Assembly (NCBI GenBank): GCA_009786775.1
Contig: WQRL01000110.1
Span: 1 to 6,351, forward strand
DNA length: 6,351 bases
Reading direction: 5' to 3'
Source: Oscillospiraceae bacterium
GTDB lineage: Bacteria; Bacillota; Clostridia; Oscillospirales; Oscillospiraceae
The position numbers were made by a program, and so were the translations under genes. The notes under the pieces are model-generated. The model saw only the letters and a program-made list of their open reading frames with translations, was not told the DNA's origin and did not search any database. This document shows positions 1-6,351 of this stretch, one piece after another (within the stretch, counting starts at the first letter, position 1; each line of letters starts with the position of its first letter).

Positions 1-888
1 GCGGTAGGTCCTGGGAACTGGTCTCCGACTTCTGCAGCGCAGGAAATGCGAATAGCTGTAGTGTCAAATGGCGGCTGGAGATTATCAAGCAATAGTCCGC
101 TGTGGCTGACATATTCCCAGGTCGATAGCGGCGGATTTACGATCAATGTTAGAACCAATGAAAGAGGTGCGCGTGAAGGCATCATAACAGTAAGCTCGTT
201 ATGCGGCTCGGTAACACGGAATATAGTGGTAACACAAGAATCGGTAACTGGCGGACGTGTAACCGTATATGCAAGAATTCTTCATGACTCTCATGCGCTG
301 AATGTAAGTTCGGAAGCACAGATGAGGAGTTCATATGCCCGTGCAACAGCACTGTTTCGAAACATTTTCGACTTCCATTTTAATTTGGAGTCCGTTTCTC
401 TTTATGCTGGATTAAATCCGACTTTGGAACCCGGCTGTGCGCATACCGCACCATGCAGGATGCCAGTAGGCGACGACAGAAGGTGCGGAGCCGATTGTGA
501 TACGGAGCACTGCAAATCAGCTAGAAGGAATTTGAATTTATTGAATTTCTCGGACGTGTACAAACTTGCCATAGTTGGATATGCGCTATGTGTTTATGAT
601 GAGGTTCATGATTATCCAGAAACTATACATAGAGCAACTGGTGGTGTCGGACAGCTTGGCGGAAGGAACAGCATCGCAAGCCTTCATTATGCTCGTAATG
701 TGAATAATATACTCGATTGGATAATTCAACACGAGCTTGGGCATAATCTGGGGGCATGGGACGGTAGATGCACTGATGATGATGATGATGAACAGGCTTG
801 CACAATGAGAAACTTTGCAGGAAGAGGGGAGTTGTGCGATAACTGTAAAGGTTACATATGGCGGCACTTAGGATTAAGATATGGCTAG
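1..888 (+). CDS. BACON-domain zinc metalloprotease, 5' end outside window
   Basis: The frame is open from base 1, giving 295 visible residues; the first in-frame ATG (base 46) has no good ribosome binding site and would cut into a domain, so the true start lies upstream. Visible residues ~13-80 look like a BACON domain: a GGW...LW motif, a central ...FTINVRTNERG strand, and an ending like IVVTQES. This fold often sits in front of catalytic domains of exported proteins. The rest resembles a metzincin-type protease. HELGHNLGAWD (bases 730-762) supplies two zinc-binding His, the catalytic Glu and Asp as probable third ligand where ADAM/reprolysin enzymes have His. A plausible Met-turn, CTMRN, has its Met at 805-807. 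Many Cys (CAHTAPC, CGADC, CDNC) suggest disulfides, so the protein probably acts outside the cell. A GAT codon run encodes five Asp just after the zinc motif. Substrate unknown. The fold call is from motifs only; the active-site motif is firm, the exact peptidase family is not. Confidence 0.85.
   Translation, partial: AVGPGNWSPTSAAQEMRIAVVSNGGWRLSSNSPLWLTYSQVDSGGFTINVRTNERGAREGIITVSSLCGSVTRNIVVTQESVTGGRVTVYARILHDSHALNVSSEAQMRSSYARATALFRNIFDFHFNLESVSLYAGLNPTLEPGCAHTAPCRMPVGDDRRCGADCDTEHCKSARRNLNLLNFSDVYKLAIVGYALCVYDEVHDYPETIHRATGGVGQLGGRNSIASLHYARNVNNILDWIIQHELGHNLGAWDGRCTDDDDDEQACTMRNFAGRGELCDNCKGYIWRHLGLRYG
730..807 (+). other. Zinc-binding active site and Met-turn of the metalloprotease
   Basis: HELGHNLGAWD begins at base 730 (His CAC) and its Asp is encoded at 760-762. 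The spacing HExxHxxGxxD fits the metzincin pattern with Asp in the third ligand position, as in snapalysin-type enzymes. The Met codon at 805-807, 15 residues after that Asp and preceded by Cys-Thr, is placed like the Met-turn. The insert between the two carries the acidic DDDDDE run. Confidence 0.75.
771..788 (+). repeat. (GAT)5 trinucleotide run inside the protease gene
   Basis: Five consecutive GAT codons (bases ~773-787) encode Asp5 right after the zinc motif. A run of identical triplets is prone to in-frame slippage, so the length of this acidic loop could vary between strains without breaking the gene. This is an observation about the repeat; no variation can be seen in a single sequence. 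Confidence 0.6.
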
Positions 889-957
889 TGAGATATCAAA
901 CTTTCGTGAAACAACTAAAAAGACAAAATTACGATATAAATTAGGGAGGTAAACCAT

Positions 958-2427
958 ATGAAAAAAGCAAGATACGTTCTTGTTGTTACAGTAAGTTTGT
1001 TGTTGATTATGTTTATGAGTGGATGCAATGGTGGTTTCGTATTAGACAGCAGTAAGTCTGACATTACAAGGGTTGATGCAGGTAACTCTACATCCGCACA
1101 GGCTGACACTGGTGAGTTATTTGTCATTCCGCCATACGAACCAGAAATCGCTGTCGCACCCACACCGCCATCTCCGTTTCGCGTACCGAACTCGGGAAAT
1201 TTAAATGATTTCAGAAATGAAATCATTACCCAACTAATGGTCGCTGAAGCACCGGTTTTTAATACAAGTGGCACAGGCCGGCTTCAAACAATAGTGACAG
1301 AAGAAAATATGGCGGCATATATTGTCCATGATATAGCGTCTTTACGTGAGTTATACTTTGTCAGAGCTGAATTTGAGGATTTTGTGCTAACAGAACTTCA
1401 AGTCGATAGATATACCGTTATGTATTTTTTTCGTTGTATCGAGGCGGGGGAGTGGGGAGATGAAATAGTAGTAGTTTTTCACAGGCCTAGCGGTCGTAGC
1501 CCTGATGAAAGGTGGCAAATAATAACCGAGCAGTTCACACAAGATGGCAGAGGTCATGTAACTGCAGGCGGAATGATATACCGACCGGTGTCAGGCAGGC
1601 TTACTGGTATGATGGGGGATACTCAGATTACAATATTAGTAACGGATAGGCTAAATAACTATGAATTTCTCCGCGACCTTGCTCTTGAGGTAATAGCAAC
1701 GTCGGAACTTATTGTGTTAGATGATATCTTGGCCGAGCCGGTTGTTTATGGTGTAGAGATTAACCCGTCTGAATTGACGCTGCGCCGAGGTTTCAGCCAT
1801 AACTTTAGTGCAACTGTGCTTGGGTTGAATAATCCGCCGCAAGGGGTAACGTGGTCTGTTGAAGGCAATGCGTCGGGTCTTACCAGGATAGATCAAAGCG
1901 GGCAGCTGATGGTGTATTTGTTTGATGAAGCGGGATTCATTACGGTGCGCGCCACGTCAACACACTCCACCGCAGTGTACGGTACGGCCAGAGTAGAGGT
2001 TTTGCCTGTAGAGTTTAGGCGGCTCAACTTTCATCTTGTCGGAGCCGGCGCATTTTCTGCCGAATTGGAGACTCTTGGTATAGGGAGGGATATTGCCGTA
2101 GACGAAGCAGGTGCCCCGGTACTACCTAACCTGATAACACCTGCGTTTCCGCCTATATTTGTGCAGCCACCTGTTCCCCTTGGGGCTATAGATATTCCAG
2201 TGGGAGCAAGGATATTTGAGCATTTAGCCCAGTGGCATCCGGATTGGTGGTACATAAGCAACCCGCAGTCAGATGGACACGTGTTTATGGGATGGTACAT
2301 AGTAAATCCTTTCGAAGAAATCTGGATTATAAATGACGCTTTCCCCGGAGAGCCGGTGACAGAAGGTACAGTGATGCCTAATGAAAACATCTCAATAACG
2401 CCACATTGGCTTCATGCGCCGTGGTAA
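958..2427 (+). CDS. Surface lipoprotein: module A + Big2-like + InlB B-repeat-like domains
   Basis: The start ATG has a strong site, AGGGAGGT at 943-950, seven bases upstream. The N-terminus is a lipoprotein signal peptide: KKAR, a hydrophobic stretch, then FMSGC with Cys23 as lipidation site, so the 489-residue precursor should be anchored outside the membrane. A low-complexity linker (~24-72) is followed by module A (~73-260), unrecognised, with an FRC motif (Cys160), a WQIITEQ helix and the end YEFLRDLALEVIATSEL. Residues ~265-350 resemble a bacterial Ig-like Big2 domain (INPSELTLRRG, GVTWSVEG, GFITVRATS). Residues ~355-489 end like an InlB B-repeat (FMGWYIV ... GTVMPNENISITPHW). Big2 and B-repeat domains are usual in surface and adhesion proteins. 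It lies 69 bp after the protease gene with no visible terminator between, so co-transcription is likely. The module's role is unknown; binding or adhesion is inference. Confidence 0.9.
   Translation: MKKARYVLVVTVSLLLIMFMSGCNGGFVLDSSKSDITRVDAGNSTSAQADTGELFVIPPYEPEIAVAPTPPSPFRVPNSGNLNDFRNEIITQLMVAEAPVFNTSGTGRLQTIVTEENMAAYIVHDIASLRELYFVRAEFEDFVLTELQVDRYTVMYFFRCIEAGEWGDEIVVVFHRPSGRSPDERWQIITEQFTQDGRGHVTAGGMIYRPVSGRLTGMMGDTQITILVTDRLNNYEFLRDLALEVIATSELIVLDDILAEPVVYGVEINPSELTLRRGFSHNFSATVLGLNNPPQGVTWSVEGNASGLTRIDQSGQLMVYLFDEAGFITVRATSTHSTAVYGTARVEVLPVEFRRLNFHLVGAGAFSAELETLGIGRDIAVDEAGAPVLPNLITPAFPPIFVQPPVPLGAIDIPVGARIFEHLAQWHPDWWYISNPQSDGHVFMGWYIVNPFEEIWIINDAFPGEPVTEGTVMPNENISITPHWLHAPW
1174..1737 (+). 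repeat. Lipoprotein module copy A
   Basis: About 188 residues (73-260 of the first lipoprotein). Order of conserved blocks: FRVPN.GNLNDFRNEI, a SLRELYFV strand, FRC, EWGDEI, SPDERWQIITEQ, GGMIY, MMGDTQITI, DRLNNYEFLRDLALEV and DDILAE. Copies B and C in the second lipoprotein share the same blocks. At DNA level the last 77 bases before GAGCC (1663-1739) match copy C at 76 positions, while the earlier part has diverged far more. Confidence 0.85.
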
Positions 2428-2442
2428 TGTATATCTAAGCTA

Positions 2443-2482
2443 AAAGAGGCTGCCGTGCTATATCAAAGTGCGGCAGCCCTTG
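2443..2482. terminator. Terminator-like hairpin after the first lipoprotein gene
   Basis: GGCTGCCG (2448-2455) pairs with CGGCAGCC (2471-2478), extended towards the loop by two G-U pairs and a C-G pair. It begins 20 bases after the stop codon. The + side has only a short T run (CCTTGG), while the left flank AAAAGA would give a better U-rich tail on the - strand. The 13-base left arm plus flank (2443-2455) is perfectly complementary to 4765-4777 downstream of the second lipoprotein gene, suggesting the intact ancestor was a bidirectional terminator and this copy has lost part of its T run. It may now terminate weakly. Confidence 0.55.
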
Positions 2483-2551
2483 GCTATAAAAGTTGTTGAT
2501 ATCGATAGTGTTTTATAAGCAGAGGAAATCAATGGAAAATTAGGAGGCAAT

Positions 2552-2737
2552 ATGACCAGAACATACTATAGGGTACGTAATAAAATGTACGATGAATCAC
2601 CTAAGCAGTTGCTTAACAACAAAAGAAATTTTAAGGAATCGCTTAAATTATATAAATTAAAAGTTTGGCTTTTCCTTGCGGGGATTGTTGCTTCAATTTT
2701 GGCGGCACAAGTGATATGCTTTTTCTGGGGGGAATAG
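2552..2737 (+). CDS. Small single-pass membrane protein, 61 residues
   Basis: A strong AGGAGG at 2542-2547 sits four bases before the ATG, which supports translation despite the short length. The first ~37 residues are polar and rich in Lys/Arg and Asn (MTRTYYRVRNK ... ESLKLYKLK). Residues ~38-58 form one hydrophobic membrane helix, ending FFWGE. The positive N-terminus should face the cytoplasm. No family recognised. The stop codon lies one base before the TTG start of the next gene, so the two are probably translationally coupled and may form a complex. It follows the hairpin after the first lipoprotein gene and so may have its own promoter, but none could be defined. Confidence 0.7.
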   Translation: MTRTYYRVRNKMYDESPKQLLNNKRNFKESLKLYKLKVWLFLAGIVASILAAQVICFFWGE

Positions 2738-2738
2738 T

Positions 2739-3239
2739 TTGTTTATATTCATTCCAATTGGTATTATATTCATTTTGCTTGGGATTTTTCAGTCGCTTAA
2801 AGAACATCATATTTTTGTGGAAAAAGAAATAGGCAAATTTCGAAGTGAACAAGACAAGAATCATACAGATTATAAGGCGCAGGTGGAGGCGGTACTGCTT
2901 GCATCTGGAATTGATTCGAAGAGGCAGTTTGAAACACTCAAGGAAGAGTGTGCAGCACGCGTAAGGCAGCATCGTGACAGCATTTCAAAAGTAGATGACA
3001 ATATGTTTAAGGCCTTTGTATGGGTGCCGTTGGGTTTTTTGATTGCTAGTGTCTTTGATTACAGCAAAACAGTTTCACAAGCACATATCATCTTGTTGCT
3101 GTTTGTTAGCCCGATTGTATTTATGTGCATAAGAGCAGTCAAAGGGATTTACTCACTTATGCATGAGCACAAAAAGGACGTTTATCTTCTTGATGTCATA
3201 AACGAATTGGACTACGGCTCAACGCTTTGGGCCGATTAA
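2739..3239 (+). CDS. Three-helix membrane protein with charged central region, TTG start
   Basis: The frame has no ATG or GTG between the upstream in-frame stop (2712-2714) and the TTG at 2739. The TTG follows a G-rich Shine-Dalgarno-like stretch (2727-2732) that overlaps the end of the previous gene, and using it preserves the first membrane helix. The 166-residue product has a hydrophobic helix at ~1-18, a charged stretch ~21-88 rich in Glu, Lys and Gln that may form a coiled coil (FRSEQDKNH, RQFETLKEECAARVRQHRD), then two further helices at ~90-106 and ~115-134 and a short polar tail. No family recognised. Coupling to the 61-residue gene suggests a two-protein membrane unit. It sits between two paralogous lipoprotein genes; a role in handling them is only a guess. 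Confidence 0.7.
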   Translation: MFIFIPIGIIFILLGIFQSLKEHHIFVEKEIGKFRSEQDKNHTDYKAQVEAVLLASGIDSKRQFETLKEECAARVRQHRDSISKVDDNMFKAFVWVPLGFLIASVFDYSKTVSQAHIILLLFVSPIVFMCIRAVKGIYSLMHEHKKDVYLLDVINELDYGSTLWAD

Positions 3240-3320
3240 ATGCAAATACAATATATGGCAGTATAGCATTGACGGTTCTAAAGCCGCGTAAGCAATAAGA
3301 ATAGCTGAGGAGGAAACTAT

Positions 3321-4721
3321 ATGAAAACAATGAGGAGTTTTCTTGTTGTGATGATATTGACATTAATGTTAATTAGTGGGTGCAGTGAAATCACGGTGCA
3401 AAATAGCGGGCAGCGTGAAAATACAAGTCAAATAGGGAGTAGTGCTGAAACTGAAGGGGCTGAAATTCGGTCTTCGCCAAGCATTCCAACTCCGTTTGTT
3501 GTGCAGAATGTTGGCGACTTAATTGGATTTCTGAGCGCAATTAATGCTCAGGAGCCCCTTTCTGAAACTCAAATGTTTAGTGAAAATGGGGTTGATGAAT
3601 TTTACTCTGCTTTCTTAACAGAAAGCAACAGAATGGCATATGATTTCCATAATATTGCGTATTTGACTGAGTTTTATTCAATTAATGTTGAGATTGAAGG
3701 ATTTGAACTAACTGAACTTCATATAGATAGGCATAATGTCGCTTATATCTTTCGTTGCAATGACGTGAGAGAGTGGGGAGAAAGAGTTTCAATTGCCTTG
3801 CGAAGGCATCGTGGTGATGGATTTACCCCTGATGAAGTTTGGCAAATTATATCTGAACAAGCACTGCGTTCCGGTGGAGTTGTTACCGAACTCGGTATGC
3901 TGTATAACTCGAATCTAAATGAAATGCTTTCTCGAATAGGGGACACTTATCTTATCATCCGCGTCCCCGATAGGCTAAACAGCTACGAATTTCTCCGCGA
4001 CCTTGCTCTTGAGGTGATTGCAACGTCGGAATTGATTGTGTTAGAGGATATCTTGGCCGAGCCGGTTGTTCCTGGCGTGGAGGTTAACCCGCCTGAATTG
4101 ACGCTGTGCCGAGATTTCAACCACACGTCTGGAAGTGCAGAGGTTGCAGCACACGTTCCGTCGCCACTCCGTATACAGAACCCCGGTAATTTGATTGATT
4201 TTAGAAATGAAATAATCACTCGGCTTACACAAAGCGAGGCTGTTGGGCTTAGTGGCACCGAAGCGGCAAGCAGCATGATGGCATTCGAAGCTAATGATAT
4301 TGTGCCCTTGAGCGAGATATACTTCGTTACAGTTGAAATTGACGGCTTTGAACTACGTGAAATCGAAGTCAGTAAGTCCAGTGTTCGTTATTCTTTTCGC
4401 TGTATTGAGGTACGGGACTGGGGGGATGAAATTCTAATCGCGATACAAAGGCCTAGCCGTTATTATAGCCCTGGTGAAGTTTGGCAGATAGTGACCGAGC
4501 AGCTTACACGGGAAGGCAGAGGCCGCACAACTGACGATGGTATGATATACGAATCGGATATAAGTAGAATTAGTGCTATGATGGGAGATACAAGGATTAT
4601 CATAAGAGTCCCCGATAGGCTAAACAGCTACGAATTTCTCCGCGACCTTGCTCTTGAGGTAATAGCAACGTCAGAACTTATTGTGTTAGATGATATCTTG
4701 GCCGAGCCAATTAGAGATTAA
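3321..4721 (+). CDS. Surface lipoprotein with two fused modules (B and C), C-terminally truncated
   Basis: GAGGAGG at 3307-3313 lies seven bases before the ATG. The signal peptide ends LISGC, with Cys21 the lipidation site. The 466-residue precursor has a Ser/Thr/Glu-rich linker (~22-57), module B (~58-247) and module C (~282-462), with conserved FRC cysteines at 146 and 361. Residues 248-272 between them (PVVPGVEVNPPELTLCRD) match the beginning of the Big2 domain of the upstream lipoprotein, then run straight into the lead-in of another module, so the gene looks like a fusion of two tandem copies. The protein ends PIRD because, compared with the upstream gene, 11 bases are missing after GCCGAGCC (4701-4708), shifting the frame into TAA. 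It therefore lacks the Big2 and B-repeat-like domains. The frame is otherwise intact, so it is probably expressed; whether this end is functional or a decay product is open. Confidence 0.88.
   Translation: MKTMRSFLVVMILTLMLISGCSEITVQNSGQRENTSQIGSSAETEGAEIRSSPSIPTPFVVQNVGDLIGFLSAINAQEPLSETQMFSENGVDEFYSAFLTESNRMAYDFHNIAYLTEFYSINVEIEGFELTELHIDRHNVAYIFRCNDVREWGERVSIALRRHRGDGFTPDEVWQIISEQALRSGGVVTELGMLYNSNLNEMLSRIGDTYLIIRVPDRLNSYEFLRDLALEVIATSELIVLEDILAEPVVPGVEVNPPELTLCRDFNHTSGSAEVAAHVPSPLRIQNPGNLIDFRNEIITRLTQSEAVGLSGTEAASSMMAFEANDIVPLSEIYFVTVEIDGFELREIEVSKSSVRYSFRCIEVRDWGDEILIAIQRPSRYYSPGEVWQIVTEQLTREGRGRTTDDGMIYESDISRISAMMGDTRIIIRVPDRLNSYEFLRDLALEVIATSELIVLDDILAEPIRD
3492..4061 (+). repeat. Lipoprotein module copy B
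   Basis: About 190 residues (58-247 of the second lipoprotein). It is the most diverged of the three in its first half (PFVVQNVGDLIGF versus RNEI in A and C) but keeps FRC, EWGE, TPDEVWQIISEQ, IGDT and YEFLRDLALEVIATSEL. Bases 3963-4015 are identical to 4608-4660 in copy C over 53 positions. Confidence 0.85.
4164..4706 (+). repeat. Lipoprotein module copy C
   Basis: About 181 residues (282-462 of the second lipoprotein). It is closer to copy A than copy B is: NPGNLIDFRNEIITRL, RDWGDEI, AIQRPSR, SPGEVWQI, GMIY, MMGDTRIII. Its last 77 bases (4632-4708) differ from copy A by a single base, and its 4608-4660 segment is identical to copy B, so this end of the module has been homogenised. Confidence 0.85.
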
Positions 4722-4777
4722 CCCATCTGAATTGACGCTGCGCCGAGGGTGGCCATAACAAGTGCGGCAGCCTCTTT
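4709..4777 (+). pseudogene. Remnant of Big2 coding start and terminator half, after truncation
   Basis: From 4712 to 4748 the sequence follows the upstream lipoprotein gene at 1754-1790 (TAGAGATTAACCC...GCTGCGCCGAGG) with one base change. GCCATAAC at 4752-4759 matches 1796-1803. The next bases, AAGTGCGGCAGCC (4760-4772), match 2466-2478, the right arm of the hairpin after the first lipoprotein gene. Roughly 660 bases that separate these two parts in the upstream copy are missing here. The stop codon of the second lipoprotein (4719-4721) lies inside the remnant. Without a left arm this is probably no longer a working terminator. Confidence 0.8.
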
Positions 4778-4824
4778 GTAGGGGTTTGGTGCGTGCCCGA
4801 TTTAGCCATCACACCTCTTACACG

Positions 4825-5151
4825 TTACACGCTGATGACGCATTCTGCGGGAATCCAGCCGGTGAGGCCTTGTTCGTTTTTGGCGATGAGCCAGGCATTG
4901 AAAATCGCTACAACCTCCAAAACTTCACCGACTTGCGGAATTAGTTCGGTCGGGTTATAGTCACAGACCAATTTGCCGTTGCGGACAAATACAATGGGGA
5001 CATATGTTTTGTACCCTGCGATACCGCAGGCGTGCCAGCCCAAGAAGTCATCATCTTCGTCCTTATCCAATATTACAGGTGTCCCCTTCTTAAAAGTAGG
5101 GAAATCACCCGGGTGGTCCCATCTACAGGGGCGCACTACTTTTACTTTCAT
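4825..5151 (-). CDS. Small SH3-like domain protein, 108 residues
   Basis: The start at 5151 is chosen over longer frames because AAGGAGG (5159-5165, read on the - strand) lies seven bases upstream of this ATG; an upstream ATG at 5172 sits before the site. There is no signal peptide or membrane helix, so the protein is probably cytoplasmic. The N-terminal half (VKVVRPCRWDHPGDFPTFKKGTP, then an acidic KDEDDD loop and FLGWHACGI) and the C-terminal half (ELIPQVGEVLEVVAIFNAW ... LTGWIPAECV) both look like SH3-type beta barrels; the C-terminal GWIPAECV is the clearest mark. Such small proteins usually bind peptides or ligands; no specific role can be given. It is transcribed towards the lipoprotein gene and away from the structured RNA candidate. 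Confidence 0.8.
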   Translation of the reverse strand: MKVKVVRPCRWDHPGDFPTFKKGTPVILDKDEDDDFLGWHACGIAGYKTYVPIVFVRNGKLVCDYNPTELIPQVGEVLEVVAIFNAWLIAKNEQGLTGWIPAECVISV

Positions 5152-5158
5152 GAAGCAT

Positions 5159-5165
5159 CCTCCTT
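5159..5165 (-). promoter_or_regulatory. Ribosome binding site that fixes the SH3-like protein start
   Basis: On the - strand the bases read AAGGAGG, seven bases before the ATG at 5151-5149. The longer reading, which would begin at 5190, places this site inside the coding region, so the 108-residue form is preferred. Confidence 0.75.
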
Positions 5166-5192
5166 GCACCATAATGATATATTTCTTCAACC

Positions 5193-5201
5193 ATTATATC
5201 A
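5193..5201 (-). promoter_or_regulatory. Extended -10 promoter for the SH3-like gene
   Basis: Read on the - strand the bases are TGATATAAT: a consensus TATAAT preceded by the TG of an extended -10. Transcription should begin near 5186, giving a leader of about 35 bases before the ATG at 5151. No good -35 box lies 16-18 bases upstream, which extended -10 promoters tolerate. Position and match are good; activity is inferred. Confidence 0.5.
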
Positions 5202-5243
5202 CACAATTGCAAGCGGCGGTACACAAAGTCTGCTTATAGACCA

Positions 5244-5389
5244 GTCGGACACGGGTGCTGCTCTGTGGGAAAGTGGGGTGGCCGCAGTCCTGGAACACAA
5301 GTTTCATCCAGGATTCCAAGTTTTCGCCAGGGTAGACGTGACTGACGGAGGCCGCCACGCTTTTTCACAGAGTAGCACCCGTGTCCGAC
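5244..5389 (+). repeat. Long imperfect inverted repeat (40-base arms, 66-base centre)
   Basis: The outer 16 bases of each arm (5244-5259 and 5374-5389) are perfectly complementary. The next 24 pair with only G-U changes and one mismatch. No direct repeat resembling a target-site duplication flanks the arms, which argues against a simple MITE or insertion element. Confidence 0.9.
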
Positions 5390-5510
5390 GGATGGCTTTA
5401 GACATCAGGCTATCCTTTGGCATATGATCCAGAAAGTCAGTTATGACTTCAGGTTTGCAGCATATTGACCCAAAACTGCAAAACTGGTGAAACTCTGAAT
5501 TTTAGCACGC

Positions 5511-5536
5511 AGTGCGGTTATAACCGCACTATTTTT
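5511..5536 (+). terminator. Intrinsic terminator
   Basis: A perfect 20-base palindrome (5511-5530, arms AGTGCGGTTA/TAACCGCACT) is followed by ATTTTTA. The stem is 8 pairs with a TATA loop, or up to 10. The T run is on the + side only; the other side reads GCGTGCTAAAATT, a poor tail for the convergent ABC gene. As no + strand protein gene precedes it closely, it most simply ends the candidate RNA. Confidence 0.75.
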
Positions 5537-5637
5537 AGTGAGGGGCTCTTCTCTTCATTCGCCGCCCTTTCTGTGCAAAACTCTAAACCACGAAACTCAG
5601 TTCCCGGCAGTATAATTTCTATATAGCCATAGCCGAG

Positions 5638-6351
5638 CTAGTCAGGTGAGGTCAGGACGATTCTGCCTTCGCTGTCCATGTGGATGTGGAGCCTGTTGTT
5701 CTTGAGATCCATCTTGTCGAGAAGTTCCCTTGGAATTTGTACCCTGCCGGCCCTGTCGAGCACTGCAAGCTCCAGTTGCTCACCGTGGGAAAAGCCTTCC
5801 AGGCCTGCGAGTTTGGTGGCGTAGCCATGGTTCATAATAAATTCGCTGGAGGTCTTTCCATCGCGGATGGCCACTACCCTTTCTACTTTTTTGGAAATAT
5901 CCCTGTCGTGGGTGACTATTATTATGGTCGTGCCCAGCTCCTTATTGACCCTGCGGAACATGTCCATTATGGCATCGGTGGTGCCGCTGTCCACGCTGCC
6001 TGTCGGCTCATCGGCAAGCAGGATGGTGGGATTGTTGGCCAGGGACAGTGCGATGGCCACCCTCTGCTGCTCTCCGCCCGAGAGCTGACCCAAGCGGTGC
6101 TGTGCGCGCTTGTCCATGTCCATAAGGGCAAGCAGATCCATGGCTCTTTCCTTCTTATTTTGCATCAGGCTATCAGTATTAAACTGCATGGGCATCATTA
6201 CATTTTCCACTGCTGAGAGATAGGGGATGAGGTTGCGGGCGTTATTTTGCCAGACGAAGCCTACGGTTTGCTTCTTGTAGTCCACAAGATCCTTCTCGCT
6301 GAGCTTAAATAAATCCTTCCCATCGACGGTGAGTTTTCCCGCCGAAGGCTT
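5638..6351 (-). CDS. ABC exporter ATPase (MacB/LolD type) with fused AbrB-like domain, N-terminus outside window
   Basis: The frame is open to the window edge; 237 residues are visible, starting at KPSAGKLTVDGKDL, which in this family follows the Walker A loop, so about 45 N-terminal residues lie outside. Visible motifs in order: Q-loop (VGFVWQNN, ~31-37), signature LSGGEQQRV (~90), Walker B ILLADEP (~110), D-loop GSVD and the switch His in VTHD (~148). The protein hydrolyses ATP to drive a MacB/FtsX-like permease; the permease gene is not in view. After the ATPase domain, residues ~193-234 (LDRAGRVQIPRELLDKM ... EGRIVL) match the AbrB/SpoVT swapped-hairpin fold. In AbrB this binds DNA; in an ABC ATPase it may instead serve dimerisation or regulation. 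No clear terminator follows the TAG at 5638-5640. Confidence 0.9.
   Translation of the reverse strand, partial: KPSAGKLTVDGKDLFKLSEKDLVDYKKQTVGFVWQNNARNLIPYLSAVENVMMPMQFNTDSLMQNKKERAMDLLALMDMDKRAQHRLGQLSGGEQQRVAIALSLANNPTILLADEPTGSVDSGTTDAIMDMFRRVNKELGTTIIIVTHDRDISKKVERVVAIRDGKTSSEFIMNHGYATKLAGLEGFSHGEQLELAVLDRAGRVQIPRELLDKMDLKNNRLHIHMDSEGRIVLTSPD

Follow-up and report, generated by a model that had tools for sequence, protein, structure and literature searches.

The locus and its hairpin

In the window, i.e., the whole stretch of 6,351 nucleotides of the Oscillospiraceae bacterium contig WQRL01000110.1 that was analysed, Pfam returned no reverse transcriptase among six of the encoded proteins. 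Its lipoprotein-like genes, for which no Pfam match was obtained, share a 188-base repeat (1612-1799, 3936-4123, and 4581-4768; 84% and 68% identical). The original prediction for this DNA was a single structured RNA of the + strand that spans 5228-5536, ends in a terminator of its own, and acts in trans or represents a new RNA class. The long hairpin on which it was based was recovered: the left arm (5244-5283) pairs with the right arm (5350-5389) at 39 of the 40 stem positions, as had been counted before, through 34 Watson-Crick and five G-U pairs, with no A-C pair and one mismatch. When the arms are aligned further outward, seven G-U and no A-C wobbles are found, which bears out the claim that all seven wobbles are G-U on the + strand. 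Between the arms lie, on the same strand, the 5' half of a conserved core (GCAGTCCTGGAACACAA; 5284-5300), a variable apical loop (5301-5334), and the 3' half of the core (GACGTGACTGACG; 5335-5347). Small hairpins that are private to this locus follow at 5406-5500 (+ strand), and inspection of the sequence confirmed the predicted T-tailed, terminator-like hairpin (5511-5536, + strand), of which the hairpin itself occupies 5511-5530 and the T run reaches 5536. For 5200-5560, the predicted + strand fold has -158.3 kcal/mol (z = -8.35; none of 100 shuffled sequences being as good), and the - strand reaches z = -6.08, so that the hairpin is strong on both strands.

Rfam gave no match above gathering score at the site of the window hairpin, in agreement with the original reading, which could not match it to RNase P, tmRNA, SRP, 6S, a retron RNA, or a familiar riboswitch, nor at the repeats of five further loci (L114, L115, L112, L108, and L084); a known Rfam RNA was therefore rejected. 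Screening of the window with ARAGORN for tRNA and tmRNA gave no hit, and an integron attC site was set aside by inspection.

A dispersed repeat and its relatives

Comparison of 5200-5560 with its own genome (G000) gave at least 40 further long matches (the best 40 of 105 candidates being scored), and the matches listed outside the window copy all fell within query positions 35-206, corresponding to 5234-5405 of the window (+ strand). This indicates that the hairpins at 5406-5500 and the terminator-like hairpin, both outside all listed matches, are not part of the repeat, and 5228-5536 did not hold as a single unit, the part beyond 5405 being private to the locus. A single-copy RNA gene with its own terminator was rejected as well, since no scored match extends past 5405 and terminators are no commoner next to the copies than in control settings (see below). 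A search of the own genome gave 101 hits in 111 fetched sequences, of which 81 were near full length, and the genome contains roughly 90 copies, dispersed over many contigs. A covariance model (R1) was built from 44 aligned copies (alignment A1; 44 rows from 50 aligned hits, with two identical copies on contig C104 and four partial or weak hits left out). It matched the window copy at 5233-5405 with 191 bits and the own genome at least 140 times (among the best 150 of 533 candidates), some of these matches being reverse-strand echoes. The unit is about 165-215 bp long and no long gene was found within it; hence, the repeat is short, dispersed, multi-copy, and without an internal transposase gene, as are miniature inverted-repeat transposable elements (MITEs). 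Tandem or truncated neighbouring copies, some of them cut at the apical motif, were seen at L035 (7220-7356), L046 (1-320), L076 (834-1143), L278, and L308, and the right-end sequence CGGATGGTTT is tandemly repeated in several copies. No family of neighbouring genes (ORFs of at least 100 amino acids) recurred beside more than two other copies.

By blastn, no match was found in 39 other genomes, nor in plasmid and phage collections; exact core patterns had no match in viral contigs, and the own-genome core pattern had none in genome contigs. R1 matched the congeners G010, G001, and G004, in which the stem sequences differ and the apex is alike (CAG, then G-ACACAA-n-UUUUG, CAAGUUU, then GU + GUG, then CUG). 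A second model (R2) was built from 30 of the best R1 matches of G010, G001, and G004 (14, 13, and 3, respectively; alignment A4). Although it contains no rows from the own genome, R2 recovered this genome (E 3.1e-11), including the window copy (5237-5401; E 4.5e-6). At E <= 0.01, R2 matched six of the 19 genus genomes, namely the own genome and five of its 18 congeners, with at least 72 matches in G000, 149 in G001, 75 in G010, 19 in G004, six in G013, and four in G005 (echoes included; at most the 150 best candidates considered); the relative in G005 (best E 0.002) is doubtful. Among 120 genomes of the family, searched with strict filters on the best 24 candidates per genome and with three genus members included, only the own genome matched, and it was also the sole match among 39 genomes of the order (best 74 candidates scored). 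The window protein encoded at 5638-6351 is 67-76% identical to proteins of seven Defluviitaleaceae MAGs, which we take to be of termite-gut origin, and the host is therefore likely to be placed close to these MAGs; R2 found the repeat in none of these seven, in a search that had no positive control.

The positions of the copies are mostly different between species. A comparison of 88 copies of G000, 33 of G010, and 46 of G001 yielded only a few pairs with two flanking genes in common (one between G000 and G010, six between G000 and G001, and two between G001 and G010). Given these few common positions, part of the copy set could be inherited in place. One copy has identical flanking genes in three species (L256, L321, and L282), and this locus represents either an ancestral copy or a site that was hit repeatedly.

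Ends, target duplications, and an IS66-type element

The ends of the repeat are well preserved in G001, where copies bounded by GTAACTGTT...AACAGTAAC have 8-base direct repeats just outside in 39 of 45 cases (control 3.7%; at least seven of nine bases, small shifts allowed). End identity to the consensus is 0.89 and 0.88 in this species, and with their ends and duplications kept the G001 copies look young. In G004, two of three copies have an 8-base duplication, of which one is perfect and the other agrees at seven bases or more; in G010, a duplication was found for one of 33 copies (control 3.9%). All duplication tests refer to copies chosen by the core motif. In the own genome, the consensus ends of 64 copies read GTTACAGTTCACAG...TGTGAGTTGTAAC, and they have decayed in most copies: at a threshold of 10 of 14 bases, the left end is kept in 18 and the right end in 12 of 79 copies (controls 0.8% and 3.0%, respectively), and the two ends of a copy do not pair beyond the shuffled level (0.444 versus 0.426). 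With fixed boundaries, none of 61 own-genome copies had a duplication; among those keeping both ends (nine of 14 bases), three of 13 had one of 8 bases, with none in the control. Terminal inverted repeats, which characterise MITEs, are thus present in the family, and target-site duplications occur in G001, in G004, and in three of the 13 two-ended own-genome copies. In the window copy the inverted repeats are unrecognisable; judged from the consensus, the left one (GTTACAGTTCACAG in the family) is expected at 5225-5238 (+ strand), and the decayed right end should lie near the start of 5406-5500. As part of the explanation favoured below, the window copy is proposed to be an old one that has lost its recognisable ends.

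The repeat ends GTTAC[A/T]GTTCA match, over 11 bases, those of an IS66-type insertion sequence of G001, in which inverted ends (GTTACTGTTCACTCCC; 15 of 16 bases) enclose a gene with the IS66 transposase domain (PF03050). This one copy of the element has no duplication of its own; a DUF6788 gene lies just 5' of its transposase gene (L345, 302-622 and 612-2300). A search for the exact ends with one mismatch found none in G000, G005, and G013, and single ends in G004 and G010. IS66 transposase matches were obtained in G001, G010, and G005, and none in G000 (69% complete), G004, and G013; neither IS66 nor Y1 transposase genes track with the repeat among the congeners.

Among known systems, MITEs are the nearest kind, followed by BOX and REP repeats. 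A literature search that covered few subscription journals found no paper on this repeat family. Like the MITEs described in the accessible text on MITEAba12 of Acinetobacter (PMC6382973) and in that of a review (PMC10969869), the repeat is short, non-coding, and dispersed, has a stable predicted fold and terminal inverted repeats that in G001 resemble, over 11 bases, those of a resident insertion sequence, and shows target duplications that fade with age. According to that same text, however, MITEAba12 is best conserved at its ends (PMC6382973), whereas in the own genome the ends of the present repeat are least and its apex most conserved; furthermore, its stem covaries and its fold favours one strand. 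Similarly, the 8-bp direct repeats, the inverted ends, and, in G001, a PF03050 gene between matching ends agree with the IS66 family, whose elements make 8-bp direct repeats as far as the consulted portions of two sources describe them (PMC11946415, PMC3281130). Yet the IS66 ends described there begin with GTAAGCG, those of the repeat start with GTTAC or GTAAC, and no long gene was found in the repeat.

The folded strand and its possible role

The covariation that had been suggested as a check of the long stem, which measures 40-50 bp in the family, is strong. In A1, 26 of 47 pairs have changed on both sides, and in A4, 24 of 36; none of 500 shuffles was as high for either alignment, and both exceeded all slid controls, a comparison that is tilted in their favour in that each structure had been obtained from the alignment on which it was scored. 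The inner helix GCAC/GTGC is invariant in A4, and three of 50 G001 copies have GCGC/GCGC instead, a paired double change. Where copies differ by at least 8%, two-sided changes occur at 2.2 to 8.7 times the frequency that independence predicts; the counts are 8 of 183 and 7 of 93 between copies 4-8% apart, and none of 21 between the closest copies (less than 4% apart).

Furthermore, the fold favours one strand. The argument from the wobbles of the window hairpin extends to the whole family, with G-U to A-C counts of 389:59 in the own genome (88 copies), 90:13 in G010 (33 copies), and 129:77 in G001 (46 copies). Copies with more G-U than A-C outnumber the reverse by 79 to 2, 28 to 2, and 32 to 4, respectively. 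These counts concern motif-chosen copies (88 of 101, 33 of 35, and 46 of 51 hits), and many of the G-U and A-C cells are common by descent.

Conservation along the unit is uneven. Over up to 87 own-genome copies (of the 101 hits, taken without a motif filter, 12 run off contigs and two identical ones were left out), the two ends have mean identities to the consensus of only 0.541 and 0.456, and three stem pieces have 0.776-0.851. The core is far better kept, with 0.949 for its 5' half (52 of 87 copies unchanged) and 0.994 for its 3' half (83 of 86 unchanged, one further copy being without it). The detection of copies by hairpin similarity biases these values somewhat towards a conserved hairpin over conserved ends. 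In a set of 64 main-subfamily copies, selected by score and contig room from the 88 of 101 hits with the exact core motif, flank identity is 0.34 and that of the loop between the core halves 0.77 (0.767). We take this pattern to mean that hairpin and core stayed under selection once the copies could no longer move. The covarying stem, the one-strand G-U excess, and the decay of the ends around a kept core together indicate that selection on the folded strand, be it RNA or single-stranded DNA, probably goes beyond what transposition requires.

Taken as a whole, the repeat is likely a non-autonomous, MITE-like transposon that is moved by an IS66-type transposase and whose + strand is predicted to act as a folded single strand. 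The transposase would have moved the repeats in trans, and some factor would recognise hairpin and core on the + strand, in the form of either RNA or single-stranded DNA. Since the core outlives the ends, this recognition may serve something besides further jumping. Several observations speak against this explanation: the lack of an IS66 transposase match in G000, G004, and G013, the shortness of the common end, its difference from the IS66 ends described, the missing duplication at the G001 insertion sequence, the duplication counts of G010 and of G000 at fixed boundaries, and the lack of two-sided changes among the closest copies. A more far-reaching version, in which the transposon carries a working folded module, is put forward tentatively and is rather less than probable: its copies would fossilise as transposons, yet selection would preserve every one of them as a hairpin specific to one strand, whether of RNA or of single-stranded DNA, the stem being renewed by compensatory change around a fixed core.

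Palindrome correction and gene conversion are both known in bacteria, and an ordinary MITE could owe its pattern to them without any selection on the fold, the former keeping the arms of a copy alike and the latter keeping the copies alike. Both processes give two-sided changes without function, and such changes are indeed independent of gene context here. This explanation is nevertheless unlikely, as it gives no excess of G-U over A-C on one strand, which is seen in three species, and would not spare the loop, the most variable inner stretch (0.77), between core halves of 0.95 and 0.99; homogenisation does not readily account for a loop that varies while the core around it stays fixed.

The genomic setting of the copies bears on what the folded strand may be. 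The gaps that hold a copy are divergent, co-directional, or convergent in 29, 26, and 8 cases in G000, in 1, 10, and 18 cases in G010, and in 12, 25, and 3 cases in G001; as these orientations vary by species, no single promoter or terminator role fits. The copies of G010 (L275-L304) lie mostly between convergent genes, opposite to the other two species, and are without target duplication. Terminator-like sites were found 3' of four of 74 copies, compared with six, three, and two of 74 in three control settings, and sigma-70-like promoters reading into the repeat at eight of 148 sides, which is the level of shuffled flanks (5.2, counted for outward promoters). Whether a copy is divergent, convergent, sense, or antisense makes no difference to its pairing or its G-U excess. 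With structure independent of context and neither promoters nor terminators enriched, RNA at every copy is not favoured, and single-stranded DNA is possible.

These data also weigh on a free-standing, trans-acting structured RNA that is ended by the terminator at 5536 and has the other copies as paralogous genes. The strand-specific fold, the covariation, the conserved core, and the + strand terminator at the window locus would all suit such an RNA. However, the repeat unit ends at 5405 and leaves the terminator outside, roughly 90 copies are dispersed over the genome, terminators 3' of the copies and inward promoters are not enriched, copies in divergent gaps have a structure just as intact as the others, and the duplications show insertion; this part of the original prediction is therefore improbable. 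Its suggestion of a new RNA class may survive in part: Rfam has no family for it, and the G-U excess and the covariation agree with it, although any such RNA would be carried by a transposable element.

Finally, the repeat could be a REPIN-like element that a Y1 (HUH) transposase moves in the form of a folded single strand. This would account for a hairpin of one strand that pairs alike in every context, and Y1 genes occur in eight of 19 congeners (seven over the cut-off), including G001 and G010. It is very improbable, as the own genome (69% complete) has no Y1 match, the ends match an IS66-type element, and G001 and G004 have 8-base duplications, which Y1 insertion is not known to make.

The remaining likenesses are of description. 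In the available text of PMC3049150, the pneumococcal BOX, RUP, and SPRITE repeats are, like the present one, dispersed families for which extensive RNA folds are predicted; neither "compensatory" nor "covariation" appears as a word in that text. REP and REPIN elements with their RAYT (PMC3116915, PMC3733652, PMC8266576) are likewise extragenic palindromes of high copy number and species-specific; REPs are, however, 20-40 bp long, whereas the present repeat has ends like those of IS66 and duplications of 8 bases, and its own genome gave no Y1 match.

The copies also hold a clue to where the transposon inserts. For outward sigma-70-like promoters, nine of 15 detected -35 boxes in G001 are 37-42 bp away from the edge of the repeat and 17 of 41 in G000 are 31-42 bp away, and no distance peak was found in G010. 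The pattern looks as though the repeat inserted preferentially a short way upstream of promoters, and this spacing suggests an insertion rule.

Small repeats of bacteria are usually read as parasites, with their structure being incidental. The present family is young in one species and seemingly old in others, in which the ends are gone while fold and core are kept. It thereby offers a natural series for the role of the folded strand after jumping is lost, and for the choice between RNA and single-stranded DNA. If the copies are indeed maintained as working folded modules, the family would parallel, in bacteria, the SINEs that have been exapted in other organisms, and a genome would contain roughly a hundred functional hairpins.
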